From contig FN649743.1 of assembly GCA_000310025.1 (NCBI GenBank), positions 4,237,018 through 4,301,017 of the forward strand: 64,000 nt of DNA. Reading direction: 5' to 3'. Origin of the DNA: Ectocarpus siliculosus (taxonomy: Eukaryota; Sar; Phaeophyceae; Ectocarpales; Ectocarpaceae). Within the stretch, counting starts at the first letter, position 1; each line of letters begins with the position of its first letter. The position numbers and the translations under genes are program-made. The notes under the pieces were generated by a model. The model saw only the letters and a list, made by a program, of their open reading frames with translations, did no database searches and had not been told where the DNA came from. Shown piece by piece: positions 1 to 64,000 of this stretch.

Positions 1-147
1 GGGCGGGCAACGGACTAATAGCATCCTTCCGATGCCCACACTGGGAGGGTGTGCGCATCCAACAAGTTCAAAAAGCTGAGGGTTGCGACCTAAGAATTTG
101 TTCATCTGTTCCTACAAGGCACGCACTGCAGCAGTAAGCGAAGTCAA

Positions 148-784
148 TACAGTTGGCGCCCGCAGTTAAGAAACATTTTGTTAAGAAATTGAGGCTCACT
201 TTTTCACGAAAAACAAGAAAATAGGGTTAAGAAACATAGCTCAATCTGGGTCACACAACAAGAAATGTCTCAATAAGAAACACAGCGGCGACCGCTACCC
301 TACTACATAAGAAACGAGGGTTTGCGGGGGAGTGTGTCGAATAAGAAACAAACCCCACAGCTCTCTCGCTCTTTCCCCCTCTCCCCCTACCCCCCCCTCC
401 CATAGTGCATTATTATTAGTTGTACGACGAGGGGGGAGTGTTTTTTTTGCGGCGCCCCCTCCGGCCCCCTGCGGGCTCTGCCACGCTCTCTGCTGGCGCT
501 AAAGCTTTGGCACAGCACACCGGACAGGCTGCGAACCACGACATGCTGTCTGCTGTACACGGCTTTGATGGTGCTCTCCACCAGCTCTCGTGAGGTCACC
601 CTCAGAGATCAACAAGAAAGAGCTGTCAACGAGCCAGCTCGGGGACATCAAGAAGCACCTTCTAAGAAATAAGAAACATGATATAAGAAACTGAACGACA
701 TACATGCGCTGAGTTTATAGCCCACAATAAGAATTCGAGGCTGGACCTGAAATAAGCGTTTCTTAACTGCGGGCGCCAACTGTA
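148..784 (+). mobile_element. MITE family A, copy 1 (TA target site, Tc1/mariner-like ends)
   Basis: Non-autonomous DNA transposon. A perfect 25-base terminal inverted repeat lies at 150-174 and 758-782; its outer end reads CAGTTGGCGCCCGCAG. Each end is flanked by TA (148-149 and 783-784), which fits the TA duplication of the Tc1/mariner superfamily. The interior has no credible ORF. It holds many copies of a short AAGAAAC motif (for example near 170, 231, 276, 309, 343, 672, 685) clustered towards both ends, as expected of transposase-binding sites. A homologous inverted copy of almost the same length lies at 24231-24868, so the boundaries are supported by two insertions. The superfamily assignment rests only on the TA and the CAG start. 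Confidence 0.87.
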
Positions 785-3544
785 GCCTATGCTACAAGGC
801 AACCCAAGGAAGACACAAATCACCACAGCACAAGTGCACTCCATAAACGTTATCGACAACCTATCCTGCAAAGCTCCGCATGCATGCATGCCCTCTTCGT
901 CTCTCTACTCTCTACACGACGCCTGTGCGAGCCGTTGTCCACAAGCTCACACACGGCGAGCGGTGGACCGACGCCAGTAGGCGCTGAACTCACCGATAAA
1001 CCATTTCTGGAACGCGCTGCAGGTCACGAGCAAAAAGAACCAAACAGCAGCAGGCATATTGTAGCAGCAGGCGACAGAAAAGAAGTAGGCCTGAGTGTTC
1101 AACAAACATGTGTGCGGAAAACGGCGACTACAGCAGTACAACAGTTAATTAATGTGTGATAGCAGTACAGGCTACTTGCAGTCTAGCGCGGATGGCAAAA
1201 GGAACACCGAGCCGGTTCAGCCCGCCACGGCACCAAACGCATTCGTCGCGATGCTGCCGCCCACGGACTCACCATTCCCCGATGACCATTCGAGATTTAC
1301 CAGGGCCGGAAATAACGGCTACCTGGGACGGCGGGGTAATGATGCAATTGCCTGCGAGAACGGCGCGAGAATATAGCACGTCAAGGGGGGCAGTCGGAGA
1401 TAAGGCCGGTTCGGCGTTGTGCACCAGGTACGGAACACTTTTTTTAACCGACCGTGTGTACAACACTAGGGCCACAAAAGCGAGAGCATCTGCTACTGCT
1501 GTACCGTGCACAACGGGAGCAGGGCATGGTCTTGCCAAGCAGTGTAAGGGTGCCTTGTGGTGTGCTGGGAACCATCTGCGGGGGGGTGTAAGCAGGCAAG
1601 CGTTAGCCTATTACGGACAGGTCCCGATACCGCGGGGGAGAAGACAAGTGTTGCAGCAGTGTTGTTTCGGGGGAGACTTACAGCACAGCTGTAGATTGCT
1701 TGAGCACACCACGCTGCCTACAAATATATCAGAAAGCCCTATCATAGCAAGCTCATACCCATGTTTGGTGTCCAATGTAAGAGTGTCTGTGTTCTCGGAC
1801 CGCCGTGTACTTCTCCGCGACTGCGTGTCTCCTGTGGCGCTGTGGTTGTATGACCCGAGGTGGTGCAATGGTTGAAGCGGCGGCGGATTGTGCTGGTAGG
1901 GGTATCTGGGAACTGCGGACGGAGGCGCGCGCGGAGCGTTCTGCTGGTACGGGTATGGGTATGCGGTCCGAGAAATTTCCTTGGGGAGAGAGAGGGGGGA
2001 CGTGCCCGGCCGGGGTGTTTGGGTGGCGTCAACAAGCCCTCTGTGCCTGCTGTGTTCTCTCTGGCAGTGCGTTTCGGGTATTCGAAAATAATGGCAACGC
2101 CGAGGAAAGGGGGAACTGGTGACGAGCAAGGCGATGACGTCCCCATCGCTCGTGTTGTCGACAGACTGGTGGGTGTGTTGGCCTTCACCGACCTACACTG
2201 CTGTCCTACTGCTGTATGTGACGTAGGTTGATTAGCTGCACTACGTAGGATATCGCACCCCCAGTTCGATTTTCAAAGCTCGATTACTTGGCATTGGCAG
2301 GAAAAACAGCGACGTTACCAAAGGAGGCGTTGGGGACCGTCCCGTCGAGAGCTTTCCGGCAACACATCCTTTGATTTCAGCACCCCCTTCGTTGTGAAGT
2401 AATGAAGCTTCGAAAATCGTTCCAAAGGGAGTGTGGTATCTTACACCCTTCGGTAAGTTCTCTTGAACGAAACCTGTCTGCTGAGCGCTTGCTCGGTACA
2501 CACCAAGGTTTCGCCGCAAACATTTGGCGCATCGCTCTCTCGTGTTGTCTGTGTTGACTCAGAGAGTGTGTGCCGATTGTCTACGTGCAACCCACGAGAT
2601 TTCTGGGCTCGTCCTTCGGAGTCTTGGGAACACGTTGAAGTACTTATGCATACATCTTCTTGAAGTATTCTACTTTCTATAACTTCTTGGAGTCTACGAC
2701 GCCGCTTCGCCCACCAGCAACCCGCGTCTCGAGAGCTCGAGAGTCACTCGTGCAAAAGGCTGTGTCCACAGGATAACAAACCTTTCAACGGGGATGGAAC
2801 AAAACCGTTGCTTTTTACCGATTTCAGGATGACGGAGGAATTAAGGAATAATAAAATGGACGGGATGACGGGATTCCCGCGTGTGGTACACCGCTGCTCT
2901 TGCGGAATACAAAAAAATATATATATATGCCTTGTTGTCGATTGTCGTGTCCAGCCATGTCGTGTTTCGGTGCATGCCCCGAAGCATATGATACCAACGG
3001 CCTGATACCACGTCGTACAAGTCCGTACAGACGCAATTGGTGGTTTTGGGCTGATCGACAAGGCACTAGATGCATGGCAGTGGTACTTACCGTGCGCCTT
3101 GTCGCGCCTCGACCTACAACAGTTCACGGACACAACTGCTGTAGACAACAGGCAGCAGTATGTATACAGTAGTGGATAGAATGAAGGCACATGTATCACT
3201 CGGAAGTTGAACAGAGTTCGACACATATACTGACACGTGAGACTATTTTCTTTTCTCTCGTAAGAGACAAGTACCACTGAATAGGCATCGGCACACGGGA
3301 GGGATCAATCTTTGGAGCACAGAAGGGCGGCCATTCTGGATGGATAAATGTATTTCAGTCATGCCTTTCGGGGGGTGGACTGTCTTTTCGCGTCGTACAT
3401 AGTCACCCCTCGCACGTGCTGATCATATTGATTGATGGGTGAGTGTTTAGCTTGCACGTAGAATACGGTCCCTAACTTTCTTGATATCTTGTCAACCCAA
3501 CGGACGCGCGCTATCGGCAACGCTTGCTGCACCGTTGTCGACAG
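785..3544. other. No gene recognised
   Basis: Mixed-composition DNA with only short overlapping ORFs on both strands. A minus-strand stretch near 1850-2040 reads as a Pro/Tyr/Gln-rich peptide with a repeated PYPYQQN-like motif, but it has no domain and no clear splice frame. The end of this stretch may hold promoter or 5' exons of the WD40 gene that begins downstream; none could be fixed. Confidence 0.4.
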
Positions 3545-6500
3545 GACGATGACCGAAACAGGAAAGACGACGACGTCGCCGTCGTAGTCGGACAGCTGGT
3601 TCCTGCCCCGACGCTAACCGCCTACGCGGTATCGGCAACGTTAAGGACAACCCCCGACAACACTCTCTGGGCGGCCACCGCGCGGGGACCTTCATCTTCT
3701 TCCTCGTACGCAGCACCGGTCATGCACAACAGCACGGGCTCTTTTAGCGTCGCTGGGACCAGCACTTCGGGGGGAGCCCGCAGCGGCGGCCTTAGACGTG
3801 GTAGCAGCGGTGGCTCGGTCCCGGGAGGGAAAGCACGCGGAGGTGGCGGTGAGGGAGACTCTGCTACTGCTGCTGCTGCTGCTGCTGGTGGGGAAGGGGC
3901 GTACATGCCGGTGATGACACACACGGGGACGAAGAACGTCCCCGGCTGCGGTACCGCTAGCAGCACGGGGGGGAGGCGTTTCGGGGAGGGGGCGCCGGCG
4001 ACGACGGCCGCCGGCGGTGCCAGGCAATCTCGCGGCGCTCCGTTTGCGCCGGGTGAGCAGGAAGGAGGCTGATAGTAGTGCCGAAGGGCGCAGTCTACAC
4101 AGGCAGGCTTGTGATTTGCTACCGGGTTGTGATGGGCGTTGTAGCATAGTTTCGGTTTCTATGTGTCTGTTGTTTACAATGGTGTGGGTTCTCAGCCTCA
4201 GAAGTAGTGGGGCGACTGTTCCCAACGAGCAAGTCTTAGGTCGACCGAGAAATAGCTTCGTCGAGGTGGTTCTCTTAACAGTTTTGCCGTCGTTTGAAGG
4301 GGCCGCCGCCGGTCTCTCGCGCACTCCTGCAGGTGCGTCGACATGCTGAACATCGATCTCGCCCTGTGTAAAGCGCCAGACCACCGCTCTCCCTTCCGCG
4401 CACGAAACCCATTCCGAAGTCACTCGTAACGCAAAGCAAGTACGTAGATATCAGAGCGGGCTGCGTTAGCCTAAATGTGCCACCTCAGCAAGTATACGGA
4501 TTTTTTTTTCTTTCCTTCTCTCATGGACGCACGTCCTTACTTTCGAACACATCAGCAGGAGGCGGGGGATCCTTGCCGATGAAGGACGGAGACTACGTAG
4601 CCGACGGGGGCCCCGTGCTTGTCGCGTGCGGACAGGGGAAGTCGATGTACAACGTCAAGGGGTGCATGTCCTCGTGGGTGCTCGTTGGCGGTGGCGGCGG
4701 CGAACAACCAGACGCCGTCAAAGAAAAAATGGCAACAGCAGCCGGCCGTGGCGCCGGGGGGTGGGGCGGAGGAGGAGGTAAGGGGAGATGTTCAAGCTTT
4801 TGGTGATGTTCACCCGTGGTGGGTCAGGCGTTTTCCTCCTATAATGTCGATGCCAGTCCTTTTTCCCGAAATCTACTCGCAAATTTACAGGCCGACCAGC
4901 CTACGGTGACCGAGAAACCACGGTGTTTACTATCCCGCATTCAAAGATGTATGATCCGGTTTTGCTGGTGTAGTCTGGGTTGACATACCTTTGTTCCAGG
5001 CCTCCTGCCGATGCCTATTGTCGATGGCTGCACGCCCGACTGCATCTAGAAGGAAGCCCATACCAGTTGATGCTATTTATCTCGGGCCTGTTCGTGTTAG
5101 TTAGAAGGCTCCTCTGAGCACTGCTTTAGTTTTTAACGCCTGTTCCTGTAGAGAACCCTTACTGCATTCGACGACAACACCCTTCTCGATGACGCAACAA
5201 TATATAACACGCAGCCAATCGTCTTGGGGAGATAATCTAACATGCACAAGCACGTTCCCGACACCCAGCACCCAGCAGCCAATCCTGGGCACTTCGGTCC
5301 GAGGACAACCCGGCCGGAGACGGCGGCGTGATGTGCTCGGCGTGCGTCCCGTCGATCGCATCAGGGCAAGCGTCGGGCACGCTCATCACGGGGGGGAAGG
5401 ACAGCGTTCTGAGGGAGTGGGAGATCGCGGAGGGGCGCCCGCGCCTGGTGGCCCACATCTCGGGGTAAGCATGGGAAGCTTCGCCTCCTTCCCAGCGCTA
5501 TATTCCTCCCTGCGGTAGTGCCAGTATATAGGGCAGGCGTTAAATAGACCACCGCGTAGCAATAGTGAGCCGGGAGCTCTGCAGCATCTGTAGCGCGCTT
5601 CTTTTGGCCAGCCCTCGTCCTAAAGGCATGCGATGGTAATATTCTCATCCTCGCTCTGAGTAACCCTTGCCGGACGGCGCCAGCCACCGTGCCCCCCCCC
5701 CCCTCCTCACTATCTCATGCTCTCTTCGACCTTCTTCGTACCACCCCTCCAACATCACCATTTGCTCATGGGTGGCACCAGCCCACACACCACCACCGCA
5801 GTGCGCTCACCCCCCTGCATGCCGCAGCTTGCATCCGTCTCACTCTCCCCCCCGGCCCCCCGAGTGAAGACNNNNNNNNNNNNNNNNNNNNNNNNNNNNN
5901 NNNNNNNNNNNNNNNNNNNNNNNNNNNNNNNNNNNNNNNNNNNNNNNNNNNNNNNNNNNNNNNNNNNNNNNAGGCCCCCGCCCCCCCCCCCCCCCCCCAA
6001 GGGGGTCCCCCCCCCGCTATGCGCCGGTGTGCTTCGGTCTCATTTCCCCCCCCCCCCCCCCCCTGGGGTAAAAAACCCCCCCAACCCCCCCCCCCCCCCC
6101 CCCCCAGGCACACCGACTGGATCTCCTGCTGCGCTCTCGTTCCCTCCGCGACCGCCGGCGTCGCCCCCTCGGTCGCGGTGTCCGGCGGGCGGGACGCGTC
6201 CGTTCGCTTCTGGCACAAGTCCGACGCCGCCGCCGCGGAGGCCGCCGCCGCCCGAGCGGCATCGGACGCCCTGGCCAAGGAGTCCGCCCAGGGCAAGAGG
6301 AAGTCGTCGCTCCGGGCGGCGTTCGCGAGCGGTAGCCGTAGCTCCAGCGGTAGAGATCTGGGAAGCGGGGGCGGCGGGGGCGGTGGTATTGTGCCGCCGG
6401 GCGATGGCGGGTGGTCGCTGGCTTCCTCCGTGGCCACGGCGCACGGGTCATCCGAGTTCGTCACGTGCTGTGCTTCCCCCGGTGGGTCCTCGGGAGCGGC

Positions 6501-7978
6501 CGGGGGCTGGGTGGCGACCGGGGGCACCGATTGGTCGGTGAGTAGGAGGCCTACTGCGTTTGGGCGTCGCCTACATGAGTTGAGCGATGTGCAGTTGATG
6601 GGGGTTTGATCCATCCGTTGGACACGTTTGTGGCTACGTTTTGGGTTTGCTTCAGAGCTCGACGTCGTCTCCGAACACAATCAGCTTTCGCTGCAGTGCT
6701 TTCGTGATAATGGTGTCATGCGTTTCCGACAAAGTTGACACTAGTGCTGTAATTTTCTTCCTTGTGTTTACGCCAAACCTTGGCGCTTGAGAATGTTCTC
6801 CACTGAAGCTAGTGTACGGTATCATCGTCATCGAAGAAGTGCCTACAAAAAAGCGCCCGTGATTACCCCCCTCTGTACGCAGGTTCGACTGTGGGACGTG
6901 GTAAAGTTCCGTGAGTTGGGCAGACTGTCCTTCATGGGCCACAGCCACCCGGTTCGTTCGCTGGCGTGCTCCTCTGACGGGAAGCTTCTCGTCAGCGGGG
7001 GCGACGACCACAAGGTATGCTCCTTCCGCCTGTCTGGCATTTATTCTGTTGCATCCTCGGATACATTTTTGGCATTTAGCGTCTCGGCCCCGTACTCTAT
7101 AGAGCCATCTCATGGCGTGCATCGCGAACAATACGTATCTATGGTCGTGAGATTGGAACGCCAAAACAAATCATGGTGATTCCTTATTAAAGTAGGAGGT
7201 TCTAGGATTTATGCGCCAAGTGACCGCCTCGTCGTCATGGACGGTCCCCAGGGAAACAGACTGGCCCTCAATGGCAACTCGTTGGACCCCTCAGGTCACG
7301 GCGACTCGCACTTGGTGCAGCATATGCCGACCCGTTGAAAATCCCGATAATTTTGGTCGATTCCGGCTTTCAAAGGGGTCCACGTACTCCGCACGAAGCA
7401 AATGAGCACCCGCCCCCACCCCCCGGCCGGCCTCCCCGACGACCCAGGTCATCGTCTGGTCGCCTCAGAGCCGGAGACCCCTCGCCACGCTCAAGAGCCA
7501 CGCCAGCGCCGTTCACGGCGTCGCCGTGGACCCGGGGACGCACTCCGGCGACGCCCCCCGCTGGATAGCCTCGGGCGGCGGCGAGGGCTTCCTCCTTGTG
7601 TGGGACCCCCGTAACTTCGGCTCCCCGGTCGCGATCCTCCGCGGAGAGGTGACCGCCGCCGACCCGTCCTCCTTGTCGGAGGCGTTCTCCTCCGGCATGT
7701 CCGTCGCCGAGCGGGAAGGAGGCCTGCAGGGAGGGCTTGCCGGGGCGAGGTCGAGGGGGGAGAGCGGCCGGTGGGAGGGGGAGACCACGGGCGCCACGAT
7801 GCTGAACGCCGTGAACTGCCTCGCCGCCGGCGGCGCCGGGAGCGGCGGGGACTGGCTGTTCGCCGCCGGGGAGACGGTCGTCCGGTCTTGGCGCCGGAGG
7901 GACGGGGTCTGGCACGGCGGGGCCGGGCTCCCCGGCGAGGGGCTGGGGGGAATCGCGAGCCTGTCGGTGATCGAGTAA
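3545..7978 (+). CDS. WD40-repeat protein, six exons (5' end uncertain)
   Basis: Exons read as 3545-4052, 4559-4777, 5269-5464, 6108-6537, 6883-7014 and 7448-7978, stop TAA at 7976. Each intron starts GT and ends AG, and the phases 1, 1, 2, 0, 0 join one open frame of about 670 codons. The joins rebuild WD repeats: exon 3 to exon 4 restores the GHTDW signature, exon 4 to exon 5 gives GGTDWSVRLWD, exon 5 to exon 6 gives GGDDHKVIVW. At least five to six blades are visible. The N-terminal third and the stretch after the second blade are low complexity (Ser/Gly/Ala). No ATG opens exon 1, so an upstream exon is likely; 3545 is the first plausible acceptor. Function is unknown: WD40 propellers are scaffolds, and no diagnostic partner domain is seen. 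Confidence 0.8.
5690..6107. repeat. Poly-C low-complexity tract with assembly gap
   Basis: Runs of 8 to 20 C flank the N gap inside the intron between the third and fourth WD40 exons. The polypyrimidine tract ends in CAG at 6107, the acceptor of the next exon. The C runs very probably caused the assembly break, so their length here is unreliable. Confidence 0.7.
5872..5971. other. Assembly gap, 100 N
   Basis: Exactly 100 N, the usual placeholder for a gap of unknown size. It lies in an intron of the WD40 gene, so the coding frame is not affected. Confidence 0.99.
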
Positions 7979-9013
7979 AGTTTCTCATGGTACAGGTGAA
8001 GGGCGGACGTTGCTCGCCTCTCGGCGGTCGAGGAATTTTCATGGTACGGAAGGATCAGGAGGGCGGGCGTTGCGGAATGATGGATGTCACCGCGAGCTCC
8101 GCGCGGGTGCGGTGTGGTTGGGGCGGGGAGTGGTGTCGCTGCGGCAATGGGGAGTTAAGTGGGTCTTCGTGAACGGCTTTGGGGCCGTGACCATCGTGAT
8201 TTTTTTTGTGGGAATGTATACATTTGTGTCTCGGTGATGTTTTGAGCACATGACGCACGCATGGGTGTGTAGGCCTCCCCTTGTATGGACGCAGCGTGGA
8301 TGCCGGCCGTCATAATACCTCGGGATGAAACAGGACGAAAACACACCCCAGACGCAAGTCCGTACGTACCTTGGGGAGGCGCGTTTTTTTCTCGCGAGAG
8401 TAGCTGACGTTCAATCTGTGTAAGAGCAAAACCGTAGGCGGCGGGCATTGGGTAGCTCGGCTGTTGTAGAGCAAGACAATACAGACGCCCAAACAAAAAA
8501 GTACATGTTACAAGGCTCCCCCTCGGGAGTTTGATGATTTGCATCCCGGGGGCGACGCAAGAGGACATGGCCAAAACACCGACGACAAAGGCCGAGGGCT
8601 GCAAGGCGACAGGACGATTTGAGTCCGAATGGCTGAGTCGGTCGGGCTGTCGGCGTCATGGGTTGTTTTATCATCTTTTACGTGGTTCGGCGTTGCCGCG
8701 GGAGGAATTCGAGCCGTCCTGACGAGCTCCATAGCACCCGCCTCTCTCCTTGATCAGGAACATACGCGTACGTGCCAAAGAACATGGGCAAGGCACTACC
8801 TTGTCCACCCTTATCTAGCCCACAGGTTTTCTCCGCACGCCTGCCGATGCTGGCTCGTGAAGTGGGCTGGCCGCTTCGCTCATTCAGAGCAACTCCCTGC
8901 ATGGCCAACATCTACGCCAACGACACAAAAACCTCTCGACATAGGCGTGTTCCACCAACAACCACGTCTCCTCGTGCCCGTGCCGGTTCCTGCACAAAAA
9001 CAGCCCGTCTCCT
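7979..9013. other. Intergenic, between two convergent genes
   Basis: This stretch separates the 3' ends of the WD40 gene (+) and the HGH1 gene (-) and should hold both 3' untranslated regions. No domain-bearing ORF, tRNA or mobile-element end was found. Confidence 0.5.
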
Positions 9014-11236
9014 TCACGTCTCGTCGTCCCCGGAATCGTCGTCGAACGCCGACAACATCTCGATCATTGCGTCGCCCCCCTCTTCCCCAACAAACTCTTC
9101 CACCGCCTCCTCCTCCTTCGCTCCACCCCCGCCCTGCGCACTGCCGCCCTTCTTCTCGACAGCCGCGCCGCCACCGTTCTCCACCACAAGCTTGTCGCGT
9201 AGGAATGCCGTCCTGTCGGCTGTGGACCCCGGGGATGCGGTAGACGGGGGCATCACTTCAATCTCCGAGGAAGGCTCTGTCGTTGCAGGGTCCTCTCCCG
9301 CCGACCCTGCCGCCTACGACCAAGACAACGTCGTCGCAAAAAAAAAAAAAACATTTCACATGCACGGGATTGTTGAGAGGCATACAGCGACATAAAATTG
9401 ATAAATTGATAGGTCGGTCGGGCATCGGAACCCATCAAACTTTCGATCATCTCCGAATCCATCACCGTTCCGATTAGTTAGGTCTTGTCTGCCGGCATGT
9501 TCTCCATCCATCGACTCGGCGATTCAGCAACAACCGTCGACTTGTATGGGTCCCGAGTGCAAAAAAAAAAAAAAAGGGTCTCGAGTGCGTTGCGTTTTGT
9601 GAAAAACAAGCTCTCATGAAAACACGTGAGGGAGGTAAACAGAACGCGCTACCACCTAGGAACTTCGCAGTATAATAGTTTATAACTTGAGCCTAAAAAA
9701 CAAATCCAAAATCATGGCCGCCCTTCGGAACAGGTGCTTCGTCAAGAAGCCGACACTAGAACCTATATAGTCTGTTGTTGTACCCCATAGACAAAAAAAA
9801 AAAACGAGCCTCGGCCGAAACAAGAGGTTCTGAAAGGGGTGGTGCGTGATGTATACCGTCTGCGCAAATTGTGGTACCTCCTTGCCCTCGCTGTCTGCGA
9901 GGCTCTTGAGGTAGTCGATGCGGCCCTGCTTGTCTTGCTCGTCCCGCTGAAGAAAGTTGACGAGGTTGTAGCACACCTACGCGGCGTTCGGCCATCGCGC
10001 GAGATGGTGGTGGGGGGGGATTAAAAGCGATAAACCCCGCTAGACAAGGCTGCAAGGTCTCAAAACCGGTGAGCAAAAATCGAGCTTATCCCTCAAACTG
10101 GGGCGGAAACAAGGTCACCACATCCAAAACGACAAACACACGAAATAGGCACGCAAACAGGAGGGAGCGTCAGCAAGACGTCTGACAGTAGTGACAACGA
10201 TGATTTTTTCGTGGTGGCTCATTTTGCCTCCGCCGCAAGCAACTCCATGGTTTTCAAGCGAACTAAGGCAAGGCGGACAAAACGATGGTGCAGGGTTGAA
10301 GCCTTCACACGAACACCCCTTGTCCAAATGACCACACGAAAAAAACAGCGTGATCGATATTAGGCAATAGCCGTGTGTGTGTCCTTTCTGCCCTCCTCCG
10401 GGTCGGAATTTGCCCTGCACAAACGAACTTCGCGGCTGCTCCGTCACCTGCGATATCTCCGCGTCGGGCTCCGACTTGTCCATCTCCCGAATCACGAAAT
10501 AGACCCCGCATTTTCGCAGCGACTGCCGGGACTCTAGTATGGCGCACAGCTGCAACAGGTTCGGGTGGTCGCAAAAAGAAAAATACAAGGGCAGCACGGT
10601 CAAGGAGAAGGGCAATCCCCAACGGAGGAGGCGATGCCACTCGAAAACACAAATGACCAAAGCGAGTCCTTCATAGCTGGGTCGAGATCTACATACAGCA
10701 TGGCTTGTTCGTCGTTTCGGGGGCTGGCCTAAAGGGCATGAGCCCCTTGCCGCCACAAGAGTCAAGCGGCTAAGGGCGTCCGCGTGCAGCCAAGGTCAGG
10801 GGGTAGAACGAGGGCAGGGCGCACGGACCGGGGGGGTCATCGCTCGAGCAGACGACAGTAGAAAAGTGACGGTCAAACATCGCCAAGACCTTCAACCCCA
10901 CCCCATGGTGGACGCGTTGTTCCAGCTCGTTTCACGACAGAGGCACAACGGAGCGAGCCTTGGGGGGGAAACGAGCGGATCGTAAGTGAGGGAAAGCCTT
11001 CGTTTACCTGAAGCAGGGCTTCGACAATATCCCGCTTGATGCACTGAACGGGCTCTCGTCTTCTCGGCGCTGCGGGGGAATCTTCATAAGAACCTTCTTC
11101 TTTTTCTTTCCTCCACACTCGGGGGTCGAGGATGACCTGACACAATACGACGACAGTAAAATGATGGAAAATACTAGACCAGAGGGTTGTGAAGACAAGT
11201 TAAAAGGCAGGCAGAGGGGGATTAACGTTCGGGGTA

Positions 11237-11272
<36 letters not shown>

Positions 11273-14200
11273 AAGAGACAGAGAGGTACACACCCGAGAG
11301 AGAGGGAGGCAGAATAGAGAGAAGGAGAAAGAGAGAGTAGAGAGACAGAGACAGAGACAGACAGACAGCAGAGACGGCTACGTCCCTTTGAGCCGCAGAA
11401 TGGTACACGATATATCGGCTCCTCCTCCTAACCTTTTCTTCGAAGTCGTACTCGTCCTTGTCGTCGGCGAGCCTCATGAGCAGATGCGGCACAACCTTCA
11501 CCTCGTGCAGCAGCCACGGGTGGTCCAGCTCCTCGAAGCAGCAGTTTCGGACACACCCGGCGACGCCCCATCTTCGCACCTGAGATGCATCCGTGCACGT
11601 AACGGCTTCACACGTTGAGGCGACACAGCACGGCCTCATAGGCTGTCCGATGGAAGCAACCCGCTCGACACAGCAGGAGGACGGTGCTTGGAGATGACTG
11701 CTGTAGACTTGGTGGTGGTGGTGGTGGTAAAATGAGTTTCCATGCGAAACTGGTGGGACGAGGTCCGGTCCGCAAAAACGAATGCAGCAAACACAGCGCG
11801 AAACGATCGACGGCATGTATACAACACACCACCACTGCAAACACTGCCAGCGGCAACAGCAACAGCACTCGCACCGACGACCACGAAGACCACCACGAAC
11901 AAACAACACGCTCACGGTTAGAACGAAACATGCAACAGCGCATAGCGCCTCTTGAATAAGGCTTTTTATCCACGTGCACGCAAAAAAGACGGCGGGCGTA
12001 CAAAGTTGATCGTATGCACCAGGTGATGATGGTTTCGCCGTGTGTACCCTCTCTCTGACGACGCGCTGCAGCCACGCCGGTCACCACCGAACCAACTACT
12101 GCTGACACAGGCCGGAAGCGTTATGCCCTTGTTTCACTCACGGGATTGGCGGAAGCTAGCTGCGGCAGAACCTCCGTCAGCGCCACGAGTGGATCCGGTC
12201 GCCTCAAGGCTCGTCTATCAAGGAAGAGTAAAATCAACATAAGGAAGGGGAAGGGGGGTGATGGGGGTGGGGGTCCCTTGTCAGCGACGGATCCACGGGC
12301 CTCCCAGCAGTAAACATGCGCTATCAACCTGCATAGGAAGACTGGACAATTTCACATTCTATGCTCGCCAAGGCTGCTCTTTGTGGCTAAGCTTCGCGGG
12401 TACAGTCGTCCGCCGTAGTCTAGCGGGTGTAGTATAACACTCCAGAACCGCACAATTTCCTGGCGAGATTGTTAAACATAACACTTCCTCCGACATGTTA
12501 TCCAGGTCGAGCACGGACATGTTGGGGGGAATCTCGGCCTCGTCCAGGGAAGAAAAAAAAGAAAAAAAGCGCGATGCGAGCGCGGCAGGCTCAGGAGCAA
12601 GTCCTACAAAGACGAGCGCAAGTGCCATGTAGCAATAACGAGAGAAAATATGGACGCTTCGCGAGATGCGCAACTGCACGTACCATTCACAACGCCACAT
12701 TTTTCGCTGGGCTAGCGCTGGCTGCAAAAACTGCCCCAAACTCTCTCTCTTTCTCTCTCCCTCCCTCCTCTCCATTCGGACAAAAAGTTGCTAGACGCCA
12801 CACAAACAAGGGCGAGTGTCAATCTCGCATGCCAGCTGAACAACTACACAGCCGCACCCACCATACGGGTAGAACTTGCGTTGGACATCAACGAGTGTCA
12901 CCGAAGACTCGTTCCTCAACCCTGGGAATCGAGGCAGATTATCACCCCAGGAACCAAGGCAGTAATATAACCGAGGTACCCTGAAGGAATCAAGATAGAA
13001 AATACCGAGGTACCCTATTAATAGGAATCATGACAGATATTGCCGACGTATTGGGTAAAGGTCAGAACGCTTTCGGGCGCATTCACTACAACACACCAAT
13101 CAGTCGTCTTACATTCCAAGCATTACACCCCCCGAATACTAGATATGGGAAACCAACAAACAAAGGGAGCGGAAGAAGCACCCCAAATTCTTGCGAAAAC
13201 CCTGCTGTGTGTAACCGACCAAAAGACCTCACCTTCCCTCCGGGATCCTGGCAGCGTTGCAAAGCACGCTCGCGCAGTGCTGCCATTGGTCGAGCACCTC
13301 CCCGCCCTTTCGTTCTCTCTTCTGCGTCGCCCCCCTTCCCTCGTCGTCGTCGTCGTCGTCTGCTTGGGTATCGCGGAGGGCCGCTCTCCTGTCCACCACC
13401 CTAGCCTGGACCGACACACAGCAGCAGCAGCAGCAGCCGTGGTTCGTGGTGGCATTGTTGCAGCATGTGGATAGCATCGCCGCAACCGGGTGTACTAGTG
13501 GCGTCAGTCATACGCTCGGCGTCAAAGCGCAGGTGGTCGAAAGTCGGATCAAATTTTGAAGGACCGCACCGTACGGCAGGGTGAGGGCAGAGTGGACACG
13601 GACCAAGATAAACGCTCTGCGTTTACCCGCCATATCTTCGATCATCCCGCCTTCCGTGGCATCGCGCAAGACGTGCTGTCTCCAACGCAGGAACAACCAC
13701 TACCGAAGGACATGACAACCCCTGCGTTCTGTAGAGTGCGTTCAATCCATGCTCGATCCTACCCCGTCCCGCCAACTCCTCCGCCGACCTCGAGCCAAGC
13801 AACCGTCGACCTGGACATGTAGCAATGCCAACAAAAACAGTCTAAACTCTAACTTCCCCCCGCCAATCAGCAAAGCAAGTGATCATCTAGTGACGAAGAC
13901 ATATACAAAAAGAAAAGTTCGCGAAACCACATGCCCGAGAAAACGAGCCCCCACTAGACATCGTCAACAAACCGCAACCCCCAAAAAAAAATTCCATACA
14001 AATGACGATTTCGCTCACACGTCGCAACAACTCCAAACAAGCGACACAGCTGACAAATCGAAACCAAGAGAATCGACAGGGCATGTAGAATGCAAACAAG
14101 CAAGAGCAAGAAATTCTCACGTCATCTCGACTGCCGCCAACGAGCACGGGGTAGGGCAACCCGTTGTCGGCCGGATGCTTCGCAAGCCACCGCGCCAGCC

Positions 14201-17200
14201 TCCTGATGTACTGGCCTTCCCGCAGCGCGCCGCCCGCGACGCCGACCTGCGCCAACTTCGTCGCTCCGACCTGGTATAAGTGTCACCGCGCCACGACAGG
14301 ATTCACTGAAATTAGAAGAACAACAGGCGCTCCATGCTTCCTGAAATAGTCTCCTAATGTATCGCACGTGGTACAAAGTGCATGTTCCTTTTCTAATTCC
14401 TTCAAGGTAAAGAGAAAGACAACCAAAAGTTGTGATACCTCCCAGTGTAATACAGACAACATTGAAGGTATGTTCTAGGGAGTACAGTAGACACGGAACC
14501 AAGAAGGGGCGTCGTAAAGGCGCCGGAATGATGCTTTCTTTTGTTTTCCCCCGGAAACCATTGTTCCCAGCAAGCAGCCTTGTCGGGTGGAAAAGAGCCA
14601 CACGCCACCCGCACAATCACGAAAATGAGTTCGTTGTGTGCTCACTCCCAGCGAGCGCATAACAAGCAACCTCAAACCCGAAGCACCGACGAAACACAAC
14701 AGTCGTGCACCCCCCCCGGTCCGCACCTTGGGGGAATCGATCATCTCCGTACGAGACTTCAAACTCAACACGCTAAAACAACCTGGCTTTGCGTGTTTTC
14801 GGAAGACAGTCCCAGGGAGGAGGATCGAGCCGCTCGAACTTGCGCATCTCACGGCAGGCGCATGTGGGTACATATTGGCCAGCACATCTGTTCATGGCCG
14901 TGCCATCGCCTCGGGACTTCGGTCTGGTGGTGGGTAGAGCTCGCTTTCCAACAAAAAAACTACGGGTACGCAGATCGGTTCAACCGTACGGGTTCATGAC
15001 GGAGCAGGCTCTGCTCCAAATGGCAAGAAACCAGAGAACCGGCAGTGACAGGAGGAGGCGCAGCAGAATGATACCAGAGTACGTAAAAAAAAAACGCTGA
15101 GAAACCAGGGGCGTGAAAGTGCGTGTCACACACGATAGGAAATAGGGTCCTATTTCAAACTTGGCCTCGCGACACAGACTGCCGGAGGGAGCAGTCATCA
15201 CGCCGTTGCCCGGAAAGCTTGTGTGCAACTTCGGCAAACGTCGGACCAGTTGCCCGTTGTCCCAGCAGACGACACACGGTGCGTTGTTATCGGCAACTTC
15301 AAAACCAGTTTTGGATGAGCGCACCACGATTCGCAGCTGGACGAATTCAGCACACAAAAGGCGAAATACAGCATGCGGGGCGCTTGAGTATTACCTGCAC
15401 ACGCGTCACGTTGGCGAGCAGCTGGAGACACAAGTCGCGCATGAAGGGTATACACTGCTCGTCCGACACTGCCTCCATCATCCTGGGATCACGGACAATT
15501 ACGCAAAATATGTCAACCGGAAGAAAAAAAAGGCACGGCAATTGTTGTTGTTGTTGTTGTTGGTGGTGTTGTCGATGTTGCCCTTTCGGCTGCTGCTGAA
15601 CAGGTGGTATAGCCTACCTATTGGCAGTTGGAACGTTGGGACAATTCGAATGTCCACGGGAGGCAACAACAAAGCACCCAGAAACGACCCTAGACACGGA
15701 ACAACTTCAGCCGCGCAGAAACGATACACGCTCAAAGAGGATAGTGCTTTGGTATGAATCCATGGTCGCGTTTATCGCAAAAATGTCTACAGGTATTTCC
15801 CACACAAATGCTATTGTCCATCGTACCTGTTAACGATGCCAGCCTTGCACATGTCCTCGAGTGCAGCCACAGAAGTCTCCTCCGCGCTCACGTTGACCAA
15901 ACATGATACCGCGTCCTTGCCAATGGTTCTGTGAAAAAAACGAACGAACGCCGGAAAGCACAACATCAACACACAAAACAATCGCCACCGACCTACATGT
16001 TGATTTTCGTTCTCGCTCATCCTGTGGTTGGGCAAATTAGTCGTGGATGTTCAACTTCTACTTTCGTGTTGTCGCGTACGTGTCCGGATGGACACCAGTG
16101 TTCATTGCTCCCACATCCACTTCCAACGACGTTCTTGCTCGTTGCACAGACCGAAGCAATCGGGAAAAGAGGCGTTTCGAAATCCCACCAAGCACACACC
16201 AGAAAACATCGAGAAAAACAAGATATCGACTTCTGCATCCGACATTCTCGGTATATATATCCTTGCCAAAAATAGAGAGATTAAAAAAACATGTTAGCCA
16301 ACAACACTACTCCCCAACGGCGGTAGGTGTTTCCTCAGCACGCAGCCATCACGCCAGATATCAAACGCGTTAATTAGTTGTCCCGCATTTTTTCGGCCCT
16401 GAATAAAAAAAGTCGACAGGATTGGAAGCGAGACGATAAGCACTCACCCCACGTCCCCCGAAATGCGGCACAACCACTTCACGGCACCGCACTTGTGCAG
16501 GAGCGCCACGCCCTCCTTGGTGGCGGATGCCGCTACAGCTGTAGCTGCCGCGGCTTGCCTGGTGTTCCACGTCGCGGTGTTCCACGTCGTTGTAGAGGCA
16601 TTTATTTTTCCAGAGGTAGCGATGCAAGAACGGGGGTCGAGATTGAAATCAACGGCGGCTTCGGCGTTTTTCCCAAGGAGTTTGTAGCGGTGCTGCGCTT
16701 CATTGGCGAAGGGGGGGGGGAGAATTGTCGTGGGGAACAGCAGTTATAGCAAGGGGCCCTCCGTCTGGAAACGTCGGAACACCCCTGGGCTATGTGTCAA
16801 TCTTAGTCCCGGCCGGGGGGGGGGGGGAATGGGCCTTATATGTCCCCGGGCGGGGACATTTTGACAAAATCCCCGGGGTATCGACATTTTCGGGTGCTTT
16901 TTTCAGCGCGCGCGCGCGGGATCCCACACAGAGCTAGTGGAAATTATCGAAACACCTTAAGAATACGCGTTAATCCTGTTCCCGAGGTCTAGTGTATGGT
17001 GTAGGAAATAGTATGACGACACGAAGCCTACAAATGAAGAGAATTTTATGGGTTTTAGAATGCGGCACGAAAGTCTTTTCAATGAAGAGTATATCGGTTT
17101 TACTATGGACACACTAAATCCTATACAACAGACTGCTGCAAGCGTGCCGCCTAAACCCCCTATATTGCGTGTCAATCTTGGCCCGGGGGGTGTGGTGTAG

Positions 17201-17517
17201 GGGGGTGGTGTTCCACGGTTTCCACATGGAGGGCCCCTTGGTTGTAGGGAAATTACAGATTTAACGTGTCATTTGGACTTTGGAGCAGCTGGCCATCTGC
17301 TAGCATGGCGCCGAGGTCCTTGGATTTCCCCAGCCAAGCTGGTACGTGGGGGGTGGGGGGGGGCTTACCGAATCTCTGGTCGAGGGTCGCGCAAGAATGG
17401 CACCGTTTCTTCGATCAGCTCGCGAGTGATGCTGCCAGTGTTGCGTTCGCCATGATTGCCTTCTGTCTGCTCTCCCGTTGTCTTGGTACCTGCTGTTGCA
17501 CCTTCGAAAGTCGACAT
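9014..17517 (-). CDS. HGH1: HGH1 homologue (FAM203 family, eEF2 chaperone), 12 exons
   Basis: Minus-strand exons: 17369-17517 (ATG at 17517), 16448-16558, 15827-15928, 15395-15482, 14121-14270, 12478-12538, 12142-12209, 11433-11579, 11008-11136, 10448-10549, 9878-9976, 9014-9313 (stop at 9014). All introns are GT-AG and all phases match; the total is 1506 bases, 501 residues. Family signatures: N-terminal PFLRDPRPEIRQAA, SCLVNVSAEE, LQLLANVTR, the hallmark RRWGVAGCVRNCCFEELDH, then RDIVEALLQLCAI. HGH1 proteins are armadillo-type helical repeats that help fold translation elongation factor 2 in the cytosol. It is longer than the usual roughly 350-390 residues, mainly from an added acidic, Gly/Glu-rich C-terminal tail in the last exon. 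Intron 1 holds an hAT-like MITE. The internal joins are strongly supported; the start codon is the best in-frame ATG. Confidence 0.92.
11238..11370. repeat. GA microsatellite and purine-rich tract
   Basis: A pure GA run covers about 11240-11269 and continues as degenerate GAGA/GACAGA motifs to about 11370. It lies in an HGH1 intron between the exons at 11008-11136 and 11433-11579. On the coding strand it is a long CT tract just after the donor site. Confidence 0.9.
16750..17240. mobile_element. hAT-like MITE in HGH1 intron 1
   Basis: A 491-base element bounded by inverted repeats of about 36 bases: the left end reads CAAGGGGCCCTCCGTCTGGA and the right end, reverse-complemented, starts CAAGGGGCCCTCC and then differs at several sites. 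The flanks gttatag and gttgtag form a 7-base target duplication with one mismatch. There is no ORF; short C and G runs and a CG dinucleotide tract (about 16909-16918) are inside. The CA-start and the 7-8 base duplication suggest the hAT superfamily. Only one copy is in the window, so the ends rest on symmetry alone. Confidence 0.65.
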
Positions 17518-20500
17518 TGGCCTGGGCCAATCAACAGCAACCACGCATGCAACGAAGCGCAGCAGAATGTGCTTTACTGATTGAAGTTTTCCGAGGCACA
17601 CGACGCTGCGGACGTGCAGCAGTCGCGCACCAGTAGCCTTGTCCAGAGGACTCGAGCAAAAAAAAAAAAAACGACGCATTCGTAGCTTGCCCCGTGTATG
17701 TCTCCCTGAAGCCAAGGCCGGGACATAAAAGCCTTTGAGGCATGATGCATAGGCAGCCTGAAATGGAAACTGCTACTTCGAAGCTTTTATTTACTGAAGA
17801 CCAGCTACTGTAAACTTCCAATGTAAACTGCTGTGTTGCACACAACTCCCATCGGTCGCCTTATAGCTGTTCCTGCTAAACGTGCCCCGCTGCCGCTGCC
17901 ACCATGCCGCATGTGCGAGAGGACACCCGGCACACCCACATGCAGTCGCAACCGGCTCAATACATATCACTAAATCGAGCAGTTGGTGTAGGGACTTGAG
18001 AAGTCGTCGTTTATGATGCACCCGTAGTGTTGGGTATATAACCTGAGCTGGTATAAACAACGTAGCTGTGTACATTGACGATCGCCGATCGCCACCAGAT
18101 TCAAACTTGAAATAATTCCGCCGCATGTGTCAGGGCGTAGAGCGTAGGTATGCACCATGGAAACGCATGCTCTAGCTCTCTGCGAGCATCAACACGCACT
18201 CAACCTCCACCCGTTGATGACTTCGATACACGTACAAGCTCTGGACGCAAGGAACACATCGGTGGGAGCAAGCAACTGGGCAAAACATCAACACCAGTGT
18301 GTAGAGAGAAGTTGTGTGGTTTGCGGGGCGCGGCACGAGACCGTGTTCTACGCTACAGCTGCTGCTGAGAAAAAGTCCCTACTCGATGCGAGAATGACTC
18401 GTGGACGACAAGCAGCTCGATCGCACCTTGTGTCCAGTGAAAGTAGTGCGCACAGGTCAGGCAGAGACCGGCAAGTGCTGAGTGCTGAAAGCAGGATGTT
18501 GGATGTTCAAAATGTTCGAGACCGGCTACCAAAGGTTTTCCACAACATTCAAGAGCGTGTTTCGTTCATGTTCAATTTGCAGATCTTCTCGGTCGGGAGC
18601 TCGGGAGCTGTCTCGGAGTCCGAACTCCGAGAATGGGAAGCAAAGCCTCGGGGCGCGCGCGAACGAGAGGGGCGAAGATAAAGAGAGACTTGTGTATTTT
18701 CAGAGAGACCAATGGATGTATCGCTTCCCCACTCCGTTCACGTCTCAACTCTGAATCTCTCGGTATGTATCCAATGTATCCAGAAAACGCTAAAAATACT
18801 AAGAGGAAACCTGCGCGCCGTTCGGATATTTCCCTTTTTGGAAAGTTATTTTGGAAGGAAAGAGAGAGCCTGTTTCCAAATGCAGGCAATAATACGTTGC
18901 CGTTGCGGGCGTGGGCGAGGACAGACAAAAAGGGTTGACGACGCGGATACACACACTGTCAGATGTTCATGCATTCATTGTGCATGTAGTGTTGTCTGAC
19001 CGCTTTTTTCCCCGCCAACAACGTTTTGACAAGCCTTAGAACCATGGCCGACATTTTTCACGCATGACAAGAGGCTCTGATACATGTACGCGCCCGTACT
19101 TTTTGAGAACCTGGCAGCTATGCATAGGAGCTCCATCAACATAATTTTTTTTCGAGCAACAACAACTGCAAGCGCACATTTACGATGGCCGACTACCAAT
19201 ACCCGGGCCTCGCGCATTATTATGCAACGGGAGACATTCCCTACGATAGGGGTGCAAAAATACGAGCTGATTACGCGGTGGCTAAGGGTTGGCTGTAAGC
19301 AGTGGCGTGTACTGTGCAGGCAGTAGGGTTTCAACCCTACCGACTCACTATCTCGGCTTGGCTTCTCGGGGCGGTTATTTCGTATTTCGGCATGCTTTGG
19401 CGTCATTACACATCGTCGTTCGACCAATATACAATTGTAGGACAGGAGTTAGTTAACGTTCCATGCCCCATGCTAGGAGGCACGTCCACGGCCACCGCGC
19501 AATGTGCCGAATGATCGTGTCAATATAGAGGGGGCGGGAGGCCGAACCGTCCCGCCAGTTGTTCCCCGGGGGAGCAAAGGTCATCCATCTCTGACAGTCT
19601 AGACCTTCGACCCGGGAGCGCGATCGTTTCACGCACGCACGCTACCTCTGAGATACTTCCGCAGGGATGCCGGTTTTCGCGCGTCAATTAATTGCAGTTG
19701 GTGTCATCAATTACAGACCCGTTGATGATGTTTCTAGAGGTGTAGCAATTGCTGCAGACGATGCAAGCCGAAAGAAGCTGCCCACCGTCCGTGACGAGCG
19801 TTTCCAAGGCCCGTCTTACCCAGCATTGCGATGAAAGTGCCTCCCAACGAAATACGCGCGTGTTGGAGAGCAAGACAAGAGCCACTACTACCCAAACCCA
19901 ACCGCTACGCCGACATATTCAAATCCATACGCATACTCGCGAACGTTGCCAAAGGTTTTGCGAATCTAACCCGATTTTGCTACCTTGAGGTTCTTTGCAG
20001 AAAAAAATAGCATGTCGGCAAAAAATATCTGATTTCTGTTCAAGCGCCTTTCTGGCCAGTACCGCCATGAGCAAGAGCAAGAGGACGGAATGCCAATATT
20101 CAGCGCATTTTCTTGCACATTTTGGCGAAATCACGCTATCGGTACATCCAGCGGAGGCGGACTCACAAAAGTGCACGTGTCCAACCTACACCCTCTTGTT
20201 CTAATCTATTGAAACACGTACACGACACAATGTTGCAGCGTCGACTTTCACAAAGAATTATCTCACCTCTTGGAGCAAGGCGACAGCTGCATGCATCGAT
20301 TTTCTATATTGTCAGAATGCACGAACACGAGCCGTGCGTTTGCCGCAACGCTTCGAACGACCAATCAGCGACCAAACCAGAACTGCTTGGACGGTCAAGC
20401 GGCTAACCTCCCGATTGCAACAGGAAAATAACTACTGCAACGACAACGACAACGCAGTGTCGTGCTAGTGAACTCCTCCGAATCGAAAAAATACAACTAC

Positions 20501-20903
20501 CGTTAACAACACTTTTTTCGGGTACATTCTTAACAGCAATGGCCACCTTGGTGGGTGACGGAGGGAAATTCAATCGAGCGAGGCCTAAGACTTGTACACT
20601 GAAACGCGACCGGCATGCGTATCGAGAACCCTGTGCGTCCAGCTACAGTAGTCATCTACACCAATTAAAAAAAAAAAAAACACCAAGAACATAGATGAAA
20701 AACACCACAATGATCGTCATTGTGGCGCACGCACCACCCTTGGAACCGCTTCGCAACTCTCGTGTGCTGGATGTGCCATTCGCCACATAATGTCGTGCCT
20801 CCTTAACTGGCCAACCCATCTTCCGTGCATGCCCGGGGAGAGCAATGTCCGAAGCGCCAGTCCATGGAGAAAGCAGGTAGACTGGCGAAAATGCGGCTCT
20901 CAC
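17518..20903. other. No gene recognised
   Basis: The first few hundred bases should be the promoter and 5' leader of HGH1. The rest has only ORFs under 180 codons without recognisable domains. The longest, on the plus strand at 18157-18681, has mixed composition and no splice-supported continuation. Confidence 0.4.
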
Positions 20904-21136
20904 CCGCTTAAGGGACGTCAGGTCTTCGATGAATACCTGTAAAGACACATGTGAGAGCGCCAAGAACAATGACGCTACTGTTGTCTGTTATTTCTTCAAC
21001 AATAATAACCCTTCCGGGCTCTGCTCAGTACCTTCAAACATCTCCAATGACGCGGACGCCTGCCAAGGTCAATAATCAGATCTTGACTTTGACCGCCGGT
21101 CGGTGTGGACGTCGGCAGGTCAAACATGGCTCGAAC
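20904..21136 (-). CDS. Two possible exons of an unidentified minus-strand gene
   Basis: Candidate exons at 21032-21136 (35 codons) and 20904-20936 (11 codons) are both phase 0 and have good splice signals: the small exon follows a pyrimidine-rich stretch ending TTTACAG and is followed by GTGAGA. Joined, they read smoothly through WRCLKVFIEDLTSLKR. They could be the 3' part of the ankyrin gene upstream on the same strand, but the phase of that gene's likely donor does not fit directly. No family is recognised. Confidence 0.3.
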
Positions 21137-21680
21137 CTTGGTGTGGCAGTAGCAACCAAAATAGCTTCTAGACGTAAAACGAGACATTCCTTCACGATTT
21201 CGTCGACACACCCACCAAAAATCGTATATTTGCAGAACGGGGTTCGAGACGGCAGGATGGCAGCCAGTCTACATCAATACAAACAGGACTGTAGCGGTAT
21301 CATTGATGTAGAGGAACGAGGGGGCCATTGTACCTCGTCGCAAACGTACCACGTCACACGTCAAGATGGCACCGCGACAAACAGCCAGTGTATTGTCATG
21401 GTGATTGTCGCAGCAGAAAACCACGCCTACACCAAGGAAGTTCAATGTAACAAGGGACTGCTACCACCATCTGGTGGATTCCTGGTATGGATATGATAAC
21501 TCCTCTTCGAGGTGCTTATCTGTCGAATTCTACGCGATGGACGCCCCCCGGGCAACTTCACAGTTCGAACCCCCGTAAGATTGATCTAGACGCATCGATA
21601 GGTTCCTGACTACTGTTTGAGTGCCGATCAACCTTTCGATGAACTACTGTCGGTTAGATCTATTCAACATACCCAACAGA

Positions 21681-23006
21681 TCAGCCCAATAGTTCCAGCC
21701 CTGGACCAATACATCCTGCCCACCTGAGCACGGCCGACAGAAGGGCGTTGCGTCTTGTGCTCAATCCTAGAACCGGGAACATCCTGCTGCGCGGGGACGG
21801 AGTCACCTTGGTCCTCTTTGTAACCTCTGCAGTATGAGCTATATCTGGGGCATCGCTTACCCACAGCCAAGAGGCTGCGTGAACTGCCTCAACCCTTAGC
21901 AGCAAGCGGTGGACGGCGTTCAGCTTGTGGGCCTGCTCTTCTGTGATGTCCCTTCCTATGACCCTGTTCTCGCCGAGGTAGTGGTCCACGAGCCCTAGGG
22001 GGGTTTCTTCCACGGGTAAAAATCCAAGTTTCAACACTCGAACTACCGATGTTGTGTCCGCGCCGGCGTCAATAATCATGCGCACGATCCTGGGAAAGCA
22101 CCATCTGTCACCTTCATCTTCAATGCTGCATAGCAGAGGTGTTCTGCCGAAAGGGTCGCGCGCTTCGTCCACGTAGGCACCGGTGGGATTCCCTTGCAGC
22201 TGTTGCTGCCGCAAGAGGAATTTGATCGACCCTTCCCGGTTCTCCTTGATCGCGCCGATAAGGGCGATACCCGTGTCGACCACTCCAGCATTAGCCAAAA
22301 CGGCCATGGTGTCTACAAACTGTTCCTTGGCGGCGTGATAGAGAGCATGTGCGCCCCTGCTAGGACCACCACAGCCGTCGATCCCAAGCTGATCTAAAAA
22401 CTCGCGTACCACCAGGGAACGCCCTTTCCCCGCCGCCGCGTCCAATGGGACAAATCTATCGCGCGAAACGTTCAGTCGTATCAACAGCGGGTCCGCTTTT
22501 GCACGAAGGAAAGCCCGGACCGCTTCCACATGGCCTCGCTCACACGCTATGTACAGTGGGGTCGCTCTATCGAACCTGCGGCTGTTGAGATTCGCGCCTG
22601 CCTCGATGAGTGCTTTAATCAGTGCGGCGTGCCCCTTGTCCGCAGCTAGGTGAAGCGGCCTAGAGCCGTTTGTAGAGGTCGCCGCTTCCAGGTCGGCACC
22701 GGCGTTCACGAGCATCTTGCAAACAGCTAGGTTGCCGTACTGGGCGCAAGTGAGAAGAGCCGTAAAGCCAAGGTCCGCCACTATCAACACGTTGGCCCCC
22801 TCCTTCACCAGAATCCTCACGATGCGCGTATAACCTCTCTGGGATGCTACCATTAGAGGGGTCCAGCCATCAGGATCGCCTTGGTTGATATTAATCAAGC
22901 CCGAGGAGAGGATGGCTGCGGTGCGCTGGGTGGAGCCTGTATCGGCGGCAAAATGCAGCTCATTTTTGGGACCTCGAGGCCACTTCTCTTGGGCAGGCAT
23001 GATCAT
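21681..23006 (-). CDS. Ankyrin-repeat protein
   Basis: One open frame of about 441 residues from ATG at 23006 (a second ATG six bases on); the frame is open further upstream but there reads only a translated minisatellite. Six to seven ankyrin repeats are visible, for example GWTPLMVASQRGYTRIVRIL, SRPLHLAADKGHAALIKALI and ATPLYIACERGHVEAVRAFL, each ending in an ANL/ADL-type loop. A conserved-looking tail follows (HRLLLRVEAVHAASWLW) with a basic stretch after it. Near the 3' end CTCAG followed by GTGGGC could be a splice donor, so the last 14 codons may be intronic. Ankyrin arrays mediate protein contacts; partner and place in the cell are not shown. Confidence 0.8.
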   Translation of the reverse strand: MIMPAQEKWPRGPKNELHFAADTGSTQRTAAILSSGLININQGDPDGWTPLMVASQRGYTRIVRILVKEGANVLIVADLGFTALLTCAQYGNLAVCKMLVNAGADLEAATSTNGSRPLHLAADKGHAALIKALIEAGANLNSRRFDRATPLYIACERGHVEAVRAFLRAKADPLLIRLNVSRDRFVPLDAAAGKGRSLVVREFLDQLGIDGCGGPSRGAHALYHAAKEQFVDTMAVLANAGVVDTGIALIGAIKENREGSIKFLLRQQQLQGNPTGAYVDEARDPFGRTPLLCSIEDEGDRWCFPRIVRMIIDAGADTTSVVRVLKLGFLPVEETPLGLVDHYLGENRVIGRDITEEQAHKLNAVHRLLLRVEAVHAASWLWVSDAPDIAHTAEVTKRTKVTPSPRSRMFPVLGLSTRRNALLSAVLRWAGCIGPGLELLG

Positions 23007-23070
23007 CTCACTTGCTACAAGGTGTGCTCTCGTAACTCGCTTTATCCTGCGAGAGACAGCAGAGAGGATG

Positions 23071-23125
23071 ACGCCCACACGCCCACACGCCCACACGCCC
23101 ACACGCCCGCACGCCCGCACACCCG
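23071..23125. repeat. Minisatellite, 10-base unit
   Basis: Tandem units of CCCACACG with variants CCCGCACG, about five and a half copies, just upstream of the ankyrin start codon. On the minus strand it would code for repeated VGVWACGR if translation started further upstream, which I think unlikely. Confidence 0.85.
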
Positions 23126-24230
23126 TCTGAGGCTGGCCCAGAGCCCAGGCTATATTCTCCCAATGAGTTTATCACGGAGGGCATTGATTGGATGATGTGG
23201 ACAGTCCCGTCAACACAAGACACAGCGCAATACGCTGCTACAACCCCCGATATTGTATATTGTATCTGGTATGAGGTTAGAGAAGGTAACGGGCGGTGTC
23301 ATGATTGCATCATGGCCACGAATCAAACCGATCTCGCATTTAATTCCGCTCGCGCAGGGCCACGGCGAGGCTTGCTTGCTACCATCTCACGAAAACACTA
23401 GCGAATGGACTATGGACGTACGTCCTGATCATGGTGGCCTCCGCATGCTACACCCTGACCGGCCTGTGCTGCGTGTGGGCCATGTGGAAGTTGAGGAGAG
23501 AGTTTTTCATCGCCCTAAGGTAGACGACGCTGAATGCTGTGAGTGGAATGCTTACTGCACCTCGTATGTAGATAAGCTGATACTTTCAGACCGTAGAAGA
23601 GGCACCACACGGGCACTTCTCTGGTCTAGATGCATACCGTAGTGTAAATGCAGTAAATAGTAGACACAGCAGTAATACAACCTTTGATCAGGGGCAAAGC
23701 CGTGTAGGGAATCAGCGCGCGGGTCCAAAGTCAATGATTGATGGGGATTGGCATCGATTCTAAGGCTCAGCACTCGCTTTGATACCCTAGACTACTGTAT
23801 GTAGTTGCCTTGATACTCCTTGGTATGCTTCGTAGCAGTATCGGGTGACCCCCTGAGAGCGATTCAGACAGAGAGCCTTCGCGCCATTTATAGGGTCTGG
23901 TCGAACAACAATACTGCTGTAGTAGTCTAGGCTGTGGAGCCAGTTCGTTTAGTTTCTGATTGCTTTGCAAAGAAAGGTCAGAATCTTGGTCCGAAAAACG
24001 ACTTGAAGTAATAATGTGGTTCCGCCCACAGGAAGCACCCAGGGGCCAGCGCTGCAGACAAAGGTGCTCATCAGGGCTGGCAAGCAACGTCCATGGAAGC
24101 TTGAAAGCTTCCATCATGATAGCTTTGAACAACTTAACGCTAACCCTAACCCCCAATGCTATCCTCAAGCTGAACTCGGGTGATATACTTCCACGGAAGT
24201 TATGCCTCCCGAGGTATTAGTCAAAACGTC
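23126..24230. other. No gene recognised
   Basis: Only short ORFs. This is the likely promoter side of the minus-strand ankyrin gene. A short telomere-like string CTAACCCTAACCCCC occurs near 24140, too short to mean much. Confidence 0.4.
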
Positions 24231-24868
24231 TACAGATAGCGCCCACAGATAAGAAAAGAAACGTCAACGTCGGGTCGAGCCTCAATCCCTTATTTTGGGT
24301 CAAAGGGCCAGCCCGAAGTCGTCCCATTTCTGAAAAGGCATTTCTTACTCCTTTGGACTGTCGCATCCCCCTGATTCTCATGTTTCTTTGAAGTACTTCG
24401 AATTTCTTATTTCTGCCTTTTGGTTTCTGAGGACAGTCCACTTCTTTCTCAAGACCTCGAAAGAGGCGTGGAGAGTGCCATAAAATCCGTACAGCGGACA
24501 GCATGTGGTTGTCCGCGATGTGTAGCAGTACTGCAGTATAGCACAGTGAGCAGCAGGGGCGCGGGGGGCGCCGCGAAAATATCCACTCTCCCCCCTACCA
24601 TAAAAAACGCACTGGTCAGCTAGGCAGGGGGGTGGGAGAACCGAAGGAGCAGCAGTGGGACGTCTCTTTCTGGACACGCTCCCCCAGCTACCCCTTGTTT
24701 CTTACCGTATGTCTTGGGGGTATCTCACCACGATGTTTCTTATTGGGACGTTTCTTATGTTGTGCCCGAGATTGAGCTGTGTGCCGTAGCCCTTTCTTCA
24801 TAATTTTCGAAAAAAATTGAGCCTTTTATTCCTTACAAAAGTTTTCTTTACTGCGGGCGCTATCTGTA
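24231..24868 (-). mobile_element. MITE family A, copy 2 (inverted relative to copy 1)
   Basis: The element is 638 bases including flanking TA dinucleotides at 24231-24232 and 24867-24868. Its ends, CAGATAGCGCCC and its complement, match the copy at 148-784 with a few substitutions. Read on the minus strand, the interior aligns with copy 1 through long stretches (for example GCTCAATCTCGGGCACAACA and the CATGCTGTCCGCTGTAC block), including the repeated AAGAAAC motif. It has no credible ORF. Divergence is visible throughout, so both copies are old or came from different sub-lineages. Confidence 0.87.
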
Positions 24869-24914
24869 TGCTGTGACTTTGATCGAAGAAAAATTCCAGG
24901 GTAACTCAGGGAGT

Positions 24915-25800
24915 AGAACCGCTCCGCGGAGCGGTTTTGTCCTTCTTCAAGTTCCACGGAGCGGAGCGGAGCGTTTTTTTTTCATTTCAAAATGTCACAG
25001 AGCGGTGCGGAGCAGTTTATCCGAGGGCAAAAGTCTCACGGAGCGGAGTTTTTTTTTCATGTCACGGAGCGGTTTATCCTTAGTGCGTTTTTTTTCACGG
25101 AGCGATTTTGTTTTCTCCGTAGCATAAACCGTGCGAAACCGTAGCCTTGAGGACGGTTTTCCGTCAGGAAAAACCGTTGAAACCGCACGGATATCCGTAC
25201 AAAATCGACGGAGAACCAGCAATTTCGTGAAGAACGTTGGGTTTGGTGCACCGAAAACCGATTTTCCGCACGGTCTTCTATGGTTGAAGGCCGCCGGTGA
25301 CACTGTATACGTCCCCGCCGCTAGGACAGCCCAAACAGACCAATAATTTATGTCAATTAACCAATTATTCAGAAAGGGACCGTTCCCCGCATCGATACCT
25401 CCTCGACTCCTAGTTCCTGCAACTAGTACAACAGTAGATGATCCCTCACTTGCCTCTCGTTGAAACTTGTCAGTACTCATACCTAATACCTCCTGCTGTG
25501 AGTATTATGTTTAATAGAAAAAAACCCCGAAAAAATACTGTGACTCCGTGGAAAAACCGTGACTTCACTCCGGTTTTACCCGTGACTGCATTGTGGTTTT
25601 ATCCGTGTTCATGTGATGGAGTAGCTCAAACCGCTCCGTGGAAAAACCTCTTGTACGGATTATTGGGAAGCTCCACGGAGCGGAGCGGTTTATCCGAGGG
25701 CAAAATTCTCACGGAGCGGAGCGGTTTTTTCTATCATGTCACGGAGCAGAGCGGAACGGTTTTTCTCAAGGGAAAGTATCACGGAGCGGAGCGGCCACAC
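24915..25800. repeat. GGAGC-rich interspersed repeat field
   Basis: The motif CACGGAGCGGAGCGG and close variants occur at least nine times in two clusters, 24915-25110 and 25630-25800, with spacing near 35 bases in the second. Most are followed by TTTT and many by a block like TTATCCGAGGGCAAAA. A perfect 20-base palindrome AACCGCTCCGCGGAGCGGTT lies at 24919-24938. Between the clusters, shorter AAACCG and ACGG motifs continue. Units are imperfect and differ in length, so this is not a simple satellite. It begins about 50 bases after the end of the MITE. Confidence 0.75.
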
Positions 25801-26900
25801 ACTTTGAAAATGGTGTAGGAGATCGAGCTCCGTCCACGACCAGCATCCGCTCCCGCCAGAGCTACAAGAGCCCTTCATGTTTGCGTTTCGCGTTTGTTTC
25901 TGACGTGCTCCCGATGCTGAAGGGCATCAGTCAGTGTAGCTTGGTACGCCTACAGCCCGCCACGTTTTTAGGACTTGTGGGTGTCCAACCCGGCGCTGAA
26001 CTGGGGACGAGGCAAGCAGGAAGATCACTTCACACCGGCTTGCATGCAGCAGCAAAACCCATTCGACAAAAATCGTAACTACACGACGCGCCCCTTGAAG
26101 ACAACGAATTTTATATTGACTTATTTTGAAAAAAATGCAAAAGCACCAGAAAATACAAACGAGACGCACAAGACCAGTCGGAACCCATCGCGAAAAACAG
26201 AATCGTTGATTCTCACACAGGGCGCCAGTAGAGGCTGCCAAAAACACACATATAATGAGTCTACCTCCACACGCCTCCTTGAAACCAAGATCAAATATCA
26301 CACCAGTCTAAATTCAAGTCAAGAGAGCAGAACGGCAGGCCCGTAACTGAGGTCCGTTTTGCAATACATGTAAACCTTATGCATTCTCCTGATGTCACTC
26401 GAGGACACCCTATATCAGCGGGGGAGGGTGTTGACGCACTCAAATCAGCTTCTTGCGTGGTGATATCGAGAGTCGTTGTAGCGGCCTACAATCTCCGCAA
26501 AATAGGCCAACACCCAGGGTCTTGTACTGCTTGCTCTCGCCGCCACTGATCCGACTCTCCTGACCTGCGGGTTTACTGCAGTCCCCGATGCCACTAGCTA
26601 CTGGGGACGACTGGCAGTTCAGGGGTTTGCGGTCAATGGCGGTGAGCACGGCTGTGGCAAATGGTGGGTTCCGGCGCAGATAACGGACTGTTTCAGAGAC
26701 TGCTGCGACCTTCGATATTTCAGCTCGAGTAGCAAACCTGAACGTGACAGCGCACACGACACCTCCCATGGTGTCCTCTACTGATAAACAGTAGAACTAA
26801 ACGGCGGGAATGTTGCTTTCTTTTTATTACTGAAGCAATTGTGGAAATAGAGCCAGAGTCAGAAAGAGGTTTTCTGCCATTTCGCACGGCGAATATAACA
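25801..26900. other. No gene recognised
   Basis: Only short ORFs. A minus-strand frame at 26440-26769 (109 codons) begins with ATG and has even composition but no domain or splice support. Confidence 0.4.
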
Positions 26901-27014
26901 ATCAGTTTCTATTCCAAGTCCCATAGATCAGGAGGCCAAGATATCGAAAACGCCGTTATCAGTTTCTATTCCAAGTCCCATACATCAGGAGGCCAAGATA
27001 TCGAAAACGCCGTT
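26901..27014. repeat. 57-base tandem duplication
   Basis: The unit at 26901-26957, starting ATCAGTTTCTATTCCAAGTC, is repeated directly at 26958-27014 with one difference (CATAGATC versus CATACATC). The near identity points to a recent duplication. Confidence 0.95.
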
Positions 27015-28649
27015 CCGGCGTGCGGAGTCCCGACCTGGGTATCCATCCCAGTAGGGGACACGATGAAGCCGCGGCAAGGGTGATGGCATGCCCAGATCTC
27101 TTGGGGCCGTGATGTCCAAGGCTGCAGCTGCGGTCCGACAACCCCGAAAAATTGAGCGCACACCATTCACGACCCACTACTTTACGCATTGTCACAGACC
27201 CAAGCCTCCGATTCTGCCAACAGCTGCAGCTAGGTGCGTTGGACGATCAGCAGTGTGGGGGATTGGGTTTGTGACGGCCCGTGCCGCCGAGGATCGCGAA
27301 TGACCTGGATCCAGATATTTTGCGGACTTTCGGCAGATGCAGCCTTCTACAGCACGCCCCCAGCAACAGATGTGGGCTTGCATATCGGTCATGCCGCTGC
27401 TCCGTGGTGTCAACTGTAACGAAAAACGTGTCTCGTACGTGATTGTTGGGTGCTGCCTCGGTCATTTACGACACCAGTCAAAGTCGAGAAACTCTAGGTT
27501 AAGAGCCTCTTGTTTTGTTGTACCGAGGCTCTTCATGTACTCTGTAGGCAGCCCATCAGTTACTACATTGTTTAGGGTTTAGAGAAATTTGCTTCACTAA
27601 GCACCTGTTCTTTGTATGGTGAAGTCCTGAAGTTTATCTTTCTTGAGCCTTAAATTCATGACTCTTAGGTTCTTTCATTGTGGGCCACTTGTTAGCACGA
27701 TTTTCAGCGTTCGTTCGGGTTCGTCGACAGAAGTGATTGTAGAGCCAAAACACGTTGGTGTGGGAGAAGTGTTAGTGTGGGTCTTTTATTTGTTCCGATT
27801 TCTCATACTTTCGTGTATTGTTGCCTTTGTTCTGTGCTTGATGTAGTGTTTATTTAGCATCATAAACAGTTGGTTACTTCGGTTGGTACTGATTTGGAGC
27901 AGAAATGGCTGGTGTCTACCTTCATCGACAGGAGGTGTATTTTATCTATGGCGAGCTAACCGTTGGTGTCCTTCTAGGTTGAGCGAGTGAGTTTCCTTCC
28001 TGGAAGACGGGGTAGTTTTCTGGGAAGGTTGAAATGGGAGTTGCAGTTGCGACGGCATTATCGAAATTCGTCCTTTCGTTGTGTTCGACATTTTCGGTTT
28101 GGAAATGCTTTTCATGCCACGCCTAACACCTCTCACCTTTTCATGATGCCTTGTCTGGGAAGTTGTGCCAAGTGTTGTTGTTGTGGTTGTTGTGGTCGTT
28201 GTGGTCGTTGTTCTTTGTGCTCCTGCAATCTTGGTGTTTTCTCCGCGTTGAGAACAGATAGATTCGGGTGGTTAGTGGACCCGAGCACATTCAACCCTCA
28301 ACGCATATGATGTCTTCCACGTTGTGCTGTTGGCTTATATTTTGAGCTTCGTTTATATACTGAAAATTGTCCTATTTTATCGACTGTGAAGCGTGCGGTC
28401 ATCCACAAAACGCGAACACCGCCTGAAACATGAAGCACACTTCGTGAGCCAGTGTTTCTGGGTTGGGGTTGTCCATGTACATGAATCACCTCGGAATAAA
28501 TCGTTCACCTGTTGCGTATCGAGGTTCCACATGTGTGCAGCACACGGTGTACCCTGCTGCAAATATCATCTGCTGAACTGCCGTTGGACTTTCTATTGCC
28601 TTGCTTCGGTTCTCAGGAGCATTGGGTGCTATTTTTTCACTTCCCCAAG
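27015..28649. other. T-rich region, no gene fixed
   Basis: This stretch is richer in T than its surroundings. A TTTAGGGTTTAG string near 27571 resembles a plant/algal telomere unit but is only about one and a half units. A Gly/Cys/Val codon run from a GTTGTGGTTGTTGTGG-type repeat lies near 28170-28220. It may hold the promoter and first exon of the plus-strand RGS gene. Confidence 0.4.
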
Positions 28650-31600
28650 GAGAAATTGCGCCAAGCAGACTTCTGTGGGCGCGATTCTGACTGTTACTTG
28701 TACGGGGCCCATGATTTTTTGCGACAACTTCGAGGTAGTGCACCAGCACGATTGAGTGGTACGCGCGAAAGTCTGATCTTCTCGCCTAGAGCTCAAGTTA
28801 TCACGCGCGACAGAATTTTCCTTCACCACACATCACGGCCAACGGTCCCTCTTGCTACATCTTCTCCGTCCCACAGGTCCCCGCTCTTGGGGTGCATGGC
28901 CGGGGCGTCGTTTACCCTGCGCTCTTGTTCGTCGACCTACGTGTACGCCATGTACTGGTACAAATTGACGCCCGGTCCGACCGTCTACCCCGACAGGGTC
29001 CCGGCGTGGATTGATGTCGTCCTTGCGCCGGCCACGTTGGTGCGGATTTTGGGTGGGAAGCTAAGATGCCCTTTTAACGAGTGCGTAGTTCCGAGTGACA
29101 CGGAGGACGGATCGGTTCCGTGCCCCGAACGACTAAAAACCGGCTGTATGGGTCGTTGTGCGTGTGCCGTTTCCTGGATTTACGAAAGCTTAGCTTGTAC
29201 ACCTTGCATGTGCGATCGTGCCAAGCATGCTTTGTTTTGTTTTCGTTCTATGTTTATTATGGCGACGCCCCCCCCGGTTTTCGTGGTGAGACATGTACTA
29301 CACGTTTTTCGGTAAATGTAGCCTACTACACTCTTCAGTGCATTTTTTTGTGCATCTACAACCATCCAGGGTCACACAGGAAGGGGTAAACACCGGGGAC
29401 TTTTTCTTATTTTAATTTTTTTTCGTGCCCCACCTTCCTCCTGCGATGCGTGCTGAATTTATGTATATCGCGCGAAGGGTCCAGCCGTCCTATTCCCTCG
29501 TCAACGATGGCAACGTCGAAGTTTGGTACTCACGAGGGCTTTTCAGTTTCGTTTCGCTTCCACCCGTAGATTTTGTGCGTACATGTAAATTTTTTACTCC
29601 ATGGGGATTCGAACTCACAACTTTGCGACTAGCGGTTGCGAGGTTACCACTTAGACCACCGGGGCGACCGGCATGGCAAGCATGCATGGGTTAAGTCACG
29701 TACAAGAGGATAATATTCGATGCTTTCTGTTGTGCTGTGGTTGAGTATTTCGCATGCAACATCGGTCGGGCCCGAGAACAATTCATGCAGTTGGTCTGGT
29801 TAACGTCCTGGTTTGTTCTTTCTACCTATATGTAAATGTTTTTTTTTTTTTCCCACATCTTTTGCTGTGTCTGGTCTGGTGATTGGTCGTCGTTTCTAGA
29901 TACTCTGAGCGTGTGTGACGGCTCTACATACGAGGAACTGCGGAGTTGCATATTTTTTCTTTTCGTGTAGCGCCTGAAGCTGATCTCTCTTTCTCCGCCT
30001 CTCTCTCACACTCTCTCTCTCTCTCTGTGTCGGTCTCCCTTGGCAGGTGTCAACTGGAGCCATCGTGGGATGGGTGTTACGACCCCCAAAAAAGAAACAA
30101 ATGAGGTCGATTTATGAACGAAAGGCGCGGATTTCGTGTTGTGGTTTCGGCATACGTGCTGCTCGAAGTGGGAGTGTGGACGGTGGTCTTCATATACGGA
30201 ATGCCATGGTATGAGGATAATCGTGCGGAGGGGGGGTGAGAGAGAATGTATTTTGAGAGAGAGAGACATAACCAATCGTGCTTGGGGGCAAGAGATTGGT
30301 AACACGATAACCTTATTGATTGAGAGTGATTTGGCGACGTGTGACCTCAAGCGCGCACGAAGCAGTGTACATCAGAATGCAGGCCCCCGACTCAATTTGA
30401 GAGAGTCGCAAATACAGCGCTGCCTGAATAGTTGTTGAATGCCACATGAACCAAACGTTTTGCGGGCGGTTGTCTCTGTCGCACCTGTTTCTCCGTTTTT
30501 TCGTTTGTATTCTGCTAGGGTCCAAACCGGGGGGATCAGGTTCTTCGATGCGTTCGCGAAGGTGGGAGTGGTGCTCTGTGCTTTGGTTCTTGGCCGACAA
30601 CTATGGAAGGTTCAGGACATCGGCCAGCTCAGTACGGATGGCCAACACGTCGCATTTCTATCGATCATCTCAACAAGCAAGAACACGAGATTTTCGAAAT
30701 CTCGACCCGCGGGCGCATGGATGCATACACACTTTTTCCTTCACCGAATACAACAGGCGGTGATTGCATCTAGGATTTCCCGCACGAATGACACACTTTA
30801 GTCCGCTCCGCCTATCGAACTCCTCTGGGGCAACGTTCAACGTTCAACAGCACGATATGGCCCCCATGCATGTGCAGTCTCCATGGGGAACCTGTCGGCT
30901 CATAGAGAGCAAGTTTCTGCTGCAAGTATTTTCTATTTCAATACCGTATGTGTCAAGAAGAGAGGGTTAGCTGTGTTCAGGATCGATAAGAATTTGCATA
31001 TGTAGTAAAGATATCTGTGTTGGACCGGTGTGATGGGCGACAAGTGACAGTTCTAATTCGCCACCCGCATGCACTGCTACTGCTAACAGCTCCTTTGGCT
31101 GAGCACACCTTGTTTGAAGATTTGTAGCAGATACCCGTTGGTGCGACTGTTTCGTGTCATTTCTGAGCATTGGTACCCCGGGGCATGTTTCGCGCCGTGC
31201 TATACTCGGGATGCGTTCGTCGAAACCCGTGCACCTGCCGAGTTCCTCGATGGATTGATATTCTCAGCACTCTAGGTTGCTTTACCTCCAGGCCAGCGCT
31301 CATATCGTGCAGCGCCAAAATGGTCAAGACTGCGTGTAGCCTCACAGACAATGACATTAGCCAACCAACGAGCTTCACACTAAATATCTTTTCTACCCAG
31401 AAAACGTTGTTCCTACTCATGCCTTATAGTAGATGTCATTATCTCGTACGCGTGAGAAACGAGAGTAGAGCACCACATGACTTATGCGGGCTAACAATAC
31501 GTAAAGCGATAACCTCCCCCCCTGAACTAATAGCGCTGTCCTAAGTCGATGGCGATTTTCGACCAAACAAGAAGAGTCGTTTCTGAACCCTACGCTGCAT

Positions 31601-34525
31601 TGGTCATCCCTGAGTGATAACATTTCGCCCGCCCTCGGCTTCTCCAACCTCTTAATCCACCTCAGCGCCGTTCTTGGTTGCGCTAGCTTGACCCATGCCC
31701 GACCTGGTGTTCAAGTACATCGCCGTCTTCACTGCGATCTTTTCCATGCAACCTGTTGTCTGGACCATGTAAGACGGCAGCAGTCGATGTGTCCCATGCT
31801 TTTCCCCATCTTGTAAGAGCTGGTCTTAGGGTAAGTGACCAAGACAGCATGTAACGGTAGAGCGAGGAAGAATAGTCAGTCACTTGGCGTTAGAGATGTA
31901 CGTGTAGGTGTGTTGCCCCAATGGAAACTACGAGGTTTCGCAGGTATCTTGGGGGAAAACAAGAGGACACTTGGCCCTGCCATGTCTGGGACAAAGCACC
32001 AGGTTGTTCGGGCCCCGAGCTTGAATCCACCAATGACTGTGACCTCAGTATCCTTCTTCCTGAAGGTCACCTTCAGTCATTTCGTCTGTCAAAGATGCAC
32101 CTTTAGTTAGGTCAGCGCGCCCCTGCCCTCTGTGCAAATGCACCAGCATTAGGTACCACTAAAAGGTCCGGTAAGGACGACCTCCCTTTAACAACAAAGT
32201 ATGACCTTGGTTATTCACGGAGAAGGCTTGACAGGGGTGTGGGAGGGCGTGGTTGTATCTGTTGCCGATCCGATCCGAGATGTTCTTCAGGAACTAGAAC
32301 GCTTTGTGACAAATAATGTGTTGATTTCGCTCCGTGGCAACCCGATACCAACTCCGTTTGGCTAACGGGTTGCCCTCGACCAAACCTCTCAGCTCCGGTT
32401 CGCGAAGGAGTGTTGTACGTGCCCTTTGGTTTCGGAAAGGGATATGCTACTCCGCTGTTTGTCACATCATACGGTGCTTGTCACGGTGTAGTTGCCGAAT
32501 GACTGTTATATTTACACGCTTAATACGCTGATATCCCAGAGATTCGTGTGTGAATACGTATGAAGCGTTGGCTCGCACTTTCCAACGGCCCCTGACAAAA
32601 GGTGTGTGGTATGGGCGCTACTTTTTCTCATGGCGCAAGCTTGCCAAAGGTGCGGTATGTAAATGAGATCACCTCTTTGAGGTCAGCTGCTGCGCAATGA
32701 TAAGCAGCACCGTCGTGTCTAAATCCGCTTCGCCCTTTTCAGTAGGTTGTGAAAAACACAGACGATATGCTCCGCCGTTGTGGTTGGCCCTCGGATAAAC
32801 CACTACGCCACGTCCCTAAGAAACAAAGTGCTCCGCAGGGTGGTGATGCCCCGTCAGAGCACCCCGCCGACAATCCGCGACTTACCTCGTTGGCACGATA
32901 TAGACAACGGAGTGATCCTATCGGCAATCCATGTCCCTACACTTCCAACATTTCGCAGTTTGCTGCCGAGCAGTCATGACCGACGGCGCGCTGTGTGGTT
33001 CTCACGCCATCAGTTCCACCTCACACAACCAACGCATCCTGCTTGCTCGCACGTGAACATCCGCGGGATCACAGCGTCATCAGACCGGTACGAGACTTCA
33101 TGCTGGGCCAGCAAAGATCGCAGGACCAACGAATAGGCGCGGGGTGCGGCGGTGTACTGGTTCTTCCTCCCTGGATCTGGCTGAGGAGGTGCCGTATCAT
33201 CGACCCTAGCAAGAACTACGGTCGTGTCGCCTGCTCCCCCGGCTCCCAGCGACAGAGATCATCCCGGCAGGGGCTCTACAGAGGCCGCAGTACCCTCCAC
33301 GAGAACCCGCTGGCTTTTTGTCATGGGTTTTGGCCCACTGAAGGAGGCCTTTGAGGAGTTTTGCTCGAAGGCGCTTTGCAGTGAGGTACGCGAAGACATC
33401 GAATCTCGACTGATGTTTGTAGTGCCGGCGTCGACTATGGCGCTGAGCGCGACCCCGAGACATTGTGACAGACTGCCGTAAGCGACACATGTTCGATGGA
33501 GTGGTTCCTGCGTTTCTCTCCTCTTCTAGACATTGGCTGGATATGATGAAGCCCTTGAGCTGTTGTGGGTATACCTTTCCCGGGAACCGGGTATTGAGTC
33601 ACTTCCACCATCCTGCTGCCGGAGGATGTGGCATGGAGGTTTGTAGGAATAACCATGGCGAAACGTAAACATGGCTGTCATTCCTCCCGGACAGCTACTG
33701 TGAACACTTTCTGCTTATATGTGTACGCTCGTCGCGTGTCCGGGGTTCATTGCGGACGACCATAGGCGGATAACCTTTGAGAGATGTCCCGCTCTTGAAA
33801 CACTTCCGAGAATCAACTACGTTATGCGCCAAACGCCCAAATTTATCACGGATATGCATTCAATTCGATGGGGTTCACGTTTTCCCTCTCCACCTCAACC
33901 TTGTCTTGTTGTCATGATATGCAGTCGTTCCATTTCTTCGTCGACGTGGCAGAGTATCAGGACTTGCTCAAAGTCACCAGTGGTGACGAGCACATCAACG
34001 ATGGCTTCAAACACTTTGTCGGCATTGTCAAAGAGTATATCAAAATCGGTTCCAATTCCGAAGTCAACATCGCCAGCCGGACCAAAACGAATATTATCGA
34101 ACTCGGTGAACGGTCCGCGTACGCCTCCCTTTGCCTGGTGAGTGGAAATCAACGAACGGTTTCCGATTCGCCGATGCTGCAACGAAGCCTGGTGTACGGT
34201 GTTTTCTGCTTTTTTTGTCGCCCTTCTACCAGCCTCATTTGGATTGGTTTGACTCGAGAACCCCTTCTTTGTCTGGGGGGTTTGGTGTTCGACAGCTCTC
34301 ACGAATGCATGTTCCCTCGTGGAATTCGAAGGGTAAATGCCCGCTGGTAATGTGCCTCTTTGTGTTTTGCCGCAAGAGGACCGCATCGCAGTGCTCAATC
34401 TGGCCGAAAAGGAAATTATCACCATGTTGGCGGAAAACCTGCTGGACAAATTCCAAGCCACGCCATACTATAAAGAGATAGCTGGTGACCTCACGTTAGT
34501 AGCGAATGAAGCTGCTATTTCATGA
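28650..34525 (+). CDS. 7TM-RGS-like G-protein regulator, partial exon model
   Basis: The RGS domain is clear. Exons about 33291-33385, 33925-34137 and 34379-34525 (stop TGA at 34523) join in phase 0. The first join gives EAFEEFCSKALCSESFHFF, then DVAEYQDLLKV, NIASRTKTNII and AEKEIITMLAENLLDKFQ, matching helices 3 to 9 of RGS domains, which speed GTP hydrolysis on G-alpha. Upstream plus-strand exons look like a 7TM region: about 28650-28734 (GAILTVTC... FE), 28877 to about 29080 (RSPLLGCMAGASF, then VPAWIDVVLAPATLVRI) and 30519 to about 30650 (VGVVLCALVLGRQLWKVQD). Order and pattern resemble 7TM-RGS proteins of plants and stramenopiles, but the phase between the first two candidates does not match and other membrane exons were not found. 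RGS part 0.85, membrane part about 0.45. Confidence 0.65.
29230..29675 (-). mobile_element. SINE family B, copy 1 (tRNA-headed)
   Basis: Read on the minus strand, the head resembles a tRNA: A-box-like TGGTCTAAGTGG, then B-box-like GTTCGAATCCCC. A body of about 370 bases follows that aligns with the element at 52630-53058, for example ACCAAACTTCGACGTT, GGACGGCTGGACCC, GTTTACCCC and CGCCATAATAAA. The 3' end is placed where the match stops, just after ACGAAAACAA. It lies in an intron of the RGS gene, in opposite orientation. No target-site duplication could be fixed. Confidence 0.75.
30001..30030. repeat. CT microsatellite
   Basis: A CT-rich run, interrupted once by CACA, in an intron of the RGS gene. 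Confidence 0.85.
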
Positions 34526-37500
34526 GAGGAGTACACGTACTGCTCCCTGTACGGCATACACTTTCCTCATTTGTTCGAAAGGTGATAGGCCGACAACGTC
34601 GGATGTCCAAGGTATCGGAAGATTTCACTAATTCCGGCATGGCGCATTCAACATTGCGCTTCTTCGGTGGCATCGATGTCTGGTATTTCTTGACGAGGGA
34701 GTGACCATTGCTGATCTCTTCTAGTGGTGAACCTAAGGGCGTTCACGACAAAAGATTCGAGCCGAACGGCCTACGGGCCGGTCGGAGTGGGAAGGAGTAC
34801 GTAGCAAGTGAAACCGGTGGTCGTGGCCGAGAGCTCATTTCCAGATACAGTGACGAGCTCGAGTTCTCCTACGTTCAGGGTTAAGGAGGTCGATCTCAAG
34901 TCGCCTTCGGCAATCAGCATATCTACATACACAGGGTTTTCGTTCGGTGCCATATTAACTGGCATTGCAAGTGACCCCGTGGCCCCTCTCTTTGGGTGAT
35001 GAGCTTTCAGATTGCATAAAGTATCCCACCCACATTCTTGAGCGTTTAGGGGCGCATGAGATGCGTGGTCCACACGGCAGGTCGGAGCATCCTTGTCTTG
35101 CGTATGTATTATAGCTCCCACGAGGCACGGAAACCCTGAGTACCGGATAAGTACCCTTATCAGGCGAAACCGCACAGAGACAACGCGGGGCACCAGTGCG
35201 GGGGGCGTGTCGGATGTACGGAGTCGATCCCAATGAATCTGATGATCTTTCGGTTCTCGAGGTAAAATGTGTCTCGGTCGAATGGTGTATACAATTTGAG
35301 ATGGCAACAGCGGTGTTGAGAGAGGGGGGGCAATGACAGAGTAATAGAACAGGCTTGTAGCCAAACACGGTTTCCTACCATGAAGTTGCTCACGTTACCC
35401 TGTCGTGGGGGAGTATCGACAAAACGTGTTGTAAGTTGAATACTTCCAGCAAGATGTCACTGAGAGCCAAGTACGATCGCTCTCGAAGAACGGTAAGGGG
35501 AGAGTACTTCTTTGATGTGTACTTTGTTTGAGCATAGCTCTTGGTAGAACGGAATGTTGTCGACTCGTTGACAACGCTATCGGAAACTAATCGCGATGGT
35601 GACACCCTGTGACTTTGTAATTCATGTGGGAAGCAAGGGTTCGTTCGTTGATTCAATTTCGAATTTTCGTTTTGGTTTAAGCGATAAGGTTAGATGCAGG
35701 TTTGGTCGTGTTGCAACTACACTGCTCGCGTAAATTGTCCGAAATGCCATTCCAACTGGTTTGAATCAAGGATTCGGAACGGTATCTCGTTGGTTATTCT
35801 TTGTCTTTCCTTTGAGTCGAAGGTTTTTTTGGGGGTTTGGCCAGAACAGGAAGGTGATGACTGCACCCTCGCTTTAACTTATGAAGATGGAGCAGGGGCT
35901 GATCAATGGAGCCCGCCGGTAGGTTAGCATGCCGAAAATTCAATACCACTGAAGGACTGAGATTAGCTGACTATTTTCTCACTACGAATTGTTATTTCGG
36001 CCGTTCTCAAAGTCATCATGAAAGAAAGTTGTCGTAAAGGTGCAAGAGCGTGGCGCGACGAACACACTGCCCGCACACTCATACCAAAACGCCCCCACAA
36101 GATATCGGGGCTCAGAACACAGTAAAAAATTGGACTCAGCCGCCGGCAACACACTACAACCTACCATACGGTATGCTTGGTAGGACAGTCAATGTAAACG
36201 GGGAACCTTGACGTTGCTACCAATGACAGGCAACCCGCGCATCCTAAGAAAGAATGTTGTCTTGTCTCTGAGACGAACTGCAGAAACATATGATGCATGG
36301 TATTAGCGGAAGGTCCATATACTGGGGCGTCGCCTCTTTTTGAACGGTTGCATTTTGTCGAGTACGTATTCAACCCGAAAAACGGGTGGATGAATTCACA
36401 ACGTTAGAGGCGGTCATGAACATTCAGACGCCGACCGCGCCAGATCCCAGCAACCAAGACATTCGTCCAATACTTTGGTGCCGCTCACGGAATGAGAGGA
36501 AGTTATAGTTACATAGTATCCTTTATCCCATACACCCCGAAAGTCTATCGTACGCACATCAGTCGCCACAAAAAACACATATAAAACGCCTGCGCGAGAG
36601 TGCTATGTAGATCCATGTACCGAGACCTCATCCGGGGAATTTATCTTTTTCGGCATGAGCACCGTTCTTCAAGAGTTTCACCGCATTCGGGCATTCCTTG
36701 CTGTGGCCTAAGCTGGCGATTCCAGCAACTACTATGAACGGCACGTTGTGCGGTGACAACGGAAGGCCTCTCATGCGTCTGAACGGCCTTTCAGGTTTTT
36801 GCAGGTTCCCACGTGCAATGGTCGAAGCTCATGACGCGCCAAGCCAATAATTTCTGCCCTCTAGCTCTGTCCCACTTCGTAGAAATATGCCAAGCCTGCC
36901 ACATCAAGGAGGAAGTCCGAGGCAGAAATGGCAACGATCTTTGACTCAGCACTTAGTGATGGTCCCAAAATTATCTCACATCAGCCAAACGATACTCGCA
37001 ATATCGCGATGAGAGAAGCATTCCCTCTCTATTCCACCAGCCTTAGCGGCTCGAGCGCACCTATGAGCAACGAGCGAAAGTACATTGATTCCGTGACAAC
37101 ATCGTGCCTTAGAACTTCCACGTGGCGAGGCACACTTGAAGCATGTATCCTAAAGACAAAATTTGTCACGCAATAAAAGTATCGAAGACCACACGTATCA
37201 ACTCCTGAGAGGGCTGAAGCCCGATCTCCGACACCTCATTTTTTGCTTCATGTGAAGTGCGCGGTGTTCTTTTTATATCGTGGCGACGGTTTCTGGCCTC
37301 TCGTGTGTGATGGAGCGACTAACCTCCTTTGTATTTTGGTGGTTTCTTCTGGAAGGACTGTGCCGGGCCCGGATTCGGGGCGGCGTCGTTGCACACATCA
37401 ATGCGATTGCCGTCTCGCCTCCAAAGCGCCAGGGCGCATCGCACAGTCTTCACGGCCATGTCGTGATCTACCTGGTAGTCTACGGGAATTTGGCGCCAAA

Positions 37501-39759
37501 AGTATCCGAGAAATGAAGTGGGGCGGGGGGGTGGCTTCAATGTCCAATGAATGAGGGAAGCCTTTGCAACCCATACAGCAAGAGGATTATGCTGTCCAAC
37601 GTACAAGTGACGCGCGTTTTAACCTCGATGACTACTGGAGATTCAATATGGAAATATCGTAAACATCAAAGAAAAAGTAGATCTTGTGCATGAGGGTTGC
37701 TCGCGAATGCAAGGTACGATTTCAAAGTTGTTCTTTTCTTCAGTTACCGTTTCTTGGAGGAGCTTGCGACCGCGGGAAATCGATTTGTTTTTGACTTGCA
37801 GAGTAGCGAAAAACCAGATACTGGGCAAAGGTCCAAAACAGCAATTGGTATGCACCCAACAGCACACGGAGTGCACGGTGCAGCCCCACAACACCCCGAG
37901 GCCTTAACCACACGGTCGAGTCCTGTGTTCAGATTGCGGGTACGGGAGAACACAAACCATGTGCCCAGAGAAGATGGCCACAACCGGTGCTAATTGCAAC
38001 GCCCTGACTGTGACATCACTCACGACACCGGAGATGTCAGCTACACCGTTTCATCGCCCGCAGATAGTGTCGGTGTGTGTTTTCGGAACTCATCACATGT
38101 GAGCAAAAGGACCCTAGCTTTCAGCGAAGGCTGTTGCCACGGGCTTTCCGCTTTTGTGGAAATCGGTCGCTGAAACCTTCACGTGTTTGCTTCTGTCGTT
38201 GTTCACCAACTTGATTCCTCCATGTGGTGTGCAGAAGACCAAGAATTCTGAACTAACTTCATTACGATCCCCCGATACAGAAACATTGAAGGGTTTTTCG
38301 AAACCGGAGTCATTGTTGGACAACGCCTCTCTGGCAGCTTCTCATTTATACACGATGAGCCTCGAACGCTTATATATTTATCTGTCCAGCACGGAGGAGT
38401 GTCGGTGGGAGCTACTCGCGATTGTCATGGGGATGACGCGATGATGGTTGGGATTAGTGCACAGCTGCCATGTTTTGCCAGCGTTGTTGATGTGAGCCAA
38501 GGGGCAACAACGAATCCAAGTGGCATAACTGAACGCGACTCACGTGACCCCGGCAGGGTCCGGAGCTTGATGTAACCTCCTCGTCGGGCCTGCGCAACCT
38601 TGTGGAAAATTTCCTTCAAAGCCCCAAACGAAGCGCGATTTTCGTTCGCGATCGAGACGCGTGGAAAAAGGGCACGGTTCAGTGCAATGGGATCAGCACA
38701 TAGCAACCTGGTTGTGGAAGCATCGCTGACTTACTATCTGGTTTTTGCGGTACTTCCTCGGACAAATGGAGATGTGCCGGAGGATGCAACCGTGGATGCG
38801 GGGGGTAGAACCGTAGCCGTATGTTCTGCGCAAATTTCATGTTTGGTAGTGACGGGTATTACTAAAGTTGACTTTGTGAGCGGGCCTACGCGAGAACGAA
38901 CGGTGCCGCAGCTCCTTACTGGAGTCTTAGCACCCACGGTATCTCCTTCTTCCACCACGGTCGTTGCGGGTAGCGTACGATACCGACTATGTTGTTGACA
39001 GCTGCCTCGAGGGCTTGCCGAAATCCTTGTTCGAGACCGATGGAACTAGCGGTCACCGTTCCCCCTTGGGGAAAAACGGTTGGAAATATGTTGGAAGACC
39101 GAAGAAAATTGGTTGATTCGAATTCCACAAAAAAATCGTCAGGATCCTGGGTGTGGCATTACTCATTCAGATCTCGCTCATGGAGGCAGTCACGCCAAGC
39201 CCATCTTCCACAACAAGATGAGGTCTCGAGACTTGAGTACCCCCCAACCGTCTTCTTCTCTAAGCTGAGAGGGTGTATCTGAGTGCCAAACCTGCTTTCG
39301 GCGTGCACATGAGACCGGGGTGTGTGTGCGCGCGCTGGTACTCTGCTGTGCATTTGGGACAACCTTTTTTGCTGGTGCTTCTACTTGAAAAAGTACTTGC
39401 ACGTTTGAGTGCACCCACCTGTCCCCTTGGTTTCCCTAAATCGATTGCTGGTAATTGGAATTCGCGTACTAACTAACTTTCAAGTCTGAAATGTTAAACC
39501 TTTTTTTGTGGGCGGTCTGCACGAGAAACTACGTACGGCGAGCTTTGCCCCAGGCCGGTGTCCGTAATCTCGACGGTATGAAACGCGCTAGTGGGAAGAA
39601 CGTGTGGTTTTTCCCCCCACCCTGGAGCCCATCCATTAGGTTTTGAGGCCTATGTGGGACCTTTATTTTTCCGGCTGAACCTCGCCTGGCACCACATACC
39701 CTCAAACCTTGAGTCTCATACCCGCATTTAGCACGTCTGGCTTTCAGGGACACCACCGA
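34526..39759. other. No gene recognised; several weak ORFs
   Basis: Overlapping ORFs of 60-200 codons on both strands lack known domains. Two places look somewhat coding: about 37290-37516 (+), a frame with G/C-rich third positions ending in VSEK, and 38100-39130, where minus-strand frames follow each other without a clear join. The latter could be the remains of a decayed gene or element; I cannot name it. Confidence 0.35.
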
Positions 39760-42700
39760 TTATCTGGTTCCATCGAAGTGTTCACGGGAACGCAGGATAT
39801 ATCGAGTGGGAAGGGTTGTGGCCTGCAACGCTTGCCCGTAATTTTCGGGGGAAAGGAAAAATCGCCACCACCCTGTGGAATACATCGTACCTTGTCCCAA
39901 CCCTCGCTCATGACCTCAACGAGAACCAACCCTTGGTTGCCGTAAAGAACGTTCGTCAGTTCTGCTCCATGCACTCCGAGGTAGATGTCATAGCCCGACA
40001 GAGACCCGACCATTTTCTTGAGGCTGTCACTTCCCTAGTGTTTCAGTGCGGAAAGGAAGGCTGCAATGTTCGATTTATGTGTTATAACTGCGTCGTGTAA
40101 TCAAAATTGTCTATTCGTGGCTTCAATGGGGTTGGTCGATTCGTGGATGCTTTTTCTATTTGCCACGTGCATCGGGGGTTGACCAGATTTGGAGAAAGGC
40201 AGAGGTGCTCGCGCCTCTCATCAAGCAAGCGCTTACGAGGTATGCATGCATACAGCAACCGAATCTTCTACAATTCGCCAAGTCGTTACCTGTATCCGTT
40301 CAGTTACTGTAGAAGGTATGTTCATGCTCACATTGTAGCGCCAGTCGTTCATATGTATCCCTTCAGCAGCCCAAGCATCCCGAAGGGGCTTCAAATCGCG
40401 CATAAACCTGCAGGTGGAAGCATGCAGGTGGCAATTGAGTCAAGCGTAGGCCTGTATCAACTGCACACAAACGAACGTCAGAAGACCGGGATAGCATCCA
40501 AGATACCCGCAGACATATTTCCGAAAAGATTCCACGACGTGCCAACATCGGATCCACAACGGCAGCGACCAAGAGCGGACAAGAGCGCCGCGCTGACAGC
40601 AACAACAGCAACAGCAAAGTAAGACCCGGCATGATGTTCATGACACAAACCTGATGGACAAACGAAGAATCCTTACACACCTACTTGTTTTGTCTTTCCC
40701 AGGCCCCACCGCGTTCCGGTGCAGGAAGATCACTTTAGGCAGTGCACCCGTTGGTGGTGCGGGCGGTACCAGCGGTACGTTTACCGGGGGAGGGATGGAC
40801 GGGAGCCCTGGAGAACAGAAACAATAAAGTACGAAACGCCACCTCTATTGGTTGAAGCACTAACCAACCACGAGGTAAAGAAGCCGAAGCGCGTGTCCAG
40901 TCGACACCCGAATCGTCAGTTGGGTGTTCCCCACCGTGTGATGCGTTTGCTGGTAGTATTGATGTTGTAGGACCGGGTGTTAAACTCTTCAAGGTCCCAC
41001 CTCACCCCCACGATTTGATATACGCTGAGAACGCGATGGGATTCCAAATAGTCGAAACTCCTCTACAGACAAAGATTATGGTCACAACCTTTACTCCCTG
41101 CACCCTGCCATAGCGGTATGCACCGGTTGGGCATTTACAATTGTTCGCTGTTGGTTGAGTCATGGTGGTGACGGTGCGAAGCACACCGTTGCTGATATTG
41201 TCATGTCGATGTATTTTCAGAGAAAGTATCCCCCAATAAGCAGCCTATCAAAATATAATACGGAGAATAAGAATGTTGGATATCCACCAATACTGTCACC
41301 TAAGTACTCCAGGGCGTGATGCATCCACGCCCAAGTGGTGGAACTCCTGTCCGCCTGACAGTCAATGTAGTAGGGCTTCACAAACCCCCATACCATATGA
41401 TCTAGGCAGTGGAGCTCCCCGTTTGCGTGCGCTGGAGCTGTTTCGCACACGACAAGAAATCACACAGGAAGAATGGGAATTTGAACTAATGATTGCCGGG
41501 GAACGTATGGTGTGCACTGCATCAAGAAAAAAGGAGTTTGAGAGTACGAGGCATGCAGCAAACGCGGCGTGGAAGATAATCCCTCTGCGCATCTCACCGA
41601 GGTTGGTGCCGTGCGCGCCTTTGTTGAGATGCAACGTGTGGTTGAACAGCGTGTTGAAAACATCCAGAAACTCTGGGTTGGTGCTGCCGTGCTTTTGCTT
41701 CACCTGCGGAGTGCGCACATTGGTCTGCGAGAACAGAGGCAATAAAGCGGAGGCAAACGACCGTGCATTCAGGCTCCCATGTTTTTTGCGGCATCCGTTG
41801 GATCATGCCCTACCATGTTAGCTGGAACTCAAACATTCCACCTCCAAAACAATAAACTTCGCAAACGTGTTACCACCACCTTTGACGCGATAATTAGACC
41901 TGAAGACATGATTGGTCTACGCCATATCTACCGAGCACATGTATTTACAACAGCAATCCTATGTTTCCCCTAAGCAAACACTCATGTTCTCATCGGTTAC
42001 GGGACGGTGGGGGAACGCTTTCGCTCGCCACTTTCCAGGGTCACTTGAGCATCTATCATGGTATTTTTCGAGACGTTTCTCCGTTTTTACACCGCGTCGA
42101 GACACAACCAACAACCGGGCCTTGTGCATTGTAATTGAATATGTTCCATATGTAACTGCATGGTATCCTTGTCCGTGTCCTTGGTTCTGCCCCGACGACT
42201 GCCTGTGTTGGCCGTCGTGAGTCGGCCTTGCTGTACTCAGGTGCTTTCATGTGTTCTGTTTCAGTCGCTTCACCAACGTCGCTGGAGATGGTGCAATTGG
42301 TAATGTGTGGTTCGGGTGTGAAGCGAACTGGCACACATTCCAAGCACGTTCGTATCAAGCACCCTTCAAGAAAAAGAAAAATTGGCTTATTGCAAGTATC
42401 CCGGCTTCATATACTCCCTTTCATCAATACCGCCTAGAGTGCAGTATGGTCTACCCATCTTTCGACAATGATAAAGTTGCAGATACAGGTGCAGGGGTTG
42501 GCATGATGGTAATGTTTGCCCCGGAATACAGCAATGGACGTGCATTTCCCCCAGCAGCACCTCAACGCGCGCACCACCCTGTATTCAGCCCCCTCAACGC
42601 AGGAGACGGGCACGTTTTCCAGAGAGTTTCTTAGCTCGTTGTTCCAACATTTCTGAACGTATTGCGGCCTAGAAAGAGAATAGCTGCCAGGATATTCACG

Positions 42701-45700
42701 ACCTTGATCACATAGTGTTGCACGAATGCGAAGACGTGAAAACCTAGCTGGGTACTTTCTAACCTCTGCCAAGTTCAGACTTTGCAATATTTCTCTCCGA
42801 ATAGTTCGGCAAGCCGATCCCCATCCCGCAAATCAAAATAAGAAGCTCACCGTCGAGTCACGCATCAAGCCAGGAGATATTTAAAAGACTCACAGCTGTA
42901 CTATTTCTAAAACACGAATATCGTGTGGATTCATTGATTGGTATTGCTAGGCAATTGTACGCTATCACAGAGGTAAGTCGTTGCCGCCGTTCTTCAAGAG
43001 TGGGGGAGAACAGGATAATGGACGGATGTAAATGTGAAGACAGCTGAACTCGCTATCAGGCAAGAGATTCACGAGCGCGGCCAAGGCACACCTTTTCGAA
43101 ACGATTGCAGCTGGACAGCTCCACCCCGTCGCAGAGGCAAGGGGTGGATAGGATGTTGGTGGAGGTCGGCATGAAGTTGTCGTTGTGGAGATGGTACGCG
43201 TTCTCCTGGTAGTGCGGCACCGAGTAGAAGGAAACCCCTCTTGTCCTGTTCGTACGTTTCGTGGTAGTCGTCAAGTCAAGGATGTGAATGGCGTGGAAGA
43301 CACCGCCCGTGACGTGAAGCATGAGGCGTATCTTTTGACTACGTTGCAAAGATCTCACCGCTTGCATGCAAAGAGAAAACCTCAACCAACACACATGAAC
43401 ACGGTGGCGTGCAACGACGCGACCACGCCAACATTTGGCAGCAATACCACTTTCGCCACGGCCTCCGCCACCACCACCGCCGCTACCACCACCAACAGCA
43501 ACAGATCGTGAGAGAATCACAAGAGGACAAACTAAAAACATCCACACCACCAGTCGTACCTCGAAGGGCACATGGTCTCCTCAAGTGGCTCCTCGTGGAC
43601 CACTATTGGGCTTCCCCTTTTTTCCACCCCTGTGTGGAAAAAATCAACCCATCGACGATTTTCATGTTCAGCGCAACATGGACCACCTCAAGAGACGGGA
43701 CGGAGGGTAGCCACCAACGTCTTTGCAGGACCTGCGTGTGCAGCAGAGAACAACCCACCCTGAAGCAAATGTGGCTCTTCAGGAAGATCCTCATGCGGTG
43801 GGTATTCCAACTCCTGGATTCAACCATCGCGACTGGAGGTGCCCAAATTCTTCTTCAGGAAGACCACCCGACGAAGTCACTTGTTCGTCCAGCGGAATCG
43901 CCTTGATCTACGCACGTGTACGGCCTGAATTCGAACATGGACTTCAGGTGCAATTGCCACGACCTATCCATTGAGGTGGCTCGAAATTTCGGTTCGCACG
44001 GTACTCTTTACCACATGCGTTGAGGCGCACCTCCCCAAAAATAGCGAAGCGTGGGGAGCCGGCTGCCCCACTGGTGAACCATCTTGAGGGTTTCTGCCCT
44101 TGGGGCATAGATGTGGAGGGTGTTGTCCTGGTCCAAGAAGTCCGAAGGACAAGGAGTGATGTTTAGTTTGCTGGTGTACGGCTGCAAACGTGTAGCAGAG
44201 AGTGGACTACGACCAAGGGGCACATTCGAGGAGGTGCATTCTCCGGCCCGGTGGTCTAGTTGGTATCCTCGACACCTTCTAGAGGCCAGGTCAGGGGTTC
44301 GAATCCCGGCGTAGGCGAGCTTTTCTTGCAAAGTGAGTTTTTCTCTCGCTTCCGCTTCTGGCCTAGAGGATTGCGCTAGTTCGTGTGTACACAGAGGGAA
44401 GAGAGTGCTGAACTCTTCTCGCATTAAAAATCGAAGGCAAAGTACCGCAGGAGGGGAAGGTGGAGAGGGGCTCTTCTGTGTGACAAACGGCACTATGTAG
44501 TGCTGTGAGCGCTGATTTGAAGTGAAGACAAAAAAAAAAAAAATCTTGACCTCGACAATAGAACAAGCGTCTACAGGAAACGCTAGTGGTAGCCACACGA
44601 GGTGGGGATCACAATTCGAGTGCCTTTCCTTGTGAGAGTACGAACTAGCGTGTTGAGCCAGTAGTGGCATCGGAATGGAGGGGTGCAGAGGTTGGAAGCT
44701 AGGGAATCAACGCCTGCTCTTTTTGAACCCGTCCACTGGAGCGACAATCGGCTCACCAGGCTTGTAAACTCAGGTGAAATGTGTGCTAGATTACTCACGT
44801 TCTGTAAATCAATCCCTTTGGCGATGCGGGATATTTAATGATCACGCAAAGCTGAAACTGAACTACGGATATGCAAGAGTGACGATTTAGGCGAAACCGT
44901 CGCGCCACGGTAAAATACGGGAGATGCCGGCCACTCAGCTTGTCCTGCGTCCCTCTATGGTTAATTTACGCTAGCGGTTAATACCGATCATTGAGCATCA
45001 CGTTGTCACCCCATTTTCGCGAAGGCTCTCCAATACTGGTGGCAGCCTCTAACTTTCTCTCCTCATCTTTCCCCTTGTTTCTTACCTTTACGGCGACATT
45101 TCTGAGGTCGAAGACTTCGCAAACCGGGCATGCCGGACACTTAAAGTCTCGCTGAGTGATCTGTCGTCCGGAAAAACATCGCAAGACACAAGAAAAACAT
45201 CAACAAACTAACGTCGAGGACAGTTCATCTTGCTGTCAGAGAAAAGTGCTGTTACACCGTGATGTCTATCGTTTGCACTGCGTTGGAACCATAACATATC
45301 AACTCGGGTACCAGTAATTTCGCGCGAGTAGTGTCGCCCGAGAAGCATTTAGCATGCGCCTAGTCGAAGCAACAAATACCTTCAACTCAGATGTCACGAG
45401 GGTCGCCTCGATACATCAGAAATAACTTGAAATATGTCTCCGCTTAGCGCACCATGGCCACAACAAAATTCATTCTCCACCAGGGTACACCCTCGTATGG
45501 TATACTCAGAACGTGCATGGTACTAACAAAGTCTTCTCGAGACGCACTCTTGATCATATTCCTCTAATTACAGAGCCTGTTGCCATTTCTTGCTTGTAAA
45601 CCTGTATACAGATTTTCGTTCGGGTCAGCTGCCTGAGTTGTTTGAACTTGGGAAAAGTCAAAACTGGCAGCTGACAGTCAAGTGTGGCCTGGCCCCACTG

Positions 45701-46374
45701 CCTTTCTTTTCATCTCGTAACACCCCTTGATTGTACTGTTCTTCCATGAGCCCATTCCGGAGGGATCACTTGTACTTGTAATTAACCTTACGAATATAGA
45801 GTCCACGGATCATCGGCAACTCGTATTACAGTAGTCCGCACGTAATGTATCAACCTGTTTACCTCTGAGCTGCCTCCAAACTTGAGATAATCCTGGCAGA
45901 AGCTGCTGTCACCTGCAGCATCACTGCTCCCTGCATTACTTCCACCTTCCGTGTTTGCTGGCTTGGCGTATGGAGGCTTCAGTCTGATTTCCTCCACCGT
46001 ATCTCTAATGTTGTCGTTGTCGGCGCGTTTCCCGACGGCCTCGCCATCGCCAGTACTGGTCAAATGGTCCCTGTTTGTCGCGCTGACGGAACTTGCAACG
46101 CCGTTTGCACCAGTTCCAGCACTGCCTCTGCCATCCTCTTGAATCACCAATGCGTTATTCCCGTCGAATTCGATGTTCTCAGAGGTAGTGGCCACCACAC
46201 GTGCAGGCGGCCTAAGTACCCTCACCCTCTTTCCCGCCGCTTCGGCGGCAGCCGTGGCTCGTTTTGTGCCTTGCCAAGTCCCGGTGTTGAAGCCCCATAG
46301 AGCGACAAAGCCAAGGGTCACCACTAGCCCAGGTATCGCTGCTCGAGCACACCGATCCCGTTGCTGCAGCAGCA
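39760..46374 (-). CDS. GT61-family (DUF563) glycosyltransferase, at least 10 exons, apparent frameshift near 3' end
   Basis: Minus-strand exons: about 45863-46374, 45086-45160, 44012-44181, about 43880-43963, an unresolved piece near 43740-43860, 43560-43628, 43092-43338, 41598-41724, 40685-40807, 40507-40592 and 39760-40034. Apart from the unresolved piece the phases match. Exon 1 encodes basic residues, then a membrane helix (GLVVTLGFVALWGF) and a stem: a type II Golgi-type topology, whose start codon must lie in a further upstream exon. Diagnostic motifs are QENAYHLHNDNFMPTSTNI, LPKVIFLHRN and GVHGAELTNVLY, the last being the GT61 HGA-L-T-N signature. GT61 enzymes add xylose, arabinose or GlcNAc to glycans; the donor sugar cannot be told. 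After SEGWDK the frame runs into a short tail, while a neighbouring frame reads a better one (PENYGQALQATTLPTRYILR, stop at 39760). A SINE sits in one intron. Confidence 0.8.
44245..44543 (+). mobile_element. SINE family C (tRNA-headed, poly(A) tail)
   Basis: The head has an A-box-like TGGTCTAGTTGG (44252-44263) and a B-box GGTTCGAATCC (44296-44306). The anticodon arm is degenerate, with no T at position 33 of the loop, so it is not a functional tRNA. A body of about 210 bases follows, then a run of 14 A at 44530-44543. The body does not align with family B. It lies in an intron of the GT61 gene, opposite in orientation. No clear target-site duplication was seen. Confidence 0.7.
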
Positions 46375-48054
46375 GGAATCAGCTCGAAACGATGTCATAT
46401 GCTTGTCTCATGCGTGTGAAGTTTGCGGTTGTTGTTGCTGTTCTTCCACCGCAATCATTATGAGTGATCGCCGCAGACTATGGTTCAGCCCAGGCTCTAA
46501 AGCAGAAGAACAAAGCCACATCTACGAAAGAGAATAGGGGTTGTCCTGCGCATCAAGTCAGTGTACTGATCAGGTAGCTGCCCTCGAACAACGAAGAACG
46601 AAGGTGTATCCTACTGCAGCGGTGTCGCGTGGACAAGCGTACGATGAGATTCATACCTACTAGATTACGTGTTTCCAAGCCACAGTGCAACTCAAACGAG
46701 CGAGTAGTCTGTGCATGAGAGCATAAGGTATTGCCTTCGCCGCAGCAATGACAGCAGCAGCAACAGCACTAACAGCAGCTGCGACAGCGGCAGCCATGCC
46801 CCCTTGCCTGCCTGTGCTATCGTGTCTTCGGGGATTCTGAGGACGACGGGCAACTAAACTACTGTACTGCAGAATATCGCATGCCAGGGTAGACTACAGC
46901 AATATGCATATGTACATCGTATCGTACAGATTTTCAGGTACATCGAATCAGTCCACAACGTAGTGCATGTCGTTGCAGCGAATGGCGTGTTCAAGAGCGT
47001 TCCTTTACGCCCGAACATTTTATCGTCCCAGCGACTTCATGGCTCCTTCCTTGTCGGAGAATCGGATCTCGACATCGGATATCGGATGCACAGAACAACC
47101 ATACAATCCCCGTGTTCTCTATAGTCTACCATTCCGAAGCCCCCAGGGTACGGTCTCCATGATACATGTGGACTGGCATCAGTGCCTTCTTTGAGCTGGG
47201 TCGGCGCTGGCCTCCGGAACCGACAACCTCACTGACTGTGTGTATCTTTCAAGATTCAACAAACACCCACACCTACAAAATAGTCTAATATCTCCGTACC
47301 TTGGCATCGGTATCACGAGCCCAAACCATCCTCCCCGCTCGTGCTTGCACCGTGGGCGAACAGCGTGTGGTTCATGCGCCCGTTAGTCCAATCCAACCTG
47401 TTTTGATTCGGGCGGGGGCGTGGATGCGTGTATGGATACCGTTACAAAAAAAAAAAATCAACTTGTACCAGGGTACTTTTGATTTGCCAAAACAGTGTAC
47501 AGTCCCGAGGAAAAGGAGAAAAAGAAAAGGTGGCGTGTTTGTTCTGTTCAGTTCCTCTGTCACAAAGACACAGTGGACTGCTGGTCCCCACCTTCTCCCG
47601 AATTCAGCGAGAGCCTCGACCCGATTTTGACGTTTCTGTTCAGCGGCCCGCCACAAACGGTGCCCGGTTTGGCGCTACGCGCTAGACTAGAGCTTCGAGT
47701 GATCCGTTGTTGGTTGCCCAAACAAAAATAATTGTGTTACCTATACAGTTGTGTTTTTGTACTTAGCACCAGCTGGCATCACTGGTATAAATCATCAGTG
47801 TAGACTTAAAAAAACTCGAAATAATTCCAGTACCCAGCCGGTTTTCCTCCACTCACTGAAAAGACTCCACCGCATCCCGTTCGACTGTGGGTATATCTCG
47901 AATGGGTAGTCTTTCTGTGTGTGTTTTTATTATTCCTTAATTGTGTATCCAGGGGGAAAAGGTGCTTCGGCAACAAGAAAACAAAAGCAAAGAATATCTA
48001 CAGTCAGGTCCACCCGGATCTACGGTACTGTACCACCAACAATCAAGTGTTTTA
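46375..48054. other. No gene recognised
   Basis: This should include the first exon and promoter of the GT61 gene. CAG/CAA-rich strings lie near 46746-46800. A 12-base A run near 47445 is followed by unassigned sequence; it was checked for a tRNA head and none was found. Confidence 0.4.
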
Positions 48055-48241
48055 TGTTTGGGGTGCTCGGCAGAGCATACTGTCTACGGGGCCTCCGGGG
48101 GGTACGCGGATGAAATGTGTTGATGGGCATGCTGCATGGCGATGGTGTTGCCTACCGCATGTCTCTCACTCTCTAATCAACAAAGGTCTTGAGTCAACCT
48201 TCTTTCTCTTTCGGCCTCTGACGGGCTACCGCACCCAAACA
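48055..48241 (+). repeat. 5' LTR
   Basis: 187 bases, TG...CA ends, matches 52188-52374 except at three positions. It presumably carries the promoter; no clear TATA element was identified in it. Confidence 0.95.
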
Positions 48242-48339
48242 CAATATATTGTATGGCCTGGTGTTGGTAGTGGGTATTGGCGTCTGAGCTGTATGTGCCG
48301 GGCCAATGGGGCGGCGAATACGATATATATAGCTAAGCT

Positions 48340-48480
48340 GGGACGTGGCCAACGGGGACGGGACAGCACGGCAGCGGGTAGTGTATAGCTGGGACGGTGG
48401 CCATCGGGGACCGGGACAGCAGGGGGTGTATTGCTGGGACAGCGCTTCAGGGCTGGGACAGCAGGGTACGGGATATTTTT
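48340..48480. repeat. Degenerate GCTGGGAC repeats in the leader
   Basis: The motif GCTGGGAC with variants recurs about five times, often followed by AGCAGG or GGTGG, between the 5' LTR and the gag start. The leader of a retroelement normally holds packaging signals, so a role in RNA structure is possible but not shown. Confidence 0.6.
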
Positions 48481-48492
48481 CAAGTGTAGACT

Positions 48493-50505
48493 ATGGCGGA
48501 GAGAAGCGGCGGAAAAGGAAGAGATTCGCAAAGGGAGGAGACTACAGTTGTGCGCATCAAGATGGAGGAGAGGTCGCGCAACGCAGCAGAGAAGCTACGA
48601 GCTGCCGAGTCGGAGGTGGAGAGGCTGGTGAAGGTGCTCAGAGCTGCGGAGGCTGCCGAGTATGAGAAGGAGAGACTTAGGCGGCAGCAACAACAACAAC
48701 AGCAGCAGCAGCGATGGAGTGCTCAATGGCAGCAGCAGCCATCGCAGGTACAGCAGTGTTCTCGTGGTGGTTTTGTCCTTCAGCAGAACCAACACTGCGT
48801 TTTCACTCAGAGCCACCAGGCGCGGCAGCACCAGCAGTTGGCGCGGCAGCAACAGCAGCTGCCGCCAACCGGAGTTGGTGGGATATATGACTGCGGGAGC
48901 AACGCCGTGTATTTCCAGCAGGAATCACCCCCTCCGCCTGGTACGGTATACCATTGCACTCGGTGCGGCAGGAACGGCCACCACGGCGAAGAATGCGCCG
49001 CACCCCGCAGGTTCGAGGGTACGTGCGGCGCCTGTGGTCAGTACGGCCATATGTGGTGGAACTGCGCCGTGCATCTTCATGGCAGCAGCGGCGAGGATGA
49101 CGGCCGTATCGTCCGCGGTGGCTGCTGGATGGGCGTCAATGGCGGCGGCAGCTGCATGGACATCGGTGGAAGCTCGGTCGTACAGCAGCAGGTAGTGGTA
49201 GAGAGCGAGTACCGCTCTGATTTTGTCGACCTGGTTCACGTTGGCGGCGAGGTGATGGCAGAGAGCGAGTACCGCTCTGATTTCGTCGACGTGGTTCACG
49301 CTGGCGGCGCTGTGGACGGTGATGATGACGGATGGTTTGGATGGAATGATTCTGTGGACATGGTTCACGCTGGTGGCAGTGTCTGCGATGATGTTTTCCC
49401 CGCTGCTGGGGCGGGAGAAATGGCCGGAGCGCCTGCGTTGGCGACTGGAGTGGCGGCATCGGCAGCAGCTCCAGCGGCGACGGCGGCGATCTCCGGCGGC
49501 AGTGTTTTCCCCGCGGCGGCGGCGGGGGGAACGGCCGGGGTCCCCGCGGTGGCGGCAGGAGCGGCGGCATCGGCAGCAGCTCCAGCGGCAACGGCGGTGA
49601 CCTCTGGCGACAGTGTTCCCCCCGCGACGGCGGCAGGGAGAATGACCCCAGTCCCCGCCGTGGCAGCACGAGCGGCGGCATCGGCGGCAGCTCCAGCGGC
49701 GACGGCGGCGGTGCCCGGCGACACTGTTATCTCCGCGACGGTGGCGGGGAGAACAACCGGAGCGCCCGCGATGGTGGTTGGAGCGTTGGTATCGACGGCG
49801 GTTCCAGCGGCGACGGCGGCGGCACCCGACGGTGTTGTTTCTCCCGCTGCGGCGGCGGGGAGAATGGCTCGAGAGCCCGCGCAGGTGGCTACAGTGGCGG
49901 CATCGGCGGCTGGAGTGGCGACATCGGTGACGGCACGACCCGCGACCGCGGCGACGGCACCGGCCGCTACGATGGCAACCGTCGGTAACGTTTCCCCCAC
50001 CATATCGGTTGGGGGGGCGGCCAGCAACGGAGAAGCGGTGGTCAACGGCATCGACGACGGTAGAGATGATGGCGGTTGGTGCGCAGGTGAGGTTGATGAC
50101 TGCTGGGGTGACAGCGTCTGTGGCGAGAGGGGGGCGTCCACGCACCCTTTCGATCCCGGCACCGTGTGTTCGGGGGTGCGCGGCGCCAACTATCCCGGGG
50201 TGGACGACCTGGTCGATGGCTCCAGCAGCAGTAGCGGCAGCAGCATCGGCAGCAGTAGCAACGACGAGGCAGAGGGGATGGATGTGGCCTGGTTTGGGGC
50301 ACTGCTGCGCCCCTTCGACCCGAGGAAGCTGTGCCGGCTGAAGGCTAGGAGAGTGGGGCTGGTGATGGGGATGGACACCCCGTTCGACCGTGGAAAGATG
50401 TCGCGGGGGCAACGGCCGGGGAGCCCGTGTTCGCGACCGGAACAACGACAGGAGGATCATGAAGCGGGGAAGGGAGTTCGGAGGACCGGGCGAGTCCAAC
50501 AATGA
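48493..50505 (+). CDS. gag: Gag-like protein with two CCHC zinc knuckles
   Basis: Length is 670 residues. Residues about 20-66 are charged and helical, likely a coiled coil, followed by a Gln run. Two CCHC knuckles lie at residues 155-168 (CTRCGRNGHHGEEC) and 178-191 (CGACGQYGHMWWNC), both fitting CX2CX4HX4C, which bind the element RNA. A 60-base tandem repeat (49201-49320) follows, then about four 111-base (37-residue) Ala/Val-rich repeats from about 49400 to 49940. The C-terminal part has three PFD motifs (HPFDPGTVC, RPFDPRKLC, TPFDRGKMS) and a basic end. After the stop another frame continues with RRIMKRGREFGGPG, so the natural end may lie further on with a frameshift. No protease motif is present. 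Knuckles normally lie at the C terminus of Gag; here they are in the N-terminal third. Confidence 0.85.
   Translation: MAERSGGKGRDSQREETTVVRIKMEERSRNAAEKLRAAESEVERLVKVLRAAEAAEYEKERLRRQQQQQQQQQRWSAQWQQQPSQVQQCSRGGFVLQQNQHCVFTQSHQARQHQQLARQQQQLPPTGVGGIYDCGSNAVYFQQESPPPPGTVYHCTRCGRNGHHGEECAAPRRFEGTCGACGQYGHMWWNCAVHLHGSSGEDDGRIVRGGCWMGVNGGGSCMDIGGSSVVQQQVVVESEYRSDFVDLVHVGGEVMAESEYRSDFVDVVHAGGAVDGDDDGWFGWNDSVDMVHAGGSVCDDVFPAAGAGEMAGAPALATGVAASAAAPAATAAISGGSVFPAAAAGGTAGVPAVAAGAAASAAAPAATAVTSGDSVPPATAAGRMTPVPAVAARAAASAAAPAATAAVPGDTVISATVAGRTTGAPAMVVGALVSTAVPAATAAAPDGVVSPAAAAGRMAREPAQVATVAASAAGVATSVTARPATAATAPAATMATVGNVSPTISVGGAASNGEAVVNGIDDGRDDGGWCAGEVDDCWGDSVCGERGASTHPFDPGTVCSGVRGANYPGVDDLVDGSSSSSGSSIGSSSNDEAEGMDVAWFGALLRPFDPRKLCRLKARRVGLVMGMDTPFDRGKMSRGQRPGSPCSRPEQRQEDHEAGKGVRRTGRVQQ
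49400..49940 (+). repeat. 111-base coding minisatellite in gag
   Basis: About four and a half units, marked by the shared block GCAGCTCCAGCGGC at steps of 111 bases. The unit keeps the frame (37 codons). Reading it on the other strand gives a long antisense ORF, which is a by-product of the G/C-rich repeat. Confidence 0.8.
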
Positions 50506-52187
50506 CGGCAAGCAGCGCGACTTCTGCTGGGGTCTTAAACTCGCCAAGGCACGTGATGTTTGTTTGCGTATTATTGTCACTTTTCTGAAAATTGTTTTGT
50601 GCAGGATGCTGTTCTTGTATTTTGATCTTCAGATACAATTCTGCATTTTTCCTATCGTTGGCACATTTGCAGGTTTAGATTTGTTTTTGTTTTGTTTTGT
50701 AGAGATGCCCACCCGCGTTTTACCTTGCAGGAACACTAATTTCCACGGCCAAATGGCAGGGAATCTCCATGGTAGATTATTGTTTTTCTGGGAGGCAAAT
50801 GGAATGTTGCGGCCGGGGGGCTGTTGTTTGCCAGGAAAATATCTCAAATGGCGGTGGTAGTATAGTTTCTGCGTACGGTTTGTTCCACTTTGGTTTTTCC
50901 TTCTTTGTTGGGATAACATTCTCTATGATAGTTACCGCTATGTTTTTCTGATGGTACTGGATATATGTAAGTAGGCGTTGGCTTGGCGTGCGACGTGCTG
51001 GGTAAAGACGTTGGGGGGCACGCACCGTTTCTCTGTCCCTCCGATGTACCGTACCCGACGAGTCAATCCTTGCGGAGTAGCAATTTTCCTTCTCAAGTAG
51101 GCCTGTACGGCAGACTGGTATGTGCTGGACGTGTGACGCCTTTTCTTTGATATGTTTTGTTTTCTTGTTTCGGTTTGGAGTTGATGAAGTTGGATGCAGA
51201 ATTGGCATGCTGGATTTTGCGGAATCACGCCTGATTGTTGCACTGCTGTCGGAAATCATGGGGGGGGGGATGTGATACCATGCTGTCCGCTGCAGCACAA
51301 CAAGCAGTGTTTCTGACATCGGGTGGTAGTTCATGTTGAGATTTTCCGTGTTTTCCCTGGGGATTTTATATGGAATTGATGTTGGCTAATGGGATTTGGG
51401 TAGTTCATGTTTGGATCGTTTTCCGCGTTTTACCTGCGGAGGTGACATGGAATTGAATATTGAATGTGATTTTCGTTGCGTTTATATGAGATGTCCCAGC
51501 AGGGGGGATGCGAGATTATTGATTGTCTGTTTTGGATTTGTTGGTTTCTTCATGTTTGTTTTGGACTTGTTTGTTTGGTTTCTTCGTGTTTGGGATGGAT
51601 GGATGTTACAGCAGGGGGGCTGCTGGTGCACTGGTATATTTGTCAAGGTATTGGGTATTGGAGGAAGGATTTGGCATGTTCTCGTAAGTCATGGTTGAAG
51701 CCTTTGTGCTTCCGAAGGTTATTTGAGCTGGTCAATGAGTTGAAACATGAATGTTTATCTGAGGAATTTGTTCTGAGTAAGTCAGGACGTTGGACACATT
51801 TTCCCGGAGTCACCCGTCCCCGTTCTGACGTGATTCTGATGTAATGTGTATCTTTGCTGGGTATTTTTCCAAGGGTATTTGTTTGTGTTTTGACTTCTTG
51901 AGAATTTGGTAAAGCATTTTTCTCAAGAGGGTGAACTGTTTATTGACAGACCTTTTAGGAGATAGTTATTTGATATCATCAGAAGATTTGAAAGATTTCG
52001 TAGAGCATGTTTTATTGGGAGATCGACAGATTTCGTAGAACATTGTTTTATTGGGAAATTGTTTGAAATGGAATGAATGGTGGATGATTTCCGTTTGGAT
52101 GCGTAGTTTGATTCATCGCCGTTTTACCTGGCAATGATAATCGTGGCGGGGATTTCGTAGATCGTATCTCGTACCGAGCAGGGGGGC
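50506..52187 (+). other. Non-coding 3' interior of the LTR element
   Basis: About 1.7 kb of T-rich sequence without a credible ORF, where pol would be in a full element. It holds degenerate direct repeats, for example TAGTTCATGTT at 51330 and 51402, and AGATTTCGTAGA at about 51990 and 52028. The 13-base string AGCAGGGGGGCTG at 51610-51622 recurs at the true polypurine tract. Confidence 0.7.
52176..52187 (+). promoter_or_regulatory. Polypurine tract
   Basis: GAGCAGGGGGG with a final C directly before the TG of the 3' LTR, the expected site of plus-strand DNA priming. Confidence 0.7.
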
Positions 52188-52374
52188 TGTTTGGGGTGCT
52201 CGGCAGAGTATACTGTCTACGGGGCCTCCGGGGGGTACGCGGATGAAATGTGTTGATGGGCATGCTGCATGGCGATGGTGTTGCCTACCGCATGTCTCTC
52301 ACTCTCTAATCAACCAAGGTCTTGAGTCAACCTTCGTTCTCTTTCGGCCTCTGACGGGCTACCGCACCCAAACA
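52188..52374 (+). repeat. 3' LTR
   Basis: 187 bases; differs from the 5' LTR only at three substitutions (GAGTATAC for GAGCATAC, CAACCAAGG for CAACAAAGG, CTTCGTTC for CTTCTTTC). Followed by the TTTTA target duplication. Confidence 0.95.
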
Positions 52375-52629
52375 TTTTATGTCCCTAAATATAATTTGAG
52401 AGCTCTCGTCGTCTTTACCAGGCCCTCCCATCATTTAGTCTAGTCGGGTCAACACTCCCGTGTTTGCAACTCCAGAGAAATACCCACGAACTTGATGCTG
52501 ATGTACGTCATCTAGTCAACGCGGCGATCCTGCACAGAATGGTGCGTTAAGTATTTTCCGTCCGTGGAGTGTGTGCCGTGAGTGAGATCAGAAATACTAC
52601 TGACGTACGCGGGATTGCTCAAGGCTATA

Positions 52630-53058
52630 CTTGCCCTGGTTGTCTAGTGGTAACCTCCAAACCGCTACAATAGTGGCAAAGTCGTGAGATCGAATACCCA
52701 TGGGGATAAGAAATTACGACTTCAGTGAGAGCGAAAAAAAGGCGGAAAAGCTCTCGTGAGTTACCAAACTTTGACGTTAGCACCGTCGACAAGGGAAAGG
52801 GACGGCTGGACCCTCCTCGCGATAAAAAAACACATATTCAGTGCGCACCGCAAACGCAAAGGGAAAGATGCGTACGAAAAAAAAGAAAAAAATCCTGATG
52901 TTTACCCCCTCCTGTGTCACCCAGGACGGTTGTACCGTAGTTATACGAAAAAATACACTGAAAAGTGTAGCACGCTACATACACTGAGCAACGTGGGACA
53001 GATCGCATCACGACAAATGTGGGGAATGTCGCCATAATAAATAAGACGAAAACAATAA
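52630..53058 (+). mobile_element. SINE family B, copy 2 (tRNA-headed)
   Basis: The head has A-box-like TGTCTAGTGG and B-box-like GATCGAATACCC. The body aligns with the minus-strand copy at 29230-29675: ACCAAACTTTGACGTT, GGACGGCTGGACCC, GTTTACCCCCTCCTGTGTCA and CGCCATAATAAA. Both copies stop matching just after ACGAAAACAA. The two differ by many substitutions, so they are not recent sisters. Confidence 0.75.
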
Positions 53059-54039
53059 CCCATAATGTGTCCCTCTGCGGCACGATGCACCCTCGGAGAA
53101 GAGCGTACCAACATCTCAACTCAGCTTGGTTTCCACCTCCGGAAGGAGAACATGCGTACACTCTGGCACTATACAAACTCCACATGTCGCTTACTCTGTG
53201 ATTCGCTGCCGCCCGTCAACCTCGATTTGAGGCGGAATTTAAGCCAAACGACCTCTGAATACTGCAGTGACTTCTGACGCGCCGAAGGAGGACGGAAACG
53301 AAGCTGTAAGGATCAGGTACCACTTTTCTCACGATCCCACGCAGAACACGTGTTAACTTCAGCAAACACTCACGCTACGGCCCCAACGACTCAGGCGTAC
53401 GCAACAAGGTGAAAATACGTCCACCTTCTGGGCACGGAACTTGGATGGTGGGCGGTATTGCTGCAAACCTCATGGCGTGGTTCACAAACACCCTCCATCA
53501 TGCTCGCAAAAGATCCCCTGACAAGTCATCGCCGCGGGAGCCAGTCAACCGATGCCCGTAGGATGTTGAACAGACGATATACCCAAAGTCCACGTCCAGA
53601 GGACAGCAACACACGGGATGGATAGCTCTGCGGGGTATCCTGCAACCTTCGGAACAAAGTACCAACGTGAACGTGCTGACGTGACCTCCCGTGAGAAAAA
53701 CAACGAATTCCATTCGATCGAGCCATCGAAAAATCTAGTCGATATCCATCGTTGGTCGTTGGTGCCTTCCAACTTGTTGTCCTGACAAAATAGAAAATGT
53801 AGATATCAAACCGTCCGTACACGTTCCTAGGTCGAAAACACAGCAAAAAGAAACTCTTGGGTAATCCGCGCAGTTCGGCGAATCTCTTCTAGGCCGACAT
53901 GGATGCAACACATCACCTACTCGGCTAACAAGAGGCTGCTTGCTGGGAAAAATACTCTGGTCAACCTTAAACAACCAACAGAATACAACAGACACGAAGG
54001 TAAACGCTCGCCACACCTCGACCGTACAACCCCCTGCAC
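53059..54039. other. No gene recognised
   Basis: Only short ORFs without domains. The end of this stretch is the likely 3' untranslated region of the LNR membrane protein gene on the minus strand. Confidence 0.4.
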
Positions 54040-56864
54040 TTACGCCGGCGCGGGAAACTGGTTGACCACTGGACCCTCGTACGCGGGAGGAGCGGCAGTT
54101 GCTGCAGGCACCGGGTACGCTTGAGCGGGGGGCTGAGCGTTGCCAGGACCCTCGTACGCAGGAGGGGGGGGAGGCGCAACGGCAGCGGAAGAGTGCACCT
54201 CGGGATACGCCTTTCCAACTGACGGCGCCGACATAACACCAGCAGGGGCGGGAGCAGGAGCAGGAGTTGCAGCAGGAGCACCGGGCTCGCAGCATGCGCA
54301 AGCTTCGCCGCATGCGCAAGGCTTTAGGTGACCTTTCTTGAACAAGACCACCAAGACGATCACGACGACGATCAAGAGCAGCGCGCCTATCACACCGCCA
54401 ACGATGGCGCCCACCGGCGCTGATAAATTGTGCGCGTCGGGAAAGGGCGGGGTTGTTTTAGACAAAGAAACAGCCAATGATTCAAGAGCGGGGTGGCAGC
54501 GAGAAGAAAGGTGGCAACGGTGTTCGTATCGATCCGCAGGGGTGCGCGAAGAAACGGGAAAATACATCATTTCGCCTTTGTCGGGTGTATCGAACACAAT
54601 CTGATTGGATTTAAAGGCGGCCCCAGCTTAAACTGGGCGCAACACTCCACGTTCCACGACAATCATACTCTTGAATCTGGAAGTAGTCCGCGTGCTTAGA
54701 ACTGCTCTCACGGGTATTCGTTCTCCCACAATTTTTTTCCACGGCATCATCAGGAACATCATCGCATCACTCAGCCCATCTTCGATATCTTTCGGTAAAT
54801 AACGTCTGAGCCATCGCCTGGCATTCCCATCGCAGGTCGCCGCAGGCAGCCGGGATACGCCACGGGGGGAGCAGGGAGAGCACCGTTCGGCACCTTCGGG
54901 TTAGTGATCTACGCCCCGCGCAGAAGCAGGAGAGCTTGCTCTTTGTCTCTGAGGCGAACCCAAGCTGCAAGGAGTGTTCCATTGTTTCTATTCTGCTGGG
55001 GTAAGTGCTGCCCAATTCCGGTTCGAGAGCTTCGACGACTTGGGGTGGAAAAATTAACGAGGTCCAGCAAAAGTAGAAAGGAAGTTGTTTTCGAATGAAC
55101 TCGCGATCACAGCCTCTTGCTGAGGGCAGTCTTGGCAAATGGAAAATGCAGCAACATTAACATTCAGGCGGCTTGTGGACAAAACATCCGGAACCGGTGC
55201 TACGGTGCTACTAGCGTAGACCGCTGCGGTATCGAGTCAAAGCATAACATTGGAAGGGTACAGAACGAACGGTCTTGCAATGAGGACATGTCAAGCGCTG
55301 CTTGATCGGGGCTGCACCGATCACACCAAGACAAGAGAATCTCACCACCATCATCTTCTTCATCTATTGAAGTCCGCAGTATCGGCGGTATATCGTCGGC
55401 AATGGACGGGGTCCCGCCGCAGATGATGCACAGGAGGCCGGAGAAAAGGCACCGGTAAGGGAGGGAACGACGCCACAGTGAGATAGTCACCAGTCACCAG
55501 ACGCCCCGTAAGCGATGTAGCATGGGGGCTAGTCGCTTGCAATACCAGGAAAGTCTACTGCTGCCGACGACAAAGCCGCAAACGGCGGATGAATGAAAAA
55601 ATAGAATACCCCCCGGTCCCTGGCGGTGGGCGTCGCGCCCCTATTCGGGTAACGCGTTGCGTGAGATCGAACGTGCACCAAAGTTTATTGTTTTCCTTTA
55701 CAATTTCCATGATTAATATTTTCTGTGGCCTACGGAGGGAGACTTCCCCCGTACCACACGGCCGGCACGGTACAAAGCCTCCGCGATATCCTAACGTGTC
55801 TCTGCTACTAAACACAAATCTCCCTCCGAATACCACCAGACGGGACGAAACTGTTGTAGCAGTCTCGGACGATTGACCCCCCCAATGGTACGCTACCATT
55901 CAGAAAACACCCCATGCTACGCTAACTTGCTTCCACATAGCAAAGGTGGCTCCTCCGAGTCACAGACAATATTAAGAGGGCTCTTCAAAGTGAGCCTCAC
56001 TCGTAACATCTCTCCTATCCCCCACCTTCGAAAGAAAAGGGGTGGGTGGGCTGGAGAAAAGCCAAGACATGATTGCTAGCTATCGTCCGAATTTCGATGT
56101 AGCTAGCTGCTGCCCTTCTCTTGCCGCGTGCCCCACCCAAAGCGGGCTGCATGGTACACATTTTGTCTTTCTCACAACGTGGCCCTTGGGTCCAGTGGAC
56201 AAGCGTCTATCAAACTCTTGCCGCAGGAGCAGCGAGGCATCAGAATGAGAACTCCGTGAGACCTTTCTCTTTTTGGGGCCCCAGAAAACCGAACCAAGAC
56301 ATCCGAACCAACGCGCCTCCAGGGCGGCACAACAAGAATAAACACATAGATCTGGGAGAGGCTGCCAATTCTTCCGTGCACAAAAAACTACAGTTTGTTC
56401 CGTCTTCGACAACAAACTTTCATCTAAAAGTTCCTCACAGTCGGAGAAGGAGTCGGCGTCGGCGTCGGCGGAGCGCACAGCACCATAGTCGTCGCCAAAA
56501 GTTGGGAAACGGCGCAGAGACAACGCAGGTTTGCACATATGCCAACAAGGAAAAATGGGACCGAGCCGGGTGGGACGGATGACACGGGCGAACGCGCGTT
56601 ATTGGTGTCGCGTGAACGCAACGGACGATCCACTGGCTGCGGACACATCCTCCAACCTGTCTAGACCGAAGCAGCCAAAACACTCTGGATTTCTCGGTCT
56701 GCGTAAACCACGACATGCGCCACGGGCTGCAGCATTTCGGCAGTGTGGTGGCCAATGCACGGGAACACGTGGTGCCGGCAGCAGTCCATAAAGACTGGCC
56801 CAACAGAAGAAGAAAAGAGGCCATATTCTCAATACACAGGCACCACAGCAATACCAGCAACAGC

Positions 56865-56949
<85 letters not shown>

Positions 56950-58991
56950 GCAACAGCAACAAAACTCGGACACACGTGGAGGAGACCTACCCCCATCGAA
57001 CACTGTATTAAAACATGCAGCCTTATGAGAAAAACCCAAAATATCTGCAGCGGATCCGACATTTGCCCTCGACAGCCGCCACCGCTGGCTAGAAGTCAAA
57101 CACGGGAGAATGTGCACACGTGAACGTGAAATTCGGACCCGCGAACGACCGGTTCACCGGAAAGAATTGCATGCTTCGTCTTCTCAGAGCCACATCGCCA
57201 GAGGCGACGAACACACCCGCAAGGTCAACTCACCGCTGCTGATACCACACGCGGAAGGATCGAGGCAGTCGTATCCGTTATAGCCGCAGGTATAGTCGGC
57301 ATCGACGCAGTCGCACTCACAGCAGCTGGATATCCCGCAAGAGTGGAAACAAAAAAAAAGAAGACACCCGTCAAGTTGGACGGAGGGTGGCAAACCACGT
57401 GAGATAGTTCGCGTCGCGGAGGAGGCGGTGCCACTCGCAAACGCCTATTGTTGATAAGCCTCGTACTTACCTAGTAGAGCAGCTAGATTCGGCTGCAGTT
57501 GTGCGGGCGCGGAAATACTCACCACTTAATTGGGTCGTAGGTAGGCGTGGGGGACGCGTGAGGCAGTTTCTAGCCAGCGGGGAACACTATGGAGCATGGA
57601 ACGCACGCGAAACAGGTGAGGCGGGTATTGACCTCCACGTCTTTTCCTAGATCACCGTGGAGTGTGCAGAGTTGTCAACCCGCCTGATCACCCCGATTCT
57701 TCCAAGGTTTCGGAGCGGGCCACAGCAAGCAAGCGAGAACATACGGGTGTCACTAATCGCACAAGGCGACATCGCCAAAAAAGAGGCCTTGTGTGCCGGC
57801 TAGCACACCACGTCCCACGCTTATCTCCCCCAACTCTTGGTGCAACAGAAAGCTGGCACTCACTCTCCCCCGTCCCAATTGCACTCCGCGGAGTTTTCAT
57901 CGGGTAACGAGGAGCAAATGTCGGAGACGCGACAAACCGGGACGAAAAGGGCACGCATATCAGCCTAGCGGAATCACAAAGGCGGGGGGGCGCGCCCGGA
58001 GAAACTGCTGGATCGCCGTCGCCAGCAGGGCGCAACCCGCGTTTCGGTTGCTTGCTACCACACCAATCAAACTCACAGCGAGAAGCGGTTGCTGCTGACA
58101 ACACACGGCAGGGGATTCCAGCGACCACATGGCACAGCTGTCCGACAGCGCTCAAGGCGGCCGACGGCGTTCAACAGCCTTCGCCGGAGAACAAACCGAG
58201 GGATACGTGGCGAGACACGAATACCTGGGCACGTTCCCCTGCCAGCTGTTTCATGACAATCCTCAAACCGTCCAACGCTTCTTGATTACCCTTGGTGTTG
58301 TTCGTACAGCCAAACTATTCAAAGGATTTCTCGCGCGATGTGCAGAGCTTCTCTAGAACCGGGCTCGTAACCTCATGGCGAAAAACTTCGAAGTACATTT
58401 CTATAGCCCCGGGTGATGCGCCTGCCTGGAGAACCCTTAGTCTACTCTTTGGCCGACAGCCTCAACCTCAGCATAACCGTAGCTGCGTTTGTGGTAAGCT
58501 GGATGTTGGATGGGTTTTTGTCTAGGGGGCGTCACCCTATTTGATCAGGAACACGCCTCGGGGCAACGCGATCCGAGATGCGTACCCACCAATGTCGCAG
58601 AAATCGTAAGTACGCTGAACAGCCGGGACTGGAAAACTAGTACCACAAGAAGCTCATAAAAGACTTCAACGAGGTACAATGTAAAAAGCATCTGAGGCAA
58701 GACCTACAAAAAACAGGCTGCTACCGGCGGCTTGAACAGCAGGAAAGTTGCAAGGTGGACAATCACTACAGAGAATACAATGGAGGCATATGTGCCAACT
58801 ACAGCGCGGCCACCCAACATACTCTTACGATGCTCTCGAGGTCGCACACAACATCTCGCCACCGGAATGAGAATTGCATCATCAGAAGGAATGCCGCAAC
58901 GTCCCACACAGCTTCTCACATAGGAGGTGCACAAAGGCTTACTTACCGCCATCGCAGTAGCCGTCCGAAATGTATGAATCGTCGCAGTAGT
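54040..58991 (-). CDS. LNR/Notch-like domain single-pass membrane protein, partial exon model
   Basis: Minus-strand exons: 58947-58991 (45 bases), 57234-57325 (92 bases) and 54040-54419 (stop at 54040). The last two join in phase 1. The first encodes DYCDDSYISDGYCDG, the second CCECDCVDADYTCGYNGYDC then LDPSA: the Cys/Asp pattern of LNR (Lin-12/Notch repeat) calcium-binding modules. The last exon gives a 24-residue membrane helix (GAIVGGVIGALLLIVVVIVL), a stop-transfer KK, a Cys cluster and a Pro/Ala-rich cytoplasmic tail with two PPAYEGP motifs, possible WW-domain ligands. The exon or exons between 57325 and 58947, the signal peptide and the start were not found. A cell-surface or vesicle-membrane role is inferred. 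Confidence 0.7.
55200..55490 (-). CDS. Possible signal-peptide ORF in an LNR gene intron
   Basis: An ATG-initiated frame of 96 codons starts with a basic stretch, a hydrophobic core (CLFSGLLCIICGG) and a plausible cleavage site after SIA, then an acidic stretch. It lies in the long intron of the LNR gene on the same strand. It could be a first exon of a separate secreted protein, or chance. Confidence 0.2.
   Translation of the reverse strand: MTISLWRRSLPYRCLFSGLLCIICGGTPSIADDIPPILRTSIDEEDDGGEILLSWCDRCSPDQAALDMSSLQDRSFCTLPMLCFDSIPQRSTLVAP
56853..56971. repeat. CAA microsatellite, about 119 bases
   Basis: Almost perfect CAA units, with CAG variants at both ends. It lies in the LNR gene intron. 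Frames through it give poly-Asn, poly-Thr or poly-Gln and the reverse gives poly-Leu/Val/Cys; none is a gene. Confidence 0.97.
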
Positions 58992-60575
58992 CTGTGCAAG
59001 GAGGCGTCACATGCGGGAGGACATTGTTGAGCAAGCTTCGGGGTGGGGTCATCTAGGCCTTCTGCGTGTACAAGCACTACTGTGAAGGCATGCCGCGGGT
59101 ACGGACACAAGAATCACAGCTCTACACATCGTGTGACATACACATCGTGTGCAAGCCAATACATGGAATGGCCTTGGGAGACTCCCACGAGAGTAATGCG
59201 TCTTTGCGTCGTTGCGGCAAGCACTCTCCCACACGAAAGTAAACGCGTTTCAGCACGCAGCACATCTCTCGGGGGTCAAGCTTCGCTGCACGGTCCGCGT
59301 CAGGCACGCGTCAAGCACGCGTTGCAAGCATGAGACAGCAACGAACGATCATGTGAATTGAGGCCGGCATATATCGGATTAGTTTTCGGGGAGGCGAGTC
59401 CCCCAGCAAAAAACAAACCACGCCGAAACTCAAACCAACGGGTTTTACGCACACGAAACTCTCTTTTTACGGGGTCCACGGCATATGCATCACCCCCTCT
59501 AATACCACACGGTTATTTGTTATTTGCCCTTCGCGAACAAATGAATTCCATCTTGCTGTGTCCACATTCTGTTCACCAGTGCCTCGCAAAAGAGCATTGT
59601 AGTGCCCTACTGGACACAAGCTACGTGTACGACCTTTTCATACGGGCAATATGTGACGCAAGGGGTTGGCAAGGGGGATCATATGATTTCCTGAATCACC
59701 CTTTTATTGGCGATGCCTTTTTGAGATTGAAATTACAGGAACCACGCCCTGAGTAGTTTCTCTGGGTGCCCATGTCTGCTGCTGCTGGATGGCACGCTCT
59801 CAAACACACCGGGAACATGGCCCAGCGTTGTCGGCTGCGGTTGTGAGTTAAACAGCTGATACGATTGGCCCCTGAACAAATCCCTCCAGCTCGGGAGGAT
59901 AAAACGCGCCCAATCGTACCGGCAACAGCTCCATATCGAATTTCAGGACTCTTGTCACCAATCTCGGAGAGCCGAATCTTTCGAGCAGCTCGTGCTGTTG
60001 CATATGAAACACTATGAGGCAGCCCTCACTCCCTCTCTCCTAGCAAGTAAGGCCAACGAATTGTTAGGCGGCAAAGTATGAGCAGTAGTGACGCCACAAT
60101 GTGCAGTACAACCAGGGACACCGCGGGGATCAAGGAGTAATAATTGACTGCAACGCGGCGTCAAGAGGACAATGAGGCGTCCAGAGGACAAACCCAGAGG
60201 CCAAATCTCTACTGGAAAAAACCCAACCCTACCGTTAGGGTCGGAGAAAAGGTGGACACGGGCGAAATACGACAAGCTGCCGACGGTCGGCCAAGAGGAT
60301 AGGGTTGTGTACTTTTGTGAGGGGGGCGCGGAGACCACGAAAAAGTGAGACAAGTTTCCTCTACTTCCCCCTCCGCGATTTCCGGAGACGTCGCCAATAG
60401 AAACACGCTTGACGATTGCATGCGTACCATCATACCTTGGGGTCGCGAATCGCAGCACGGTACCGCAGTCGGCATAAACGAAGAGGTCTCGGCTACAGAT
60501 ACCTTCTCGTTGGTCACGTTGGCTACATCCGCTCCTTAACGCCCTGAAAGAGCTCACCTGTCATGACCTGCGAAA
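58992..60575. other. No gene fixed; likely holds the 5' exons of the LNR gene
   Basis: ORFs are short. A plus-strand frame at about 59538-59756 reads evenly and ends in LKLQEPRPE but has no domain. Repeats are not evident. Confidence 0.35.
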
Positions 60576-60956
60576 ATGGTACGCCAGAAGGGGGGCAAAT
60601 CAAAATCAACGGCGAGCGCGAATGGAAGAAAGAAATTTGATACGTCCTTGAAACATCATCTTGGGAGGAGGACAGGACACAGCACGCCGGACAGCGCATG
60701 GTGGTTACCTTGTGGATGGTGCTTTTGCGTACGCAACCCATGCCTTGGGATAGGCAGAGGTGGGGCCCGCGAGCGGAAGAGGCTGAAGTTCGCACCCACA
60801 AGCTCTGAGCTGCTCAAGGAGCAAGCTGATGAGTTAGAACTTTCTGCTCGTGCTGCTATTGAGATAAAACAACCAAGACAACAATCACGACAACAACAAA
60901 TAGTCTGCGTAGCGCCTGAAGAGGAGCACCCACTGCTGGTTCAAGTGTTCGCATAG
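60576..60956 (+). CDS. Small basic hypothetical protein
   Basis: A 126-codon ATG frame starting MVRQKGGKSKSTASANGRKK, rich in Lys/Arg at its start and with a possible helix (SSELLKEQADELELSARAAI) and a Gln-rich stretch near the end. No family is recognised and no splice signal or neighbour supports it. It could be a fragment of a mobile element. Confidence 0.3.
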   Translation: MVRQKGGKSKSTASANGRKKFDTSLKHHLGRRTGHSTPDSAWWLPCGWCFCVRNPCLGIGRGGARERKRLKFAPTSSELLKEQADELELSARAAIEIKQPRQQSRQQQIVCVAPEEEHPLLVQVFA

Positions 60957-61891
60957 AGACCAGAACGAAAGACAAAAATGTCGACACCGGCAAGGGCCGT
61001 TGTTTCCGTGTGCAGCGAGGCCTTTGGTGGGAAGGTGAAAGGGGCGCGTCCCCGAAGCGCGTTCGGGGCTTCTATTCGTGTAACGTCCACACCATGCCGT
61101 TGCTTGTTTGTACGATTGACGAGACCGTCGTTCCCGTCAGCAGTTCGGTAGAAAAATCCACGGGAATACGTAATCTCCACCCGAGACGTGGACAGATTAT
61201 GCGTACATCCACCGATAAAAAAAATTGGAAAAACAAGTTCGCAGAGAGACGGCACAAGGCTAGTAGGAGTCTGTTCGACAGGAGAAGTAGCCCCTGCAGC
61301 AGATGTCGATCAAGCAGTTGGGCCATGAGCTGGGGAAACTGCTTGTCTGTTGGGAAGGCTCAATCCGCATCTGTCCGAGCTGTCGTGCGGGAGAGCAAGT
61401 GGTGGTCGAGTTCGAGTCTAACCGCGTGGAGCAGGGACGCATGTATGTGGGATGTATTTGGGCGTAGTGCTTTCTGTAGTGAGTGGTGAAGCATACACGA
61501 GACACCTGGTGTTACCAGACTAGCAGCATCAAGTTCCAACCAGAGAGAGAGGCAGGCGAGGAATCAGCTGGTGTTGTTGTACGTGTTGTAGGAACGAACG
61601 GGTGGGTCGAGGAGGTATCGATACAGAAGAGGCCCGAACTTCCAAACTTGGGAGTTCAGAAATTCAAGCTCAAGAGAAGATCAAATTTCACAACTTCGCC
61701 TAAGAACGGGTGTTCAGTCAAGAAGCCTACACTAAGAAAACAAAAGAAAAGAGAAACAAGCCCAAGAACTCTCTTCCTAGTACGATATGGCTACATTCTT
61801 ATTTTCTACAATACATGGCATCCCTCCGGAGTGGGGTAAAGAGAGCACCGCGGCAAGGGGTGATGCAGAACATGCAAAGAGCAGACAGAGG
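60957..61891. other. No gene recognised
   Basis: Plus-strand ORFs at 61010-61489 and 61483-61839 are basic and of low sequence complexity, without domains. Confidence 0.4.
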
Positions 61892-63190
61892 TGACACATT
61901 GCAAACTCGAGCTTCCTGTTGTTTGGGGTCCAAATCACCAGCAATTCCTGAACATGGAGTTTGCAATGTCACACGGTCTATTCGCAAAATCATCAGGTAG
62001 ATCTTCCACCCCGATGAAATCATGGGAGGGCACTTTTGGCCCATTTGGTAATTGCATCAGGAAGGATCTTCACGACTGCTGTGCCCGCTCTCGCCGCTCT
62101 CTCAAGTGGAGCACCAACGACCGACACATCCGCCCTCTGCTACATATCAGTACCAGCGGTACCGCCAGATGATCGGCACCTATAAGCGCTTCCGCCGGGG
62201 TAAATGAACAATGGTGACAGACACACACGTATCTATACATACACGAGCCCATCAGGCAGCGCGGTGTGGAAAGGGACAACAACACAGCGGCAAACAGCGC
62301 CCAACCGTGTTGCGTGGGCAACCGTCTTATTTCATGACATCGGCGCAGGTCTCGTATGCATTCGTATGTTCCGCTTACTCCCCTCGTCCACCGCCCTATC
62401 TATTCTGGTCCTGCGAAATACACCATACATATCATCAGGAACCTGCGAAGGCTTTTGGGGATGCTCCGCTCTCTGTTGATGGTTGGTACTGCGCTGCTGC
62501 TGCTGTGAAGCAAGACTCGTCTCTTCATCTCACCAGACAGAGTGTATCATCTTTTTCCTGCTCGTTTTTCTTTCATCTTATGCATAATTTTCGACATGTT
62601 AAAACATGATCATCATCGTGTGAGAGGACGCAGCCAGGTCTGTTACTACACCGCGATTGTGCTTTCACATCCGGGGGGGGGTTGTGCCATGACGGGTGTG
62701 TTCCTACACATTTCTAATGATGTGCGAGACTACGCTGTGTTTCCAACAGCAAGACTCCCATCTGCCATCACACCACATCTATTTGCGAGAGAATTTCCAA
62801 CGGCAAGAAAAGGAGCACATTTTTGCTGTTGTGCATGTGGCCAGAGATAGCTATTACTGGTGTGCTTTCACGTACAGGGGGGATTGGGCCATGGCGGGTG
62901 AGTTTCTACGGTTGTGCGAGACGTTGCTGTTGTGTTTCAGCCGCTGGGTGTGCGTGTGTGCATAGTATCAGCAGATCAGCAGTGCGCAGGTTGTTCGCTT
63001 CTGAAATTCCGATCAGCGCGTCCGGACACGTCATTTTTTCTGGTGATGGGACGCACAAACACCAGGACCGGAGTTTGCAATCCATTCGGAAATTTGCCTC
63101 TATCCCGATGAAATCATCAGGACACCTAAACAGTCAAATATCAGTCAAATATCATCAGGGAACCAGGAAGCTCGAGTTTGCAATGTGTCA
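61892..63190. repeat. Region bounded by a 27-base inverted repeat, with internal diverged duplications
   Basis: Perfect inverted repeats lie at 61892-61918 (starting TGACACATTGCAAACTCGAG) and 63164-63190. A further inverted match to the left end lies at 61960-61976 (GAGTTTGCAATGTCACA), and a block around 61960-62030 recurs in diverged form at 63068-63125 (CCCGATGAAATCAT). A duplication of about 200 bases is visible at about 62640-62830 and 62850-63030 (TGTGCTTTCAC, then GCCATG.CGGGTG). The outer flanks share AGG, a possible 3-base target duplication. This may be a non-autonomous DNA transposon or a rearranged repeat; no ORF decides it. Confidence 0.5.
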
Positions 63191-63790
63191 AGGGGAAGCA
63201 GATGTTCCCTATCGCGGCAACGCTCAGCTGTTTGCATGTATGTGGTGCAACATCAGACTATTAGGAAAACATAAATACAAACACAGAAAGACTGCCCATT
63301 CGAGATAAGACCACAGCAGTCGAACGGGATGTGTTGAAGTCTTTACAGTGAATGGAGGGAAACCGGCTGGGTACTGAGCTTATTGGAGTCTATTTAAGCC
63401 TATACACTGAAAATTTCCGATCAGTGATGCCAGCAGGTGCTAATCACAAAATCACTGTACAGGTATATACGAATACCACAAGACATCTCCCCCGTAGAGT
63501 TTTCTATCTACGGGGTCAACGACAAAAATATCGTGGAGAAACCCTCCGAATAGAAAAAGCTGTTCACCGCGTATGTTTTCGGTTGAAGCTAACGACACGA
63601 AAGGCCACGACTGGCCTGGCAGCGGGCCCGACAGCTCCAAAACATTTTATTCACCCACACCATATTTTTTTCTTACCGACGGAAATCCTGTGTCAGGAAC
63701 GAGTGCCACGGACATGTATGCGTTTCACCTGCCGCTCTACTACAGGCAGGCGCAGTTTTCTGCCTCTCCAACCAGCAACTACATGAAATC
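63191..63790. other. No gene recognised
   Basis: ORFs up to 144 codons on the plus strand have no domains. No repeat was seen. Confidence 0.4.
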
Positions 63791-63805
63791 GGCTAAAATC
63801 CCTAA

Positions 63806-64000
63806 CGCTACAGCCCTAACCCTAACTAAACCAACCCAAAAGGCGCTAGGTTGGCGCTGGGTGACTCAGTTCTAGGTTGGTGTGCCGGCATTGGCACTAG
63901 GTTCGTGGTTGATGGGATAATCTCTAGCTTGGATAGGTGATAGGCTGGTGTTGATGTGGGTAGGTGCTAGGTTGTTGTAGGCCTACAATATGTTGCCCTT
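63806..64000. repeat. Telomere-like string and degenerate minisatellite at window end
   Basis: CCCTAACCCTAACTAAACC occurs near 63812, followed from about 63840 to the window end by loose repeats of GCTAGGTTGGTG-like units of about 10-14 bases. The units vary strongly. The repeat may continue beyond the window. Confidence 0.6.

Follow-up and report, generated by a model that had tools for sequence, protein, structure and literature searches.

How does an LTR element that carries no pol come to be copied and moved in the genome of a brown alga? The question is raised by the window, a 64-kb stretch of Ectocarpus siliculosus DNA. The element at 48055-52374 is complete, as the earlier note had described it, with paired LTRs, a TTTTA duplication, a polypurine tract (PPT), one ORF with two CCHC knuckles and no pol (Table 1). 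From comparisons of its sequence across the genome, we consider it very likely that it represents a non-autonomous, Ty1/copia-derived lineage whose RNA would be co-packaged and moved by a related copia family, represented by the copies L033 and L034.

Table 1. Features of the window element, in positions of the window.
Feature	Position	Strand	Remark
Target-site duplication, left copy	48050..48054	+	TTTTA
5' LTR	48055..48241	+	187 nt, TGTT...AACA
5' leader	48242..48492	+	first 224 nt 77-80% identical to four copia copies
Opening 51 nt of leader	48242..48292	+	identical to copia partner L033
Single ORF	48493..50505	+	670 codons (670 aa)
ORF segment homologous to nucleocapsid part of copia Gag	48823..49068	+	
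CCHC zinc knuckle 1	48955..48996	+	CTRCGRNGHHGEEC
CCHC zinc knuckle 2	49024..49065	+	CGACGQYGHMWWNC
Ala-rich tandem repeats	49392..49889	+	unit 111 nt (37 aa); homologous to copia-partner repeat between integrase and RT
3' non-coding region of window family	50506..52187	+	
Section of 3' non-coding region	51555..52017	+	91-92% identity to copia copies L033 and L034
33-nt block with PPT at its end	52155..52187	+	32/33 identical to L033
Polypurine tract	52176..52187	+	GAGCAGGGGGGC; adjoins 3' LTR
3' LTR	52188..52374	+	187 nt, TGTT...AACA
Target-site duplication, right copy	52375..52379	+	TTTTA

The element, its family and its ORF

The window element belongs to a non-autonomous family of its own, as had been proposed, with many copies that include at least 40 scored places carrying the start of its ORF at 95-100% identity; the genome searches scored the best candidates, 40 by DNA and 66 and 90 by protein. 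Exact 5-bp duplications at both ends were present in 14 of the 15 complete extracted copies, the window copy included, so this structure is not a chance arrangement. The stress that the earlier note laid on the young age of the window copy needs correcting: with three substitutions between its LTRs, it has the most diverged pair among the 15 complete copies, nine of which have identical LTRs (neither the LTR nor the duplication counts include L015 and L017, whose extracted pieces are incomplete at the 3' end). We also detected decayed copies with the same gag-only structure, L038 and L039, which match the ORF at about 84% where it aligns; L040 is rearranged and was left out of this comparison of old copies. 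Two long frames considered as pol-bearing copies (4119 aa in C225 and 1689 aa in C8) were rejected as mostly runs of N. No tRNA was detected within the 64-kb window by ARAGORN.

Capsid, protease, integrase and RT are missing from the window element. A Pfam search up to E 1 found no retroelement domain in its ORF, neither a gag model nor an RVT_2 of its own, and returned one chance-level match (E 0.61). Calling the product a Gag-like protein, as the earlier note did, is too generous: CCHC knuckles with homology to copia nucleocapsid are the only such feature, no capsid domain was found, and the 154 residues N-terminal to the first knuckle include many that are charged or Gln. Across the knuckle span, the ORF and the copia polyprotein share 55 of 71 residues (L033) and 52 of 70 (L034), and alignment rows of the Ala-rich repeat reach 35 to 59% identity, the best two per copy being 52 and 58-59%. 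By these homologies, the ORF is built in part from pieces of a copia polyprotein, namely the nucleocapsid knuckles and the Ala-rich repeat. The beginning of the ORF weakly matches the N-terminus of copia (E 1.6e-5, with 5.5e-4 for the best of 100 shuffled pieces), which is suggestive only. Past the repeats, the ORF pieces match sequence that is itself repeat or rich in CAG, the best value being 2.8e-8 at the edge of the repeat, and we found no clear copia counterpart for ORF residues beyond about 510 or for bases 1-1050 of the 3' region.

The knuckle region differs from that of L033 by dN 0.29 and dS 1.37 over 156 codons, a dN/dS of about 0.21, which argues against the ORF being the passenger of a pure parasite in which only the RNA ends and leader count; part of this ratio could, however, come from constraint confined to the copia branch. 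Open frames above 700 aa in several further copies, among the best 66 candidates of the protein search, point the same way. The constraint by codon position expected among young copies was not borne out: over the initial 900 nt of the ORF, variable sites numbered 17, 18 and 20 at the three positions in 15 copies (without L012, which has a deletion, and the chimera L018), and with variation this even, protein constraint is not visible among the young copies. This evenness favours a passenger ORF, as does the presence of a full-length ORF in 5 of the 17 copies examined (that of L023 includes N). The same holds for L014 and L020, which have insertions of one base within the same 900 nt although their LTR pairs are identical; these insertions may be assembly errors. 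In L038 and L039, differences by codon position were 22/30/36 and 28/20/31; both copies are decayed and did not serve to isolate selection on the non-autonomous branch. A passenger ORF is a serious possibility, to which we give somewhat less than even chances.

Relationship to a Ty1/copia family

The earlier note had suggested looking for a pol-bearing element that shares the LTR or leader. The same genome holds such a family, a 6.8-kb Ty1/copia element that has its LTR ends, leader start and PPT in common with the window family, and recombinants link the two. L034 carries gag, integrase and RT in copia order: Retrotran_gag_2 (5.9e-9, at 178-279) and RVT_2 (6.7e-43, in frame after a stop codon) score above the Pfam cut-off, and rve lies between them at 856-956 (0.0005; 20.7 bits, under the curated cut-off of 32.6). 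On C24, C74 and C18, the copia copies match the query LTR at 100% with both of their LTRs, and exact 5-bp duplications were found in 10 of 11 copies checked. The LTRs of the window element and L033 agree in 158 of 193 aligned columns (82%), with a single mismatch in the last 75 nt, and identity peaks at the replication signals: the LTR 3' end, the leader over its first 51 bases and the PPT block. Positions 48242-48292 are probably the primer-binding and leader signal. On this pattern, the 6.8-kb copia family compared here is probably the mobiliser of the window family.

The copia origin of the leader, of pieces of the ORF and of some of the 3' end could also mean that the window element is a simple, recent internal-deletion derivative of copia and no separate lineage. 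One copy, L035, fits such an origin: its LTRs are 98% identical to that of the window element, and what lies between them is copia, with gag and RT and an internal deletion; it also matches a longer stretch of the window 3' non-coding region, at 80%. Against a recent deletion stand the 35 differing LTR columns, the knuckle-region dS, the decayed gag-only copies and the number of scored places with the family's own ORF start, and we regard it as very unlikely. The earlier note had held that copies of the same element with an intact pol would reduce it to a deletion derivative. This is borne out in part by L035 and by chimeras that share the 3' half; the main partner, however, belongs to a diverged lineage, which would make the window family an old derivative turned lineage and not the product of one recent step.

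The chimeras connect the two families directly. In L018, the first 110 bases of the LTR are of window type (108/110, against 89/120 to copia), the leader is copia (237/242, against 204/262 to window type), as is the gag (1202/1222), and the ORF end (280/283) and 3' region (1637/1684) are again of window type, with the junction inside a CAG-rich block of about 20 nt. A second chimera, on C3, joins 561 nt at 98% to copia upstream with 801 nt at 96% to window type downstream, switching inside the 37-aa repeat. Such hybrids might instead result from recombination at the DNA level among copies already inserted; the C3 chimera has its outer ends outside the piece seen, and rearrangement of DNA may take place, given that L013 and L035 have no target duplications that match. 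An exchange of DNA would give flanks that mismatch and a 5' LTR of copia type, whereas in L018 both LTRs have a U3 of window type, the leader and gag between them are copia, and the TGGAC duplication is exact. We thus consider DNA recombination a highly improbable source of the chimeras; template switching inside a shared particle would be expected to give the layout of L018.

We infer that a Ty1/copia ancestor lost capsid, protease, integrase and RT and retained the end and leader signals for copying, together with an ORF that combines a polyprotein repeat with the nucleocapsid knuckles. The RNA of this lineage would be packaged in particles of the related 6.8-kb family and reverse transcribed in them, integration would create a 5-bp target duplication, and template switching inside the shared particles would yield chimeras and mosaic evolution. 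The ORF protein is a putative helper in RNA binding.

A stop codon before RT in the partner

In 93 of 96 places matched by pattern, the copia partners have a TAG in frame just ahead of RT; one pattern search gave a stop ahead of RT in 23 of 24 places, and such patterns detect only copies close to the pattern. This suggests readthrough inside pol, and the stop makes partner activity dependent on a putative recoding event. We lean towards a model in which the conserved UAG followed by CAR at the start of the RT domain limits RT-RNase H through readthrough, leaves Gag-protease-integrase in excess, and provides an RT-limited particle system that the window family exploits. To our knowledge, a stop between integrase and RT, and not at gag/pol, has no copia precedent and would be a new expression mode. 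In Tca2 of Candida, an in-frame stop is likewise bypassed for pol expression, but this is a UGA between gag and pol (PMC2194720), whereas copia partners have UAG between integrase and RT. We found no mid-pol stop of this type in the literature searched, which included sections of PMC12477816, PMC5009743 and PMC8226300. If the model is true, the UAG-CAR stop ahead of RT makes mid-pol recoding testable.

Comparison with known non-autonomous elements

The TR-GAG elements of plants, reportedly described by Chaparro in 2015, are said to have LTRs, a PPT, one gag-type ORF and no pol, and to be multicopy. The window family resembles them in its TG..CA LTRs, target duplication, PPT, lack of pol and multiple copies, but only the nucleocapsid knuckles remain; the strict TR-GAG label does not apply, since no GAG/capsid domain was found (Pfam). 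The prefix RLG stands for Gypsy, so the wheat pair RLG_Quinta and RLG_Cereba is Gypsy. There, a non-autonomous element with a Gag ORF has LTR ends, PBS and PPT in common with a pol-bearing partner (PMC11302176), much as LTR ends, leader start and PPT are common to the window element and the copia family compared. Quinta is described as keeping a clear GAG that it is proposed to supply (PMC11302176), whereas the window element is copia, has no capsid and forms direct chimeras with its partner. Other wheat elements (RLG_Sabrina, RLG_WHAM, RLG_Wilma and RLC_Angela) are presented as non- or semi-autonomous and as evolving together with autonomous partners; in one of these systems homology is down to essential motifs, and template switching has been proposed (PMC9744471). 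In that account Sabrina and WHAM are Gag-encoding Gypsy elements and non-autonomous Angela has degenerate coding sequence (PMC9744471), unlike the copia-type window family with its nucleocapsid-only ORF. The idea that such a family is a novelty among brown algae finds no support: Copia families whose one ORF is homologous to gag are on record for Ectocarpus and some plants (PMC12477816, which cites the TR-GAG paper for this), so the kind is known. Compared by description, Copia-N1_Ec32 and Copia-11_Ec32 each have one ORF partly homologous to autonomous gag, like the window family, and the passages on them mention neither chimeras nor a partner (PMC12477816).

The conservation pattern singles out what the two families continue to share: the 3' end of the LTR, the leader over its first 51 bases and the PPT. 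The autonomous partner of a non-autonomous LTR element is usually deduced from ends that both have in common; in this genome the partnership is documented by hybrid elements, as unusually direct evidence of joint RNA packaging and copying. The window family suggests that a lineage can persist after capsid loss with the nucleocapsid part kept.

Structure and abundance of the window family

The LTR element proposed in the earlier note was borne out, with its LTRs, target duplication, polypurine tract and single ORF all present (table below). Pfam identified no retroelement domain in the ORF, the single match having an E-value of 0.61. A tRNA gene had been suggested by eye at about 52635–52700, and ARAGORN detected no tRNA in the window.

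Features of the window element and of related copies
Feature	Position	Size	Remarks
Window element	window 48055–52374		LTR element with a gag remnant
LTR pair		187 nt each	TGTT...AACA ends; 3 substitutions between them
Target duplication			TTTTA, flanking both ends
Polypurine tract	window 52176–52187		
Sole ORF		670 aa	two CCHC knuckles
Ala-rich repeats of the ORF	window 49392–49889	37 residues each	copy number varies between copies; common to the copia polyprotein; one chimera joint inside
Palindrome	window 48242–48251		CAATATATTG; adjoins the 5' LTR, within a stretch identical in both families
Insert in window-family copy L010	L010:2456–3877	1422 bp	in the leader; inverted ends starting CAGTAGCGGCTACGG; TA on each side
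In-frame stop, copia copy L034	L034:4719–4721		TAG, then CAR
In-frame stop, copia copy L033	L033:4738–4740		TAG, then CAR

Searches of the window's own genome (189,456,909 bases in 492 contigs) returned 258 candidates for the window LTR, 219 for the 3' non-coding region and 54 for the 5'-most 330 nt of the ORF; the best 40 scored for each query were 98–100%, 91–100% and 95–100% identical, respectively. An exact 5-bp target duplication flanks 14 of the 15 complete copies, the window copy included (the exception is L013), and LTR pairs are identical in 9 of the 15. Full-length ORFs were found in 5/17 copies (window, L009, L017, L019 and L028), while the ORF start is absent from L012 and L018. 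Copies also differ in the number of 111-nt ORF repeats, for instance in L009; in addition, L010 carries an insert, L012 has a deletion and L023 contains N. The L010 insert resembles a Mariner/Tc1-type non-autonomous DNA transposon. By segment, 12 copies were 96–100% identical to the window copy from the leader to nucleotide 900 of the ORF, and 90–100% identical downstream, in the repeats, the end of the ORF and the 3' region. The existence of old copies (L038 and L039; LTR 91–92%, ORF about 84% identity) means that the lineage is not new. Nor is this kind of element, which the earlier note had expected to be a family of its own in a brown alga, because the excerpted text of PMC12477816 already describes Copia families with a single gag-homologous ORF from Ectocarpus. 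Partnerships in wheat, as excerpted from PMC11302176 and PMC9744471, are comparable to that of the window family with its copia partner, but involve mostly Gypsy elements.

The probable copia partner and its in-frame stop

The foreign interior of L018, a chimera of the two families, codes for a copia-type Gag with weak Retrotran_gag_2 matches, and a genome search with this interior reached the 6.8-kb elements L033 and L034. In L034, Pfam placed four domains in copia order: Retrotran_gag_2 (above its cut-off), Pol_BBD (slightly below, at 25.3 bits against 27), rve (sub-threshold) and RVT_2. Exact 5-bp duplications flank 10 of the 11 copia copies checked, the exception being on C211, and in the copies on contigs C24, C74 and C18 each LTR of the pair is 100% identical to the query LTR. 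Two copia-type elements without gag, L036 and L037, each have an exact 5-bp duplication and keep about 45 and about five leader bases, respectively.

The L033 LTR (191 nt) matches the window LTR in 158/193 aligned columns, with one difference in the last 75 LTR bases, none in the first 51 leader bases and one in the last 33 bases 5' of the 3' LTR. Fixed sequence is needed at these places for reverse transcription and strand transfer. The earlier note had posited an autonomous partner, and the genome search did find a pol-bearing family with shared LTR and leader sequence, that of L033 and L034.

L033 and L034, and related copia subfamilies at equivalent sites, have an in-frame TAG followed by CAR shortly 5' of the RT domain. 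Three sets of anchored patterns, which tolerate 2 mismatches and fix the CAA after the stop so that the counts bear on the stop and not on CAA, gave TAG in 93 of 96 places (22/24 with one TAA and one sense codon; 64/65 with one sense codon; 7/7), and reversed control patterns gave 0 matches. Independently of these patterns, the stop-to-stop RT frame was 471–473 residues in 72 of the 91 RT matches listed and 283–502, 909 or 1596 in the other 19; the listed matches group at 93–100% (one copy 86%), 75–78% and 57–59% identity. In 36-base pieces from ten chosen copies, the contexts were TAG CAA CGA (3), TAG CAG CCA (2) and TAG CAA CCA (4), and the tenth, picked for its long frame, had no stop. The consensus for efficient readthrough excerpted from PMC3542737, UAG_CAR_YYA, is fully matched by two of these three contexts and at 5/6 bases by the third. 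The RVT_2 match begins at residue 4 after the stop (profile position 13), so little seems to be missing between the two frames, which suggests readthrough rather than an intron. RT changes after the stop between L034 and the internally deleted copia copy L035 are few (dN 0.016, dS 0.056), yet their direction points to constraint. The site fits stop-codon readthrough within pol.

Chimeras between the families

The L018 chimera is of window type in LTR positions 1–110 (108/110, vs 89/120 to copia), copia in its leader (237/242, vs 204/262 to window type) and gag (1202/1222), and window type again in the ORF end (280/283), 3' region (1637/1684) and 3' LTR (184/187). Its joint is a CAG-rich block of about 20 nt common to both families, and TGGAC flanks both ends. 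During reverse transcription, U3 from the 3' end is copied into both LTRs, so L018 is the product expected of reverse transcriptase switching between window-family and copia RNA within a single particle. Had two insertions exchanged DNA instead, the 5' LTR would carry U3 of copia type and the flanks would be unlike; L018 has neither, and we regard chimeras by DNA recombination as highly improbable. A second chimera, on C3 between 5988998 and 5994839, is 98% copia over 561 nt that extend through the knuckles and 96% window type over 801 nt beyond the repeats, as known from separate pieces, with about 1.4 kb between them and the outer ends lying outside the data. In 100-nt steps, copia is best first (98 and 100 of 100), the switch step in the repeat array matches the window copy at 92, L009 at 100 and copia at 88, and the next steps are nearly tied (84/80, 68/68, 75/70) before later ones are plainly window type. 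No target duplication flanks L035, whose LTRs are of window type (98%).

Origin and role of the window ORF

Capsid, protease, integrase and RT are absent from the window element. ORF residues 126–192, knuckles included, match the copia Gag C-terminus (55/71 in L033, 52/70 in L034), and the Ala-rich repeats match a copia polyprotein repeat between integrase and RT, the best L033 stretches having 87–90% DNA identity. For the start of the ORF, a marginal match points to a possible origin in the copia N-terminus; no clear source was found for the ORF beyond about residue 510 or for the 3' region up to its base 1050. Against copia, the knuckle region has a dN of 0.29 and a dS of 1.37 over 156 codons, while L033 shares 92% identity with a 465-nt piece of the 3' non-coding region. 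These parts therefore differ in age, as would be expected under segment exchange.

The knuckle region looks constrained relative to copia, part of which the copia branch could explain. When 15 copies are compared up to nucleotide 900 of the ORF, the codon positions hold near-equal numbers of variable sites (17/18/20), and L014 and L020 have one-base ORF insertions yet identical LTR pairs. We suggest on these grounds that the ORF is probably not required in cis; in trans, its protein could possibly serve as an RNA-binding helper.
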